Assembly: GCF_014697025.1 (NCBI RefSeq)
Contig: NZ_JACJRC010000036.1
Coordinates: 1 to 43,607 of the forward strand
Length of the DNA: 43,607 nt
From: Alkalinema sp. FACHB-956
GTDB lineage: Bacteria; Cyanobacteriota; Cyanobacteriia; Leptolyngbyales; Leptolyngbyaceae
Reading direction: 5' to 3'
Position numbers and translations under genes: made by a program. This document shows, one piece after another, positions 1-43,607 of this stretch (positions are counted from its first letter, which is position 1; every line of letters starts with the position of its first letter). The notes beneath the pieces were generated by a model. It was not told the origin of the DNA, searched no databases, and saw only the letters and a list, made by a program, of their open reading frames with translations.

Positions 1-26
1 GAGCTGGATGGGTTGAAGCGCAGGTT

Positions 27-123
27 TACTCACAGATTCAATCTCTAGTCCCTAATAGAATGCTAAATTAACTGCTTTTTCTGGATTCTTGTAAAAACTC
101 TCTATTTTTTTAAGCCTGAGTAG
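27..123. mobile_element. Small AT-rich insertion breaking a receiver domain
   Basis: Bases 3-29 translate as AGWVEAQVY, which fits the helix just before the phospho-Asp strand of a receiver domain. The matching strand (YDLILLDLSLPDVDG) resumes at about 125 in another frame. The bases between are AT-rich and hold stops in the frames concerned. TTAC occurs at 26-29 and again at 124-127, as a short target duplication would. TACTCA (27-32) and TGAGTA (117-122) form a 6-bp inverted pair. The exact borders cannot be fixed: removing 92 or 98 bp would each restore the frame. I infer a miniature insertion element or the scar of one. Confidence 0.45.
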
Positions 124-145
124 TTACGATCTGATTTTATTAGAC

Positions 146-1939
146 TTGAGCTTGCCAGATGTCGATGGCATTACCCTCTGCCGCCAACTCCGCACCACTG
201 GCAACCAGACTCCGATTCTAATGCTTACGGCCAAGAATAGTCCCTACGATCGGGTGGCGGGGCTAGATGCAGGAGCCGATGATTACCTCAGTAAACCGTT
301 CCATGAAGCTGAACTCTTAGCCCGGATTCGGGCTTTGTTACGACGACAGCAAGCCTCAAAGCCCTCGTTGTTGCAATGGGAACGGCTACAAGTTGATGTG
401 GATGACCGAACGGTGTTATATGACAGCGTGCCGATTCACCTCACCCCCAAGGAATACGGCATTTTGGAAATGTTATTGCAGTTTCCCCGGCGCATTTTTA
501 GTCGATCGGCCATTTTGGATCAGGTGTGGGGTCTGGACACCGTCTCTGGAGAACGAGCCGTCAATACACAGATTGGCGGACTCCGGCAAAAGCTCAGAGC
601 CGCTGGCATCAGCTTCGAACTGATTGAATCCGTTTATGGACTGGGCTACCGCCTCTTGCCCCCTCCGTCGCCCTCCGATCCGCCATCAGAGCCTAGCGTT
701 CCGGCAGAGGGGGGATCCTCGCGATCGAAGCCTGCACGGCGATCGCAGAAAACTCCGGCCCCTGCCCGTCCCTCCGTGGAAGCTGAGATTCAAGCCAAAA
801 TGGCCCAAGCCTGGGCGATGTTTCAAGAGACACTGCCCCCCCGCCTAGCCCAATTGGAGAGGGCGATCGCGCAGTGGAGCCAGGGCACGCTGACACTAGA
901 AGTCCGCCAACAGGCCCAAGCCGAAGCCCATCGTCTCATTGGATCTTTCGGATCCTTAGGATTTCCCCAGGGCTCGGAACTGGCCCGCAGCTTAGAAACA
1001 GCCCTCCAGTCCGATCGTCCCTGCGATGCAACCCTGGCTCAGCAAGTTTCCGAGACCCTTCAGACCTTAGAACAACAGCTAGCCGCCTATACTGCCAGGC
1101 TCAATCAAGACACCTACGCCGGAACCCAACCGCAACTCCCCCTTGCCAGTCCCACCGGAGAGACCATTCTGGCGATCATGACCCAGGATCGGCAATTGCT
1201 GACCACGATCGAGCATTTTTCTCCCCTGAGTGCTTGGCAAACGGTGTTAGTGGCCAACCTCAGTGACATCCATCAACTGCTGAAGCAACAACTGCCCTTG
1301 GTGAGCATCCTGGATTTCGCCATGGCTCCCGAAGCCGAAGCCATCCAGGTCTTGAATACGCTCACAAGCCAACGGGTGCCCGTGGTGATTCTGCTAGACC
1401 AAGATGCTTCTCTGCAATCTCCAATTGATCGCTTACAGCAACGGGTTTACCTGACTCGGTTGGGGGCAAGGGCGATTGTCAGCCGACCGATCGAGCCTGC
1501 CATGCTTTTGAAAAGTTTGACCCAGGCGATCGAAGCGACCCCGGATCCCGATGCCCAAATTTTGCTAGTGGATGATGATCCCCAGGTGCTGGCCACCATT
1601 GCCACCCTGCTGGAACCCTGGGCACTCCAAGTCACGCCCTTAGAGAATCCAAAATATTTTTGGGAAATTCTCAATACTTGCAACCCTGATTTATTGATTT
1701 TAGATATCGAGCTACCTGAAATTAGTGGCTTTGATCTCTGTCGGGTGGTGCGGAGTGATCCGGATTGGGTGGACTTACCGATTATCTTTTTGTCTGCCCA
1801 CACCGATCGGGCCACTGTTACACAGGTCTTTAGTTTGGGGGCAGATGACTATGTGAGAAAACCGATCGTGGAGCCGGAGCTCATCGCACGCATCTTGAAT
1901 CGCCTGCGCCGATCGCCCAGTCGCGATCGGTACCCATAG
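146..1939 (+). CDS. Multi-domain response regulator (REC/OmpR-wHTH/HPt/REC), N-terminus disrupted
   Basis: Two-component regulator that should bind DNA and also relay phosphate. In the 597-residue frame, residues 1-66 are the back half of a receiver, with the LDLSLPDVDG strand and the GADDYLSKPF lysine loop. Residues 75-171 are an OmpR-type winged helix ending in YGLGYRL. After a Pro/Ser linker, residues 215-315 look like an HPt domain, with His262 in AHRLIGSFGSLG. Residues 340-465 are a degenerate receiver, and 470-590 a complete receiver with LLVDDD, Asp520 and Lys572. The frame opens at a TTG inside the first receiver, so this is not the native start. The missing front half lies beyond the insertion at about 27-123 and outside the window. 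The product is therefore truncated or the gene is a pseudogene, although the HTH and rear domains are open. It lies just upstream of other two-component genes. Confidence 0.8.
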   Translation: MSLPDVDGITLCRQLRTTGNQTPILMLTAKNSPYDRVAGLDAGADDYLSKPFHEAELLARIRALLRRQQASKPSLLQWERLQVDVDDRTVLYDSVPIHLTPKEYGILEMLLQFPRRIFSRSAILDQVWGLDTVSGERAVNTQIGGLRQKLRAAGISFELIESVYGLGYRLLPPPSPSDPPSEPSVPAEGGSSRSKPARRSQKTPAPARPSVEAEIQAKMAQAWAMFQETLPPRLAQLERAIAQWSQGTLTLEVRQQAQAEAHRLIGSFGSLGFPQGSELARSLETALQSDRPCDATLAQQVSETLQTLEQQLAAYTARLNQDTYAGTQPQLPLASPTGETILAIMTQDRQLLTTIEHFSPLSAWQTVLVANLSDIHQLLKQQLPLVSILDFAMAPEAEAIQVLNTLTSQRVPVVILLDQDASLQSPIDRLQQRVYLTRLGARAIVSRPIEPAMLLKSLTQAIEATPDPDAQILLVDDDPQVLATIATLLEPWALQVTPLENPKYFWEILNTCNPDLLILDIELPEISGFDLCRVVRSDPDWVDLPIIFLSAHTDRATVTQVFSLGADDYVRKPIVEPELIARILNRLRRSPSRDRYP

Positions 1940-2020
1940 GAGTAGCCCCAGCAGCCCCCACCGTTGTCAATTGCACCTTGAACCCTGTCGGGATGATGGG
2001 AGAGGAGATCCCCAGATTCC

Positions 2021-2443
2021 CTAAACCTTTTGCAAAGAGGTTTGCTGGATCGTTGTAATCACTTCCAGCAACTGAAACAGCCGGAGCGGTTTTTTTAAAT
2101 AGGCCGTCGCGCCTAACTGTAGAGTCTGTTGGTGATTCTCCTCATCCATTTCAGCAGTCAGGAAAATAAATGGAACCTGTGCCAGAGTCGGATCATTACG
2201 GATAGCGTTTAACACGCCATAGCCATCCAGTTCTGGCATATTGATATCACAGATAATCAGATCAGGGTGATGTTGCTTGGCAAGTTGCAATCCCTGCATC
2301 CCATCTTCAGCGCGGATGGGTAAAAAACCAATATCAGTCAAAATTTCGGCTAAAATAGCTTGAAATTTTTCGTCGTCATCAATCAGAAGAACCGTTTGAT
2401 TCACGCACAAATCATTTTGAGTCACGTACATTACCGAATTCAA
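2021..2443 (-). CDS. CheY-like single-domain response regulator
   Basis: Stand-alone receiver that accepts phosphate from a histidine kinase and passes the signal by protein contact, since it has no output domain. The acidic pocket reads LLIDDD near residue 20. The phospho-Asp is in IICDINMPELDG, the switch Thr in FLTAEMDEE, and the conserved Lys in YLKKPL. At 140 residues it is slightly long. The first 13 residues (MNSVMYVTQNDLC) precede the receiver fold, so translation could begin at Met5 or at the GTG for Val14; no clear ribosome-binding site decides. It is convergent with the multi-domain regulator on its left and divergent from the PAS kinase on its right. Confidence 0.88.
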   Translation of the reverse strand: MNSVMYVTQNDLCVNQTVLLIDDDEKFQAILAEILTDIGFLPIRAEDGMQGLQLAKQHHPDLIICDINMPELDGYGVLNAIRNDPTLAQVPFIFLTAEMDEENHQQTLQLGATAYLKKPLRLFQLLEVITTIQQTSLQKV

Positions 2444-3005
2444 CGTTTTGGTTAAACTACTTTGATCAAGCTCAAATCTATAATGAACGCTTCACTTAGA
2501 GCTACACATCATCCACTTGCATTATCCATGTAAAATACATCATCCACCGGCACCTGACTGGGGAAACACCAGGATTCCGTGAGTACAGCAACTCTGATGA
2601 GCGGAGTAAACGGAGAGTTCTTGACTGGAAAGCTTTACTTTGTAGCCGTATTGGTTAGGCTAATTTGCTGGAGCTTAACTTAATTTGCTGGGGCTGATTT
2701 GCTAGAGCTGATTTGTGTAGAAATGTGAGGACGTCTCAACCCAGTGAAAAAACAAACAGATTGACTAGATTGTAGATTTTCCCTGCTAGAGAAGAAAGGC
2801 TTGGAATCCGACTGTGTAGCTCATTAGAAGCATACTCATTTACCTTCATCCCTCAGCATAGCTTTAAAAAATCAGGAAATTGTAAGGTTTTTCACTTTTT
2901 TCATGCCTTGTTATCCACTTCTACAAACTTCCCCTTGGTCACTGGGCGCACAGAAGGAACTACAGAAGTAACTGACGCCCATGGGGAACCGGGCCCTAGC
3001 TTATC
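2444..3005. other. 562-bp gene-free region upstream of PAS kinase
   Basis: No convincing coding frame is seen. Between about 2655 and 2716 a degenerate unit like AATTTGCTGGAGCTTA recurs three to four times. Promoters for the divergent receiver and kinase genes must lie here, but I could not assign -10/-35 boxes with confidence. Confidence 0.5.
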
Positions 3006-6000
3006 ATGGAACAAAGACTCCAGACAGAAGGGCTGACAGTCATGTCCCAGCGATCATTCCAACAAGCACCATTTGAAACTTTCATTGAATCTGCCCATCA
3101 GCGTCTTGCGAACTTGTTACATCGGGTGCACATGCTAGAACAGGGTGGAGAAATGACTAACTTGGTCATGGAGACCGTTGGGGAAGTTGCGATTACCCTA
3201 GAAGAGCTGGAAGGATTGGCCCACAAATTACGGCAATATAATCAGGAATTAATTCAAGCACGACAATCCGTAGAACAGGAACGACAACGCTATCAGGATT
3301 TATTTAACTTTGCCCCCGATGGTTACCTTGTCACTAATGAATTAGGCCATATTCAAGAAGCTAACCAAGCCACTGCTAATTTATTGCGGGTCTATCCAGA
3401 AGATTTATTGGAGCGATCGCTGGCGACCTTTGTACATCCAGCGGATTTACCCATCTACGATCGAGTCTTTCAAAGATTACGGCAAGTGGGTCAAGTCCAA
3501 GGCTATGAATTGCGAATTCATCGTGCGGAGAATCCCCATAGCAACCCCGTGGAGAACCAACGGGAACATCCAACTGACAACCCAACCCCTCCTCAACCCG
3601 AGCACTGGGTTGAACTAAGTGTTGCAGTGATCCAGAGTCAAGACGGAACGGGACGATCGCTGCGGTGGTTAATGCGAGACATCACCGATCGTAAACGGAT
3701 GGAATTTCAACTGAAAACCTCCTCCATCCATTTGAAGGACATTCTGAACCATGCCAGCGCAGCCATTCTCAGTTTTCGAGGATTTCTCAACAACACTTGG
3801 CATATTGACTATTGCTCCGCCGGATGTGCAGCCTTATTTGGCTATACCTCCGATGAAATGATTGCCGATCAGACCCTATGGGGCAATCGCGTCCTTCCCG
3901 AAGATTTGGCAGAGATCGTCCCTGCCATTTTTGAGAGTCTCCGCAAGGACAACGCTGGACAAGTGGACTATCGCTTTCGTCGGAAGGATGACACTTTAAA
4001 ATGGATGAATGCTAACTTTACGGGCCGCTGGGATGAGGCAGAACAATGTTGGTTTGGCACGGGAGTGTTGACAGATATTACCGATCGCAAACAGCTAGAA
4101 CTCCAACTACAGAAGTCTACAACTCAACTCAGTGCCATTCTGGATAATGCGATCGCCTCCATTTTTCAGGTGCGGGTCTATCCCAACTTTGAGTTGCAAT
4201 ACGACTATCAATCTGCTGGGGCAGAAGCGGTCTTTGGCTATACGGCGGAAGAATTGATGGCCGACAATTATCTATGGATGTCGCGGGTGCATCCGGAAGA
4301 TTGGGCGAACCGCTTAGTCCCCGGTTTTCAGGATGTTTTCTCGGAGCGATCGAACACGATCGAGTACCGCTTATACCGCAAAGATGGGGAACTGCGATGG
4401 CTCACGGTTACCTTTGCCTCGCGCCAGGATGAAGCCGCAGGCTGTTGGATTGTCACTGGCATCAGCACTGATATCACCGCTTTCAAAGAAGCCGAAGCCT
4501 CCCTCAAAAAAAGTGAAACCCTCTATCGCACCTTGGCCAGCCATTTTCCCAATGGAGCCGTTTGTTTATTTGATGGAGATCTTCGATTCACCCTAGCCGA
4601 TGGATTGGGTCTGGTGGAAGCAGGCTTATCCAAAGAACAATTGGAAGGCAAAACGATTTGGGAGGCCCTCCCTGCAGATTTTGTCGCTCAGGTAGAACCC
4701 TTTTATCGATCGGCCTTAGCGGGTAAAACCACAACGACAGAGCTGATGTTTGGTGCAGCAACCTATCAGGCGTACCACCTGCCTATCACCAATGATTGTG
4801 GTGAGATCATTGCAGGAATGGTCATGACTCAGAATATTACCGATCGCAAACGTCGAGAGGAACAGTTACGTCTGTTGGAATCAGTTGTTACGAATATTCA
4901 CGAAGCAGTCATTATTACAGAAGCGATTGATACAGAAGCGATCGATACAGAAGCGATTGAGACATCGGCAATTGATACAGAAGCGATTGATACAGAAGCG
5001 ATCGAACCCATCGTGGATGAAACAGCTACATTACATCCAGGCTTATCCGTAGAAAATGCTCAGTCTTTAGAAGAATCGTCAATGCAGTCCCACGCTAGCA
5101 ATTCCCAAGCTGGGAATTCCCAAGCTGGCAATTCCCAAGATAATAATCCCTATCCTCCCCATCACCGGATTGTATATGTCAATCCAGCCTTTAGCGCAAT
5201 GACGGGCTATTCCGCCGCAGAGGTTTTGCAGAAAACACCCCGATTTTTACAAGGGCAATGCACAGATCGCCAAGCCCTCGCCCAACTGAGATTGGCTCTA
5301 CAATCAGGACAACCAACCCAGTTAGAATTTATCAACTATCGCAAAGATCATTCGCAATTTTGGGCCGATCTCAGCATGGTTCCGATCTATGGATCTGACG
5401 ATCGCCTGAATTATTGGGTTTCGGTACGCCGCGATGTCACCGATCGCAAACAGGCAGCCACAACTTTGCAACAACTCAATGAAGCCCTAGAACAACGAGT
5501 TCAGGAACGGACACAAGCCCTGCAAGAAAGTGAAGAACGATTCCGTCATGCCTTTGACCATGCAGTAACTGGCGTTGCCCTTGTGGCCTTAGAAGGTCGT
5601 TGGCTCAAGGTCAATCCTGCCCTATGCCACTTACTGGGTTACAGTGAGCATGAGCTGCAACAATTTGATTGTCAGGATGTTTTGCATCCCGATGATTTCC
5701 ATTCCTATTCCCTAATTCTGCACCAGTTAATTTCCGACGAAATCACTAGTCACCAATCGGAACACCGCTATCGCCACAAACAAGGCTATGACCTGTGGGT
5801 GATTTGTAGCCTTTCCCTGGTGCGGGATAGCCAAGGGCATCCCCTCTACTTTGTGAAACAAATCCTCGACATTACCGAGCGACGGGCGATCGATCAAATG
5901 AAAGATGAATTTATTGCCATTGCCAGCCATGAACTCAGAACCCCCTTAACCTCCATGCGGGGCTCCTTGGGGTTGGTGGCCTCCGGCGTTTTAGATGATG

Positions 6001-6734
6001 ACCCTAAGATGGCTCGGGAGTTGATTCAAGTCGCGATTAACCAAAACGATCGACTGACTCGTTTAGTGAACGACATGCTGGATCTGGAACGGCTCGATGC
6101 TCGAACGGCAGTTTTGCAGCTCCAACCCTGTGCCGTGACAGCGCTGGTTCAACAGGCGATCGAAACCGTCTATCCCCTGGCAGAAGAAGCCGCGATCGCC
6201 TTCCACTGGCAACCGGCGGAGTTGCAAGTTCAGGCCGATCCAGACCGAATTGTTCAAGTACTGGTGAATCTTTTAGGCAATGCCGTCAAGTTTTCTCCGT
6301 CCCAAACCACCATCACCATTCGCGTCACCACAGCGTCCCACGCTTGCAACGCCCATCTGCTCGATCGATCAAGTAGACAATCGCAACTCTCTCAGAATAG
6401 ACAATCGAACAGCAAGTCATCGCAAAACAGGCCACCACAAAACAGGCCATCGCAAAACCAGGAATTCCAGCCAGCCGATCCGCCTCCCGTCTATGGATTA
6501 TTTTCGATTCAAGATCAGGGGCGAGGCATTCCTGCTGATAAATTAGACATGATTTTTGGGCGATTTCAGCAGGTAGATTCTTCCGATTCCCGCAATGCAG
6601 GAGGAACGGGGTTGGGGTTAGCCATTTGTCAAAAAATTGTTCAGCAACATACCGGAAAAATTTGGGCCAGCAGTACGCCTGGGCAAGGCAGCACGTTTTA
6701 CTTTACATTGCCTCTAGCGACCCATTCCCCCTAA
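3006..6734 (+). CDS. Six-PAS sensor histidine kinase
   Basis: Soluble sensor kinase of 1242 residues with no membrane segment. After a coiled N-terminus there are six PAS units, most closing with a D[IV]TDRK-type motif, at roughly 95-230, 235-360, 365-500, 503-620, 625-820 and 838-965. HisKA follows, with phospho-His975 in ASHELRTPL. The ATPase shows an N box (LLGNAVKF), G1 (DQGRGIP) and G2 (GGTGLGLA). PAS5 has the TPRFLQG motif of LOV-like domains but lacks the photoactive Cys, so flavin adduct chemistry is unlikely. Two low-complexity inserts interrupt folded domains: EAIDT and GNSQA repeats inside PAS5 (about 637-715) and a Gln/Asn/Ser/Arg stretch between the N and G1 boxes. ATG at 3042 (Met13), preceded by AGAAGG at some distance, is an alternative start. 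The nearby single receivers are plausible partners. Confidence 0.93.
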   Translation: MEQRLQTEGLTVMSQRSFQQAPFETFIESAHQRLANLLHRVHMLEQGGEMTNLVMETVGEVAITLEELEGLAHKLRQYNQELIQARQSVEQERQRYQDLFNFAPDGYLVTNELGHIQEANQATANLLRVYPEDLLERSLATFVHPADLPIYDRVFQRLRQVGQVQGYELRIHRAENPHSNPVENQREHPTDNPTPPQPEHWVELSVAVIQSQDGTGRSLRWLMRDITDRKRMEFQLKTSSIHLKDILNHASAAILSFRGFLNNTWHIDYCSAGCAALFGYTSDEMIADQTLWGNRVLPEDLAEIVPAIFESLRKDNAGQVDYRFRRKDDTLKWMNANFTGRWDEAEQCWFGTGVLTDITDRKQLELQLQKSTTQLSAILDNAIASIFQVRVYPNFELQYDYQSAGAEAVFGYTAEELMADNYLWMSRVHPEDWANRLVPGFQDVFSERSNTIEYRLYRKDGELRWLTVTFASRQDEAAGCWIVTGISTDITAFKEAEASLKKSETLYRTLASHFPNGAVCLFDGDLRFTLADGLGLVEAGLSKEQLEGKTIWEALPADFVAQVEPFYRSALAGKTTTTELMFGAATYQAYHLPITNDCGEIIAGMVMTQNITDRKRREEQLRLLESVVTNIHEAVIITEAIDTEAIDTEAIETSAIDTEAIDTEAIEPIVDETATLHPGLSVENAQSLEESSMQSHASNSQAGNSQAGNSQDNNPYPPHHRIVYVNPAFSAMTGYSAAEVLQKTPRFLQGQCTDRQALAQLRLALQSGQPTQLEFINYRKDHSQFWADLSMVPIYGSDDRLNYWVSVRRDVTDRKQAATTLQQLNEALEQRVQERTQALQESEERFRHAFDHAVTGVALVALEGRWLKVNPALCHLLGYSEHELQQFDCQDVLHPDDFHSYSLILHQLISDEITSHQSEHRYRHKQGYDLWVICSLSLVRDSQGHPLYFVKQILDITERRAIDQMKDEFIAIASHELRTPLTSMRGSLGLVASGVLDDDPKMARELIQVAINQNDRLTRLVNDMLDLERLDARTAVLQLQPCAVTALVQQAIETVYPLAEEAAIAFHWQPAELQVQADPDRIVQVLVNLLGNAVKFSPSQTTITIRVTTASHACNAHLLDRSSRQSQLSQNRQSNSKSSQNRPPQNRPSQNQEFQPADPPPVYGLFSIQDQGRGIPADKLDMIFGRFQQVDSSDSRNAGGTGLGLAICQKIVQQHTGKIWASSTPGQGSTFYFTLPLATHSP
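4917..5010 (+). repeat. In-frame 15-bp tandem repeats (EAIDT) within PAS5
   Basis: A 15-bp unit of the form GAAGCGATTGATACA recurs about six times with small changes, encoding EAIDT/EAIET/SAIDT. It keeps the reading frame and lengthens a loop between the first strand of PAS5 and the YVNPAF motif. A second 15-bp repeat (GNSQA, about 5094-5138) lies further along the same insert. Confidence 0.85.
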
Positions 6735-6767
6735 GAACCCATTACCTTGAGCGACCCATTCCCCCTA
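6716..6767 (+). repeat. 18-bp direct repeat spanning the kinase stop codon
   Basis: The 18 bases at 6716-6733, covering the last codons and start of the stop of the PAS kinase, are repeated exactly at 6750-6767. The result is a duplicated gene end. Confidence 0.85.
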
Positions 6768-6804
6768 GCGATCGTAAAGCCCGATGGCAGCCCTTCGCAA
6801 TGTA

Positions 6805-6876
6805 GTGCAGAAATGATACTCAGTACAGGAATGATATTCAGTGTGGGAATGTCATTCAGTGCAGAAATGTCATTCA
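6805..6876 (+). repeat. Four tandem copies of an 18-bp unit
   Basis: Units start at 6805, 6823, 6841 and 6859, on the pattern GTGCAGAAATGTCATTCA. They lie between the PAS kinase and the downstream receiver gene. Too regular for chance; the role is unknown. Confidence 0.9.
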
Positions 6877-6974
6877 GTGATGCAATCTTTGCTCGGAAGT
6901 GATTAGGATAATGGAATGGCTACTTCCGATCGATCCCCTTTACAACGCGGAATGCCAATAGGAATGTCTTTATC

Positions 6975-7373
6975 ATGTCTTCCCCATCCCCCTCGGCTAA
7001 TCTCCCCAAAACGATTCTCGTTGTTGAAGACGAAGCAAGTCTTAGATTGGTGATTCAAATTACATTGGAGCGATTGGGGGGCTGGAGTGTTCTGACTGCG
7101 GCTTCGGGGCGGGATGGGGTATCCCAAGCGCAACAGGTGCATCCCGATGCCATCTTGCTGGATGTGATGATGCCCGATATGGATGGACTGGAAGTACTGC
7201 AACAATTACGATCGCAGCCCCAAACTTCTCGGATTCCTGTGATCCTGCTCACTGCAAAAATCATGCCGATCAGCAGGGAAGAGCAAACACAGTTAGGTGT
7301 GTCTGGTATTATTGCTAAACCCTTTGACCCTTTACAGTTATCCCAACAGGTTGCAAAATTTCTACATTGGTAG
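6975..7373 (+). CDS. CheY-like single-domain response regulator
   Basis: Stand-alone receiver of 132 residues, likely phosphorylated by the PAS kinase encoded 240 bp upstream on the same strand. It has the acidic pocket ILVVEDE at residues 14-20, Asp63 in LLDVMMPDMDG, the switch residue in LLTAK and Lys115 in IAKPF. No output domain is present, and the frame ends cleanly after the last helix (QVAKFLHW). The ATG at 6975 is followed by a Ser/Pro-rich leader of about ten residues before the fold; no strong ribosome-binding site is visible. The gap from the kinase carries the 18-bp tandem repeats, so co-transcription is possible but not certain. Confidence 0.9.
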   Translation: MSSPSPSANLPKTILVVEDEASLRLVIQITLERLGGWSVLTAASGRDGVSQAQQVHPDAILLDVMMPDMDGLEVLQQLRSQPQTSRIPVILLTAKIMPISREEQTQLGVSGIIAKPFDPLQLSQQVAKFLHW

Positions 7374-7390
7374 TAAATTTATTGAAAGAT

Positions 7391-7442
7391 CGGTCTTAGC
7401 AAACGGTCTTACCGAACGGTCTTAGCAAACGGTCTTACCGAA
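7391..7442 (+). repeat. Four tandem 13-bp units (two 26-bp units)
   Basis: CGGTCTTAGCAAA and CGGTCTTACCGAA alternate twice, starting at 7391, 7404, 7417 and 7430. The 26-bp pair is perfectly duplicated just after the receiver gene stop. Confidence 0.9.
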
Positions 7443-7571
7443 CAGTGTGCACCTGAAATCCCAAGCAGATCGGGAGGGGAAGAGGGGAAATGGGTTACCT
7501 AGCTTGATCTCAGCTTGATTCCATAGAGAAAACTCAACAGCCAGGGCTGGGATCAGTTATTAACGCAATGA

Positions 7572-7604
7572 GTCACGATCGCAAAATTATTCTTCGATCG
7601 TGAC
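7572..7604. promoter_or_regulatory. Perfect 10-bp inverted repeat (operator or hairpin)
   Basis: GTCACGATCG (7572-7581) and CGATCGTGAC (7595-7604) are exact inverse copies separated by 13 AT-rich bases. No T-run follows, so a protein-binding operator is as likely as a terminator. It lies about 510 bp before the LuxR-type gene. Confidence 0.5.
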
Positions 7605-7894
7605 ATCCTTACAATTTCCTGACTTTCTTGATCTAACCTTGCAAAGTAACGCGTCTACACCCAAGTCAACCCACAATCAGCACCCAGTCAACTCAACTTT
7701 TTACGCTAAACAACTACCCCGAAGACATTCCTGAAGACAGTCTGTTCAGCAATTCCTGCCTAACACTTTCTGTCTGACGATCCTTGCCTCCTTTCCCATG
7801 GTGTTCCCTGAAGTTACGCGGAAGTCGATTCCGGTTCTGTGGAGGAAGCTCGGTGAGTGGTGAGTTTAGCATTGAGGATCCACTGATGGCCGAA

Positions 7895-7940
7895 TTTGAG
7901 AGGATATTCATCCTTAATTTGAGAGGATATTCATCCTTAA
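7895..7940 (+). repeat. Perfect 23-bp tandem duplication
   Basis: A 23-bp unit beginning TTTGAGAGGATATTC is repeated exactly head to tail (7895-7917, 7918-7940) in non-coding DNA upstream of the LuxR-type gene. Confidence 0.92.
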
Positions 7941-8111
7941 CCGGTAATCCATCGGCACCGGAGGACGTTTTTCCTGGTAACGCGCCCAGCAGAACACACT
8001 GGCTTATGGATTGAGGGGGGGCCTCGATCGTCAATCAGGATTTGAGTGTAGTTGCTTATGTCAAAGGATCTTGCAACCTAGTGTTGTGATGTACGGATAC
8101 GGATTGAGGTA

Positions 8112-8708
8112 GTGATGAATTACGGTTTAATCCCTTGTCTGGCACAAGCCGAACCATTTTTAATGCAATTCGAAGTTCTCAATTCATTGCACCTTGGCAT
8201 TTTTGTTGTTTCCCAAGATTTACAACCGCTTTATCTCAATGAACAGGCCGATCATCTGTGTGAGACTTTGTTTAAGTCTGCGCCCGATCGCTTGCCTCAG
8301 GATGTGCTGGTGGCTTGTCAGGAATTTCTGAATTTGGGAACTCCGCAGGTGCCGTTGGTGGTTGAATATCAGCCAAGTTTGATCCAATGGGTGAGATTAC
8401 ATATTAGTTTGATGAAGGGCGCACCCAATCAGGAAGCGCTGTTGCTTGTGGTGGTGGAAGACTGCTGCGAAGTGGAGTTACATCGGGATCAAAAAGCCTA
8501 CGGTCTGACGAAGCGGGAAGCGCAGGTGTGGATGCTGCTGCGATCGCAGTGCACCTACCAGGAAATTGCAGATCAGCTCAAAATTAGCCTGAATACCGTG
8601 AAGACCCATGCCAAGAATGTCTATCTGAAGCGGCGGGAATTTGTAAAGCAAAAGCCAGACAATTTATTGCGACTTCCAGAGATGTCGCCGTTAATGCTGG
8701 CGAAGTGA
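8112..8708 (+). CDS. LuxR/GerE-type transcription regulator with PAS-like N-terminus
   Basis: Probable DNA-binding regulator of 198 residues. Residues 131-175 form a LuxR/GerE helix-turn-helix: GLTKREAQVW, then TYQEIADQLKIS and the recognition helix NTVKTHAKN. Residues 17-120 resemble a small PAS sensor fold (GIFVVSQDLQPLYLNEQA), without a receiver Asp, so it is not a classical NarL-type response regulator. The frame opens at GTG 8112, but ATG 8115 is preceded by GAGG at a suitable distance and may be used. A long upstream region with an inverted repeat suggests its own regulation. The ligand and target genes are unknown. Confidence 0.85.
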   Translation: MMNYGLIPCLAQAEPFLMQFEVLNSLHLGIFVVSQDLQPLYLNEQADHLCETLFKSAPDRLPQDVLVACQEFLNLGTPQVPLVVEYQPSLIQWVRLHISLMKGAPNQEALLLVVVEDCCEVELHRDQKAYGLTKREAQVWMLLRSQCTYQEIADQLKISLNTVKTHAKNVYLKRREFVKQKPDNLLRLPEMSPLMLAK

Positions 8709-8859
8709 GGGGATCAGTCCGTGAGATAGGCGGGGAAGGTGAGGATCGGGATGGGATGCTGAATTTTGCCACAGAAGGACGGGGGTCTTGTACGATCGAA
8801 GTGCGAGTCTAACGTGATTCTTTCGTACACCTACCGAGTTCACCTCAGCCAGTTTTACC

Positions 8860-9513
8860 ATGATCTCCTCCTCCGAACCGATTGTTTACCAGGGGCAATT
8901 TGGGCCATTCACGATCGATGACCGCGATCGCCAAGGCGTCTTGATCTATCGATCGGCGTTGATGGTGTCTGCGGTTTGTGTTGCGTTGACCACCACAGTG
9001 GCGCTAGCAATGCCCCCGTCTGCGGTGCAGGCTTGGCTGATGGCGGGGCTGTATGGGATCTTCAGTGTGGCGTTGGGGGTGAGTTTATTCACCATTCATA
9101 TTTATCTAGAAATTTTGCACCGGGCATTGCAGGCATTTTGGCTAGTGGGGTGCATTGCGGCGATCGGGGTTGCCCTTGGCGATCCAGCTCCCTTTTCTGA
9201 AACGGTGGTGCAGCAGCCCTGGACGATTTTGGGGATTGGGTTTACGTTTGCGGCGTTGACGGGCATCTATTTTAAAGAGGCGTTTTGTTTTAACCGTTTG
9301 GAAACGAAGTTTTTGACTGTGATTGTTCCTACGTTGCTGCTGGGGCATCTGTTGGGATTGTTGCCGATCGGGGTGGCGCAGGGATTGGCGATCGCGTGGT
9401 CGGGGTTGTTTTTGATTTTTGCGGGGCGGAAGGCGGTGCAAGCGATCCCGGATGATATTGGGGATAAGAGTGTATTTGAGTATTTGCATCGGCAGAAGGC
9501 TGAGGCGCAATAG
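8860..9513 (+). CDS. DUF2301-family integral membrane protein
   Basis: Membrane protein of 217 residues with about six hydrophobic segments (roughly 30-50, 56-78, 89-107, 120-136, 151-170, 172-188) and a soluble 20-residue N-terminus (YQGQFGPFTIDDRDR). Length, topology and the GIYFKEAFCFNRLETK stretch match my recollection of the cyanobacterial DUF2301 family, whose function is unknown. It is monocistronic by position, 150 bp after the LuxR-type gene and convergent with glutaminase. The start ATG is the first in frame and directly precedes the conserved N-terminal segment. Confidence 0.75.
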   Translation: MISSSEPIVYQGQFGPFTIDDRDRQGVLIYRSALMVSAVCVALTTTVALAMPPSAVQAWLMAGLYGIFSVALGVSLFTIHIYLEILHRALQAFWLVGCIAAIGVALGDPAPFSETVVQQPWTILGIGFTFAALTGIYFKEAFCFNRLETKFLTVIVPTLLLGHLLGLLPIGVAQGLAIAWSGLFLIFAGRKAVQAIPDDIGDKSVFEYLHRQKAEAQ

Positions 9514-9562
9514 TACAGCAGCGTAAAAATCACAGCAGTGCTAGATGACTCGTGGGGCTGTT

Positions 9563-9612
9563 GCATTTTGCCCTCACCCTAAATCCCTCTCCCAGAACGG
9601 GCGAGGGACTTT
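9563..9612. repeat. Dispersed repeat, CCCTCACCCTAAATCCC type
   Basis: CATTTTGCCCTCACCC followed by TAAATCCCTCTCCCA occurs here and again at about 43443-43473. This is a common dispersed cyanobacterial repeat. It lies between the convergent DUF2301 and glutaminase genes. CCCTC and GAGGG can form a short hairpin. Confidence 0.75.
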
Positions 9613-9628
9613 GAGTTTGGCTCCCGTT

Positions 9629-10552
9629 TTAATCAATGGCTAGGACGCTTAGCTTGAGGGATTGGGAGAGTTTACCCATGAGGAAGAGTCCTGCAACGGA
9701 ATTGCCAATGACATCGATCGCGGGGCTGTAAATAGCGATCGCCCCTTCTTTGGGAATAATGGCGATTAAGGCACCACTCACACCGGATTTCATGGGAAGG
9801 CCAATGCGAACGGCATACTCGCCGGACACTTCGTACAATCCGCAGGTTAACATGAGTGCATTGACGATTTGTTGGTATTGCGATTGCAGTTGGGAATGGG
9901 GAACGGCTAGCAGGAGTGCGAGTTTCGCGAGGTCATCGATCGTTCCGGCGAGGCAACAAATATGGTTATAGGTTTCGATCGCGAGGTCGATGTTTTCTAC
10001 GTATCCCGCCTGGTATAGCAGATTGGAGATCGCGCGGTTGGACTCGTTGGCCAGCGATCGCACGGATGCGAGCATGGCGTTGTCTAGGCGCAGTTGGCAG
10101 TTGGCCCGTTGATTGAGCCATTGTTGTAGCATTGTGCAGCGTTCTAGGCCGGTGCGACCGGGCAAGAGGCTGGCGAGGGTAATGGCACCGCTGTTAATCA
10201 TGGGATTACGGGGAAAGCCCCGATCGGCGGCCAGTTGGGAGAGGGAATGGAAGGGTTGATCGGAGGGGCTTTTGCCGACTTTGGTGAATAGGCGCTGACT
10301 GCCGAGGGTTTCCAATAACATCAAGAGCAGAAAGGGCTTAATTACGCTCATCAGGACAAAGGGTTGGGCAATTTGGCCCGATCGCAACCAGCAGCCTTCT
10401 GGGGTTTGGATTTGCAGGGCGAGGCCATGGATATCGGCCTTGGCGAGGAGGGGAATGTAGTCGGGCAGTTGACCGAGGGATACCTGTGTCTGCGCATCCT
10501 CGATCCAGCGATCGAGGTCGGCTTGATTTAATTGCTGGAAGCGACTGACCAC
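9629..10552 (-). CDS. glsA: Glutaminase (serine-dependent, GlsA type)
   Basis: Hydrolyses L-glutamine to glutamate and ammonia in the cytoplasm. The 307-residue length is standard for the beta-lactamase-like glutaminase family. Nucleophile motif S-x-x-K is Ser69-Val-Ile-Lys72, followed by the family signatures NPMINSGAI and, near the end, GLPMKSGVSGALIA and SPAIDVIGNSVAG. The start is a GTG with AGGAG only one or two bases upstream, closer than normal, so the exact initiation codon is uncertain; no better start lies before the conserved N-terminal helix. No transporter or nitrogen-regulated gene lies beside it. Confidence 0.95.
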   Translation of the reverse strand: MVSRFQQLNQADLDRWIEDAQTQVSLGQLPDYIPLLAKADIHGLALQIQTPEGCWLRSGQIAQPFVLMSVIKPFLLLMLLETLGSQRLFTKVGKSPSDQPFHSLSQLAADRGFPRNPMINSGAITLASLLPGRTGLERCTMLQQWLNQRANCQLRLDNAMLASVRSLANESNRAISNLLYQAGYVENIDLAIETYNHICCLAGTIDDLAKLALLLAVPHSQLQSQYQQIVNALMLTCGLYEVSGEYAVRIGLPMKSGVSGALIAIIPKEGAIAIYSPAIDVIGNSVAGLFLMGKLSQSLKLSVLAID

Positions 10553-10772
10553 ACTCCTGCCCTACCTTAAGTTCTAAATGTGTATATGTTGACGTGATAT
10601 GTTTTGACGGTATGTAAATGGCGACCGCTGCCAGGGCAGCAGCAGCTTCGGGATTAATCGTTAATAAATCGTTTTAGAAGGACGCTGAACAGTCTCAAGT
10701 CTACACGGATTGTGTCTCTGGAACGGGCGCAACGCTACGAAGCCTTCTGATCAGAGCATTCAATGAAACGGT

Positions 10773-11717
10773 TCAGGCTTGCATCAATTTCATCAAGGCC
10801 ACTTCCCACACGAGTTGTGGTTGCACGTAGGCGGCGAGGTGTTTTTTGGCTTGTTCTAAGGGTTGCAGGAGGCTGAGGTTGGTGGTGCTGCGCCAGTAGG
10901 TTTGCTGGAGGTAGTCGAGGAGCCAGAGTTGGGCTTCGGTGTCGAGGGTTTTGGCGATTTGTTTGGCGATCGTGAGGGCGTCGCGCAGGCTGGTGGGGCG
11001 TTGGGTGAGGAGGGTGAGAAGGTCGGGGGGGATGGTTTGCAGTTTTTCCCATTGGGCGATCGCGTCGCCGGGGCTGCCCTGGGCAAGGTCGAGGATTTCG
11101 GGTTGGTTGAGGATGTCGGCGCGATCGGTGTGGCGGAGTACGTCGGCGACTTGGTCGGGGGAGAGGCGATAGAAGGGGATGGTTTGGCAGCGGGAGACAA
11201 TGGTGGGGAGGAGGGCTTCGGGGCTGGGGGCGAGGAGGATGAGGGTGGCTTGGCCGGGTTCTTCGAGGGTTTTGAGGAGGCCGTTGGCGGCGGCTTCGGG
11301 CATGGTGTGGGCTGCCTCTAGGACGATGACCGATCGCGGGGCTTCTAGGGGGGGGCGGCTGAGAAATTGGCTGATTTCGCGGATTTGTTCTAGGCGAATG
11401 ATGGGGGGGGTTTTGCGTTTGGCTCCGGCGGCTTCGGCTTCTTGGGCGGTGAGGCGTTTGCCCTGGTGGAGGTAGGTGGGTTCGACCCAGAGGAGGTCGG
11501 GGTGGTTGCGTTGTTGGATGCGGCGGGTGAGGGCGGGGGTGGGGGAGTGATTAGGGGAGAGAAGGAGTTGGAGGAAGCATTGGGCGGTGAGGCGTTTGCC
11601 GATGCCGTTGGCTCCGGTGAAGAGGTAGGCGGGGGCGATGCGATCGCGGCTGACGGCTTGGGTCAGGAGTTCGATCGCGGCGGGTTGGCCGATGAGGGGG
11701 GCGAAGACGGTGGACAT
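10773..11717 (-). CDS. holB: DNA polymerase III subunit delta'
   Basis: Clamp-loader subunit that helps load the sliding clamp at replication forks. The N-terminal AAA+ fold begins FAPLIGQPAAIELL, with a P-loop-like GANGIGKR at residues 35-42. TLEEPGQATLILLAPSPEALLPTIVSRCQ is the region typical of delta'/gamma subunits and contains the SRCQ sensor motif. Length (314) fits cyanobacterial HolB. The zinc-binding Cys cluster of some clamp-loader subunits is not apparent. The gene diverges from the EACC1-like gene across 190 bp. Extreme G/T bias of the plus strand here creates long glycine-rich antisense frames that are not genes. Confidence 0.92.
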   Translation of the reverse strand: MSTVFAPLIGQPAAIELLTQAVSRDRIAPAYLFTGANGIGKRLTAQCFLQLLLSPNHSPTPALTRRIQQRNHPDLLWVEPTYLHQGKRLTAQEAEAAGAKRKTPPIIRLEQIREISQFLSRPPLEAPRSVIVLEAAHTMPEAAANGLLKTLEEPGQATLILLAPSPEALLPTIVSRCQTIPFYRLSPDQVADVLRHTDRADILNQPEILDLAQGSPGDAIAQWEKLQTIPPDLLTLLTQRPTSLRDALTIAKQIAKTLDTEAQLWLLDYLQQTYWRSTTNLSLLQPLEQAKKHLAAYVQPQLVWEVALMKLMQA

Positions 11718-11910
11718 GCCAGAGGGAACGAGGAAGACTTCACTAGATTAGCGCATCGGGATCGATGCCCTGCGATCGGATGGGTTTATTTTAACTTGGG
11801 GTGGAGGAGTGGGAGGGTGGGGAGACGATGGGGGATTTGGAGGATACAATCTAGGGAGAATTTTAGAGACTGTGCCCTTTTCCGATCGCTGAATTGGCGC
11901 TGAATTAATT

Positions 11911-12282
11911 ATGACTTTACCGATTCATCTCGAATTTGATTTCCAGGATCAAACAGCTCCAGAAAAGCAGGAGACTCAGACCCAGATGATCTTTCAGCAG
12001 GGGAGGATGATTCCGGGGGTAACAATGGAACGAGTTGTGGATCCTAATCCACCGGAGGGAATTAGATCGCCGGGTCGGGTGTTGTGGGGGTTGTTGCAGG
12101 CGGAGGTGAGTCCGGCGAGTTTGAAGAATTTGTTTGGCTTTTTGGGCGATCGGTTGGGGAATAAGCCGATCAAGATTAAGGCGAAGTTTGCGGATGGTCG
12201 GGAGTTTGAGTTGGAGGCAAGTAGTCAGGCGGAGTTAGCAACGGCTAGAACAATGCTGGAGGAGTTATCTAAGATTCACTAG
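11911..12282 (+). CDS. EACC1-like small protein (effector-associated constant component)
   Basis: Soluble 123-residue protein without an enzymatic motif. The middle helix (RVLWGLLQAEVSPASLKNLFGFLGDRL) followed by the strand pair IKIKAKFADGREFELEASS and a last helix matches the layout I associate with EACC1, a small constant partner encoded next to caspase, trypsin or NTPase effectors in bacterial conflict systems. The context agrees: the next gene on the same strand, 224 bp on, is a caspase fusion. A dispersed repeat lies between them, so co-transcription is unproven. The assignment rests on pattern recall; the general fold call is weaker than the context. Confidence 0.6.
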   Translation: MTLPIHLEFDFQDQTAPEKQETQTQMIFQQGRMIPGVTMERVVDPNPPEGIRSPGRVLWGLLQAEVSPASLKNLFGFLGDRLGNKPIKIKAKFADGREFELEASSQAELATARTMLEELSKIH

Positions 12283-12303
12283 TGAATGCTGAACGAATAA
12301 GTT

Positions 12304-12443
12304 ATACCCAATTGATTGGTGATTGCGAACTATGACGATCCCCCTAAATCCCCCTTATTAAGGGGGACTTTGAAAAGGGGGGACTTTGAAAGAATTTAAC
12401 TGAATTCTCTGCTGAATCGGGGGGTGATCAATCAATTTGGTAT
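12304..12443. mobile_element. MITE-like dispersed repeat, copy 1
   Basis: About 140 bp bounded by imperfect terminal inverted repeats: ATACCCAATTGATTGGTGAT at the left and the inverse of ATCAATCAATTTGGTAT at the right. The core is GATCCCCCTAAATCCCCC, then an AAGGGGGACTTTGAA hairpin. A related element lies at 24885-25051 in the opposite orientation. It carries no gene and probably moved using a transposase encoded elsewhere. Confidence 0.7.
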
Positions 12444-12506
12444 TCGGTAAACCGTTAAGTGATTAGTTAAAAATAAATTCTAGGTTGGAATGGATTGCGT
12501 GGGGTA

Positions 12507-14492
12507 ATGGGAAAGTATGCACTGCTGATTGGGGTGAGTGAATACCCGGAGGGGTTGGGGAATTTGCCAGCGGCGGCGAATGATGTGCAGGCTGTGCAAG
12601 CGGTGCTGAGCGATCGAGAGCGGGGTGAGTTTGATGATGTGCAGGTGTTGGTGAATCCGGGGCTGGAGGAGATGCAGTCAGCGATCGAGATGCTGTTTGC
12701 CGATCGCAGTGCGGAGGATTTGCTGCTGCTGTATTTTTCGGGGCATGGGTTGACCGATGGGATGGGTAAGTTTTTCTTTGCGACGCCAACGACTCGGAAG
12801 CAGAACGGAGTGTTAATGCGATCGTCGGCGATCGCGGCGGGGTTGGTGCATGAGTTTATGCAGGATTGCCCATCTGAGCGGCAGGTGGTGATTTTGGATT
12901 GTTGCCACAGTGGGGCGTTTGGGGCGGGGCTGATGGCGCGGGATGGGGGGGATATCGATTTTCAGTTGCAGTTGGGTGGCAAGGGGCGGGTGGTGCTGAC
13001 GGCTTCGGCGGCGATCGATTATTCCTTTGAGCGATCGGGGGAGGAGTTGGCGATTTATACGCGCTATTTGGTGGAGGGGTTGCGGACGGGGGCTGCCGAT
13101 CGGGATGGGGATGGCTGGGTGTCGGTGGATGAGTTGCATGAGTATGTGAAGGATCAGTTGCGGAAGGCGGCTCCGAATATGAGTCCGCAGCGCTATTTGG
13201 TGCAGGATGGGGAGAAGATTCGGTTGGCGAAGGCGGGGGTGGTTGATCCTCAGCGTCAGTATCGCAAGGAGGTGGAGCGCTATAGCCAGGATGGGGAGAT
13301 TCGTCCGGCGGGGCGATGGATTTTGAGGCTGAAGCAGCAGGCGTTGGGGCTGGAGGATGCAGCGGCTAGGGAGGTTGAGGCGGAGGTGTTGCAGCCCTAT
13401 GTGGAGCATCGTCAGAAGGTGCAGGAGTATGAGGACTGTCTGCGGGAAGAGGTGGCGTTGCAGTTTCCGTTGGGTGAACGGGCTTGGCAGGAGTTGCGGG
13501 ATTTGCAGAAAATTCTGAATCTGAGTGAGGCGGATGTGGTGGCGGTGCAGGGGCGAGTGTTGCCGGAAATGCCAACAAATCCAGAAATCGTAATAGAGGT
13601 GGTAAGGGAAGCACAGCAGGAAGTAAAAGTAGAATCGTCTAGTTTGTTGATTCCGTTTACGTTTACCACTGCTAAATTAATTGTTGAGAAGAACGGGAAA
13701 ATTAAAATTAATCAATCCCAAGGTTCAGGGCAGCAGTTCATTGAAACGCTGGCGGATGGGACGACACTGGAACTGGTGCAGGTGCCTGGTGGTTCTTTTC
13801 AGATGGGTTCCGATGAGTATGACAGTGAAAAGCCGATTCATGGGGTGAAGGTGCCAGCGTTTTTGATGGGGAAATATCCGATTACCCAAGCCCAGTGGAA
13901 GGCGATCGCGCAACTGCCCAAGGTGAATCGGGATCTCGACCTTGATCCGGCTGACTTTAAAGGGCACGATCGCCCGGTGGAAAAGGTCTCTTGGTGGTCG
14001 GCGATCGAAGCTTGCGATCGGTTGTCCCAAGCAACCCAGAGAACCTATCGCTTGCCGACGGAAGCCGAATGGGAATACGCCTGCCGCGCGGGAACCACAA
14101 CGCCGTTTTACTTTGGAGAAACAATTTCCACAGATCTCGCCAATTATGACGGCAACCATACCTATGGCAAAGGGCAAAAAGGTCAGTATCGGGAACAAAC
14201 CACGCCCGTGGGCACTTTTCCAGCTAATGGGTGGGGACTGTGTGATTTACACGGCAATGTGTGGGAATGGTGCTTGGATCATTGGCATGACAACTACAAA
14301 GGAGCACCTCAGGATGGATCAGCTTGGCTCGATCGAAACGCCGAAGAAAATGCATATCGAATCCTGCGCGGGGGGTCTTGGTTCAGCCTTCCGATCTACT
14401 GCCGTTCCTCGTATCGCCGCTGGGACCCCGCCGGCGACTTCAGCAACTACGTTGGGTTTCGGGTTGTTTTAGTTGGCTTTCCAGGACTCTAA
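12507..14492 (+). CDS. Caspase-like peptidase fused to formylglycine-enzyme (FGE/SUMF1) fold
   Basis: Residues 1-235 are a C14 caspase-like peptidase beginning MGKYALLIGVSEY, with His80 in FSGHG and nucleophile Cys133 in DCCHSG. Residues 240-355 are a helical linker of a kind seen in cyanobacterial SUMF1/GUN4 fusions. Residues 415-655 are an FGE-sulfatase/C-lectin-like domain (VPGGSFQMGS, RLPTEAEWEYACRAG, NVWEW, RGGSW, GFRVV). Of the two active-site Cys of true formylglycine enzymes, the first position is Ser627 and only Cys632 remains, so a binding role is more likely than oxidation. Thirteen tail codons (14382-14450) are of the NNC/NNT kind expected from mutated AAY codons. ATG 12507 is chosen because the family begins MGKYALLIG; an in-frame TTG lies 12 bases earlier. 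It is probably the effector partner of the EACC1-like gene upstream. Confidence 0.9.
   Translation: MGKYALLIGVSEYPEGLGNLPAAANDVQAVQAVLSDRERGEFDDVQVLVNPGLEEMQSAIEMLFADRSAEDLLLLYFSGHGLTDGMGKFFFATPTTRKQNGVLMRSSAIAAGLVHEFMQDCPSERQVVILDCCHSGAFGAGLMARDGGDIDFQLQLGGKGRVVLTASAAIDYSFERSGEELAIYTRYLVEGLRTGAADRDGDGWVSVDELHEYVKDQLRKAAPNMSPQRYLVQDGEKIRLAKAGVVDPQRQYRKEVERYSQDGEIRPAGRWILRLKQQALGLEDAAAREVEAEVLQPYVEHRQKVQEYEDCLREEVALQFPLGERAWQELRDLQKILNLSEADVVAVQGRVLPEMPTNPEIVIEVVREAQQEVKVESSSLLIPFTFTTAKLIVEKNGKIKINQSQGSGQQFIETLADGTTLELVQVPGGSFQMGSDEYDSEKPIHGVKVPAFLMGKYPITQAQWKAIAQLPKVNRDLDLDPADFKGHDRPVEKVSWWSAIEACDRLSQATQRTYRLPTEAEWEYACRAGTTTPFYFGETISTDLANYDGNHTYGKGQKGQYREQTTPVGTFPANGWGLCDLHGNVWEWCLDHWHDNYKGAPQDGSAWLDRNAEENAYRILRGGSWFSLPIYCRSSYRRWDPAGDFSNYVGFRVVLVGFPGL
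14382..14492 (+). other. Candidate hypervariable (VR-like) 3' end of the caspase-FGE gene
   Basis: After RGGSW the codons are TTC AGC CTT, Pro, ATC TAC, Cys-Arg-Ser-Ser, TAT, later GAC, GGC GAC TTC AGC AAC TAC, then GTT GGG TTT CGG GTT. The variable positions all end in C or T, as expected if AAC/AAT template codons had adenines replaced, which is the signature of diversity-generating retroelements on FGE-fold targets. No template repeat or reverse transcriptase was seen in the window, and ordinary FGE tails are also varied here. Confidence 0.35.
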
Positions 14493-15318
14493 AAATTACC
14501 CTTTACTCTTTTATTCTTTTTCCTCTACTCTTTCTTTTGTACTCTTTTCTTTCGCGCGTAGCGCGGGGCTAGGTGTGTATTTGCGTATTTATTCCAGCAT
14601 TCATCGCAACGTTAATTGAAGAGTTCGATTCCCGTAAATCCTCCCGATCCCCCTAAATCCCCCTTAAAAAGGGGGACTTTGAAGCATTTTTCCGGTTCCC
14701 CCTTTTTTAAGGGGGCTAGGGGGGATCTCCTCCATAGCGTAGTCGAATCAACTCTCACAGCATTATCTTTAACGTTAGTCACACATCTATTCCAGCATTC
14801 ATCCCAACGTCGATCTCGGGGATTCGATCCCTCTAAATCCTCGATCCCCCTAAATCCCCCTTAAAAAGGGGGACTTTGAATGCATTCTCTCATGTCCCCC
14901 CCTTTTGAAGGGGGGCCAGGGGGGATCTCCTCCATAAACGTAGTCAAACCAACGATCGCGCATGAAAACTTCAAATACGAGTATCAAATGATACACGATC
15001 AAATTTTCAAAACCCTATTGACAGACCCAAGGTTTATCCGTAGGCTTGTCTTTCATAGCAACGCCATGGAACCTTGCCCGCTCTCACTTGACGATGCGGC
15101 ACGAACCCTGGAAGCGCTATGTCCAACCCGAAAATTTAGAGCACTACCCAGGATTGTTCGCACCAACCCTGAGTAGCTATCCCCCAAGCTGATTAGCCCA
15201 GCAAGGAGGCTTGTTAAGAATTTTAACATTCGATCGAGCCACCCTTGTTTGTGATGTCAAACCGGGGTGGTTCTAAGTTTTTGGGCTTTTTCCAACCCAC
15301 CCCAGGAGAAGCTCAATC
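14493..15318. other. 826-bp gene-poor region with repeat pair
   Basis: Begins with a T/C-rich stretch (14500-14550), then the tandem repeat pair at 14590-14955, then about 360 bp without a supported gene. ATG 14988 opens with MIHDQIFKTLL, which resembles the N-terminus of Rpn/PD-(D/E)XK transposase-nuclease proteins, but the likeness is lost within about 12 codons. It may be a gene remnant. Confidence 0.4.
14590..14955. repeat. Two tandem ~198-bp copies of the CCCCCTAAATCCCCC repeat
   Basis: TATTCCAGCATTCATC starts at 14590 and again at 14788, and the whole block is repeated with changes: the CCCCCTAAATCCCCCTTAAA core, AAGGGGGACTTTGAA, a C-rich/G-rich hairpin, GGGGATCTCCTCCATA and a shared CGTAGTC tail. 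It is related to the copies at 12304, 16501 and 24885. Confidence 0.8.
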
Positions 15319-15531
15319 ATGGCTAAAGATACTCGCGATCGCGACGATCGTTCGATCGAACACAACCGTCCATACATCCGCCTACAACTCTTCGGCACCC
15401 GCGAAACCGTCCAATCCACCATCGATCGAATGCACGCAACCGGCTTCATGGATAGGGTTTACTGGGGTCAACCCATGCCCGTTCCCGGCAACGAAGTCGA
15501 ATGGGTCAGCGTCCTGTACCGCCGTTGGTAA
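15319..15531 (+). CDS. Small conserved cyanobacterial protein of unknown function
   Basis: Soluble 70-residue protein. After a charged leader (MAKDTRDRDDRS) the pattern PYIRLQLFGTRETVQSTIDRMHATGF, a Trp-containing strand and a final EVEWVSVLYRRW agrees with a small protein family I recall from cyanobacteria, in which an FG-x-x-x-x-V-x-x-x-I-x-x-L/M motif is kept. No catalytic residues stand out. The start is well supported: CCCAGGAGAAG lies 7-15 bases upstream of ATG 15319. A strong hairpin 13 bases after the stop suggests a single-gene transcript. Function is unknown. Confidence 0.7.
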   Translation: MAKDTRDRDDRSIEHNRPYIRLQLFGTRETVQSTIDRMHATGFMDRVYWGQPMPVPGNEVEWVSVLYRRW

Positions 15532-15854
15532 ACGCCCAGCGATCGGGGTGCCGCAGGCTTGCTCCCGTTTTGCCCAAAACCCCTGCGGAACCCCGCGATC
15601 GGTCAGGCTGCACACGATACACTCGTGATGAGGCGCGATGTTCTAAAAGCATTGGGTTTACGATTGCAAGTCGTCGCAGCCTAACAATGCAGGATTAATC
15701 GCCACCGCGCATTTTCTCTTTAACATTTGTACCGACCCCGATCAGTATTTTTCAGGGCTCACTATACTAAAATCAACCTCCCCAGATCCCCTCGCGGAGT
15801 AGCAAGCTAACAGGGTGCTGCCAAATCCATCATGCGCTGTTGGCAGGAGACAAT
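15532..15854. other. 323-bp intergenic region
   Basis: Apart from the hairpin at 15544-15595 and a small CACGA/TCGTG pair at 15613-15627 I see no gene or clear promoter. The ribosome-binding site of the next gene is at 15845-15850. Confidence 0.5.
15544..15595 (+). terminator. Long inverted repeat after the 70-residue gene
   Basis: CGGGGT then CCGCAGG (15544-15557) pair with CCTGCGG then ACCCCG (15582-15595), with one mismatch and a 24-base loop. A T-run is missing, so factor-independent termination is only possible. Confidence 0.45.
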
Positions 15855-16406
15855 ATGGCGATCATTAAACCCCGTAACGCACGGGCACTGACTTCCCTCA
15901 CGACAAATGGCCTACAAATCGTGATTCCGCCTCAGAAAAATCTATTTCGGCTGTTATTTCTTTCTATGTGGCTAATAGGTTGGGCGATCGGAGAATTCGT
16001 AGTTGCCACCAGCCTGATCCAATCACCCCTAGGCGTAGATTCCGTCATGTTTTCCACCATCTGGCTCACCGGCTGGACAATCGGTGGAGGATTCGCGATC
16101 TACCTTTGGGTATGGAATACGGCTGGCAAAGAAATTATCACAATCAACAACCTACGCTGGATTGTGAAAAAAGACCTATTCGGTCACGGTAGAGTACAAG
16201 AATATGAAACACCCTATATAACTAATCTGAGAATATCTTCAGAGCCATTTAATCCCTTTGATTTATCATTCGCACTGCATTTTTGGGGAATCGGAGGCGG
16301 AACGCTAGCCTTTGATTATGGAGCCAGAACCTACAGATGTTGTAATGGCCTTGACGAAGCAGAAACCTATCAACTCATCAGTCGCATTCAGGAATATCTG
16401 AAGTAA
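15855..16406 (+). CDS. Uncharacterised membrane protein, two N-terminal TM segments
   Basis: Protein of 183 residues with two hydrophobic segments (about 32-54 and 64-87) joined by a short loop, then a soluble C-terminal half rich in beta-type residues. The latter begins ITINNLRWIVKKDLFGHG, resembling membrane-anchored bacterial PH-like domains, though I do not recognise a named family. Two Gly-rich clusters (TIGGGF, GIGGGTLAF) are notable. The start is ATG 15855, preceded by AGGAGA four bases upstream; an upstream in-frame TTG is not supported. It stands alone, 250 bp before the convergent coiled-coil gene. Function unknown. Confidence 0.65.
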   Translation: MAIIKPRNARALTSLTTNGLQIVIPPQKNLFRLLFLSMWLIGWAIGEFVVATSLIQSPLGVDSVMFSTIWLTGWTIGGGFAIYLWVWNTAGKEIITINNLRWIVKKDLFGHGRVQEYETPYITNLRISSEPFNPFDLSFALHFWGIGGGTLAFDYGARTYRCCNGLDEAETYQLISRIQEYLK

Positions 16407-16500
16407 TTAATCCAAAGTAGTCAATTTAAAGCAATCAATCCAAGTCTAGACTCATCACTCACCCAAGCCAACATATCAAGTTATAGGAAGATGCTATCGG

Positions 16501-16650
16501 GGCAAAAGCATTCGATCCCCCTGAATCCCTATCTCCTTCGGAGAGGCTACGTCAAGAAACAGGGGACTTTGAAACAATTTGCCTGAATTCCCCCTTTTCT
16601 AAGGGGGGCTAGGGATCGAATCTGTAGCATTAATGAATCAATTTTGTGTC
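16501..16650. repeat. CCCCCTAAATCCCCC-type repeat, diverged copy
   Basis: GATCCCCCTGAATCCC at 16514, GGGGACTTTGAAACAATT at 16562 and CCCCCTTTTCTAAGGGGGG near 16590 follow the order of the other copies, but a stretch with CTCCTTCGGAGAGGC is inserted in the middle. It separates two convergent genes and could also end transcription. Confidence 0.65.
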
Positions 16651-16654
16651 AAGT

Positions 16655-17086
16655 TTACCGATCGCCCTTAATCAGTTGATTCAGGATACTTCCCAGCTGC
16701 TCCAACGCTGCATTGGTCGATCTCTGGGTTTCATCCATCCGTTCTAGTTGCTGCTGTTGGCGGTTCAACTGTTCCTGTTGATTCGTCACAAGCTGTTGCA
16801 GCAATAGCTGAGTTTGGTCTAAGCGATCGATATTTTGCTCCAATCGCTCCATCTGCCGTTGCTGCATGGCAAAGACTGCTTCCAGGCGTTCGGTTTGACC
16901 CGTGAGGGCAATCAATCGCTCCTCATGGCCGTTGATCAGTCGCTGGGACTGGTAAATATATTCATCCAGACGGCTGTTTAGCCGATCGAAGCTTTCATGG
17001 GCTGATTCCGCATAACGAGCCGCTGACCCCACGATCGTGGTCACAGCCTCTAACTCGCTCTCAATCCGGTCTAGTCGATCGGTCAT
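16655..17086 (-). CDS. Coiled-coil protein of unknown function
   Basis: A soluble, almost entirely helical protein of 143 residues with heptad-like patterns throughout (RLDRIESELEAV, then repeated Q/E/L/R segments such as RLEQNIDRLDQTQLLL). Gln content is high. It has no enzymatic motif, signal peptide or membrane segment. ATG 17086 is chosen because AGGAGG lies five bases upstream; a 13-codon in-frame extension upstream has no such site. Such proteins usually form oligomeric rods or scaffolds, but no partner is evident. The M48 peptidase gene lies about 100 bp upstream on the same strand. Confidence 0.65.
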   Translation of the reverse strand: MTDRLDRIESELEAVTTIVGSAARYAESAHESFDRLNSRLDEYIYQSQRLINGHEERLIALTGQTERLEAVFAMQQRQMERLEQNIDRLDQTQLLLQQLVTNQQEQLNRQQQQLERMDETQRSTNAALEQLGSILNQLIKGDR

Positions 17087-17188
17087 CCTGCCTCCTGAGT
17101 TTACTGTATAGAACAACTTTACCAAAATTTCTAGCGTTCAGTTGAGCAATTCACGTCAATTGATTAACAGGATTCATCACAGAATTGA

Positions 17189-19042
17189 TTAACGCTGTGG
17201 CAGCATTCGATCGGAGTTCCCCGATTTCTTCTGCCGTTCCTGCTCTTCCTTAATCAACTGCAATACCTTCTGGCGTAGGGTCTCGTGACGCTCTACGCCC
17301 TCAAAGGCATAACGGTTATAGCCCGACTGGGTAATAATCGTCTCCAAATTCTTCACCCGTTCCCCCGAACCTGGGTGCGTCGAAGCCCACTCCGGAGGCC
17401 GCTGATCGCCCTTGCGTTTCTCCTCCTGTTGCATCGTCACCATCAAATTGCGTAACCCATCCGCTGCGTAACCCGATGCCGCCAGCAATCGCGTTCCCAC
17501 ATCATCCGCCTGCCGTTCCATATCGCGACTGTAATTAAACACAATCAAATCACTGGCAATCCCCCCCACATAGGGCACATACCCCACCACACTCGCAATC
17601 AAATTCCCCTGCGACATCAGTTGAAAGCCATGGGTCAGTGCCGCGTGGGAAATCTCATGGCCCAGCAACCCCGCCAACTCCGCCGTCGATCGACTCTTCA
17701 CGATCGCCCCCGCATTAATAAAAATCTTGCCCCCCGGTAAGGCAAACGCATTCAGCTTGTCATCCAAAATCACATTGAACTCATACTCAAAATCCTTACG
17801 TCCCGCGATCGCCGCCATCTTCTGCCCCAGTTCATTGACATAGGCCAGCACCTCCGCATCTTCCACCATCGGGACTTGTCGCTTCACCGATTTGGCAATG
17901 CTTTTACCCAAACCCGATTCCCCCCGCAGTAGCGAAATCGCACTTTGCGCCGCCGTAAAGGGCCCCAGCAATCCACCCGTAACCGCATACCCGATCGCGC
18001 CCGTGATGATATTGCCAATCACATTGCCAGTCACCTTTTTGCGTAAAGCTTTGCGGTAGCGTTCCAAATTTTCATCCGCCAATTGCACAAATGCATTGAC
18101 TTCACCATGATCTGGATTCATCAAGGCAAACTGCCGCGCCGCGATCGAGGCATCAATCCAGCGTTCCGCCTTCGCCAATGCCGCCACCCGCGCCTTAATC
18201 ACCTCCGGTTCTCTGGGATAGTCCGCAGCCATCGCATCCAAGGCTTTCAACGCCTGGTCAGACTTGCCATATTTGTCATAGATTTTCAGCGCCAACAGTT
18301 GCCCCGGCAAAAACTGCGGGTAATTTTTCACCAGCAAATCGATCGCCACGATCGAACGGCTTTCCAGCCCCGCATCCCACCCCTGGTTCGCCTCCCGCCA
18401 ATAGACCTTCCCCGCTGGCGGCAATTCCTCAGGATTCGTCATCAAGGGCGGCTGGGCTGGGCGTTCCGGCACATTCTCAAAGGCTGGCTTCACCGCCTTG
18501 TACATCGCCACCGCTGCTTCAATGTCCCCCGATTGGTAGCGTAGATCGGCCTCCAGCAGTTTCTGATACCGTTCCGTTTCCGCTTGCTTTTCCTCGGGCG
18601 TTGGCTCTGGGTTGAGGGGATCTTTCGGGAGTTCCAGCTTCGGTTTTGCGTCGGGGTTGGGTTGGGGTTGGGAGACGGGATCGGGGGTGATGGTATCCGC
18701 TTTGGGAGAGGCCGTGGGTTGGGGGGTGGGAAGGTTGGGGAGTGGGATCGTAGGAGAAGTTGTGGGCGTTACTGTGGGTGTCACTGTGGGCGTTACTGTA
18801 GGTGTCGCAGTCGGTGTCGCGGTGGGTGTCGCAGTGGGGCTAGGACTGGGACTGGTGCTAGGACTGGGGGAGGCGATTACCGTCTGAGCCGCGATCGTGC
18901 GTAACCCCGGTGACAGCGCTAGCAGTACTCCTAGGACAAACGGTAACACCTGCCGCTGAAGGATTCGTTGCAGTCGTTGCAAGGGCAGTCGTCGCAATTG
19001 CCCAAACCTCTGTGGCCCGTTCTGCTTACCCCGTTGCATCAT
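17189..19042 (-). CDS. Exported M48-family zinc metallopeptidase with TPR-like region
   Basis: Probable periplasmic or membrane-attached peptidase of about 617 residues. A hydrophobic segment (PFVLGVLLALSPG) follows a basic N-terminus, as in a signal anchor. A Pro/Thr/Ser linker with PTATPT/PTVTPT repeats comes next, then helical TPR-like pairs (about 150-330), a Gly-rich hydrophobic stretch and the peptidase. Zinc motif HEISH (about 462-466) and the downstream glutamate in ERQAD are intact. The start is Met10 of the longer frame because GGAGAGG sits about nine bases before it; an upstream ATG at 19069 lacks a spaced site. BepA/LoiP-like quality-control peptidases have similar layouts. The linker is coded by tandem 6/12/18-bp repeats (about 18755-18840). 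Confidence 0.9.
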   Translation of the reverse strand: MMQRGKQNGPQRFGQLRRLPLQRLQRILQRQVLPFVLGVLLALSPGLRTIAAQTVIASPSPSTSPSPSPTATPTATPTATPTVTPTVTPTVTPTTSPTIPLPNLPTPQPTASPKADTITPDPVSQPQPNPDAKPKLELPKDPLNPEPTPEEKQAETERYQKLLEADLRYQSGDIEAAVAMYKAVKPAFENVPERPAQPPLMTNPEELPPAGKVYWREANQGWDAGLESRSIVAIDLLVKNYPQFLPGQLLALKIYDKYGKSDQALKALDAMAADYPREPEVIKARVAALAKAERWIDASIAARQFALMNPDHGEVNAFVQLADENLERYRKALRKKVTGNVIGNIITGAIGYAVTGGLLGPFTAAQSAISLLRGESGLGKSIAKSVKRQVPMVEDAEVLAYVNELGQKMAAIAGRKDFEYEFNVILDDKLNAFALPGGKIFINAGAIVKSRSTAELAGLLGHEISHAALTHGFQLMSQGNLIASVVGYVPYVGGIASDLIVFNYSRDMERQADDVGTRLLAASGYAADGLRNLMVTMQQEEKRKGDQRPPEWASTHPGSGERVKNLETIITQSGYNRYAFEGVERHETLRQKVLQLIKEEQERQKKSGNSDRMLPQR

Positions 19043-19184
19043 GGCTGTTGCCCTCTCCTCGATCGACATCCTAGAAGCAAGTTCCTAGACTGCCAATTTA
19101 GCAATTTTTAGAAAGGATTTGGGAGAAACGAGATAAATTATGAAAGGGATCGCAATATCACTAGAAAGATTGAGGAATCATCAG

Positions 19185-19457
19185 ATGGAAATCACGATCG
19201 AACATCAACCCAGTGCGGAAAAATTAGCGCAATTGGGCGTCAAACAATGGCCGATTTGGACGAAGGAAGCATCGGAATTTGATTGGTTCTATGATGAAGC
19301 GGAAACCTGCTACCTGCTGGCAGGGGATGTCACTGTGACGCCGGAAGGTGGGGAACCTGTGCGGTTTGGCCAGGGCGATTTGGTCACGTTTCCCGCTGGC
19401 ATGGCCTGTGTTTGGAACATTCACAGTGACGTGAAAAAGCATTACGCCTTTGGTTAA
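19185..19457 (+). CDS. Small cupin (Cupin_3/DUF861-like) protein
   Basis: Single-domain beta-barrel of about 91 residues. FDWFYDEAETCYLLAGDVTVTPEGG and FGQGDLVTFPAGMACVWNIH are the two cupin motifs of the Cupin_3 subfamily. The His-rich metal site of classical cupins is largely absent, as is common in this subfamily, so catalysis is uncertain. Met at 19185 is preferred: GAGGA lies eight bases before it and the family usually begins close to there. An upstream ATG at 19140 would add 15 residues. The stop is 7 bp from the convergent caspase gene end. Function unknown. Confidence 0.82.
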   Translation: MEITIEHQPSAEKLAQLGVKQWPIWTKEASEFDWFYDEAETCYLLAGDVTVTPEGGEPVRFGQGDLVTFPAGMACVWNIHSDVKKHYAFG

Positions 19458-19463
19458 CGCTGG

Positions 19464-21641
19464 TTACGCTTGAACTTCCAAAATCGTAGACAGCATCGCG
19501 AATCGATCGACGGCAACTTGGGCAACCGTTTTTTGATTGCGTTTGAGATCACGATCGAGCGTGTTCAACAAATCCCCCACGATCGCCAACGGTTCCCCAT
19601 TTTGCAAATCCAAGGGACTGCCCGATCGGGTACCCCGCTGCTGGGCAATTTTCTGTAACCCTCGCAGCACATCATTCAGCGGTTCCGTACTGGCTAAGGT
19701 AATTAACTCTAAAAATCCCGCAGGCGGTTCGATCATAAATTGAAAGCGATCGTTGCTTGCGGGAACCATGCGATGTTCCTGGGGAGCCAGTGGCACGGGT
19801 TTCTGCGAACCATCCCAAAGCAACGGATGCAAAATCGTCAAATCACCATTACTCGCGATCGCTAGAACCGCCACATGCAACGGCTGACGATCCTGATTAA
19901 TCAGCTTCAACGCAATCTCCGATCCCGCTTTGACCGCTTGGACTGGGGCAGACCGTCGCCGCTGACGACTTCCACCGCCTCGACTTTCCGTCACACCCAC
20001 CAACGCTTCCCGTTTGCGATCGAGAATTTCCACCGACACCTTCAGCGTTGAACTATTGCCATTCGATAGCGTTTTCAACACCTTCACCGCCAGTAAACTT
20101 TGCAAACGTTGGGCTAAACGTTCTAGTTCTGATCCGCCTGCGGCTAAACCATTGGGGAGAATTTTCAGGTCAATTGTACACACCTCCAATTTCCCTTGGT
20201 CATTGCGATGCAGAATGTAATCCACTGCTTGATCGGGACGATGGCTGAGTAATTCTAAGCGCTGGGCCGGAATCCGGCGCGTATTCACGAGGTTCGTTTT
20301 CAATTGTTGTAAATTATCCGTGACCGCAGCCGTAACGCCTAGACGCAAAGTCGTCTCGATCGCGATCCCCCGCACCTGTTCCTGTAATAAAGCACCTGGA
20401 ACGATAGCTGCTTTAGGGGTTCCTTCGAGGGTGCCATAGCCGATCAGCCCCGTCCGTCCCTGTTGACGAATGTGTCCCAACGCCTGACCAGCGGAATTGA
20501 CGATCGCAAATTTCGCATTTTTGGAAAACGCATCTAAGCTTTCCGGAGAAATGCCCCCGAGCCAAAACTCCACCCGATCGCCCTGCACCGACTGCACCAC
20601 CGCTTCTGCGGCAGGTTGGGGCGGCTTAGTGAGATAAATCGGTTGTTGCTGGTAATTGCTGCCGGGTTTAACTTCATAAATCGGATCTTGCACAATCCGC
20701 GACGTTTTCGCTAAATCCTTCGTATTGCGCCCCAGATCAATAAAAACATTGCCTAAATTTTGGTCACTCGTTGCCTGCCACAGATAGCGCGTCAACAGAT
20801 AGGTAAACGCCCCCGCATAGAAATCCCCAAAGGAAACGTCCGCCGAAAATTGGTTACGTTGAGCCGACCCTAACATCACGCCCTTAGCAATGCCCTGTTG
20901 TCGTCGTTGCTGCAATTCCGCTGTCGTCCAACCCATCGCCTGCATCCAGCGATCCTGATCCGCCAACTCCGCATCACTGGGCCGAGGCGCTGCCAGGTTG
21001 TCGCGAAAAATCGATCGCAGCACCGTTTGGTCGATCGCCGAGTTTGCATTACGGCTCGCCCCTCCAGAATGGCAACAATCCAGCACTGCGGTAAAGTTCT
21101 CCGTTTTCAACGCAGCAGTTAATAGGAATAAACTGCGTCCCATAATGCTATTCACGGAAGTCTGGAGATTACGATCGCCCTCGTTATTGGCAATTTGATA
21201 GTCGATCGGAACAATCACACCATTTAAGCCATCTTCACTAATGGGTTTGGGATCACGCACCCGCGCCCCATGGCCAGAAAAATGGAAAACAACTACATCC
21301 CCCGGTTTCGCCTGCTGAATCAGGTGTTCCTCAAACGCTTGAATGATATTTTGCCGCGTCGGTTGCAGCGTCTCTGGTTGCAAGACAAGAATGTCCTGAG
21401 CCTTAAACCCAAAGCGATGGATCAGTAATTCCCGTTGTAATTGCACATCCGTTGCGCAACCCCGCAGCGATCGAATGCCCTTGGGATACTGATTAATGCC
21501 CACTAATAACGCCAGTTTGCGCGGCGTGGACTGCGCTAACACCCGTCCCATGTGATCGCCGGAACGCTGGAAACTCGACGGACTCAGGCCGATCGTAGCC
21601 AACGTAGTAGCAGCAAATTCCAAAAAGTGGCGACGTTTCAT
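19464..21641 (-). CDS. Tat-exported caspase-like peptidase with DUF4384 domain
   Basis: Caspase-fold (C14) cysteine peptidase of 725 residues. The N-terminus MKRRHFLEFAATTLATIG has a twin-arginine motif (R-R-x-F-L) and a hydrophobic stretch, so folded export to the periplasm is likely. The peptidase (about 40-300) begins KLALLVGINQYP and has His in HFSGHGARV and nucleophile Cys in LDCCHSGG. The middle is unassigned. The C-terminal part (about 560-680, with SNGDLTILHP and an EPPAG strand) fits DUF4384, a domain often joined to bacterial caspases. It is last in a leftward set, 81 bp behind the DUF928-like exported protein, so the two probably act together outside the cytoplasm. Substrates are unknown. 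Confidence 0.9.
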   Translation of the reverse strand: MKRRHFLEFAATTLATIGLSPSSFQRSGDHMGRVLAQSTPRKLALLVGINQYPKGIRSLRGCATDVQLQRELLIHRFGFKAQDILVLQPETLQPTRQNIIQAFEEHLIQQAKPGDVVVFHFSGHGARVRDPKPISEDGLNGVIVPIDYQIANNEGDRNLQTSVNSIMGRSLFLLTAALKTENFTAVLDCCHSGGASRNANSAIDQTVLRSIFRDNLAAPRPSDAELADQDRWMQAMGWTTAELQQRRQQGIAKGVMLGSAQRNQFSADVSFGDFYAGAFTYLLTRYLWQATSDQNLGNVFIDLGRNTKDLAKTSRIVQDPIYEVKPGSNYQQQPIYLTKPPQPAAEAVVQSVQGDRVEFWLGGISPESLDAFSKNAKFAIVNSAGQALGHIRQQGRTGLIGYGTLEGTPKAAIVPGALLQEQVRGIAIETTLRLGVTAAVTDNLQQLKTNLVNTRRIPAQRLELLSHRPDQAVDYILHRNDQGKLEVCTIDLKILPNGLAAGGSELERLAQRLQSLLAVKVLKTLSNGNSSTLKVSVEILDRKREALVGVTESRGGGSRQRRRSAPVQAVKAGSEIALKLINQDRQPLHVAVLAIASNGDLTILHPLLWDGSQKPVPLAPQEHRMVPASNDRFQFMIEPPAGFLELITLASTEPLNDVLRGLQKIAQQRGTRSGSPLDLQNGEPLAIVGDLLNTLDRDLKRNQKTVAQVAVDRFAMLSTILEVQA

Positions 21642-21722
21642 AGGACTTTCTTACCGGACTCAGGACAAAACTCACCTCGGCCCTCCAGAACGACTGGAAG
21701 GCTCATTTCTGGCAGGCTTCTT

Positions 21723-22424
21723 TCAAGATTCCCCCTCTGCACAGGGATTCGGCATGGTTTCCAGCAATTTTTGTAATTCAGCCGACGGATACCGTAGGGA
21801 AAAGATTTCTTGGAAGGCATCCGCTTGCAGTTGTTTCTCCGCAAAAAACTGGGTTCGCCGCATCGTCCAAGTTTCTCGGCCTCCCACCACATTTTTCAGC
21901 GCACTCAAGCCCTGGGCCACTTCCATCCGGCTCTCTCCCGCCATGATGCGGAAGGGATAGCGAACCAGCTGCGTTTTGCCATCGAGATCAAACAAAACCC
22001 ATTCATACTCTTGGCCGGGATTTAGCGGCTCTCCCAGATATTGCACATAGTTCAGGTTCTTTGCCCATTGGCCTGAAGTGGTTTTATCTAAGGCTTTTTT
22101 GCGAATATCTGCTTTCCAGATCACTTTTTCGGTTTGCTTCTCTTGAATCGCGATCGCCCCCGTTTTGCCTGTCCAAACCAGGGTCGGCTGCAAGTTCCAC
22201 ACCTCCGCAGAGTCCCCCGGCGCGATCGGGCAAAGACTTTCGATCGGGCGAGACGCCCCCGGCGCGGGTTTCTTTTGGAACAGCTTCGATAACACCCCCG
22301 TCCAAGTAGTGGGTTGTTTCTTAGGAGCTGCTTGCACTGGGAGCGCAATCATGGGAAGTACCGCTAGGCCGAGGGTCAAGACGATGCAATTTAAGCGATT
22401 AAGGCGATTAAAAGGATGAATCAT
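21723..22424 (-). CDS. Exported DUF928-like protein
   Basis: About 233 residues beginning MIHPFNRLNRLN, then a hydrophobic signal segment (VLTLGLAVLPMIALPVQA) and a likely cleavage after AQA/QAA-like residues. The mature part has a strand-rich region with SLCPIAPGD, PTLVWTG and YEWVLFD, followed by helical segments. This order resembles cyanobacterial DUF928 proteins, which typically sit near CHAT/CHASE2 and haemagglutinin-type genes; the match is moderate. The chosen Met overlaps the end of the CHAT-CHASE2 gene by 17 bp, indicating translational coupling; an in-frame start ten codons earlier is possible. Function unknown. Confidence 0.65.
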   Translation of the reverse strand: MIHPFNRLNRLNCIVLTLGLAVLPMIALPVQAAPKKQPTTWTGVLSKLFQKKPAPGASRPIESLCPIAPGDSAEVWNLQPTLVWTGKTGAIAIQEKQTEKVIWKADIRKKALDKTTSGQWAKNLNYVQYLGEPLNPGQEYEWVLFDLDGKTQLVRYPFRIMAGESRMEVAQGLSALKNVVGGRETWTMRRTQFFAEKQLQADAFQEIFSLRYPSAELQKLLETMPNPCAEGES

Positions 22425-24834
22425 AGGTACTTTTTTTGAGTGCAGGAATAACATACAGTCCCAGCGTGGCTACAGGTAAAAAATAGGGTAGCAGAACTGA
22501 AACGGTAATAAAGGTTTGCAGGCTCACCAAGCCATAGATACCCGCCGCAATCGCGAAGTTCCTGATTTTTACAGTTCGATATTGATTGCGTTGTGTTCGT
22601 CGTCGATCGTCGTTGATCCACAGCTGTCCTCCTAAGCCCGCCAGAGCAATCATTAGGAAATCAGGAATGGGAACCACCAAGCGTTGCTGTAACAGGTGAT
22701 GCACCATGTAGGCATGGGCTTCTGCTCCCGTAAAGCTTGCTTTCGGGATGGCTCCAGGAGCTTGGCTTGACCAATAGGCGATCGCGGCAGGCACCGGAAA
22801 ATTATCCTCACCCCGACCATTGAGTCCTGCCTCCTCGTAGCCACCGGGCGCAATGAGCACGATCGCAGGTGCTTTGTCCTCCGGTTGCAATTGGTTGTGG
22901 AATAGTTGCTGGGCACTGATGGAACGGTAAACCCGATCGGGGGGAATGGAAAAATCCAAAATCGGCTGAAACCAGGACTGGCCAAATTTGCGCACCCGAT
23001 CGACCCAGGGCGAAAAGTGCTGTTGGCTCAGGAATTGCACCTGTTCTGGCGACCCCGCCGATTGATCAGGACGTCCCGCTTGCTGCGCTTGGGTGACACT
23101 CGCCAAGGCTAACGTATAACCTAAAGGACAAATCAGATCGCAGCCCTGGGACGAGGGCAGTTCCACCGTCCAGGGATAGAGAAAGGCATTGCCCTGTAAA
23201 TTGGCCTCCAACTGAGCTAGGTTAGGCCGCACCCCAACGACAGTCTGACCTTTCACAATGGCCGCAAAAACAAGTAAGTTACCCCGTTGGGTTGCTTGGG
23301 CGATCGCCCGTTGCAAAGGCGGATCTTCCTGGGTCGGGCGATCGAGCAGGAAGTCGATGCCAATCACCTTGGGTGCTGGGTTCGCTGGCCCCGATTGCGT
23401 CGTCTGTAAGCGGGGAATTTGATTGAGGACATCGCCTAAGTAGCTACGATCGATGGGATTAATCTTACGGGCATCCAAACCCCGATCGCGGATCGACGCC
23501 TCATCAATTTGTACTAACAACGTGGGCGGTGATGCTGCGGGAATTTGTTGGGTCACGTTGCGGTAAATTGCCTGAAGACCCAACCGACTATCCAAGAGCA
23601 AATCCTGGACAGGAACGATTAAACTCAAGCCTGCGATCGCCGTTAAGGCCATGGCTTGTTTACGACTGGGCAGCCATGGGGTAATGCGGTGCCGCCAGCC
23701 CGTCGGCGTCAGGCGAAATAGGGGAACTTCTGGATGGCGAAACAGGGATGGAATCAGCGCAGCAGAGGGATAATGCAACGTGCGATCGTGCTCCTGTTTC
23801 AGGAATTCGCAGGCCGCGCAGAGGGCTTCATGCACATTGGCAAATTGTTCTAATTGCCGAATAAATTCCGTGAAAAACAGTTGCGCCACTTGGTTGTGAA
23901 TGGGTTCCCGCATGATGGCGACTTGGCTCAACCCTAAATCAATTAAGGCATTGGCAATACGAAGTCCTTTGCAGGAATTGAAAATGGCAAATTGTAATCC
24001 GGCGGCTTTGGCTTGTAGCAGGTGCGGTGCAATTTCCTGGACTAGAATCGACTGTCCCGGCGCGATCGCGAGTTCTCCCCCGGTGTAGGTCGTTTCGTCG
24101 CTGTGCCCTGCGAAAAAAATCACATCCCAACCTAAGGGGTCGGTAATAGCTTGGGTAATTTCAGTTTTGAGTTCGGTGGCAGTTCGATCGGCCTGTCCCC
24201 CCACAAAGCTGACTGTCAGGTTTTTCAGCGCATTCACTTCCGACTGGAAATCCAATCCGGTGCTGTCCCCCAGGATGGCGAGAATTCGCGCTTTGCCTTT
24301 GCGGCGGAGTTGTCCCGGTTCATGGCGAAGATTGGTCGGGGTGCGGGCAAAGCGAATCGTTTTGCGATTGCCGAATTCAGTGCCAATGTTCCAAGTTTCC
24401 CAGGGTAAATATTCCAGTTCGATCGGCTTGCAGGTAATGAAGACATCAACGATCTCACCTTCAGCTTTGGCAATGGTCGATCGAATCGGTAGCAGTTCAC
24501 CACAGTTAAGCCATTGGTGAAACTGACGTAACCATTGGTCTTCCGCATCGACTAACGTTTTGCGGCGATCTTTAGCTGCCCCCGCCAGACTCCCGCTACT
24601 TTGCACCCGCGCCCGCAGTCCAGAGGGGGAGTCTGATTCAGGAAGAGAGGGCGATCGATCAGTCGCGATCGGGGCGTTCCAGTGGGAGTAGTAATCAACA
24701 TAGGCGTTGTGCCAAGTTTGATACAGTGCCGTTAGGGTTTCGGGATAGGGCACTTCCACCATGAGTTGCTGACCCTGTCCCCAGCCCAGTTCAAAAATGC
24801 AAGTTTCTTTAACGCGAAAGATTTTAAGACGCAT
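22408..24834 (-). CDS. CHAT peptidase-domain protein with CHASE2 sensor
   Basis: Membrane signalling protein of 808 residues. Residues 180-375 are a CHAT domain (caspase-fold, HetF-associated) with the His in FFAGHS (His244) and Cys in FNSCKG (Cys288), so the dyad looks intact. A membrane segment (AMALTAIAGLSLIVPV, about 395-412) leads into an extracytoplasmic CHASE2 domain (about 415-700: LLDSRLG, LVQIDEASI, VIGIDFLLD). Three C-terminal hydrophobic segments follow. The usual kinase or cyclase output is replaced by the N-terminal peptidase, so an external signal may control proteolysis inside the cell. It overlaps the downstream exported-protein gene and follows DUF1822 and a sigma-like gene. 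A MITE-like element lies 50 bp upstream of its start. Confidence 0.9.
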   Translation of the reverse strand: MRLKIFRVKETCIFELGWGQGQQLMVEVPYPETLTALYQTWHNAYVDYYSHWNAPIATDRSPSLPESDSPSGLRARVQSSGSLAGAAKDRRKTLVDAEDQWLRQFHQWLNCGELLPIRSTIAKAEGEIVDVFITCKPIELEYLPWETWNIGTEFGNRKTIRFARTPTNLRHEPGQLRRKGKARILAILGDSTGLDFQSEVNALKNLTVSFVGGQADRTATELKTEITQAITDPLGWDVIFFAGHSDETTYTGGELAIAPGQSILVQEIAPHLLQAKAAGLQFAIFNSCKGLRIANALIDLGLSQVAIMREPIHNQVAQLFFTEFIRQLEQFANVHEALCAACEFLKQEHDRTLHYPSAALIPSLFRHPEVPLFRLTPTGWRHRITPWLPSRKQAMALTAIAGLSLIVPVQDLLLDSRLGLQAIYRNVTQQIPAASPPTLLVQIDEASIRDRGLDARKINPIDRSYLGDVLNQIPRLQTTQSGPANPAPKVIGIDFLLDRPTQEDPPLQRAIAQATQRGNLLVFAAIVKGQTVVGVRPNLAQLEANLQGNAFLYPWTVELPSSQGCDLICPLGYTLALASVTQAQQAGRPDQSAGSPEQVQFLSQQHFSPWVDRVRKFGQSWFQPILDFSIPPDRVYRSISAQQLFHNQLQPEDKAPAIVLIAPGGYEEAGLNGRGEDNFPVPAAIAYWSSQAPGAIPKASFTGAEAHAYMVHHLLQQRLVVPIPDFLMIALAGLGGQLWINDDRRRTQRNQYRTVKIRNFAIAAGIYGLVSLQTFITVSVLLPYFLPVATLGLYVIPALKKSTYDSSF

Positions 24835-24884
24835 GGGACGTAGTAACCAGGGAGCAGTGATTCAAACCGTTATTCGATTCCCTA

Positions 24885-25051
24885 ATACCAAATTGATTTA
24901 TCAATGCCACAGATCCGACCCCCCTCTCCCCGCGTTACGCGCCGCTGTACTAGAAAAAAGGGAAAATTCAGGCAGATTCTTTCAAAGTCCCCCTTATTAA
25001 GGGGGATTTAGGGGGATCATGATGGGTTGCAATCACAAATTGATTGGGTAT
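24885..25051. mobile_element. MITE-like dispersed repeat, copy inside the CHAT operon
   Basis: About 167 bp with ATACCAAATTGATTTATCAA at the left and the inverse-matching CACAAATTGATTGGGTAT at the right. The core holds CCCCCTTATTAAGGGGG and TTAGGGGGATC. Read on the minus strand it follows the element at 12304-12443 almost stepwise. It sits between DUF1822 and the CHAT-CHASE2 gene and may supply or interrupt transcription. Confidence 0.72.
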
Positions 25052-25081
25052 GGGAGGCATCCTCGGAAAATTTTAATCTAG

Positions 25082-26227
25082 CTAGTTCGGTTGGAAGGCA
25101 AATTGCGGTAGGGTTTCGACCTGACCATTGGGTAACCCGATCGACACCGTAAAGGCTTCCTCATAGGTGCCAATCACCTGGGCAAACAGGTAGGCATCTT
25201 GACTGGCCGGATCAAAGGTTTGTTCGACCAAAATGCCCGTCGGATCGCTAATTTGCAACGTGACCCCTGGGGGAAGCCGATCGGCCTGTGCCCCCAACAC
25301 CACCAGCAACGACCATTCCGGTTCTGGCCCCTCCACCGTGCCCGTAATGGCATACAGCCGCAACGGTGCATCGGCCAGTGAGAGATCCTGGTAACCGCCC
25401 CGCGCATCAACGGGAATTTGGGTGCCCTGCCGCTCCAAGGATTGCAGCAATCGCGCTAACTCCAACGCCGACGTTTCCCCCGATCGCATCGCCCCCGCCG
25501 TCGCCAAGGCATTGGGCGGCAACAAGACCCAGGCCAATTCCTCCGCGACCTGATCCAACTGCCCCTGCAACCAACGTCCCACGTTCATCACCGATCGCGA
25601 AACCGATTGGGCAACCTCTTGGGCTGCGTCAGTAACCCGTTGCGGCATGGCCTGCAAGACCGATTGCGATACCGATGCCTGATGCTCCAAGGGGAACATT
25701 GCGGGATCGGCACAGCGTAGATTGAGCAACAGGTGCCCCGGCTCCCGATCGCAGGCCGCCAAAGCAAGTTCATAGCTTCCAGTCGCATCCGCTGTCTGTC
25801 CAGCCAGTTGCGCTTGCAGATCTGTCTGGGCAATAAATCCCGTCACCCAAGCCTGGTTTTGCTCCTCCATGACTTGCACGAGGACATAAAAATGGGCTGG
25901 ATCCGTGAGCAGTACTCCGGGCACCGTCACCGTTTCCTCATCCACGCTGGTCATGGCTAACGACTGCACCTGAAACCCCTGGATTTGCACAGCACCGTGC
26001 GTCGGGCTGGTGGTGGCTAGGCTGGGCTGCAACCCCCGATCGCTCAGCCAAGTTTGCAAGCCTACCTGGGCCAATGCTTCTAAGTAGACGGCCCACTGTT
26101 GAGCCGAGGGAGCCTGTTGACTGGCCTGTAATGCCTGCTGGATTTGCTGATCCGTCAATTCGATCGCATCCAGGGATAACGGTTCCAGTTCAAACAAATC
26201 CGGGGTATCGATTAAAAAGTTCGTCAT
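25082..26227 (-). CDS. DUF1822-family protein
   Basis: Soluble protein of 381 residues. The opening MTNFLIDTPDLFELEPLSLDAIELT is the hallmark start of the cyanobacterial DUF1822 family, followed by helices (QWAVYLEALAQVGLQTWL), a central beta-rich portion and a C-terminal portion with LYAITGTVEGPEPEWSLLVVLGAQ. Function is unknown. The Met at 26227 is chosen because the family begins there and AAAGG lies just before it; an in-frame ATG at 26263 is less likely. It lies 185 bp downstream of the sigma-like gene on the same strand. Recurrent pairing with such sigma factors suggests, but does not show, that it modulates the factor. Confidence 0.82.
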   Translation of the reverse strand: MTNFLIDTPDLFELEPLSLDAIELTDQQIQQALQASQQAPSAQQWAVYLEALAQVGLQTWLSDRGLQPSLATTSPTHGAVQIQGFQVQSLAMTSVDEETVTVPGVLLTDPAHFYVLVQVMEEQNQAWVTGFIAQTDLQAQLAGQTADATGSYELALAACDREPGHLLLNLRCADPAMFPLEHQASVSQSVLQAMPQRVTDAAQEVAQSVSRSVMNVGRWLQGQLDQVAEELAWVLLPPNALATAGAMRSGETSALELARLLQSLERQGTQIPVDARGGYQDLSLADAPLRLYAITGTVEGPEPEWSLLVVLGAQADRLPPGVTLQISDPTGILVEQTFDPASQDAYLFAQVIGTYEEAFTVSIGLPNGQVETLPQFAFQPN

Positions 26228-26356
26228 AGCCTTTAGCGCGGTGAGAGGATCTGCAAGATGCAAGGTAGAAGTGCCAGATTAAAAATTGTCCTGACAGTGG
26301 TTGTATAGATTTTGAGTTGGGGGGACTTATTCAATTCCCCGATCGCAATTTCCAGA

Positions 26357-26412
26357 TTTTAAGCCCCAAATTTTTTAAACCCCCAATTTTAAGCCCCCAA
26401 TTTTAAGCCGGA
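26357..26412 (-). repeat. Tandem ~14-bp TTTTAAGCCCCCAA repeats
   Basis: About three and a half copies of a unit like TTTTAAGCCCCCAA lie immediately after the stop codon of the sigma-like gene. Confidence 0.8.
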
Positions 26413-27798
26413 TCAGCGGGACGGCCCGATCGGTTGCAATTCATCCAAATGCTGACAGAGGGTTTTCGCAAACAGACTCCCGCTGGCATAGTCCTGCACG
26501 TAGTCCTTCGGGGTTTGGGCTTGGGCCGCCGCTTCCTCCATCAGCTTGTCAATCTGTTCGTTCAGCGCCTCCGCAATCCGGCGATCGAGGGCTTGGATTT
26601 CCTCCGGGGTCACGTATTGCGCCGCCTTCTCCAACACAAACGCCTGGAGTCGATTTAATAGGGCATGGCGAATATCCTCCCGCAGCGCCTTGAGGTTCAG
26701 CAGCCGCGTGACTTGGTACTGGGCTTGCAGACCCACCTGTTTAGCAATCTCCGTCATCGATAATCCCTGGCAGTGGAATAATTGCAGGGCTTGCAGAAAA
26801 TGCGTAGATTTGGGTGCTTTGAGCCGAGTGGTGCGATCGGCCACAACCTGCTGCATGGCCGCCTGTAGGCTCGTGGTGAACCCCTGGCGGTAGACTTGCA
26901 AAAATTGTCCGGCCCCGCTGTCCTCCTCCGGCGGCTTATCGGCAATACGATCGGCCAGGGTAAAGTTCTCCCCCTCATCCAGCGAACTGGTTTTCAACGA
27001 TCCCCCCTTCACCCAGACTCGATATTGCCGGATGCGATCGGCAATCATGCGCAACTGTCGCAGCACCGCCGTGGGGCTGAGATCAATCTGCTCGGTTTGT
27101 AACCACTGCGCCATCTCCTGCAATTGCTCATCCGTCGGTTGGGGACAGGAGCCTTTCACCCCCGCTTGCCGTTGTTGCAGGCGATCGCGGCGATAGACGG
27201 CGTGGTAGCTTTCCAAAATCCGCTGGGCTTGCTGGATTTCCCCCGGCGTCAACGGCTGATAGGAGGACAGAATATGTTCCAGCTTTTTGGGGGTGGTGTC
27301 ATTGAGGATGGCCCAATCGCTCAGGAGATAAACGCCACATTCTAATAGGAAGCGATTCAGTTCTCGATGGTGTTTCACCAAGCGCACCGTCCAAGTGCTG
27401 AGGCTACCGCGCCGTGGATCGAAGCTTTCTAGAATCTGTTTGGCCAGCGGTTTGTAGGCCCGAGGTTGGGTGCTGCCATCATCGTCAAGCACGAAGGGAA
27501 ATAAATCCGTGCGCCGGAAGCCATGGTTTTCGCCAAACTGCATTTCCAGTTGAATACACACCTGTTCGATCTGGCTAGAGATAAACGATCGCAGGCTGAG
27601 TTCAGCCAGTTGGCTATCTGGCCCAGATTCCTGTATCCAATCCATGAGCTGTTGCTGAATGGCTACATTGTTTGCAGAATCAGCAATATCGGGAAAGTGC
27701 ATCAGAATAAAATTCTTGACCGCTGGCAGTTCCTGGGCACGGCTGCGACCCGTATTGTCTAGTTTTACGAGTTTCCAATAACGAGAAGCAGTACTCAT
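26413..27798 (-). CDS. Sigma-70-like (ECF-related) transcription factor
   Basis: Protein of 461 residues with features of an atypical sigma factor. A central stretch (RRGSLSTWTVRLVKHHRELNRFLLECG) resembles the region-2 helix of sigma-70 proteins. Near residues 340-400 a region-4-like helix-turn-helix reads ALQLFHCQGLSMTEIAKQVGL followed by VTRLLNLKALREDI. The long helical C-terminus after it is unlike canonical sigma factors. ATG 27798 is chosen because GGAGAGAT lies directly upstream; a TTG seven codons earlier is unsupported. It is first in the leftward set with DUF1822, CHAT-CHASE2, DUF928-like and caspase genes, so it may drive their expression. It diverges from the recombinase-domain gene over about 307 bp. 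Confidence 0.78.
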   Translation of the reverse strand: MSTASRYWKLVKLDNTGRSRAQELPAVKNFILMHFPDIADSANNVAIQQQLMDWIQESGPDSQLAELSLRSFISSQIEQVCIQLEMQFGENHGFRRTDLFPFVLDDDGSTQPRAYKPLAKQILESFDPRRGSLSTWTVRLVKHHRELNRFLLECGVYLLSDWAILNDTTPKKLEHILSSYQPLTPGEIQQAQRILESYHAVYRRDRLQQRQAGVKGSCPQPTDEQLQEMAQWLQTEQIDLSPTAVLRQLRMIADRIRQYRVWVKGGSLKTSSLDEGENFTLADRIADKPPEEDSGAGQFLQVYRQGFTTSLQAAMQQVVADRTTRLKAPKSTHFLQALQLFHCQGLSMTEIAKQVGLQAQYQVTRLLNLKALREDIRHALLNRLQAFVLEKAAQYVTPEEIQALDRRIAEALNEQIDKLMEEAAAQAQTPKDYVQDYASGSLFAKTLCQHLDELQPIGPSR

Positions 27799-28105
27799 AT
27801 CTCTCCGCGATCGCCCCAATGGTTTTACGTTTTATTACCGAGTATCTATTTTTATTAAGTCAACAGGATGACTTCCATCCGCTCTCTGAGCGACAAAATC
27901 TGGCTTTACCCACTCCTAGATTAGGCATGATACCTTGGGTCTGCCAAGCCTGAAGCGTCCAGATTCCCGTGAAAATGGGTTATAGGAAAACACGATCGCA
28001 CCGCACGAAAGAAAAGAATAGTTAACTACCAATCCCCTCACAAAAGTTGGTCAATACTTAAACTAGGATAGTCTTTAAGCTATATAGAGGACGATATTTA
28101 GCTCC
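27799..28105. other. Divergent control region
   Basis: 307 bp between the sigma-like and recombinase-domain genes. No gene is seen. AT-rich tracts near 27830-27860 and 28010-28100 are the likely promoter zones; no box could be assigned securely. Confidence 0.4.
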
Positions 28106-28465
28106 ATGAACGCTGAACAGTTTCAACGGCATCCTGTTTGGGAACGCCTTAACCAAGGCCGTCAAGCCAAAGCTGCTCAAGGAGGGTATGCAGGGTATGG
28201 TGCGCCAGCCTTTGGACAACAGTCGATCGATGGTGAACTCGTCGAAAATCCCAGTGAGCAAGAAATTATTGACTTAATTCGACGGCACCACAAATCTGGT
28301 AAATCCCTCCAACAAATTGCGGATTGGCTCAACAATAAAGGTTACACAACTAAACGTGGGCAACAGTGGCGCAGGGTATCGGTCAAACGAGTTTTGGATC
28401 GTCTCTATGGCAGGTCTACTCAACTGTCTGGAGAAGTCACCAAGCTCAATCACGAAGCTCAATGA
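28106..28465 (+). CDS. Stand-alone serine-recombinase 'Recombinase' DNA-binding domain protein
   Basis: Protein of 119 residues. GRQAKAAQGGYAGYGAPAFG, then DGELVENPSEQEIIDLIRR, SLQQIADWLNNKGYTTKRG and WRRVSVKRVLDR follow the order of the central Recombinase domain of large serine recombinases (the part that contacts DNA after the catalytic domain). The catalytic resolvase domain with its Ser is absent, and no frame upstream encodes it. It could be a remnant, but the clean ATG, intact frame and short length resemble small cyanobacterial proteins annotated as recombinase family. It may act as a DNA-binding accessory factor or repressor. It has its own AT-rich upstream region and no partner gene. 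Confidence 0.72.
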   Translation: MNAEQFQRHPVWERLNQGRQAKAAQGGYAGYGAPAFGQQSIDGELVENPSEQEIIDLIRRHHKSGKSLQQIADWLNNKGYTTKRGQQWRRVSVKRVLDRLYGRSTQLSGEVTKLNHEAQ

Positions 28466-28506
28466 AGCCTAAATCTCAGCGCCACCACAATAGCGCCACC
28501 ACAATA

Positions 28507-28581
28507 TAGATCTCTTACAGATAGATCTCTTATAGACAGATCCCTTGCAGATAGATCTCTTACAGACAGATCCTTTGCAAA
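28507..28581 (+). repeat. Degenerate tandem repeats, AGATCTCTTACAGA type
   Basis: Four to five units of about 15-18 bp alternate TAGATCTCTTACAGA and CAGATCCCTTGCAGA forms directly downstream of the recombinase-domain gene. Confidence 0.8.
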
Positions 28582-28771
28582 ATTTGAACCATTCTTCCCC
28601 AGATTCGATTTTCCTCAAATTGAGCTAAATTCTCCTTTTTTCTCGTTGCGCGGTACACAGGGGGCAAGGGAGATCGGATCTGTCCTGTCTATGGGGCCAT
28701 CTGAAACCAATTGATACTACTGGCCTTCCTGGCCTAGGGCGATCGTTTCAGGGGATCCAAGACTGTTCCCC

Positions 28772-28819
28772 AAGGCAGGCAACTGGAAAGGCGGGCAACT
28801 GGAAAGGCGGGCAACTGGA
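28772..28819 (+). repeat. Three tandem 16-bp units
   Basis: AAGGCAGGCAACTGGA at 28772 and AAGGCGGGCAACTGGA at 28788 and 28804; the last two are identical. Confidence 0.9.
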
Positions 28820-28941
28820 GTCGCCGCCGCCAGTCGATCGGGGCTGACTGGATCGAGGCGAGGCGATCGGGGCCAGACGATCGAGGCTGACTGGATCGGT
28901 TTTAGCCGATAATATCCAGAGCCTTTTATGGATAACTGGCC

Positions 28942-30474
28942 ATGCACACCTTTTGGCAATCCTTTACGCTACAGACTTTGCCGCTCTATCAGTGGCGATC
29001 GTCTAGCTATCTCTACCAACTGGTGGGACTCCTGCAAGCTTGGCGATCGGGCAGTTGGCTTTTGCAGCAGGGGGATTTAATGGCGTTGGGACTGTTGGGC
29101 ATCCTCTTCGGCCTCGCACCCTATGTCTCCACCACCCTGATTTCGATCTTATTGATCGCCTGCATTGGCTTTTGGGCATTGCTGACAATCTCGGATCCGC
29201 GCGAAAAAGCGGGGTGGGGCTTTACACCCATTCACCTAACGTTGCTGCTGTACTGGGGCATTTCCGTGATCGCCACAGGGTTATCGCCCGTCCGCACCGC
29301 CGCGATCGAAGGCTTAGCCAAACTGACGCTCTATCTGCTGACATTTGTGGTGATGGCGCGGGTGCTGCGGATCCCTCGCCTGCGATCGTGGCTGATTGGG
29401 ATCTACCTCCACACCGCACTCCTCGTCAGTTGCTACGGCATTCGCCAATGGATTTTTGGCGCACCCCCCCTCGCCACTTGGTCGGATCCGGAATCGGAAA
29501 TGGGCAACTTCACCCGCGTCTACAGTTTTCTGGGTAATCCCAACCTGCTGGCGAGCTATCTGATCCCAGCGGTCGCCTACAGCCTCATGGCCATTTTCGT
29601 CTGGCGCGGTAAATTACCGAAAGCCCTCGCTGCTGTCATGGCGATCGTCAATACCCTCTCCCTCGTCTTTACCTTCAGTCGAGGGGGCTGGATTGGCCTC
29701 GTGCTGGCCCTGGTTATCATGGGCTTGCTGGTGGGATTCTGGCTGAATCTCTACCGCAAAAAGTGGGTGTTGCCTGCGGTACTGGGCGGCATGGGGGGCT
29801 TTATTTTGCTGAGTGTCCTGTTTGTGCCACCCGTGCGATCGCGGGTGATGAGCATGTTCATTGGCCGGGGAGACAGTAGTAATAACTTCCGGCTCAATGT
29901 GTGGACTTCGGTGGTGGATATGATCAAGGCGCGTCCGGTTCTGGGTATTGGGCCAGGAAACGATGCCTTTAACAAAATCTATCCCCTCTATGCCCGATCG
30001 CGCTTTACCGCATTGAGTGCCTATTCCGTTCTGTTGGAAATTTGCGTAGAAACGGGTTTGATTGGCCTCTTTAGCTTCCTCTGGTTCCTGTCGGTCACCT
30101 TTACCCAAGGCATCGTGCAACTGCGACGGCTGCGGGATAGCTTGAATACCGATGGCTTCTGGTTGATTGGAGCCGTGGGAAGCATGGTAGGACTGCTGGG
30201 ACAAGGTTTAGTGGACACCGTGTGGTATCGGCCTCAGGTGAATATGCTGTGGTGGTTGGCCGTTGCCATTATTGCCAGCTTTTACACAGCCCAGCCCCTG
30301 GTTCAGCAGACCGCAACCCCAATCCCACCCACCCCCACCCCCTCAGATGCCCTCAAACCCGGACAGCGGGGCTTTGCCGCCAGTATGTTTGGTGACCACC
30401 TTACCGTAGAGGATCGAGCCGACGATCGGGATTCTGAGGCTCCGTCCCCGGCGAACCCCGATCGCCAGTCCTAG
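28942..30474 (+). CDS. ictB: IctB-family membrane protein (Wzy/O-antigen ligase-like)
   Basis: Integral membrane protein of 510 residues with about ten or more hydrophobic segments. The N-terminal pattern (FWQSFTLQTLPLYQWRSSSYLYQL) and the motifs GNPNLLASYLIP, FTFSRGGWIGL and GIGPGNDAFNKIYP are those of cyanobacterial IctB. IctB was first linked to inorganic carbon accumulation but belongs to the O-antigen ligase/polymerase superfamily, and its biochemical role is not settled. After the last segment (about 450) a polar Pro/Ser-rich tail of 55 residues follows. The start ATG has no obvious ribosome-binding site. It is followed by the invertase gene on the same strand after about 270 bp. Confidence 0.92.
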   Translation: MHTFWQSFTLQTLPLYQWRSSSYLYQLVGLLQAWRSGSWLLQQGDLMALGLLGILFGLAPYVSTTLISILLIACIGFWALLTISDPREKAGWGFTPIHLTLLLYWGISVIATGLSPVRTAAIEGLAKLTLYLLTFVVMARVLRIPRLRSWLIGIYLHTALLVSCYGIRQWIFGAPPLATWSDPESEMGNFTRVYSFLGNPNLLASYLIPAVAYSLMAIFVWRGKLPKALAAVMAIVNTLSLVFTFSRGGWIGLVLALVIMGLLVGFWLNLYRKKWVLPAVLGGMGGFILLSVLFVPPVRSRVMSMFIGRGDSSNNFRLNVWTSVVDMIKARPVLGIGPGNDAFNKIYPLYARSRFTALSAYSVLLEICVETGLIGLFSFLWFLSVTFTQGIVQLRRLRDSLNTDGFWLIGAVGSMVGLLGQGLVDTVWYRPQVNMLWWLAVAIIASFYTAQPLVQQTATPIPPTPTPSDALKPGQRGFAASMFGDHLTVEDRADDRDSEAPSPANPDRQS

Positions 30475-30741
30475 CCGCTGATGTCATAATCTCTTGACGT
30501 ATTAAATTCATACGGCCTTCATACAGTCCCAGCGAGGGCTCTGGACGAGCGGACTAGCGTGGTTTGTGCCATCGCCAGTTCTGTGAGATCCCAGGCGATC
30601 GCTGGGCTGTTTATTTTTCAGCCCGCAATTGTATCCGGGAGATCGTCAATCCACGGTGCACCTTCGCCGTATTTTCACAGTGGCAAGGCCCCACTCTCCA
30701 GGAAATCTTTTAACCTGGGGGGAAAGCATTCGGTGTTATCT

Positions 30742-32220
30742 ATGTCCCGTGCCCGACTGGATGAAGCGGCCATTGTTCAAATGGCCCAGAAGTTGCTCTA
30801 TGAGCAAGCGATGGTCACTTTGGATGGGCAATGGATTGGTGCGGTTGCCGCCATTCCCAAACAATCTCGGAAACAGCCCGTTCAACCAGAACTCAACTAC
30901 GGTGAAATTTTTATTCGGGATAATGTGCCTGTGATGGCATATTTTCTCACGCAGGGGAAGTACGAGCCGGTGCGCCATTTCCTGCTGACTTGCCTACGCT
31001 TACAAAGCCAAGAAATCCAAACCCGAGGCATTTTTCCCACCAGCTTCGTAGAGCAGGATGGCCATGTGGTTGCCGATTATGGCCAGCGGGCGATCGGACG
31101 GGTAGTTTCTGTGGATGCGACGCTGTGGTGGGTCATTTTGGCCTATATGTACGTGCGGGCCAGTGGCGATCGGGATTTTGCGGGCCAAGCGATCGTGCAA
31201 AGCGGCATTCAGCAATTTCTGGATCTGATTTTGCGACCTTCGTTTCGCAAAGCGCCCACCCTCTATGTCCCCGATGGCGCATTTATGATCGATCGTCCGC
31301 TGGATGTGTGGGGCGCACCCTTGGAAATTCAGGTCTTGCTCTATGGGGCGTTGCACAGTGCAGCAGGGTTAATGCAAATTGGCTCGGAATCCGTTCACTC
31401 CCAAGCGTCTAACGCGCAAGATCCAAATCAGCGGACGAAATCGAAATCCTATTTATTCCAAACGCCGCACTCCGTTCACCATTGTTTGGAATATGCCCAC
31501 CGATTACGGCAGTATCTGCTGAAGCATTATTGGGTGACGAGTAAAACCGTGCAGGTGCTCAGACGCCGCCCCACGGAACAGTATGGGGTGGAAATTCAGA
31601 ATGAATATAATATCCACACGGAAACGATTCCCCACTGGTTGCAGGATTGGATGGGGCCTCGGGGGGGATATCTGATTGGGAATATTCGCACGGGGCGGCC
31701 TGATTTTCGCTTCTTTACCTTAGGCAATTGTCTGGGAGCGATTTTTGATGTGATTTCGGTGAAACAGCAGCAAGCCCTGTTTCGCTTAGTGGTGCAAAAT
31801 CAGCATGATTTGGTGGCCCACATGCCCCTGCGCATTTGTCATCCCCCGCTTGTTGAGGAGGATTGGCGCAATAAAACGGGCTACGATCGCAAAAACTTAC
31901 CTTGGTGCTATCACAACGCGGGTCACTGGCCTTGTTTGATGTGGTTTTTAGCGACGGCAATGCTGCGTCGGCACCATCCAGAGGATTTAGCGATCGAGGT
32001 GCGGCAGTTGTTAGAAGTGAGTTATCAACTGATGCTGCGGCAGTTGCCCCAACAAAAGTGGGCAGAATATTTCGATGGCCCAACGGGAAATTGGATCGGG
32101 CAACAGGCACGCATTAATCAAACTTGGACGATCGTTGGCTTTTTACTGATGCACCATTTGCTGCGGGTGAACGGCCAAGATGCCCACCTGCTGGATGTGC
32201 ATTACGACATGAAGTTGTAA
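30742..32220 (+). CDS. Neutral/alkaline invertase (GH100)
   Basis: Cytoplasmic enzyme that splits sucrose to glucose and fructose; sucrose is a common cyanobacterial compatible solute. With the chosen ATG it is 492 residues. GH100 features are ELNYGEIFIRDNVPVM, GRVVSVDATLWWVILAY (probable catalytic Asp125), VWGAPLEIQVLLYGAL, IGNIRTGRPDFRFFTLGN and the VEEDWRNKTGYDRKNLPWCYHNAG segment (acidic catalytic residue near 372-373). A polar insert of about 24 residues (SESVHSQASNAQ onward) follows residue 214. The frame extends 61 codons upstream to a GTG at 30559, but that part has no family match, and the family begins about 20 residues before LDGQWIGAVAA. A clear terminator follows. Confidence 0.9.
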   Translation: MSRARLDEAAIVQMAQKLLYEQAMVTLDGQWIGAVAAIPKQSRKQPVQPELNYGEIFIRDNVPVMAYFLTQGKYEPVRHFLLTCLRLQSQEIQTRGIFPTSFVEQDGHVVADYGQRAIGRVVSVDATLWWVILAYMYVRASGDRDFAGQAIVQSGIQQFLDLILRPSFRKAPTLYVPDGAFMIDRPLDVWGAPLEIQVLLYGALHSAAGLMQIGSESVHSQASNAQDPNQRTKSKSYLFQTPHSVHHCLEYAHRLRQYLLKHYWVTSKTVQVLRRRPTEQYGVEIQNEYNIHTETIPHWLQDWMGPRGGYLIGNIRTGRPDFRFFTLGNCLGAIFDVISVKQQQALFRLVVQNQHDLVAHMPLRICHPPLVEEDWRNKTGYDRKNLPWCYHNAGHWPCLMWFLATAMLRRHHPEDLAIEVRQLLEVSYQLMLRQLPQQKWAEYFDGPTGNWIGQQARINQTWTIVGFLLMHHLLRVNGQDAHLLDVHYDMKL

Positions 32221-32266
32221 TGACAGTTGGACTAGTCGCTGGAATTACAATCGATCGTGCCATTAT

Positions 32267-32296
32267 AAAACCCCTCTCTCTCCAGAAAGGGGTTTT
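32267..32296 (+). terminator. Hairpin terminator after the invertase gene
   Basis: AAAACCCCT (32267-32275) pairs exactly with AGGGGTTTT (32288-32296), giving a nine-base stem that ends in four Ts. Confidence 0.85.
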
Positions 32297-32396
32297 GCTA
32301 TCTGAACCGATGGTCGTCTAAACCAACGGTATAAGATTTGCACGTTATGGTTCTCTCAAAGCCAATTGCTCCCAAGCTAACGAGCAATCATTTAAA

Positions 32397-32456
32397 AGCA
32401 CAACTGAAAGCACAACTGGAAACACAACTGGAAATACAACCAGAAACAGAAATGAA
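32397..32456 (+). repeat. Tandem 12-bp units, AAGCACAACTGG type
   Basis: About five head-to-tail 12-bp units with small changes lie between the invertase terminator and the end of the NmrA-like gene. Confidence 0.85.
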
Positions 32457-32507
32457 AGCACGAATTTAGATCATCACGTGAGAGGTTCCTGTTAGAGAAC
32501 CCTCTTC

Positions 32508-33440
32508 CTACCAGAGAATCATCGTGTTGTAGTGCTCGCGGATGTAGGATTTCAACGACTGCGGTTGAATGTGGGGATAGCGATCGGTCATCACAGCCCC
32601 CAGCTTACCTTTTCCAGAGACTAAGGCATAGTGATACTGTTGGGAGAGATAATCCCGCATCGATCGGGCCGTTTCCCGTTTCTGTTCAATCCAGCGTTGT
32701 AACTCGGCTACACTCCCCAAATTCCGCTCTGCCAACACTTGAATCGTATTGGCTTCAAACAGCGTTTTCAATTCTTTCATCGTGACCGTGTCACCCGCCA
32801 CTTGCAACGCGGTATTCGCCAAACCTTCATCGAGTACAGCCTCAGCGGTGTAGGCGGCCACATCGTGCACCGTCGTGGTGTCAAAGGCCGTATTGCCATC
32901 GCCCCAATACTTAAACAATCCCTTGTGTAAATCAAACACCACCCCAAAGGGACTGAACAAAACCTCTGTCAGAATGCCATTCAGAATCAGCGTGTGGGAT
33001 AACTTACGATTTCCCTGGAGGGCTTGATAAATCGCTTTCCGGAAGTTCAAGCTGTAGTGATCGCCCCAGTCTAAGTTGCGATAATCCACGGAGAAATCAG
33101 AGGGAATGAACCGTTTGACGCCTGCGGCTTCTGCGGCTTGAATCAGGTTCATTTGCCCATTGACAACCACATCCGCATCGCCATTGACCACAGAAACCAC
33201 AGTTTCAATGCCACGGCAGGCGGCTACCAAACTTTCGGGAACCAGCAGATCCCCATGCACCAACTGCACACCCATCCGTTGCAAGTTGAGCAGTTTTTCC
33301 TGACTGTGGGGATTACTGGACGTATGTTCTCGAACGAGTGCTTTGACGGTCAAGTTTTCTTTTTGTGCGAGGGCTTTACCAATTTCATAGCCCACCATAC
33401 CCGTTGCACCGACTAACAGGACTGGTAACTTCGCAGTCAT
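32508..33440 (-). CDS. NmrA-like / isoflavone-reductase-like NAD(P)-binding protein
   Basis: Soluble atypical short-chain dehydrogenase of about 310 residues. The Rossmann start PVLLVGATGMVGYEIGKAL contains the G-x-x-G-x-x-G dinucleotide motif. Further on are HGDLLVPESLVAACRGIETVVSVV and AAGVKRFIPSDFSVDY, typical of the NmrA/PCBER group. The classical Tyr-x-x-x-Lys of short-chain dehydrogenases is not in its usual form, so it may reduce a small-molecule substrate or act as a redox sensor. ATG 33440 is preferred: the Rossmann strand follows in four residues, whereas the seven-codon GTG extension adds nothing conserved. Its neighbours do not suggest a pathway. Confidence 0.85.
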   Translation of the reverse strand: MTAKLPVLLVGATGMVGYEIGKALAQKENLTVKALVREHTSSNPHSQEKLLNLQRMGVQLVHGDLLVPESLVAACRGIETVVSVVNGDADVVVNGQMNLIQAAEAAGVKRFIPSDFSVDYRNLDWGDHYSLNFRKAIYQALQGNRKLSHTLILNGILTEVLFSPFGVVFDLHKGLFKYWGDGNTAFDTTTVHDVAAYTAEAVLDEGLANTALQVAGDTVTMKELKTLFEANTIQVLAERNLGSVAELQRWIEQKRETARSMRDYLSQQYHYALVSGKGKLGAVMTDRYPHIQPQSLKSYIREHYNTMILW

Positions 33441-33900
33441 AGCTCTAATCCTCAATTGCACAGAAAAGATTGCCAGAACAGATTACACAGAACAGATTAA
33501 ATTGAATATAAAAAATACTCGTTATTCAACAATTAATACAACAATTAATGCAATTTTTAAAGAAACACTAATCAAGGCTATTTCCCGTAGGTCTGTTTTC
33601 AATTAAGACATGTCCAATCAACATGCTTTATAAATCCAGAGATCGGCACAGGCCGCCTTAGATCATTGTGAACAGGCTAGGACATCGATCGAGGACTCGC
33701 TTGAGAGAACTCGCTTGAGAGTTAGCCTTGATTAATGTTGGATATCTTGCACGGAGTCATTGTAAGAATCATCTGTTCCTGTACTATCGTGCAATTAATT
33801 TTTCGGGGATCGCAATCTGTCAGTCTTTCTTTCCATTAGTCGATCGAACTTCATGAAGTTCTTCAACAACGGGTTAAGTCCTGCTGCATTTGCAAGGATT
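33441..33900. other. 460-bp AT-rich intergenic region
   Basis: No gene is supported. It includes ACAGATTACAC/ACAGATTAAAT duplications near 33478, two CAACAATTAAT copies near 33528-33547, a CTCGCTTGAGAG pair (about 33696-33721) and the palindrome at 33846-33861. It contains the promoter of the leftward NmrA-like gene. Confidence 0.5.
33846..33861. promoter_or_regulatory. Perfect 16-bp palindrome
   Basis: GAACTTCATGAAGTTC reads the same on both strands and lies 40 bp after the stop of the tRNA nucleotidyltransferase gene. It could be a dimeric regulator site or a hairpin; nothing decides. Confidence 0.4.
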
Positions 33901-36777
33901 TCATGACGTTTGGGAAGATGAAGTTAACGGATAGTGGGTTTGGAGATAGCCGATCGCGGCGGGGCGATCGGTAATCACTCCATCCAACGTTGCCGCTTGT
34001 AGCGTTTCCAAAATTTCCTTAAAGAGTTTTCCCGGTTTATAGCCTAGGGTTTTGAGGTCATGGCCGGTGAGCAATGGTTTGACGGCTGCCAATTGGGTTA
34101 AGTAATGCCAAATTGCGCGACGAATGGGGCGCGATCCCCTTGCTGCCACAAGGGATAGCAGCGGTAAATCGTAGGGCTTCAGTAATTGGTAAATTTGACT
34201 GGCGCGATCGCACTGGGGTAACTGCTGGTTCACTTGCAGTTCCACCGCCGCCAATTGCGTTAAACGATCGATGCAATCCACCGCTAACTGCAAATTTTGT
34301 GCAACCGTCTGCCGGACAGTCGTGAGACGGCTGGCCTCGTTGGTGAGACGGCTGGCCTCGTTCATCGTATCCTGCATTGAATTTGTCGCTAGATCGATCG
34401 ATCGTTCAGCCAACGGATCAGCAGGCGGTTCGGGCTCGATCGCGGCAATCAGCACTTCCAACAACATCTGCCAAGACTGAAGATGGCCTTCTTGGTTACA
34501 CTGTTGCATCCACCATTCCATCAAGCGTAACTGTCGCCACAGTTGCGTTGTTAACTTCAGCGTTGGATAGATACAGCACAGCGCATCCAGTTCCGCTAAT
34601 TTACGAACCGCCAATCGCCAATACTTCGCTTGCAGAATATATTTTAATTCCGCCTTCAGTCGCGTTTGTAAGGCCGGGGCAATGACCTTGCCATTCTGTG
34701 TCTCGCGCACCTGATTATAAATGCCACTGGCGATCGCGTGGCGGATGTAGCCTTCCGTTTGCGCATCGAAGTCAAACCCCAACCGCGCAGCAAACCGAAC
34801 GCCCCGGTAAATGCGCGTCGGATCTTCAATAAAACTATTGGGATGCAACACCCGCACACACTTCGCCCGCAAATCCAGCACCCCACCAAAGAAATCCAAC
34901 ATTTCCCCCGATCGAGGATTTGTCAGCCGCAACGCCAAGGCATTAATCGTAAAATCCCGGCGGTAGAGATCCTGCTGAATCGAACTGGCCTCCACTTCGG
35001 GATTCGCCGCTGGGTAGGGATAGAACTCCGTGCGAGCCGTGGCAATGTCGATCCAGAGGGAATCCAGTACAGGATCCTTGTGCCAAGTTAAGGCCGCCGT
35101 CTGAAATTTGCCATGGACTTCTAATTTGGCTTCCGGATATAACGCCTGCAACGCCTTGGCTAACTCAACCCCGGCCCCGGCCTCCGCCGATCGGTGATAG
35201 CCATCCACCACCAAATCCAAATCCGTCAGCATCACCGGCTGGCCCACTGCCGAGAGCATCAGATCCCGCACACCACCCCCCACCAGATATAAATGCCAGC
35301 CCCGTTCCTCCGCTTGCTGGGCCGCGATCGACAAAATGGCTTTTAGTGGGTCAATTAATTTATTCAGCGAAGGCACTACCGCATGGCGCGGGGGCACCAC
35401 GGTGATCGATCGACGGGCGTGACCTTCCGATCGGGGCGATCGCGGGTCTTGCCGATCCTGATCCTGGCGATGCAACTGCCGCAGCACATCCGTCCGCGTC
35501 ACGATACCCACTAACTTGCCCTGCTCCAGCACGGGTAAGCGGCCAATGTCATAGGTCACCATCAATTCTTCGATCGCCGGTAGGGTCGTCTCTGGGGCGA
35601 TCGTATGCAGATTCGTCGTCATGTAGCCCTTGACCTTGGCATGGCTAAAGCCATGGTGGAAGGCAATGTCCAAATCACGCCGGGAAATCACGCCGATCAG
35701 TTGCCCCGCATCATCCATCACCGATAGGCCAGAATGCCCATAGCGCAGGAGGATCCGCTGAGCTTCGGCGATCGTGGTTTCCGGCAAAATGGTGCGCACG
35801 GGGGAGGACATCAGTTCCCTGGCAGTGGGGGCCGGAGGAATCTGTGCCCGCAACTCAACTAGCAACTGCTCCAGAATTTGCGGATAGTCCCCCTCCCGCA
35901 GATTCAGTGCTGCCGCTTTGGCATGACCACCGCCCCCCCAGGGTTTGAAGAGTTGATTCAGATCGGTTCCTTTAATCCGCGATCGGCCAATCACGGACAT
36001 CTTGCCACAGGAGGCTTCGATCGGATCCTCTGCACAGCCATAGCGATGGGCCAGCAGGATCCCATCCACATCCGTCAGATCGACCAAGTGAGAAATTAGC
36101 GTAGACAGACCGGGGACAAATTCAGCGGTTTCCAGCAGCACCCAGGCGAGGGTATACCCCTGGATTCCTTCCGTCTGAAGCCGTTCCAGGGCTTCCCCTA
36201 ACAGAACTTGCAACTGGGGGGAGAGGCCCGGTTCTAGGTACTCGCTAATCACCGGAAGGCTGGCCCCCTGGGTCATCAGCCAGGTTAGCGCCGCTGCATC
36301 CCGAGGGGTCGTATGGTCAAAGGTGAGGGATCCCGTATCCACATGGATCCCCAAGGCGAGAACCGTGGCATCCAGGGCATTCAGCACATAGCCTTCCTGC
36401 TGCAACTGTTCTGTGATCAGGGTCGTAGTGGCTCCCAAATCCTCGACAATTGTCTCCTGGGCTGGAATATCACAGTCAGCCTGGGGATGGTGGTCATAGA
36501 TCGCGATCGGCACCGGCAAGTCCAGCCATTCCGCCGTTTTGCCCAAGCGATCGCGGCTTTGGGTATCCACAATGCTGATCGATCGAATTTGATCCCCAGG
36601 TACCGATCGCCGCTCAATCAAGGGATACTCATCCCGGTAAAGCGCCAGAAAGTCCCGGACTGCTGGGTGAGCCCCCCCTGCTAGGACAATCCGAGATCCC
36701 GGTCGTAGCCGCGCTAATCCAACCGCTGCACCCAGCGTGTCGAAATCTGCGGTCGTATGGCATAGAATCAAATCCAT
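33901..36777 (-). CDS. DHH-CBS tRNA nucleotidyltransferase (CCA-/A-adding type)
   Basis: A 958-residue fusion. Residues 1-310 are a DHH phosphoesterase (HTTADFDTLGAAVGLARL, Asp95-His96-His97, and the DHHA1 loop GGGGHAKAAALNL). Residues 318-440 are two CBS domains (LMSSPVRTILPETTIAEAQ and YMTTNLHTIAPETTLPAIEEL). Residues 470-700 are a class II nucleotidyltransferase head with LVGGGVRDLML (about 498-508) and catalytic acids in TDLDLVVDG, then RIYRGVRFAARLGF. This matches the large cyanobacterial and Aquifex-type enzyme, where CC and A addition are split between two proteins; this long form is probably the A-adding one. A seven-residue duplication (NEASRLT) is near 790. It diverges from psbZ. 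Confidence 0.93.
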   Translation of the reverse strand: MDLILCHTTADFDTLGAAVGLARLRPGSRIVLAGGAHPAVRDFLALYRDEYPLIERRSVPGDQIRSISIVDTQSRDRLGKTAEWLDLPVPIAIYDHHPQADCDIPAQETIVEDLGATTTLITEQLQQEGYVLNALDATVLALGIHVDTGSLTFDHTTPRDAAALTWLMTQGASLPVISEYLEPGLSPQLQVLLGEALERLQTEGIQGYTLAWVLLETAEFVPGLSTLISHLVDLTDVDGILLAHRYGCAEDPIEASCGKMSVIGRSRIKGTDLNQLFKPWGGGGHAKAAALNLREGDYPQILEQLLVELRAQIPPAPTARELMSSPVRTILPETTIAEAQRILLRYGHSGLSVMDDAGQLIGVISRRDLDIAFHHGFSHAKVKGYMTTNLHTIAPETTLPAIEELMVTYDIGRLPVLEQGKLVGIVTRTDVLRQLHRQDQDRQDPRSPRSEGHARRSITVVPPRHAVVPSLNKLIDPLKAILSIAAQQAEERGWHLYLVGGGVRDLMLSAVGQPVMLTDLDLVVDGYHRSAEAGAGVELAKALQALYPEAKLEVHGKFQTAALTWHKDPVLDSLWIDIATARTEFYPYPAANPEVEASSIQQDLYRRDFTINALALRLTNPRSGEMLDFFGGVLDLRAKCVRVLHPNSFIEDPTRIYRGVRFAARLGFDFDAQTEGYIRHAIASGIYNQVRETQNGKVIAPALQTRLKAELKYILQAKYWRLAVRKLAELDALCCIYPTLKLTTQLWRQLRLMEWWMQQCNQEGHLQSWQMLLEVLIAAIEPEPPADPLAERSIDLATNSMQDTMNEASRLTNEASRLTTVRQTVAQNLQLAVDCIDRLTQLAAVELQVNQQLPQCDRASQIYQLLKPYDLPLLSLVAARGSRPIRRAIWHYLTQLAAVKPLLTGHDLKTLGYKPGKLFKEILETLQAATLDGVITDRPAAIGYLQTHYPLTSSSQTS

Positions 36778-36891
36778 TTTTCTGATACGGTACTGTCATG
36801 GGTAGATCGCGCAGCGCAACCCTGCGATCGTGCATGGGATCGTGCCGCAACGGATCTAAAATTTTAATCAACGCTGTCTTGGGAGAAAAAA

Positions 36892-37080
36892 ATGACGATC
36901 CTGTTCCAACTGCTGCTGACCATTCTGGTTCTATTTTCCTTCGCCCTGGCTGTCTATGTACCTGTTGCCTATGCATCTCCCCAAAATTGGGATCAGTCTA
37001 AGCGGCTGATTTTCCTGGGATCCATTGTTTGGGCAGGATTGGTCATTGCCGTGGGTGTGCTCAATTTCTTGGTTGCTTAG
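36892..37080 (+). CDS. psbZ: Photosystem II reaction-centre protein PsbZ
   Basis: 62-residue thylakoid membrane protein with two membrane segments (about 4-26 and 38-59) joined by the loop [11 protein letters not shown]. It belongs to the photosystem II core periphery. Start [19 protein letters not shown] and end [17 protein letters not shown] are near-canonical. GGGAG lies just upstream of the ATG. The last codons and stop lie in a 17-bp unit that is tandemly duplicated, so a second copy of the gene end follows immediately. Divergent from the tRNA nucleotidyltransferase. Confidence 0.97.
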
Positions 37081-37100
37081 ATCTCTTGGTTGCTTAGATC
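37067..37100 (+). repeat. Perfect 17-bp tandem duplication over the psbZ stop
   Basis: TCTTGGTTGCTTAGATC occurs at 37067-37083 and again at 37084-37100. The first copy contains the psbZ stop codon. Confidence 0.93.
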
Positions 37101-37374
37101 TATATCATCCAACTTTTAAGATCCTCGGGGAGCGTTTTGGGTTCGGTGGCGATCGTCTCAAATAGTCACAATCCACGCTCCTTTAATTTTTGGAAATTCC
37201 CCCTTAAAATTACACAAGTCGCTTTTTCTCGATCGATCTATCACTTTAGATAGAGAAAACTTGAGTTGTAATTTCATACCCGTCGATATAGCTTTCAATG
37301 GGGTTGGAGGCTACAGAAATCTGTGACAGTTCAGATTTAATGTGTTCCCCACTTACTCGCAGTACAATTAACGA

Positions 37375-37947
37375 ATGGCTACTTTTGAAGGAACATTTGC
37401 CCACGCAGAGGCCTATCGCTTCGCAATTATTATTGGGCGTTTTAATGATTTGGTCACCATCAAGCTCCTGGAAGGCTGTCAAGACTGCCTAAAGCGTCAT
37501 GGAGTGGATGTTGACCCCCAGGGCACCCAGGTGGATTACATTTGGGCACCGGGTTGTTTCGAGCTACCTTTGTTAGCACGACAGGTGGCGGGTTCGGGTC
37601 GCTATGATGCAGTGGTCTGCATTGGTGCAGTCATTCGGGGCGGCACTCCTCACTTTGACTACGTGGCTGCTGAGGTGTCCAAGGGCGTTTCGGCGGCGGC
37701 GTTCCAAACAGGTGTTCCCATTATCTTTGGGGTGTTGACTACAGACAACATGCAGCAGGCCCTGGAAAGAGCTGGGATTAAGAGCAATAAAGGCTGGGAA
37801 TTTGGCATGAGTGCGCTGGAGATGGCCAGCCTCATGCACCAACTGCGGGAAGCCGGTTGTACGAATGGCCAAAGCCCGATTGGCCAAAGCCCGATCGCCA
37901 GTTCTCCTACCCTGCACACCTTGCCGGTCACCGTGGCAGATAGCTAG
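37375..37947 (+). CDS. ribH: 6,7-dimethyl-8-ribityllumazine synthase
   Basis: Penultimate step of riboflavin synthesis: joins 5-amino-6-ribitylaminouracil with dihydroxybutanone phosphate. Residues 10-165 are the full fold: [41 protein letters not shown] with catalytic His93, and [19 protein letters not shown]. At 190 residues it is about 25-30 longer than usual. The extra tail ([16 protein letters not shown]) includes a perfect 15-bp tandem duplication at 37866-37895. No RFN riboswitch is visible in the 295-bp leader, and no other rib gene is adjacent. A strong hairpin follows at 38047-38089. Confidence 0.96.
37866..37895 (+). repeat. In-frame perfect 15-bp tandem duplication in ribH tail
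   Basis: TGGCCAAAGCCCGAT is present twice head to tail and encodes the doubled GQSPI in the C-terminal extension. Confidence 0.93.
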
Positions 37948-38046
37948 GGGCGATCGCGGCAGGTTCGATCGCGCGGTTCATCATTCTAAATCTTGGCTAC
38001 AAATCGGCTGTAAAGCTTAGCTAGCTGTAAAGCTTAGCTATAAGTT

Positions 38047-38089
38047 AGCGCTGATTGTGGGGACATTTAAACACCTCACGATCAGCGCT
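38047..38089. terminator. Long hairpin between convergent ribH and ccmO
   Basis: AGCGCTGAT (38047-38055) pairs exactly with ATCAGCGCT (38081-38089). Pairing continues through GTGGGG/CCTCAC with G-T pairs, giving a stem of about 16 bp and an 11-base AT-rich loop. It is placed to end transcription from both sides. Just before it CTGTAAAGCTTAGCT is duplicated (about 38008-38038). Confidence 0.7.
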
Positions 38090-38149
38090 TTAACTATTAC
38101 AACTTTAACTATTGCAACGATGATTGCCTATGATGGCAGCCTAGTTCCG

Positions 38150-40012
38150 CTACTCAGTCGGTTCCTCAGCGGCTGGACTGGACTGGGTTGGACTTTTTTC
38201 CTGGTTGGGAGAAGCAGACCCTCCCGCACTGGGGACTTCCGCATCGGGCTGGCTATCGGATTTGCTGTCGGATTTGCTATCAGATTTGCCGAGGGGTTGG
38301 CTCTCAGGTTGGCTAGGCGTCCCTTCAGGCACCGCCTTTATCGTCTCAATCGTCTCAGCAGAATTTGTCGCGATCGCGGGAGCATTCTGCGGCGAGGGTG
38401 TTTCTGGGGCAGGCGGTTCGATCGGGGGCTGGGTGATGATAGGAGTCGCGATCTGGCTGGCTTCAACGACTTCAACTGTCACTTCAACCGCTTCGACAAC
38501 CGCTTCCACTACTGGCACCGATTCCACCACGGGCACTGCTTCCACTACTGGCACCGCTTCCGCCACGGGCACTGCTTCCACTACTGGCACCGCTTCCACG
38601 ACTTTGACTTCAGGAGCAGTCTCCAGCGAAGTCTCCAGTGAACGGTCAGATAAGACCTGAGCTGGAGTTTCAGATACCGCTTCCGGCGATACCGCTTCCG
38701 GTGCAAGCTGAAGCAAGTCAGGCGCGATCGTTTCTACCGCACTAAATTCCACCGCGATCGCGTCGATCGCTGGCAATTGCGAGGAGGACGGGTTAGAGGG
38801 CGTCGTGTCCCCGATCGGCGGATTGAGGCGCTCCGCATCGATTTCCGCAGCGTCTCGGGGCATAACTTCAACGGGCGAAATTTTTACGGGCGCAACTTCA
38901 ACCGGCGTAACTTCAACTGGCGTAACTTCAACCGGCGTAACTTCCACAGGTACAGCTTCAACGGGGGCCGCTTCCACTTCAGTGCGCAACTCAGCGACAG
39001 GTTTAACTACAGGTTCAACTACAGGTTCAACTACAGATTCAACTACAGGTTCAGCCAAGGGGGACTGCGTTGGCGTTGGCTCGATGGGGGATTCCGGGGA
39101 TTCTAAAGGCGCATCTAACCCGCGATCGAACGATTTCGCCTGCCACGATTCCGCCTCAAACGGCTCAACAGCAAATTCTTGCAACGGCTCCTGGGCAGCC
39201 CGATCGGGCATCCGCAAGTCTTCGATCGGCTGCTCTAGTTCTAATTTTTGGGGTTCAAAAACTTCTTCATTAAAAACAGGAATTTCTTGAGGCTGCGGCA
39301 GTTCCAACGGCTGGAGCGGCTGCAATTCACGCACCGTCTCTTCCACCGTGATGTTAATGGGCATCCGCACCGGCTGAAGTTCTTCGATCCAGCAAGCGGC
39401 GATCGGCATCGTCCGTTCCAAATCCTCCAGCGGTCGGGGAATCACCATGACGGCGTGCAGTTCACCCACCCGATCGGCCTCGGCCATGCCAATTTCGATC
39501 GCAGCGGCCACGTTGGACATCGACCCCCGCACGATCGCGGTACAGAGCCCAGCACCCGTGGTGTGATAGGCCGATAAGGTAACATCCGCCGATTTCAGCA
39601 TGGCATCAGCGGCGGCCACCAATGCCGGGAACCCCCGCGTTTCGATCAACCCCACGGCCTGATCGCGAAACCGATTATTCTCTCGTCCTTCCACTAGTTC
39701 CGCCAACCGACTCCCGATCGGCAACACTTCCTCCAAATTGGGCATGGGCCGGGGAATAATGACCGACGAGGTTTTTTGGCCAAACTGAGCGGCTAATTCT
39801 TCCCCCGTCTGAATGGCCAAGCGAATATCCGGCGTTCTGCCCCGCACGACCGCCGTACAGTAGCCACTACCAATCTGCTCATACCCCACCAAGGTCACAG
39901 CGGAGGACTTCAGCATCATGTCTGCAATGCCCACGATCGCTGGGAAGCTCTGGGCCGAAATCAGCCCAAGCGCCAGATCGGAATAGGGATCGTCAGAACG
40001 GGTACGATACAT
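38150..40012 (-). CDS. ccmO: CcmO-type carboxysome shell protein with long repetitive acidic tail
   Basis: Two tandem BMC shell domains: residues 13-95 (LALGLISAQSFPAIVGIADMML, GSGYCTAVVRG) and 118-205 (QAVGLIETRGFPALVAAADAML, GAGLCTAIVRG), each closing with a VIIPRPM/VMVIPRPL strand. This is the CcmO layout of beta-carboxysomes, expected to build pseudohexameric shell trimers. Known CcmO proteins are about 260-310 residues. Here some 400 more follow, Pro/Val/Glu-rich, strongly acidic and low in complexity, with PVEVT repeats (about 330-385) and VPVVEA repeats (about 490-545), ending in a Ser/Gln/Lys/Asp stretch. The frame is open throughout. The gene stands apart from other ccm genes, 127 bp downstream of putA. 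Confidence 0.88.
   Translation of the reverse strand: MYRTRSDDPYSDLALGLISAQSFPAIVGIADMMLKSSAVTLVGYEQIGSGYCTAVVRGRTPDIRLAIQTGEELAAQFGQKTSSVIIPRPMPNLEEVLPIGSRLAELVEGRENNRFRDQAVGLIETRGFPALVAAADAMLKSADVTLSAYHTTGAGLCTAIVRGSMSNVAAAIEIGMAEADRVGELHAVMVIPRPLEDLERTMPIAACWIEELQPVRMPINITVEETVRELQPLQPLELPQPQEIPVFNEEVFEPQKLELEQPIEDLRMPDRAAQEPLQEFAVEPFEAESWQAKSFDRGLDAPLESPESPIEPTPTQSPLAEPVVESVVEPVVEPVVKPVAELRTEVEAAPVEAVPVEVTPVEVTPVEVTPVEVAPVKISPVEVMPRDAAEIDAERLNPPIGDTTPSNPSSSQLPAIDAIAVEFSAVETIAPDLLQLAPEAVSPEAVSETPAQVLSDRSLETSLETAPEVKVVEAVPVVEAVPVAEAVPVVEAVPVVESVPVVEAVVEAVEVTVEVVEASQIATPIITQPPIEPPAPETPSPQNAPAIATNSAETIETIKAVPEGTPSQPESQPLGKSDSKSDSKSDSQPDAEVPSAGGSASPNQEKSPTQSSPAAEEPTE
38480..39060 (-). repeat. 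Tandem coding repeats in the ccmO tail
   Basis: Two blocks: about 38505-38610, an 18-bp-class unit coding VPVVEA, and about 38870-39060, 15-bp and 18-bp units coding PVEVT and VVEP. Long spurious frames on the opposite strand arise from these repeats. Confidence 0.85.
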
Positions 40013-40139
40013 AGAAGTCTTGAATGGGGTTCGTTGCTATTCTATCGCCTCCAGTTCCAGCTACCCCGATTCCCTAGGTTTAATCCAGCAATGCCTCTGT
40101 TTAGAAAGACTCATCCTTCTGGACGGGGCATGGGCAAGC

Positions 40140-43100
40140 TTAAACATCCACCCCTTCGATCGGGGCAAACCCTTGGCGCTGAATATTTTCCGTCACGGTG
40201 CGCGGCTCTAAAAATTGCAACAAATAATCCGGCCCCCCTGCCTTGGAGCCAACGCCGGACAACTTAAAGCCTCCAAAGGGTTGCCGTGCGACGATCGCCC
40301 CGGTAATGCTGCGGTTGATGTACAAGTTGCCCACTTCAAATTCAGCCTTGGCCCGCTCAATGTGCGACGGGGTGCGGGAAAAGAGGCCCCCGGTTAAGGC
40401 AAAATTCGTCCCATTGGCGATCGCCAACGCCTGATCAAAATCCGTCGCCTGCATCACCGCCAACACAGGGCCAAAAATTTCCTCCTGGGCGATCGTGCTT
40501 TGCGGATCAACGTTGGTAAAAATCGTCGGCCCCACAAAATAGCCCGTTTCTGGGCTGGGTAATTCGATCGCGAGGGTGGCCTCTGCTTTTCCCTTAGCAA
40601 TGTAGTCCCGAATCCGTTGCTGGGCTGCGGCATCAATCACCGGCCCCACCTGGGTACTGGCAGCGGCGGCATCCCCCACATTGAGGGATTGGGTGGCTTC
40701 CACCAATCGCGCCACAAAGGCGTCATAAATCGGCGCAAGCACCACCACCCGCGAACAAGCCGAACATTTCTGTCCGCTGTAGCCGAAGGCGGAATACACC
40801 ACCCCCTGCACGGCTTGATCTAAATCAGCGCTCTCGTCAACGATGATGGCGTTTTTGCCCCCCATTTCCGCCACGACACGCTTCAGGTGTTTTTGTCCCG
40901 GTTGCAATACTGCCGCATCGGCATAGATCTGGCAGCCCACCTCCTGGGAGCCGGTAAAGACAATCATCTGCACATCACGGTGTTTAACGAGGTAATTGCC
41001 AACGGTGGAGCCACGACCGGGAATGTATTGAAACACACCGGGGGGAATTCCGGCTTCAACCAAAATTTCACTCAGCTTTGCCGCAATCACCGAGGTTACT
41101 GCAGCGGGCTTAAGCAATGCACAATTCCCCGTCACCAATGCCGCGATCGTCATGCCGGTGGGAATCGCTAACGGAAAATTCCACGGCGAAATGACTAACA
41201 CAAGGCCCTTCGGCTGATAGAAATAGCGATCGGTTTCCCCTGCTACATCGTAGCTGAGTTCCTGGGCGAGCCGTTCCATTTCTGCGGCATAATAGCGACA
41301 AAAATCCACCGCTTCTGAAACTTCCCCATCCGCTTGCCGCAGAGGTTTTCCCGCTTCATAGACCATCCAGGCATTTAACTCGTGGCGACGGGCTTCTAGT
41401 AAATCGGCGACTTTGCGAATGATGGCAACCCGTTCTTTGACGGGTGTACGTTTCCAGGTGGCAAAGGCGGTTTTTGCGGCGGTAACAGCCTCCTCCGCTT
41501 GGTCTAAATCGATCTGTCCCACTGTTCCCACGACCTGACTGGGCTGCGAGGGATTGACCGATGGCAGGGTCGCATCTGTAGTGATCGATCGACCGTTGAT
41601 TAACGGCCCGTAGGTCTGTCCCAACTGTTGTTTTACACTGGCAAGTCCAGCATTCGCCCGATCGCGCAGATTTCCCAGGGCGTAGTCCGTATCCGGCGCT
41701 GGATCAATCCGACTCAGTGACGGAGAACTAGGGGCGATCGCCAGCGGATTCACTTCTAGTAATTCATCGCCTTCCCCCCACCTTGGAATCGCCAACAACT
41801 CCTCCGTGGGTCGCGCTTCCAAACTCTGCCGCAGGAATGAACTGTTGGCCGTATTTTCCAGCAAACGGCGAATTAAATAGGACATACCCGGAATTAAGTC
41901 CCCATAGGGGCAATAAATCCGTACCCGCTGCCCCCGTTTGGCGATCGCGGTGGCCAAATTATCCGCCATGCCGTAGAGCATTTGAAATTCCACCCGTCGT
42001 TTGGGAATGGCCAAGGCATCCACGATCGCGAGGGCATGGGCCTGGGAGCGCACATTATGACTGCCGATCGCGGCGTACAGGTGGGCATGATTTTCCAGCA
42101 GCAAGGCCGTCATGCGCTCGTAATTGGCATCGGTGGAGGACTTGTGGTTATAGACCGGCGTGGGCCAATGATTCTGGCGCGATAGAATCGTTTCCTGATC
42201 CCAATAGGCTCCCTTGACCAGGCGCAGAGTGATCGGATGGCCGCGCTCCTTGACCCAGGTAATCAAATCCTTCAAATCACCATAGCTATCGCGAAGATAA
42301 GCTTGCAGCGTCATCCCCACATCGGTGCGATCGCGAAATTCTTCTTCCAACAGCAATTGTTTCAAGGCCGTTAGGGTGGCCTCTTTATAGCGGTATTGCT
42401 CCATGTCAAAATGCACCGCGACGCCCAATTCCTTCGATCTCCGCAGTAAGGTGCGAATGCGATCGCTGACCTTGGCTTGGGATCCGGCTGCATCCAGGGG
42501 ATCAAATTGGGAATAAAAGGCCGTTAATTTGACGGACACTTGTACCTTGGGTAAGGCATCTCCCTCCGCAGCATCAATGTTCGCCACCGTTGACCAGCCT
42601 TTCGCAGCATCGGTTAACTGTGCCATTAAATCTAAATACTGCTGCAAATATTCCTGCGCTTCCGTTTCCGTAATCACGGCCTCACCCAACAGGTCGATCG
42701 TGAAGGCCATCGACTGTTTACGTAGCTGTTCAATACTTTTGAGCGCTTGCTTGAGAGTTTCGCCTGCAATATATTTCCGCGCTAGGGTTTCCACTGCTGT
42801 TGCCAACGTCGTTGCCGCAACCTGTCCTGGAACGGAATCGGCATGGGTAAAATTTAACAATCCCTTCAAGGCTTGGGGCAGTTCCACCGCTGCATCGCCC
42901 AGGTATTCCTGGAGGTGACGGGCGATCGCGGCTTTGGTTTTCAATGCTGGCAGGCAATCGATTAAGCGAAATAACTGCACCCGCAGTCCGGGATTTTCCA
43001 TCGTCCAAGCCAGCAGCTTGTCGTCCCAGCGCAACTGATCTTGGAACTTAGCAAAGAACGATCGCTTTTCTCCCGTTTGCGCCAAGAGTTCCCGCGCGAT

Positions 43101-43172
43101 CGCTTGGACTTGGGCTTCGTAGGGAGACTTATACACGTGTTCTGAAAGGGTACCAGAGGTAGAAATTGCCAT
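40140..43172 (-). CDS. putA: Bifunctional proline dehydrogenase / delta-1-pyrroline-5-carboxylate dehydrogenase
   Basis: Oxidises proline to glutamate in two steps. Residues 1-480 are the FAD-dependent proline dehydrogenase barrel (VSVKLTAFYSQFDP, GVAVHFDMEQYRYKE, RLVKGAYWDQE, FQMLYGMAD, YCPYGDLIPGMSYLIRRLLEN). Residues 500-1000 are the aldehyde dehydrogenase, with VISPWNFPLAIP, the Glu in VAEMGGKNAIIVDESAD and nucleophile Cys in GYSGQKCSACSRV. The N-terminal ribbon-helix-helix DNA-binding domain of enterobacterial PutA is absent, so it cannot be its own repressor. ATG 43172 is chosen because GGGAGG lies seven bases before it; a 27-codon upstream extension has no such site. Length of 1010 fits cyanobacterial PutA. 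The downstream codirectional gene is ccmO. Confidence 0.94.
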   Translation of the reverse strand: MAISTSGTLSEHVYKSPYEAQVQAIARELLAQTGEKRSFFAKFQDQLRWDDKLLAWTMENPGLRVQLFRLIDCLPALKTKAAIARHLQEYLGDAAVELPQALKGLLNFTHADSVPGQVAATTLATAVETLARKYIAGETLKQALKSIEQLRKQSMAFTIDLLGEAVITETEAQEYLQQYLDLMAQLTDAAKGWSTVANIDAAEGDALPKVQVSVKLTAFYSQFDPLDAAGSQAKVSDRIRTLLRRSKELGVAVHFDMEQYRYKEATLTALKQLLLEEEFRDRTDVGMTLQAYLRDSYGDLKDLITWVKERGHPITLRLVKGAYWDQETILSRQNHWPTPVYNHKSSTDANYERMTALLLENHAHLYAAIGSHNVRSQAHALAIVDALAIPKRRVEFQMLYGMADNLATAIAKRGQRVRIYCPYGDLIPGMSYLIRRLLENTANSSFLRQSLEARPTEELLAIPRWGEGDELLEVNPLAIAPSSPSLSRIDPAPDTDYALGNLRDRANAGLASVKQQLGQTYGPLINGRSITTDATLPSVNPSQPSQVVGTVGQIDLDQAEEAVTAAKTAFATWKRTPVKERVAIIRKVADLLEARRHELNAWMVYEAGKPLRQADGEVSEAVDFCRYYAAEMERLAQELSYDVAGETDRYFYQPKGLVLVISPWNFPLAIPTGMTIAALVTGNCALLKPAAVTSVIAAKLSEILVEAGIPPGVFQYIPGRGSTVGNYLVKHRDVQMIVFTGSQEVGCQIYADAAVLQPGQKHLKRVVAEMGGKNAIIVDESADLDQAVQGVVYSAFGYSGQKCSACSRVVVLAPIYDAFVARLVEATQSLNVGDAAAASTQVGPVIDAAAQQRIRDYIAKGKAEATLAIELPSPETGYFVGPTIFTNVDPQSTIAQEEIFGPVLAVMQATDFDQALAIANGTNFALTGGLFSRTPSHIERAKAEFEVGNLYINRSITGAIVARQPFGGFKLSGVGSKAGGPDYLLQFLEPRTVTENIQRQGFAPIEGVDV

Positions 43173-43498
43173 CGAACAGCCTCCCGTATGATGCGAAGGG
43201 AAAGGGTTGAATAGACTGATCCACTGGGAATCAAACAAAAAATCTGAGATCAATCAAGGAATTAAATTTCTAGAATAAAGAATTAAATTTCTAGAATGAA
43301 AGACTTGCAATCAGTTAAGAATTCACAAGCAACTTTGACAGATTAGTTTGAGCGAAATTGCCAGAAGTGATGGGTTGCAAAACACTCAAGTTCTATAGCG
43401 ATCCTAAACGAAAGCAATCCTCAATGACGGGTGAGTTCTGTACATTTTGCCCTCACCCTAAATCCCTCTCCCAACTTGGGCTACCGTGTACACACAAG
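43173..43498. other. Upstream region of putA with repeats
   Basis: No gene is supported. It contains a 21-bp tandem duplication (GAATTAAATTTCTAGAAT core, 43259-43300) and, at about 43443-43473, the second copy of the CCCTCACCCTAAATCCC repeat seen at 9563. The putA promoter should be here. Confidence 0.6.
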
Positions 43499-43606
43499 TC
43501 AGGGGAAAGTCATTTTCCAACCTAAGAAAATGCCTTCAAACCGTTGTAGACCCTTGACGATCGTCACAACACCAGGGGGACGCTGCGAGGGATAGCCAGA
43601 CCATCC
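43499..43606 (-). CDS. Probable transposase C-terminal fragment (cut by window end)
   Basis: The last 36 codons of a minus-strand frame run from the window edge to a TGA at 43499-43501: SQRPPGVVTIVKGLQRFEGIFLGWK, then MTFP. The RPPGV-x-x-[IL]-x-x-GL-x-RL/F-x-x-I-x-x-GW pattern resembles the C-terminus of IS4-type transposases. The stop is followed by AT/GC-mixed sequence and the CCCTCACCC repeat. Only the tail is visible, so the family and intactness cannot be judged. Confidence 0.45.
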   Translation of the reverse strand, partial: GWSGYPSQRPPGVVTIVKGLQRFEGIFLGWKMTFP

Positions 43607-43607
43607 C

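Follow-up and report, generated by a model that had tools for sequence, protein, structure and literature searches.

A CcmO with an exceptionally long, repetitive C-terminal tail in the cyanobacterium Alkalinema sp. FACHB-956

What, if anything, does a cyanobacterium do with a carboxysome shell protein that is twice the usual length? The question is raised by a gene lying within a 43,607-nucleotide stretch of DNA from Alkalinema sp. FACHB-956, referred to here as the window. The gene lies at the coordinates that a preliminary description of the window had given (38150..40012), on the minus strand. It begins with ATG, runs for 620 codons without an internal stop, and predicts a protein of 65.8 kDa with a pI of 4.15. 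The preliminary description took the protein to be CcmO with both BMC domains intact, and rightly so. PF00936 matches two stretches of the protein (2.7e-43), encoded on the minus strand at 39746..39973 (75.4 bits) and 39431..39658 (89.3 bits), and both domains are complete and in tandem. The NCBIfam equivalog model for CcmO, NF053792, is passed over residues 9-211 with 341 bits against a cut-off of 270, and the BMC part is 57-82% identical to the CcmO of the relatives searched. AlphaFold2, run with 40 aligned CcmO sequences, predicts two BMC folds within residues 13-201, with strands and helices in the canonical, non-permuted order. The best match of the model to a solved structure is to the tandem BMC-H protein 6ner (Z 20.9, rmsd 3.3, 177 aligned residues), residues 13-202 of the model superposing on residues 3-202 of the 6ner chain; the fold search was informative for the BMC part and taught nothing about the rest.

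The organism has no other gene for CcmO, the beta-carboxysome shell protein in which two BMC domains stand in tandem: PF00936 has six matches in the genome (6.16 Mb in 59 contigs), and the only tandem pair amongst them is that of ccmO on contig C36. Since the main carboxysome locus is on contig C1, ccmO here occupies a satellite locus, as it is reported to do in 89 of 227 genomes (PMC5853843). The main locus encodes one CcmK, CcmL, a CcmM with four small-subunit-like stretches, and CcmN, and three further CcmK genes lie on contig C9, so that the remaining parts of a beta-carboxysome are encoded in the genome. The first gene of the satellite ccmK cluster on C9 (L118:8503-9659) has SCASGR in its pore loop, while its neighbours have KAGSAR and RAGSAR.

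A search for a shared neighbourhood of ccmO gave almost nothing. Apart from the genome's own two ccmK places, 84 ccmO loci were compared, including some duplicates and some loci with short flanks. In searches at 1e-15, the RibH of the window has no match beside any of them and its PutA has a match beside just one (L066, 28% identity). A scan of 37900-40250 for promoters and terminators found sites no more common than in shuffled sequence. Elsewhere in the window, 33901-36777 encodes a 958-residue protein in which CBS and poly(A) polymerase head domains are recognized, while its DHH match falls slightly short of threshold (26.5 bits against a cut-off of 28.1). The idea that detachment of ccmO from the main locus accounts for the length of the protein is not supported, as ccmO is off or far from the ccmK contig also in G002, G006, G022, G029, and G033, with frames of just 299-315 codons (G002 and G022 are fragmented assemblies, which can mimic such a separation).

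How unusual is the length? Of 388 genomes of the class, 306 had a CcmO by one search and 308 by another, and frame lengths were taken from the 232 genomes among the matches listed in these and in a search of relatives. Here the frame of the window, 628 codons from stop to stop, is the longest, though a longer one may exist among the other genomes; the median is 282, the 99th percentile is 425, and the second longest frame is 442. Stop-to-stop frames overstate the length of the protein (G290 has a frame of 414 but a tail of just 91 residues), and so the segments following the second BMC domain were compared directly. From 116 loci came 101 distinct tails, that of the window included (L090 was excluded because its tail runs off the locus). 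Their lengths are 41-134 residues in 96 cases, 207-222 in four, and 416 in the window, where the tail comprises residues 205-620. Every one of the 101 CcmO proteins possesses a tail, and 99 of the tails are net negative. A motif, [LVIM]P[EDQ], falls within the first 50 residues in 91 of the 101, compared to a mean of 41 in shuffled tails, a count that is descriptive, as related sequences are not independent. The tail of the window is thus the extreme of a general CcmO feature and not a new kind of appendage. In ten other members of the family (L014-L016, L021, L022, L024, L026, L027, L029, and L032), inspection by eye shows a short basic patch, such as HHRHRFRHK or RRRDRRKP, at the end of CcmO after the acidic stretch.

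The tail can be divided in two. Its proximal part (residues 205-240; 39293..39400, minus strand) is common to other CcmO proteins and contains the LP motif at 238-239, L238 and P239 each being kept in at least 90% of the 40 aligned sequences. Its distal part (residues 241-620; 38153..39292, minus strand) is largely specific to the lineage, acidic, and predicted to be unfolded. The preliminary description called the tail strongly negative, and this was overstated: with a net charge of -60, -0.14 per residue, and a charged fraction of 0.24, the tail is acidic (pI 4.05) but moderately so. It is 15% proline, 14% valine, and 2% aromatic, and the VPVVEA block (residues 471-525) is hydrophobic, its array lying in the most hydrophobic part of the tail. 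The claim that it is disordered fared better, though not without qualification. AlphaFold2 places neither helix nor strand beyond residue 201, and the ten-residue means of pLDDT in the tail are 38-61. However, the charge-hydropathy plot puts the tail as a whole just within the ordered range (-0.04) and its valine-rich block clearly within it (-0.46). The tail may therefore be described as predicted to be unfolded, with mixed support, and that it is also disordered in the cell we infer. No Pfam domain scores above its cut-off in the tail, and no folded or cysteine-rich end module is recognizable (the single cysteine is at residue 207). A match of CcmO to Pfam LED_rpt (0.0067; 16.7 bits against a cut-off of 59) was taken to be one of composition. 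As for the terminal amphipathic helix that is a trait of encapsulation peptides, AlphaFold2 predicts no helix in the tail, in a region where the confidence of the model is low.

The distal tail contains arrays of short repeats. The PVEVT and VPVVEA arrays of a repetitive tail of about 400 residues had already been recognized from the sequence, and TRF adds two more, VEPV and KSDS. All four lie on the minus strand and in frame: VEPV in 12-bp units (38997..39053), PVEVT in units of 15, 30, and 45 bp (38859..38965), VPVVEA in units of 18 and 36 bp (38499..38603), and KSDS, near the C-terminus, in units of 12 and 24 bp (38245..38307). Their periods are all multiples of 3, the exception within the gene being a weak row of 5-bp period outside these arrays (38173-38194, TRF score 30). 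Small arrays occur in ordinary CcmO tails as well (AEPI units in L028, seen by eye), but those of the window are longer and more numerous.

Might such a tail be an artefact, a product of misassembled repeats or a reading frame that conceals a stop or a frameshift? Repeats are prone to assembly error, and the relatives searched include no second genome of the genus. Also, codon choice in the tail scores -0.004, no better than uniform usage, whereas the BMC part scores 0.23 and six genes of the window score 0.05-0.17. One wrong frame of the tail even scores slightly above the true one (0.025), yet it holds 15 stops, and codon usage is best regarded as uninformative on whether the tail is coding. 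Other observations speak against an artefact. The single frame remains open over 416 codons, with the main arrays in periods that are multiples of 3, while the other five frames contain 4-38 stops. Where repeat units of four arrays of our choosing deviate from their consensus, 18 of 35 changes are synonymous, where chance would make 27% so (p = 0.0017 by a binomial test that treats changes as independent), an excess that is expected of translated repeats. The open frame, the stops elsewhere, and the synonymous excess together indicate that the tail is very probably translated, with the unbiased codons counting against. The longest near-exact block of repeats, about 98 bp, would fit within a typical short read, and, judging from block size, the repeats are unlikely to have collapsed grossly in assembly. 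The protein sequence of the tail matches only itself within its own genome (E 0.001), which argues as well against a dispersed repeat or mobile sequence as the source of the tail, and the tails of the sister genus are also long. An artefact is thus very improbable.

A tree built from the BMC part joins the CcmO of the window first to those of four genomes from a sister genus (97/89) and then to that of G007, making up a clade of six members (100/98). The sister genus is represented by G015, G024, G031, and G034 (tails L037-L040), the last genome (L037) being that of Alkalinema sp. CAN_BIN05. The cores of CcmO within the clade are 75-82% identical to that of the window, while the tails are 416 residues long in the window, 207-222 in the sister genus, and 116 in G007. 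The first 55-60 residues of the tail can be aligned between window and sister genus. Beyond residue 60, four of five comparisons within the clade are not clearly above shuffled sequences, 31-147 of 200 shuffles scoring as high; the exception is L010, where 3 of 200 do so. The tails of the sister genus differ in other respects. All four have basic ends (net +8 to +11 over the last 30 residues), and L039 has a confidently predicted helix at residues 323-366, with ten-residue means up to 97. The tail of the window has neither. The sister-genus CcmO proteins, at 409-424 residues, also temper the claim that the protein of the window is about twice the known length: this holds when the rest of the family supplies the median (frame ratio 2.07) but not relative to its closest kin.

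A distal tail so little conserved may owe its length to nothing more than permissiveness, a soluble acidic segment having been extended by replication slippage at short in-frame repeats, with no new function. The arrays of 12-45 bp units, the failure of most comparisons within the clade to rise above shuffles, the spread of the other 100 tails from 41 to 222 residues, and the unbiased choice of codons are all as such near-neutral growth would have it. The excess of synonymous differences between units is not. A second difficulty comes from the behaviour of other proteins of the same genome.

CcmN is the presumed link between the enzyme core of the carboxysome and the shell. The CcmN of this genome (471 residues; contig C1 of G000, L119:9128-10543) has a frame of 479 codons. 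Searches of 58 genomes gave 54 CcmN frames, of which this is the longest; in the rest of the family the median is 221. The excess lies in the segment after the LbH domain, 348 residues rich in Pro, Ser, Gly, and Asn. Four other members of the clade have 185-238 residues there, and eight family members from outside the clade have 85-96. The C-terminal VYGQ-YVN end, which by eye we take to be the shell-binding peptide, is kept. CcmN frames are 311-479 codons in five genomes of the clade, no CcmN having turned up in the sixth, the incomplete G034. In 29 further members of the family they are 155-247, the lower figure being that of G010, probably cut but retained. The corresponding figures for CcmO are 421-628 for the window and sister genus, 320 for G007, and 258-342 for 28 others.

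Set against the median frame in the rest of the family, CcmN of the window genome is as exaggerated as CcmO (2.17), but CcmM is not (0.96), nor are the controls: IF2 (1.04, which is 2.9 standard deviations above the mean but small in size), FtsZ (1.02), and RNase E (1.02). Short frames, probably cut by the ends of contigs, were excluded from these comparisons: IF2 of G008, G010, G043, and G054; CcmM of G005, G010, and G031 (second copies of CcmM were also left out); FtsZ of G008 and G041; and RNase E of G009, G010, G041, G043, and G054. With CcmM and the controls near normal, no inflation of loose segments throughout the genome was seen, and with CcmN long as well, a general drift of such segments does not suffice to account for the lengthening. 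Near-neutral growth of the CcmO tail is somewhat unlikely, though it deserves to be taken seriously. In the sister genus (G015, G024, G031, and G034), RNase E frames are longer too, 791-826 codons as against 690-772 in 27 others, so there the specificity of the lengthening is weaker.

If CcmO and CcmN grew together, perhaps they act together. Inward-directed CcmO tails and a longer CcmN linker might span a widened gap between the Rubisco core and the shell, or the tails might bind the core. The length of CcmN and the retention of its VYGQ-YVN end are consistent with such a luminal filler, as is the union of all six clade members in a single group. The frames of CcmO and CcmN are moreover correlated in rank within the family (rho 0.54, p 0.0013, n = 33) and, less so, over all genomes (0.38, n = 52). 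With the clade removed, however, the correlation becomes weak (rho 0.31, p 0.11, n = 28), so the link rests mainly on one clade and possibly on one event. Furthermore, G042 and G052 pair long CcmN frames (446 and 354) with ordinary CcmO (294 and 275), and the canonical order of the CcmO fold sets its C-terminus on the concave, cytosolic face. These considerations make a luminal filler rather doubtful. It is possible, and we propose it tentatively, that the CcmO tail and the CcmN linker lengthened jointly, bringing each protein to roughly double the median of the family, but the core scaffold CcmM did not, in a coordinated re-spacing of core, shell, and cytosol. The means would differ between the sister genera: in the lineage of the window V/P/E repeats, in the Alkalinema-like genus a long helix with a basic end. 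More generally, loose segments at the boundary of the carboxysome seem able to change quickly within one lineage. The encapsulation peptide of CcmN has been characterized as a tether of low occupancy (PMC12339742).

Which way, then, would the tail face? The preliminary description allowed for tails that line the shell inside or outside, recruit cargo, set the spacing between carboxysomes, or promote condensation. The C-terminus of a fold that is not permuted should leave from the concave face, which in shell proteins is reported to look to the cytosol (PMC10902431). The C-terminal tails of CcmK2 are likewise placed on the concave side (PMC7562746), and CcmS is described as binding the C-termini of CcmK1 at that face (PMC11635287). 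Since no structure of CcmO has been published, according to the accessible text of PMC13249358, the facing rests on analogy to these proteins. We favour CcmO tails that would extend into the cytosol, with three on each trimer. By the account we propose, the usual short acidic tail of CcmO would have grown through in-frame expansion of repeats to 416 residues, while the BMC part would continue to form the ordinary CcmO trimer in the shell, as predicted for the family. The C-terminus would exit at the concave face, so that each trimer would bear three long, acidic, Pro/Val/Glu-rich unfolded tails on the outside. The conserved motif in the proximal part would keep its usual role, and the distal part might set the distance between carboxysomes and the access of factors that act at their surface, such as the McdAB positioning proteins. 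With proteins of S. elongatus, an interaction between McdB and CcmO was seen by bacterial two-hybrid, with the authors' caution that McdB may be sticky (PMC6328274), and a model that Rae et al. themselves call speculative puts CcmO at edges or vertices of the shell (PMC3425506).

We put the chances at about even that the tail serves as an unfolded outward bristle or a weakly sticky spacer. The slight conservation of the distal tail in the sister genus and its unbiased codons fit weak constraint and count against such a role, and the hydrophobic valine-rich arrays, along with the marginal position in the charge-hydropathy plot, are a poor fit to a bristle that is purely repulsive. The long CcmN linker of the same clade, expected to be luminal, also weighs against an outward bristle, its parallel lengthening being compatible with a tail that lies in the lumen.

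Extensions are known in other shell proteins. The CcmO of the window shares with ordinary CcmO (NF053792; Synechococcus elongatus CcmO, PMC3425506) an acidic tail, an LP motif after the second domain, and a satellite locus. PduK, EutK, and CmcE are described as BMC-H proteins with C-terminal extensions of 40-70 residues (PMC12058022), and BMC-H extensions of up to 200 residues are on record (PMC8217296). These too join a shell protein to a long C-terminal extension, with an unstructured stretch in the case of PduK; however, they are single-domain proteins, and the tail considered here belongs to a CcmO and is twice the longest figure. Also, PduK (an Fe-S motif) and EutK (a nucleic-acid-binding fold) have predicted folded modules at their ends, unlike the CcmO of the window. 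Closer in setting is the extension of CcmK1, likewise a disordered C-terminus of a beta-carboxysome shell protein and on the concave face, but it is 12 residues long and has a known partner, CcmS (PMC11635287). The statement that no described CcmO of this form was known is supported as regards length: no description of a CcmO tail so long was found in a literature search that fell short of most subscription journals and preprints. It is less so as regards form, the tail being the extreme of a general one, and the variability of the N- and C-terminal parts of CcmO was noted in 2012 by Rae et al. (PMC3425506). In the literature searched, the variable tail is mentioned, and no study of it was found.

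The long tail is thus real, and what is new about it is its length and the parallel change in CcmN, CcmO tails as such being known. Deletion of ccmO is reported to abolish carboxysomes (PMC5853843). The clade constitutes a natural series of lengths, in which similar cores carry tails of anything between 116 and 416 residues and CcmN changes in parallel, by which the facing and function of the tail might be approached, and it may show where carboxysome shells tolerate an engineered extension.
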